5,838 nt of DNA from Acidobacteriota bacterium. Lineage in GTDB: Bacteria; Acidobacteriota; Terriglobia; Terriglobales; Acidobacteriaceae. Location of the stretch: positions 1 to 5,838 of the forward strand of contig JAJXYW010000229.1 of assembly GCA_021780415.1 (NCBI GenBank), read 5' to 3'. The first letter of the stretch is position 1; every line of letters begins with the position of its first letter. This document shows, piece by piece, positions 1 through 5,838 of the stretch. Made by a program: the position numbers and the translations under genes. The notes below the pieces were generated by a model. It was given only the letters and a program-made list of their open reading frames with translations, was not told the DNA's origin and searched no databases.

Positions 1-1
1 C

Positions 2-358
2 TCCTCCGGTGACCGACGAGCCCTTGCCGGGGAGCGACGACCCCCTTCCGCTGATCGACAGGGTTCCTCCGGTGACCGACAAGCCTTGTCCGGAGAACGA
101 CCGACCCTCTCCGGAGACGGACGAACCTTCTCCGATGACCGACGAAGGCCTTCCGCTGAGCGACCAACCTCTTCCGGGAGCCGCCAAGGCCCCTCCGATG
201 GCCGACGAACCTTTGCCGGAAGCCGACAAGCCTCGACCGGGGAGCGACAGGCCTCCTCCGGTGAGCGACTGGCCTTTGCCGATGGCGGACAGACCTTCGT
301 TCGTAAGCGACAGAGGCCCATTCGGACGCGCCTGACCCTTGCCGGGGAGCACCCGAAC
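2..358. repeat. Diverged 21-bp tandem repeat array, about 17 units
   Basis: Units start every 21 bases from base 2 (2, 23, 44, 65 and so on); the last clear one begins at 338, and the array continues past the left edge. A typical unit, read in codons from base 2, is x-tcc-ggt-gac-cga-caa-gcc. Copies differ at many places, but no insertion or deletion is seen over the whole run. Read on + from base 2, the units encode heptads such as SSGDRQA, LSGERPT and STGERQA, and this frame stays open to the stop at 689-691. The facing minus frame is also open and gives Ser/Gly-rich heptads. In the + frame starting at base 2, much of the variation falls at third positions of codons 3 and 4 (ggt/gga/ggg, gac/gag/gaa), which mildly favours past or present coding. 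The sixth codon varies mainly at its second base, which does not fit. The array is certain; whether it is translated is unresolved. Confidence 0.9.
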
Positions 359-770
359 CCCGTCGCGGCCCCCCCGGCTGAGCCGAGGGACCGCCACACG
401 CCCGCCGGAGACCGCCCGATTGTGTCCAATGATCGCCGCAGGCGCAGCGAGAACCGCCGGCCGGGCCTCCGCACCCACCCCCGCCAAGGGCGCCCTCCAG
501 CCGAACCTGGCCGCGTCCCCGCCGGCGCCGCCGCGCCCGCACCCTCCGTCCGCCTGTCTTCCGGAACCCCCCCGGACCATCCCCACTTCCCCTTGCAATC
601 CCCCGCCCCGGTCGGTGCGGGCCCCAGCCGCCGCGCCATCCCGCCAGCGCGGCCGTCCGTCCCCATTAGCCCCTACCTTCCGGTCCGATGAAATGCGTGC
701 CCAGATGCCGCTCTGCCGGGGTATGCGCTTTCTGTAGCACAGGAGAAGGCCGCCGCGCAAGGGGGCGCGC
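359..770. other. C-rich stretch without a supportable gene
   Basis: The plus strand is strongly C-rich (one line, 601-660, counts 52 G or C of 60). Open frames exist on both strands but give only Pro/Arg/Ala-rich low-complexity peptides, as expected from the composition. The frame running through the 21-bp array continues here to 691 as a Pro/Arg-rich tail. No RNA gene, clear terminator or mobile element was recognised. Confidence 0.6.
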
Positions 771-798
771 TTGCCACCGGCCTGACAGCGCGTATACT
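771..798 (+). promoter_or_regulatory. Probable sigma-70-type promoter of the disrupted RM gene
   Basis: TTGCCA at 771-776 matches the -35 consensus at five of six bases. TATACT at 793-798 matches the -10 consensus at five of six. The spacer is 16 bases. Transcription would begin near 805, just ahead of the GTG at 816, so the leader would be only about ten bases and the G-rich run at 803-810 would lie at the extreme 5' end. In this GC-rich setting two such hexamers at near-ideal spacing stand out. The promoter most likely belonged to the type ISP-like gene and now lies upstream of the PstI-like gene. Confidence 0.6.
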
Positions 799-815
799 GC
801 CAGCAGGGGGACACC

Positions 816-1085
816 GTGAGCGACGTGCTGATCCAGCAATACCTCAACGAGTTGCAGGACCTGCGCAAGGTCTCGGGCACCTCGCGCGAGATGGTCGTCC
901 GCGAGGCCTTCAAGGACCTCCTCAAGGGCTGGGGCCGCTCCAAGGACCTGGTCTTCGTCCCCGAATACGAGATCGAGACCCCCGCCAAGCGCCGCCGGTA
1001 CGTCGACGGCGCGCTTTTGCAATGGCGGCATGAATGGGCACGATACGGCCACTTTCACAGAATGCCGAACGACGAAAGGCGGTAA
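816..1085 (+). pseudogene. Amino-terminal remnant of a type ISP-like restriction-modification gene
   Basis: The GTG start follows a G-rich possible ribosome site (803-810) and gives 89 residues. Residues 1-68 look like the start of the large single-chain RM/DNA methyltransferase proteins often called type ISP: an opening helix (YLNELQDLRKVSG), then SREMVVREAFKDLLKGWGR, then DLVFVPEYEIET and YVDGALL. In that family this is the beginning of a PD-(D/E)xK nuclease domain, in which the DG of YVDGALL precedes a G-Y-W-E-A-K segment. Here the resemblance stops at about residue 68 (base 1019), and 21 unrelated residues follow to the TAA at 1083-1085. The E-x-K part, the helicase, the methylase and the target-recognition regions are all missing; intact relatives have roughly a thousand residues or more. 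The fragment may still be translated, ending one base before the next gene's ATG and so possibly coupled to it. A matching carboxyl-terminal piece lies at 3634-3893. Confidence 0.8.
1077..1082 (+). promoter_or_regulatory. Ribosome binding site choosing the ATG at 1087
   Basis: AGGCGG lies four bases before the ATG at 1087 and overlaps the last codons of the upstream fragment. The alternative in-frame ATG at 1030 has no comparable site and would add 19 residues (opening MNGHDTATF) inside the fragment's foreign tail. The spacing is slightly short, so ribosomes finishing the upstream fragment at 1085 may re-start at 1087. Confidence 0.5.
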
Positions 1086-1086
1086 G

Positions 1087-3621
1087 ATGCGGCTCGGCGC
1101 CAGTCCTGACACATTCCCGGGGACTTATTCGGCATCCAGCTCCTTTCTGGACCGCGTGGACGCTCTCCGCACGGAGGCGGTCGCCAAGTTGGAGCCTGGA
1201 GCCCGCTCGGCGATGGGGCAGTTCATGACGCCGGCGCCGGTGGCCCGGTTCATGGCATCCCTCTTTCCGGAAGCCATGGGCGAAGAGGTTCGTCTTCTCG
1301 ATGCCGGAGCCGGGGTCGGTTCGCTCACGGCGGCTTTCGTGGAGGAGGTCTGCCGCCGGCCTGTCCGGCCGACCCGAATGAGTGTGAAGCTCTTCGAACG
1401 CGATGCCATCCTTTCCGAGTACCTCGCCGCGACTCTCGCGGCGTGCCACGAGGAGTGCGCCAAGGCCGGGATTCTGTTTGAGGCGGAGATCTCCAGGGAA
1501 GACTTCATTCGGGCTGCCACCGCGACGCTTCAGGGCGGCCTGTTTTACGAAAAGCCCCGCTTCTTCACCCACGCCATCCTGAACCCTCCCTACAAGAAGA
1601 TCTCCAGCGATTCCGACCATCGTAAGCTCCTGCGAACCATAGGAGTGGAGACGAGCAACCTGTATACGGCCTTTCTGGCCTTGGCCGTGAGACTGCTGGC
1701 GCAGGGTGGAGAGATGGTCTCGATCACGCCCAGGAGCTTCTGCAACGGACCCTATTTCAGGCCGTTTCGAGAGCTGCTTCTGTCGCAGACGAGCGTCAGA
1801 CACGTCCACGTTTTCGATGCGAGAGACAAGGCCTTCCAAGAAGACGAGGTCCTCCAGGAAAACGTGATCATGAGTTGCATAAAGGGCGGTGCGCCCCTGC
1901 CCGTCCTCATTTCCTCCAGCAACGACCAGACCTTCGATGGAATCACACAATGGGAGATCCGCCCCTCCGAACTAGTGCACCCCGAAGACCGAGACATGGT
2001 GATTCATCTCACCACGAGCGGGATGGACGTGAGCGTGCGGGAACGCGTGCGAAGTTTCGGGCACACGCTGAAAGACCTGGGGATCGAGGTGTCCACGGGC
2101 CCGGTGGTGGAATTTCGGCTGAGGGATTATCTCGGGAACAATCCGGGGCCTGGGGCCGTCCCGCTCATTTACCCATTTCACTTTCGGGGGCTGCGCGTGG
2201 AGTGGCCCAGGGCCGATGCCAAGAAACCCAACTACATCCAGGATCGCGGAGAGGCCACCCGGTGGCTCATGCCGAAGGGCCATTACGTGCTTGTTCGACG
2301 ATTCTCCTCCAAGGAAGAGCGGCGCCGCATCGTCGCGGCCCTGCTGACCCCCGACATCGTTCCCGGCGCCAGGGTCGGGTTGGAGAACCACGTGAACGTC
2401 TTCCATGCCGGGCAGCGAGGGCTGGCGCCCGAATTGGCCAGGGGATTGACGGTCTATTTGAACTCGACGCTCGTGGATGCCTATTTTCGCCAGTTCAGCG
2501 GGCACACGCAGGTCAATGCCGCCGACCTTCGAAACCTGCCCTATCCCGGCCGGGACGAGCTGGCCGATCTCGGGGAAGGCATGTCCAAGGAGGAAGAGCC
2601 GGGGCAGGATGCCATTGATGCCCTTGTGGAGAGGAGGCTTCAGCGCATGACGAAGATCAAGGATAAGGACCCCGTACGGGCCCAGAGAAAGATCGAAGAG
2701 GCACTCGCCATTCTGAAGCTCTTGGATTTTCCGCGCGCCCAACAGAATGTGCGGTCGGCGCTGACGCTTCTCGCGCTTCTCGACCTGAAGCCCGGCAGCC
2801 CCTGGTCCAAGTCCTCCGACCCACTCATCGGCATCACGCCCATCATGGATTTCGCCAGGAAGCACTACGGCAAGGAATACGCCCCGAATTCGCGAGAGAC
2901 CTTCCGCCGGTTCACCATGCATCAGTTCGTGCAGGCCGGCATGGCCGTCCCCAATCCCGACGAGCCCGAGCGGCCGACCAACAGCCCCAACTGGTGCTAT
3001 CAGATTGACCACAAGGCCCTGGAGCTCATCCGCACCTTCGGCAAGTCTTCGTGGGATGCCGAGCTGAAGAGGTACCTCGGGATGCGCGGCTCCCTGAGCC
3101 GGCGCTACGGCCGCGATCGCGACATGCGAAAGGTGCCCGTCAGCATCTCCGAAAGCACCGTCATCGCTCTCACGCCTGGAAAGCACAGCAAGCTCATCAA
3201 GGCCATCCTCGATGACTTCGCGCCGAGATTCTCCCCCGGCGCCACGGTGGTATACGTCGGCGACACGGGGAAAAAGTGGGGCTATTTCAATGAGCCGCTC
3301 CTTCGGGAGCTTGGAGTGAGAGTGGAGACGCACGGCAAGATGCCGGATGCGGTGCTGTATTACTCCGAGGAGAACTGGCTCCTTCTCGTGGAAGCGGTCA
3401 CGAGCCACGGTCCGGTCGACCCCAAGCGCCGCATGGAGCTCCAGCGGCTTTTCCAGGGGGCCAAAGCGGGCCTCGTCTTCGTCACCGCATTTCCGACCCG
3501 CAAGGAGATGTCCCGCTACCTGGGTGAGATCTCCTGGGAGACCGAAGTATGGGTCGCCGAAGCCCCGAGCCACCTCATTCACTTCAACGGCGAGCGCTTC
3601 CTGGGCCCCCATGAGGAGTAG
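1087..3621 (+). CDS. Fused PstI/BsuBI-type RM protein: N6-adenine methyltransferase plus restriction endonuclease
   Basis: This 844-residue cytoplasmic protein appears to carry both halves of a type II RM system. Residues 1 to about 520 are an Eco57I-class adenine methyltransferase like M.PstI/M.BsuBI: MGQFMTP at 43-49, the S-adenosylmethionine motif D72-A-G-A-G-V-G, and the catalytic NPPY at 166-169. The stretch NSTLVDAYFRQFSG with QVNAADLRNLPYP resembles the target-recognition end of such methylases, and DAIDALVERRL looks like their usual carboxyl end. Residues from about 521 match the BsuBI/PstI endonuclease family along their length: RKIEEALAIL, AQQNVRSALTLLALLDLKPGSPW, GITPIMDFARKHYGKEYAPNSRETFRR, VYVGDTGKKWGYF (D726), HGKMPD (D754), LLLVEAVTSHGPVDPKRR (E769), and the typical ending WETEVWVAEAPSHLIHFNGERFLGP. 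D754 and E769 are likely nuclease active-site residues (inference). PstI and BsuBI cut CTGCAG, so the same or a related target is plausible but unproven. In those systems the two enzymes are separate proteins of about 500 and 320-330 residues; here they are in frame. No stop or missing motif was seen, so the gene looks functional. The ATG at 1087 was chosen for its ribosome site. Confidence 0.93.
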   Translation: MRLGASPDTFPGTYSASSSFLDRVDALRTEAVAKLEPGARSAMGQFMTPAPVARFMASLFPEAMGEEVRLLDAGAGVGSLTAAFVEEVCRRPVRPTRMSVKLFERDAILSEYLAATLAACHEECAKAGILFEAEISREDFIRAATATLQGGLFYEKPRFFTHAILNPPYKKISSDSDHRKLLRTIGVETSNLYTAFLALAVRLLAQGGEMVSITPRSFCNGPYFRPFRELLLSQTSVRHVHVFDARDKAFQEDEVLQENVIMSCIKGGAPLPVLISSSNDQTFDGITQWEIRPSELVHPEDRDMVIHLTTSGMDVSVRERVRSFGHTLKDLGIEVSTGPVVEFRLRDYLGNNPGPGAVPLIYPFHFRGLRVEWPRADAKKPNYIQDRGEATRWLMPKGHYVLVRRFSSKEERRRIVAALLTPDIVPGARVGLENHVNVFHAGQRGLAPELARGLTVYLNSTLVDAYFRQFSGHTQVNAADLRNLPYPGRDELADLGEGMSKEEEPGQDAIDALVERRLQRMTKIKDKDPVRAQRKIEEALAILKLLDFPRAQQNVRSALTLLALLDLKPGSPWSKSSDPLIGITPIMDFARKHYGKEYAPNSRETFRRFTMHQFVQAGMAVPNPDEPERPTNSPNWCYQIDHKALELIRTFGKSSWDAELKRYLGMRGSLSRRYGRDRDMRKVPVSISESTVIALTPGKHSKLIKAILDDFAPRFSPGATVVYVGDTGKKWGYFNEPLLRELGVRVETHGKMPDAVLYYSEENWLLLVEAVTSHGPVDPKRRMELQRLFQGAKAGLVFVTAFPTRKEMSRYLGEISWETEVWVAEAPSHLIHFNGERFLGPHEE
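2632..2637 (+). promoter_or_regulatory. Internal Shine-Dalgarno at the methylase-nuclease junction
   Basis: A perfect AGGAGG lies nine bases before an in-frame ATG at 2647-2649 (residue 521 of the fusion). Initiation there would give a 324-residue protein opening MTKIKDKDPVRAQRKIEEAL, close in length to a free PstI-family endonuclease (about 320-330 residues). The site falls where methylase-like sequence ends (DAIDALVERRLQR) and nuclease-like sequence starts. It may be a working internal start or the relic of the once separate nuclease gene. Gly/Glu/Arg codons can produce AGGAGG by chance; its placement is what makes it notable. Confidence 0.5.
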
Positions 3622-3633
3622 GCGGGCGGCAGC

Positions 3634-3893
3634 ATGAAAGTCGACACCGAGACCACCCTCGCCGGCGTCCCCCCAAAGCCTGGCTATACAAGCTCGGCAA
3701 CCGCTGCGCCCTGGAGTGGATTCTCGACCAATACAAAGAGAAGAAGCCCAAAGACCCCACCATCCGCGAGAAGTTCAACACCTACCGCTTCGCCGACCAT
3801 AAAGAGAAGGTCATCGACCTCCTCATGCGCGTCACCACCGTCAGCATCAAGACCGTCACCATCACCGAAGCCATGAAGAGGGCGGTACGCTAA
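3634..3893 (+). pseudogene. Frameshifted carboxyl-terminal remnant of a type ISP-like restriction-modification gene
   Basis: From 3634 the first frame reads MKVDTETTLAGVPPK. One frame over, from 3681, it continues W-LYKLGNRCALEWILDQY, then KEKKPKDPTIREKFNTYRF, ADHKEKVIDLLMRVTTVS and IKTVTITEAMKRAVR, ending at TAA 3891-3893. The YKLGNRsALEWilDQY block, followed by an Asn-Thr-Tyr-Arg-Phe segment and a VIDLL-RV-TVS-T helix, is the typical end of type ISP-like RM/DNA methyltransferase proteins. The two frames join if one base is restored between the C6 run at 3669-3674 and the AAAGCC at 3675-3680. The remnant begins only 12 bases after the stop of the PstI-like gene and has the same orientation as the amino-terminal remnant at 816-1085. 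No start with a good ribosome site was seen for a stand-alone protein. The frameshift could be a sequencing error, but the missing centre makes it a remnant either way. Confidence 0.82.
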
Positions 3894-3960
3894 GGCAAGG
3901 AAAAAGGGCACTGTGTGTTGCGGCCCGAAGGGGGAACAGGAGCAAAGACGCACACAAGAG

Positions 3961-3970
3961 AGGGAGGGAG
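3961..3970 (+). promoter_or_regulatory. Purine-rich ribosome binding site of the HEPN-like gene
   Basis: The run AGGGAGGGAG contains GGGAGG at 3962-3967, six bases before the ATG at 3974, which supports that start. The 80 bases between the upstream remnant's stop (3893) and this ATG are purine-rich. I found no promoter there that I would defend, so the gene may be transcribed from upstream or from a promoter I cannot recognise. Confidence 0.6.
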
Positions 3971-3973
3971 AGG

Positions 3974-5125
3974 ATGCCCGCAACGGTCACGGTCTGCTTT
4001 TTCCCCTGGCTTTCGATATCCGAGCCCGTCAGCTTCAACGGATTTCGCCTCATCCCCTATCCTGAGGGCGAAGGACAGCCGTTTAGCGATGAAGAAAAAT
4101 CGGCGATCGAATGGGCGACGCAAGCGTTCCAATGCGGTTCTGTGGCGCCAAAGGTCCGGCGAGCGACTCTGCTGGCGCTTAGTGGAAAGGGACCGCTCGA
4201 GGTTCCGAGTGGCAAGCAGCGTTCCAATTGTTTTGCCTTCGCTGAACTTCTAGCCTTCAGCGCCTTAGCGGACCGGATGTTCTTCTTCCCTCTGGGCTAT
4301 TTCAACAAAAGCGCCTTCCAGCTGGTCATTCAAGAAGTGAAATGCCCACCTTCCGGTCAAGGCTGCACCTACCTCGTCCGACGACGAGACGGCTTCAAAG
4401 ACGCCTTGGATTTTCGTCGGCTTTGGATCAAACCTCCTCATGTTGAATCGCCTCTTGCATTTCCGGGATCTTTTGACCGCGGGTTTCTGAATGCGATCCT
4501 GAGTGCAAACCAGACCCTCGCCCCAGAGGAATGGGAGGCCATCTGGGACACCATTTCGAGCTTCAATCTGGCTAATACTGACAGCCCCGATGTACCTGAG
4601 CACGTCCAAGTAGTCTTGCTCCTTGGCGCCATCCAACGCCTGCTCGGATGCAGGGATGCCGGCAAAGGAAAGCTGACGCAAACCTTTGAGAAGATTCTTC
4701 CAGTGGAGCAGGAGATTCCCGCGGCTGGCGTGAAGAGGCTTGTCCCCCTAATCGGGAAGGACGAGCAGGAGATGCCCTTGCGAAAGGTGTGGCTGCGCCA
4801 TTTCTACGAGGTGCGCGGTGACTTGGCGCATGGGAAAAGACGAAGCGTGAAGAAGAACGGCTGGAACATTTACGATCACCTGTTGCTGGCGACGTTTATC
4901 CTTCCCTCCCTTCTGAAGCTCAAGTTACAAGAATCTGGGCTTTATTCGCTCAGCAAGGACGACCTCATCAACTGCTATGCCTTTGAGCCCCTCGCAAGAG
5001 TCGAACACATGGTCAACCATGAACAGGAGGGCCAAGCGGTCGAGGATTATGAATTCCCCTGGAACGACATCATATCTGAGGTCCATTTCCGGCATGGCCT
5101 CACCGTCATTCAAGAGGATTTCTAA
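3974..5125 (+). CDS. Uncharacterised protein with a probable Apea-like HEPN domain
   Basis: A 383-residue soluble protein with no signal peptide or convincing membrane segment. It opens with a beta-rich block (VTVCFFPWLSISEPVSF, then GFRLIPY) of a kind I associate with large HEPN proteins. Residues about 160-230 (GFLNAILSAN, then WEAIWDTISSFNLAN, then EHVQVVLLLGAIQRLLGC at 209-226) fit the helical start of an Apea-like HEPN domain. Residues 280-287, VRGDLAHG, hold the diagnostic R-x4-H motif (R281, H286), the usual catalytic pair of HEPN ribonucleases. Another helix (HLLLATFILPSLLKLKL) follows, and then an acidic tail. HEPN proteins act as RNases in toxin-antitoxin, abortive-infection and CRISPR-linked defence, but the substrate here is unknown and no partner antitoxin or nucleotidyltransferase is visible in the window. 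Two hand-counted lines give 50-52% G+C, against about 65% in the neighbouring RM gene, so it probably has a separate origin. The open frame is very likely real; the HEPN call is moderately sure, a defence role is inferred. Confidence 0.85.
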   Translation: MPATVTVCFFPWLSISEPVSFNGFRLIPYPEGEGQPFSDEEKSAIEWATQAFQCGSVAPKVRRATLLALSGKGPLEVPSGKQRSNCFAFAELLAFSALADRMFFFPLGYFNKSAFQLVIQEVKCPPSGQGCTYLVRRRDGFKDALDFRRLWIKPPHVESPLAFPGSFDRGFLNAILSANQTLAPEEWEAIWDTISSFNLANTDSPDVPEHVQVVLLLGAIQRLLGCRDAGKGKLTQTFEKILPVEQEIPAAGVKRLVPLIGKDEQEMPLRKVWLRHFYEVRGDLAHGKRRSVKKNGWNIYDHLLLATFILPSLLKLKLQESGLYSLSKDDLINCYAFEPLARVEHMVNHEQEGQAVEDYEFPWNDIISEVHFRHGLTVIQEDF

Positions 5126-5337
5126 TTTGCGTTTGGCTCCGGCCAGTTGATCCCCCGGGCACTTAATCCAGTATGCAGGTTGCCATTTTGAGGCTCCGCT
5201 ACACTTGTGTCTCGTGCGCGATCTGACCAGAAATAAACCATCCGCGAACAAGCCAGCCAGCTCTTTGCGGGGAAGCGCTGCCTGCGGAAGATCTGTTCCG
5301 CTTAGGTTAGGTGCTCCAGGCAGCACTGGCGGCGACG

Positions 5338-5370
5338 GGCTGGATTCCCGCCCCCGGGTCAAGCCCGGGG
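5338..5370. repeat. REP-like unit with a perfect 7-bp hairpin
   Basis: GGCTGGATTCCCGCCCCC (5338-5355) is followed by an inverted repeat: CCCCGGG at 5352-5358, a TCAAG loop, and CCCGGGG at 5364-5370. The first 18 bases recur at 5566-5583 with two mismatches. Opening motifs of the GGATTCCCG kind followed by a GC-rich hairpin are typical of dispersed intergenic palindromes in GC-rich bacteria. No T-run follows, so it is not a standard terminator. Confidence 0.55.
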
Positions 5371-5447
5371 CATGCTTTGCGCGCGAAGGAGGGGCACGGG
5401 GCCGGGCTGTGGGCGGGAAGGACAGTTGCAGGACTCCCTTACGGCCC

Positions 5448-5467
5448 GACAGGCGCGGGCGCCTGTC
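5448..5467. repeat. Perfect 8-bp inverted repeat
   Basis: GACAGGCG (5448-5455) and CGCCTGTC (5460-5467) pair perfectly around a CGGG loop. A second, overlapping small inverted repeat (TCTCTC at 5466-5471 with GAGAGA at 5481-5486) lies just downstream. There is no T-run on either side. It could be a structured RNA element, a protein-binding palindrome or part of the local repeat cluster; the sequence does not decide. Confidence 0.5.
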
Positions 5468-5565
5468 TCTCCCGAAGCGTGAGAGAAGGCCTTCAAAGAA
5501 TCGCGATCGGGCGATCACTCCTACGACGGTGGGTTTCCCCCGAACACCGTGGAACTGGCATGTGC

Positions 5566-5613
5566 GGCTGGGTTCCCGCTCCCCGCTATGGCGGAGACAA
5601 GCTTCGCGGGGAG
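5566..5613. repeat. Second REP-like unit with an 8-bp stem
   Basis: GGCTGGGTTCCCGCTCCC (5566-5583) matches the unit at 5338-5355 at 16 of 18 bases. CTCCCCGC (5579-5586) can pair with GCGGGGAG (5606-5613) across a 19-base loop that contains its own small hairpin (CCGC-TATG-GCGG). The stem sequence differs from that of the first unit, so they are diverged members or only share the opening motif. Confidence 0.5.
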
Positions 5614-5838
5614 GACGGATCAGGAAGCAGGCCCTGGAGGGGAGAGGGCCGACGGCCTCGGGCCGGTGTTGGAGCGGGGGCCCAGGGACGCTTCCTGGTC
5701 CGCACGGCGCTGTGGCGCTGTTGAAGGGGCGTGCGGGGCGAGAAGCGGGCACTTGTGGAGAGTCGTGGGTGGGGGTAGGGTAGGGACAGGCAGGACTCCC
5801 GGGATGCGGCTGTTTCCGCCCCGGGGGCCGCGCGGGGT

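Follow-up and report, generated by a model that had tools for sequence, protein, structure and literature searches.

Can one restriction-modification (RM) gene take the place of another while keeping the ends of the gene that it displaces? The question is raised by a 5,838-nt contig from the metagenome assembly of an uncultured Acidobacteriota bacterium (JAJXYW010000229.1, assembly GCA_021780415.1), analyzed whole from positions 1 to 5,838 of the forward strand and here called the window. An initial annotation placed the head and tail of a single type ISP-like RM protein on either side of a complete PstI-like RM fusion gene, all in one orientation. Profile searches and alignments to relatives confirmed that layout and gave the following features.

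771..798, + strand: promoter-like site TTGCCA-16-TATACT (pattern match; −10 spacing as in the intact relative G009)
816..1021, + strand: 5′ remnant of a DrdV-like Type IIG RM gene, ~68 codons (PDLC03621; identity to P0001)
1022..1086, + strand: linker (similarity to G009 stops at 1021; diverged peptide recognizable in P0189)
1087..3621, + strand: fused RM gene, complete, 844 aa (PF07669, PF17728, PF06616, SdaI 2ixs)
1294..1323, + strand: LLDAGAGVGS motif in the methylase
1582..1593, + strand: NPPY motif in the methylase
3340..3414, + strand: MPD...VEAVTSHGP block, largely common to SdaI; presumed nuclease active-site region
3627..3893, + strand: 3′ remnant of the DrdV-like gene, ~88 codons (PDLC03621, PF18135, DNA identity to G009)

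The two remnants keep their gene order and orientation around the complete RM gene. The end of head homology lies 65 to 67 bases from the new ATG and the tail begins 5 to 12 bases after the new stop, in line with the ~70 and 12 bases first estimated. A second assembly (JAKAJA010000131.1, or L001, a low-coverage contig with 1.3 in its record title) has an identical structure, with 1 mismatch across window positions 1 to 4504.

Two ends of a DrdV-like gene

We found that the head and tail match opposite ends of one PADLOC profile, PDLC03621 (1024 positions), the head at 6-70 (E 6.9e-7) and the tail at 941-1013 (E 2.2e-19). The tail also matches Pfam Type_ISP_C over its final 49 positions (PF18135, 294-342 of 342); a Pfam search of the head gave nothing above the cut-off. 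Intact copies of the old gene are present in G009 and G010, and the window pieces correspond to residues 1-70 and 957-1030 of P0001, the 1,030-aa protein of G009, a genome of the same class. In protein, the head shares 87% of its residues with P0001 (68 aa, P0001 residues 1-68); in DNA it is 76.6% identical (205 bp), and the tail is 85.4% identical to G009 DNA (260 bp, from window 3627). The pieces are thus parts of one protein, as had been proposed. About 875 codons are absent between them relative to the intact gene, close to the ~900 first suggested, which upholds replacement, or insertion plus deletion. The remnants are the two ends of the old gene, the frame of the newcomer is complete, and the old enzyme cannot be made here.

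P0001 aligns end to end (2-1024) with PDB 7lo5 (1029 aa, 1070 bits), which we take to be DrdV. DrdV is described as a Type IIG single-chain RM enzyme in the PaqCI paper (PMC10201449). In Pfam, P0001 has N6_Mtase, Eco57I and Type_ISP_C domains; the search gave no nuclease match, the nuclease part being visible solely through the 7lo5 alignment. In a true Type ISP enzyme, nuclease and coupler are separated by an SF2 helicase-like ATPase; the Pfam search of P0001 found no helicase domain. P0001 also aligns with LlaGI only from LlaGI residue 533 and with LlaBIII only from 699. Having nuclease, methylase and recognition parts in a single chain of ~1,030 aa, the old enzyme is, on these alignments, more aptly described as DrdV-like Type IIG than as Type ISP, the name used in NCBI annotation, and the window pieces match the beginning and end of a gene of this kind.

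The flanks of the window matched none of the loci of nine relatives, and no intact gene was seen between these flanks. Splitting does not appear to be the rule: 398 genomes (phylum of G397) yielded six relatives with an identity of 55% or more, and none was split into head and tail, in a survey that scored at most two candidates per genome at a limit of E 1e-6 and that short pieces could escape. One of the six was without residues 1-90, and one had an in-frame TGA.

The newcomer

The central gene encodes an Eco57I methylase (PF07669) and both BsuBI/PstI nuclease domains, PF06616 matching over its full profile (E 6.8e-62) and PF17728 at E 3.7e-51. It also matches the SdaI nuclease structure 2ixs (E 2e-74). 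PADLOC PDLC03359 matches 37-861 of the translation that begins at 1030. LLDAGAGVGS is presumably the AdoMet-binding motif, and NPPY presumably the N6-adenine methylase catalytic motif. A nuclease domain, an N-terminal HTH domain and a cognate N6-adenine methylase, the hallmarks of BsuBI/PstI systems, are all present. As a member of this type II RM class by its domains, the enzyme would be expected to cut and methylate CTGCAG or CCTGCAGG. Since the five closest database proteins (P0002-P0006) are each 844 aa long, the new gene most likely starts at 1087 and not at 1030. It is thus a complete fusion gene, as first described, with methylase and both nuclease domains in 844 aa.

Such genes do not always travel with a DrdV head, which was recognizable at 0 of 36 other RM loci in 30 genomes; none of these loci exceeded 61% identity over any segment, ~1.5 kb of flank was available for 28, and some lay at contig ends. 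In one of the 36, L103, a weak match (22%) is confined to the methylase part. Searches of viral contigs confirmed no relatives, whether of the RM gene, of the old enzyme or of its head.

The junction and its putative expression signals

The head ORF runs past the homology to a TAA at 1083-1085, giving 89 aa, and this stop lies one base before the new ATG (TAA-G-ATG). Upstream of that ATG, the linker contains AAAGG, which by eye is Shine-Dalgarno-like. The pattern TTGCCA-16-TATACT has a single match, counting both strands, between 600 and 4100, and because shuffles expect 0.5 (sd 0.7), the match taken alone is weak. The intact gene of G009 has TATAAT 17 nt before its start, with the same spacing, and the site at 771-798 was apparently inherited from the old gene. 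Beyond 1021 the window and G009 have no similarity; the linker may have arrived with the newcomer or formed at the junction.

A relative, G002, has residues 1-87 of the orthologous gene, and next to them come genes for a BglII-family nuclease (PF09195) and an MT-A70 methylase (PF05063). Its tail (845-1030) sits on a second contig, and the ends of the head and tail contigs have in common a 233-bp stretch that is 98% identical, the 31 other matches in the G002 genome being at most 80 bases each. The two ends of the old gene in G002 thus apparently bracket an unrelated RM pair, which suggests at least two replacements of that gene, each by a different RM system.

The second RM copy of G001 (C325, 74% identical) is preceded by a start that agrees with that of the old gene at 9 of 14 residues (among 12,818 starts, the closest unrelated one agrees at 6), and the frame of this leader ends 4 bases before the RM ATG. 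By DNA comparison the relation is equivocal, shuffles reaching the score in 16/200 cases against G002, 12/200 against the window and 0/200 against G009. The window linker showed no similarity to DNA upstream of the C325 copy (p 0.64).

Fate of the remnants

The tail is frameshifted in a run of C at 3669-3674, with identical letters in L001. Its codon changes (silent/replacing) are 3/5 for those unique to the window, compared with 7/0 for G009 and 11/2 for G002. Judged by its frameshift and relaxed codon changes, the tail is dead, a pseudogene in decay.

In the head, the changes unique to the window are 4 silent and 1 replacing. The 89-aa head ORF recurs on other contigs as P0188 and P0189. P0189 differs from the window at 4 of 68 head residues and 9 of 21 linker residues (Fisher p 1.8e-4), a contrast that comes from one informative pair per junction class, picked post hoc. 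There was no linker excess in P0188 (head 1/68, linker 0/21) or in 2 of 5 pairs of the 128-aa class. The head looks constrained at the protein level.

We also considered whether the pieces might be conserved small genes in their own right. Both P0188 and P0189 carry the junction linker and therefore represent the same derived locus, not an ancestral small gene. The initial annotation spoke of a snapshot of displacement, which makes the event too young, since the linker of P0189 has already changed at 9 of its 21 residues. Two head-only remnants in the same phylum (G203:C22 and G258:C58) had no RM gene among the neighboring ORFs tested, so heads also persist alone. We rejected the 251 small head proteins, 120 of them among the matches listed, as proof of function: gene callers favor and keep the 5′ ends of broken long genes, so many such proteins are expected.

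Discussion

Our preferred explanation, to which we give a probability of about 0.75, is that a PstI/SdaI-type RM gene replaced ~875 central codons of a DrdV-like gene and captured its expression signals and 5′ end. The newcomer reads in the direction of the old gene. It would be transcribed from the old promoter as a second cistron, and its translation would be coupled to that of the old 5′ end, a single base separating the stop codon of that frame from the new ATG. The simplest view of the 5′ remnant is that of a translated leader delivering ribosomes to the RM gene, the 3′ remnant having been left to decay. Because its frame is open and its protein little changed, the 5′ remnant probably still matters. 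A bolder proposal, which we consider rather unlikely, is that RM systems can reuse the 5′ end of the old gene as a docking site, at which promoter, start and constrained leader are kept, the enzyme is exchanged and the leader peptide itself is selected.

The state of the head could also reflect allelic exchange, a possible but doubtful alternative in which RM-bearing and intact alleles circulate and recombination through the common head refreshes a head that is no longer used. Homology with intact alleles stops at the junction, so the exchange tract must end there. The RM proteins P0004 and P0006 are 78% identical, and only 3 of 119 residues separate the heads P0200 and P0191; P0200 and P0004, and likewise P0191 and P0006, appear to be on the same contig. 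Identity between the window and L001 also breaks abruptly at 4505, with 37 mismatches after it, but given the 1.3 coverage of L001, this breakpoint may be an assembly seam, and an intact allele was not seen in the same species. An equally doubtful alternative is that there were two steps, an internal deletion that left a head-tail mini-gene and a later insertion of the RM system. Insert-free head-tail fusions do occur among the matches listed (P0194, P0208, P0213, P0235, P0238, P0271, P0305 and P0307), which makes such an order possible, and the fusion point of P0238 is near the window breakpoints. However, judged by head sequences, none of the eight is in the clade of the window, and a single event suffices if insertion and deletion coincided.

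It is unlikely that the head survives as a functional small protein, for example, a piece joining or blocking related nucleases. The 89-aa and 128-aa forms have their changes concentrated outside the head, but the 89-aa form stops before the GYWEAKD block, where ExK, one half of the nuclease site, presumably lies; AlphaFold2 predicted only two helices for P0188, at low confidence (pLDDT 54); and any broken long gene would yield many small head proteins. Finally, a chimeric assembly or chance neighbors, conceivable for metagenome contigs and a low-coverage L001, is very improbable, since JAKAJA010000131.1 has the same structure and P0188 and P0189 have the same junction ORF on other contigs.

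If a PstI/SdaI-type gene did capture the old signals, a newcomer that arrives downstream of an older RM promoter and start codon could be expressed immediately while eliminating the old system in place, and one defense gene may take over the site and switch of another. How RM systems turn over fast despite poor representation on mobile elements is posed as an open question in PMC4176335. If the old 5′ end is under selection, a remnant discarded by annotation would be part of the expression of the new system, and such remnants could mark defense turnover in other genomes.

Nuclease domains and an Eco57I-type methylase are common to the window gene and the PstI, BsuBI and SdaI systems. PstI-like plasmid RM systems have two annotated genes in the best 25 of 174 records, whereas the window gene is one 844-aa chain. 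Compared with DrdV, the intact P0001 is alike over its full length, and the window retains only ~68 N-terminal and ~88 C-terminal codons. The Type ISP enzymes LlaGI and LlaBIII (PMC4666363) have coupler, methylase and target-recognition parts in common with P0001, which differs in having no helicase. Replacement of one RM system by another is already known; what is new here is its apparent recurrence and the retained, apparently constrained head. Literature searches covering mainly open-access papers listed no account of an RM gene preceded by a constrained 5′ remnant of DrdV type. In the PabI-family case from Campylobacter cuniculorum (PMC4615327), a type II RM system replaced the R gene of another type II system; there the M gene was broken and the neighbors were disrupted. 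In the window, by contrast with that account, one large gene has lost its middle, and a promoter-like site and the 5′ end of the old gene precede the newcomer.

A restriction-modification gene within the remains of an older one

The locus is laid out as follows; degenerate tandem arrays with 21-bp and 63-bp units lie upstream of it, at 2-275.

Features of the locus
771-798, + strand: promoter-like site upstream of the head start
GTG start at 816, + strand: head of a DrdV-like enzyme, 68 codons, matching one family profile
Up to 1086, + strand: linker between head and newcomer
1087-3621, + strand: newcomer, a complete 844-aa RM gene by its Pfam domains and 844-aa relatives
3627-3893, + strand: tail, the final ~88 codons of the DrdV-like enzyme that also supplied the head, with the frame shifted in a C run at 3669-3674
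3974-5125, + strand: unrelated 383-aa ORF downstream of the tail

Head and tail matched opposite ends (positions 6-70 and 941-1013) of a single 1024-position profile, bearing out the initial annotation, which had placed both in one family. A search of 13 genomes from the class of G001, the MAG with the second assembly of the locus, turned up an intact 1,030-aa relative in genome G009, P0001; its residues 1-70 and 957-1030 were matched by head and tail with 84 and 85% identity. DNA homology to G009 restarts only at 3627 (near residue 943), which leaves a gap of some 875 codons, close to the large central loss of ~900 first proposed. Genome G010 has two intact copies (54-55% identity).

P0001 aligned from end to end with PDB 7lo5 (1029 aa), which we take to be DrdV, at 1070 bits. 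Because LlaGI and LlaBIII, in contrast, resemble P0001 only from its residues 134 and 136 onward and a domain search found no helicase domain in it, the older enzyme is classed as DrdV-like Type IIG. The earlier label "type ISP-like" thus fails for the enzyme class but survives as the annotation name ("type ISP restriction/modification enzyme") of the closest plasmid relative, at 59.6% identity. DrdV is described in the PaqCI paper (PMC10201449) as a Type IIG enzyme with an N-terminal nuclease domain and a C-terminal recognition domain.

The central gene proved to be a complete PstI-like RM fusion, as had been claimed, with an Eco57I methylase domain, both BsuBI/PstI domains, and the same length (844 aa) as its five closest database proteins. 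It aligned with SdaI over 316 residues. Its relatives are common: 23 of 396 same-phylum genomes have one at E 1e-50, and 174 of 72,556 plasmid records have a match, 65 of these covering 80% or more of the query, all below 60% identity. The window (1-5838) contains no CTGCAG, the sequence that a PstI-type enzyme would be expected to recognise.

A second assembly of the locus, JAKAJA010000131.1 (MAG WY3.bin59), overlaps the window by 5,283 bases, with one silent mismatch in 1-4504 and 37 mismatches in 4505-5258. Junction-spanning 89-aa ORFs also occur on other contigs (P0188, 99%; P0189, 85%), and these sequences argue firmly that the head-newcomer-tail arrangement is not an artefact. The abrupt change in identity at 4505, with replacing changes in 17 of the 30 altered codons of the 383-aa ORF, may mark a recombination breakpoint or an assembly seam; the title of the second assembly states a coverage of 1.3.

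The 383-aa ORF has 66 database relatives but no Pfam, PADLOC or NCBIfam match at E 0.1. R281 and H286 are invariant across 41 aligned sequences, in an RGxxAHG motif that resembles that of HEPN RNases. Its AlphaFold2 model is confident (pTM 0.88), yet no PDB entry reaches E 0.001 (the closest stands at 0.6), and of 149 relatives of G001 only G001 itself has the ORF.

Probable replacement at other loci

In genome G002, an orthologous head (residues 1-87, 85% identity) precedes genes for a BglII-family nuclease (PF09195) and an MT-A70 methylase (PF05063), and the tail (846-1030, 81%) begins a different contig. Because a 233-bp stretch is common to both contig ends at 98% identity, while the other 31 of the 33 matches to that stretch in the genome span at most 80 bases, we infer one locus of the same plan as the window, its join lying across two contigs. 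Two of the three class loci at 80% identity or more, G009 included, are replaced and one is intact.

G001 has a second RM copy, 74% identical to the newcomer, a fused gene on a 3,571-bp contig (C325) with short repeats at its ends. The ORF preceding it begins MSQLLIRPDLNNLK, and 9 of the 14 residues that come after the M are identical to the G002 head. When 12,818 start sites from 16 loci were scored in this way, four reached 7 or more, every one of them a true family member, and the top score for an unrelated start was 6. DNA tests of this leader were equivocal, and C325 would be a third, weaker case than the window and G002.

Since the close RM protein P0006 and the 128-aa head P0191 have equal longest contigs (10,192), as do P0004 and P0200 (4,656), RM genes of this clade are suggested to sit behind 128-aa heads. 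P0203 (136 aa), with its first 60 residues 98% identical to the window head before a different continuation, may be another allele from the same species clade. In five proteins of 134-136 aa (P0208, P0235, P0271, P0305 and P0307), a DrdV-like head is joined to the tail at one common point (KF.RGY, then R.ADYK), which may reflect either recurrent deletion or a conserved mini-gene.

Two further head-only pieces (G203:C22 and G258:C58) among 396 genomes of G001's phylum count against replacement as a general rule, since PADLOC found no RM gene among their adjacent ORFs (three and four, respectively, besides the head). Tail-only pieces, seen as ORF lists, occur in G188, G080, G171 and G045. None of six relatives at 55% or more in the 398 genomes of G397's phylum was split, at most two candidates being scored per genome.

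A decayed tail and an apparently constrained head

We counted the codon changes unique to each of the window, G009 and G002 when the three were compared. The silent/replacing counts were 3/5, 7/0 and 11/2 in the tail, whereas in the head they were 4/1, 18/3 and 8/3; the tail thus appears dead and the head live. Against P0189, the window differed at 4 of 68 head residues and 9 of 21 linker residues (Fisher p 1.8e-4); the comparison with P0188 (1 of 68 and 0 of 21) was uninformative. Among five pairs of the 128-aa class, the three with P0191 gave 1, 2 and 3 of 119 versus 5 of 9 (p 2.8e-6 to 2.5e-5), but they amount to one contrast, which a linker insertion or deletion could produce; the other two gave 2 and 1 of 119 versus 0 of 9. 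These comparisons, picked post hoc, involve few sequences, and they fit both selection on the head and its refreshment through recombination with intact alleles. For P0188, which differs from the window's ORF at one residue, AlphaFold2 predicted two helices with low confidence (pLDDT 54), slight evidence against a small head protein that folds well.

The promoter-like site, ending 17 nt upstream of the head start, was the sole one found in 600-4100 and is weak alone, because shuffles expect 0.5 there, but in G009 a TATAAT lies equally far ahead of the start. The head frame meets the newcomer at TAA-G-ATG, and the C325 leader frame closes 4 bases before the RM ATG; newcomer translation would be coupled to that of the head.

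Comparison with known systems

Among the papers listed by the literature searches, none reported one gene serving repeatedly as acceptor, nor a constrained 5' remnant ahead of a newcomer RM gene, and these would be the new elements. One RM gene taking the place of another has a precedent: in Campylobacter cuniculorum, a PabI-family system displaced the R gene of a type II system (PMC4615327).
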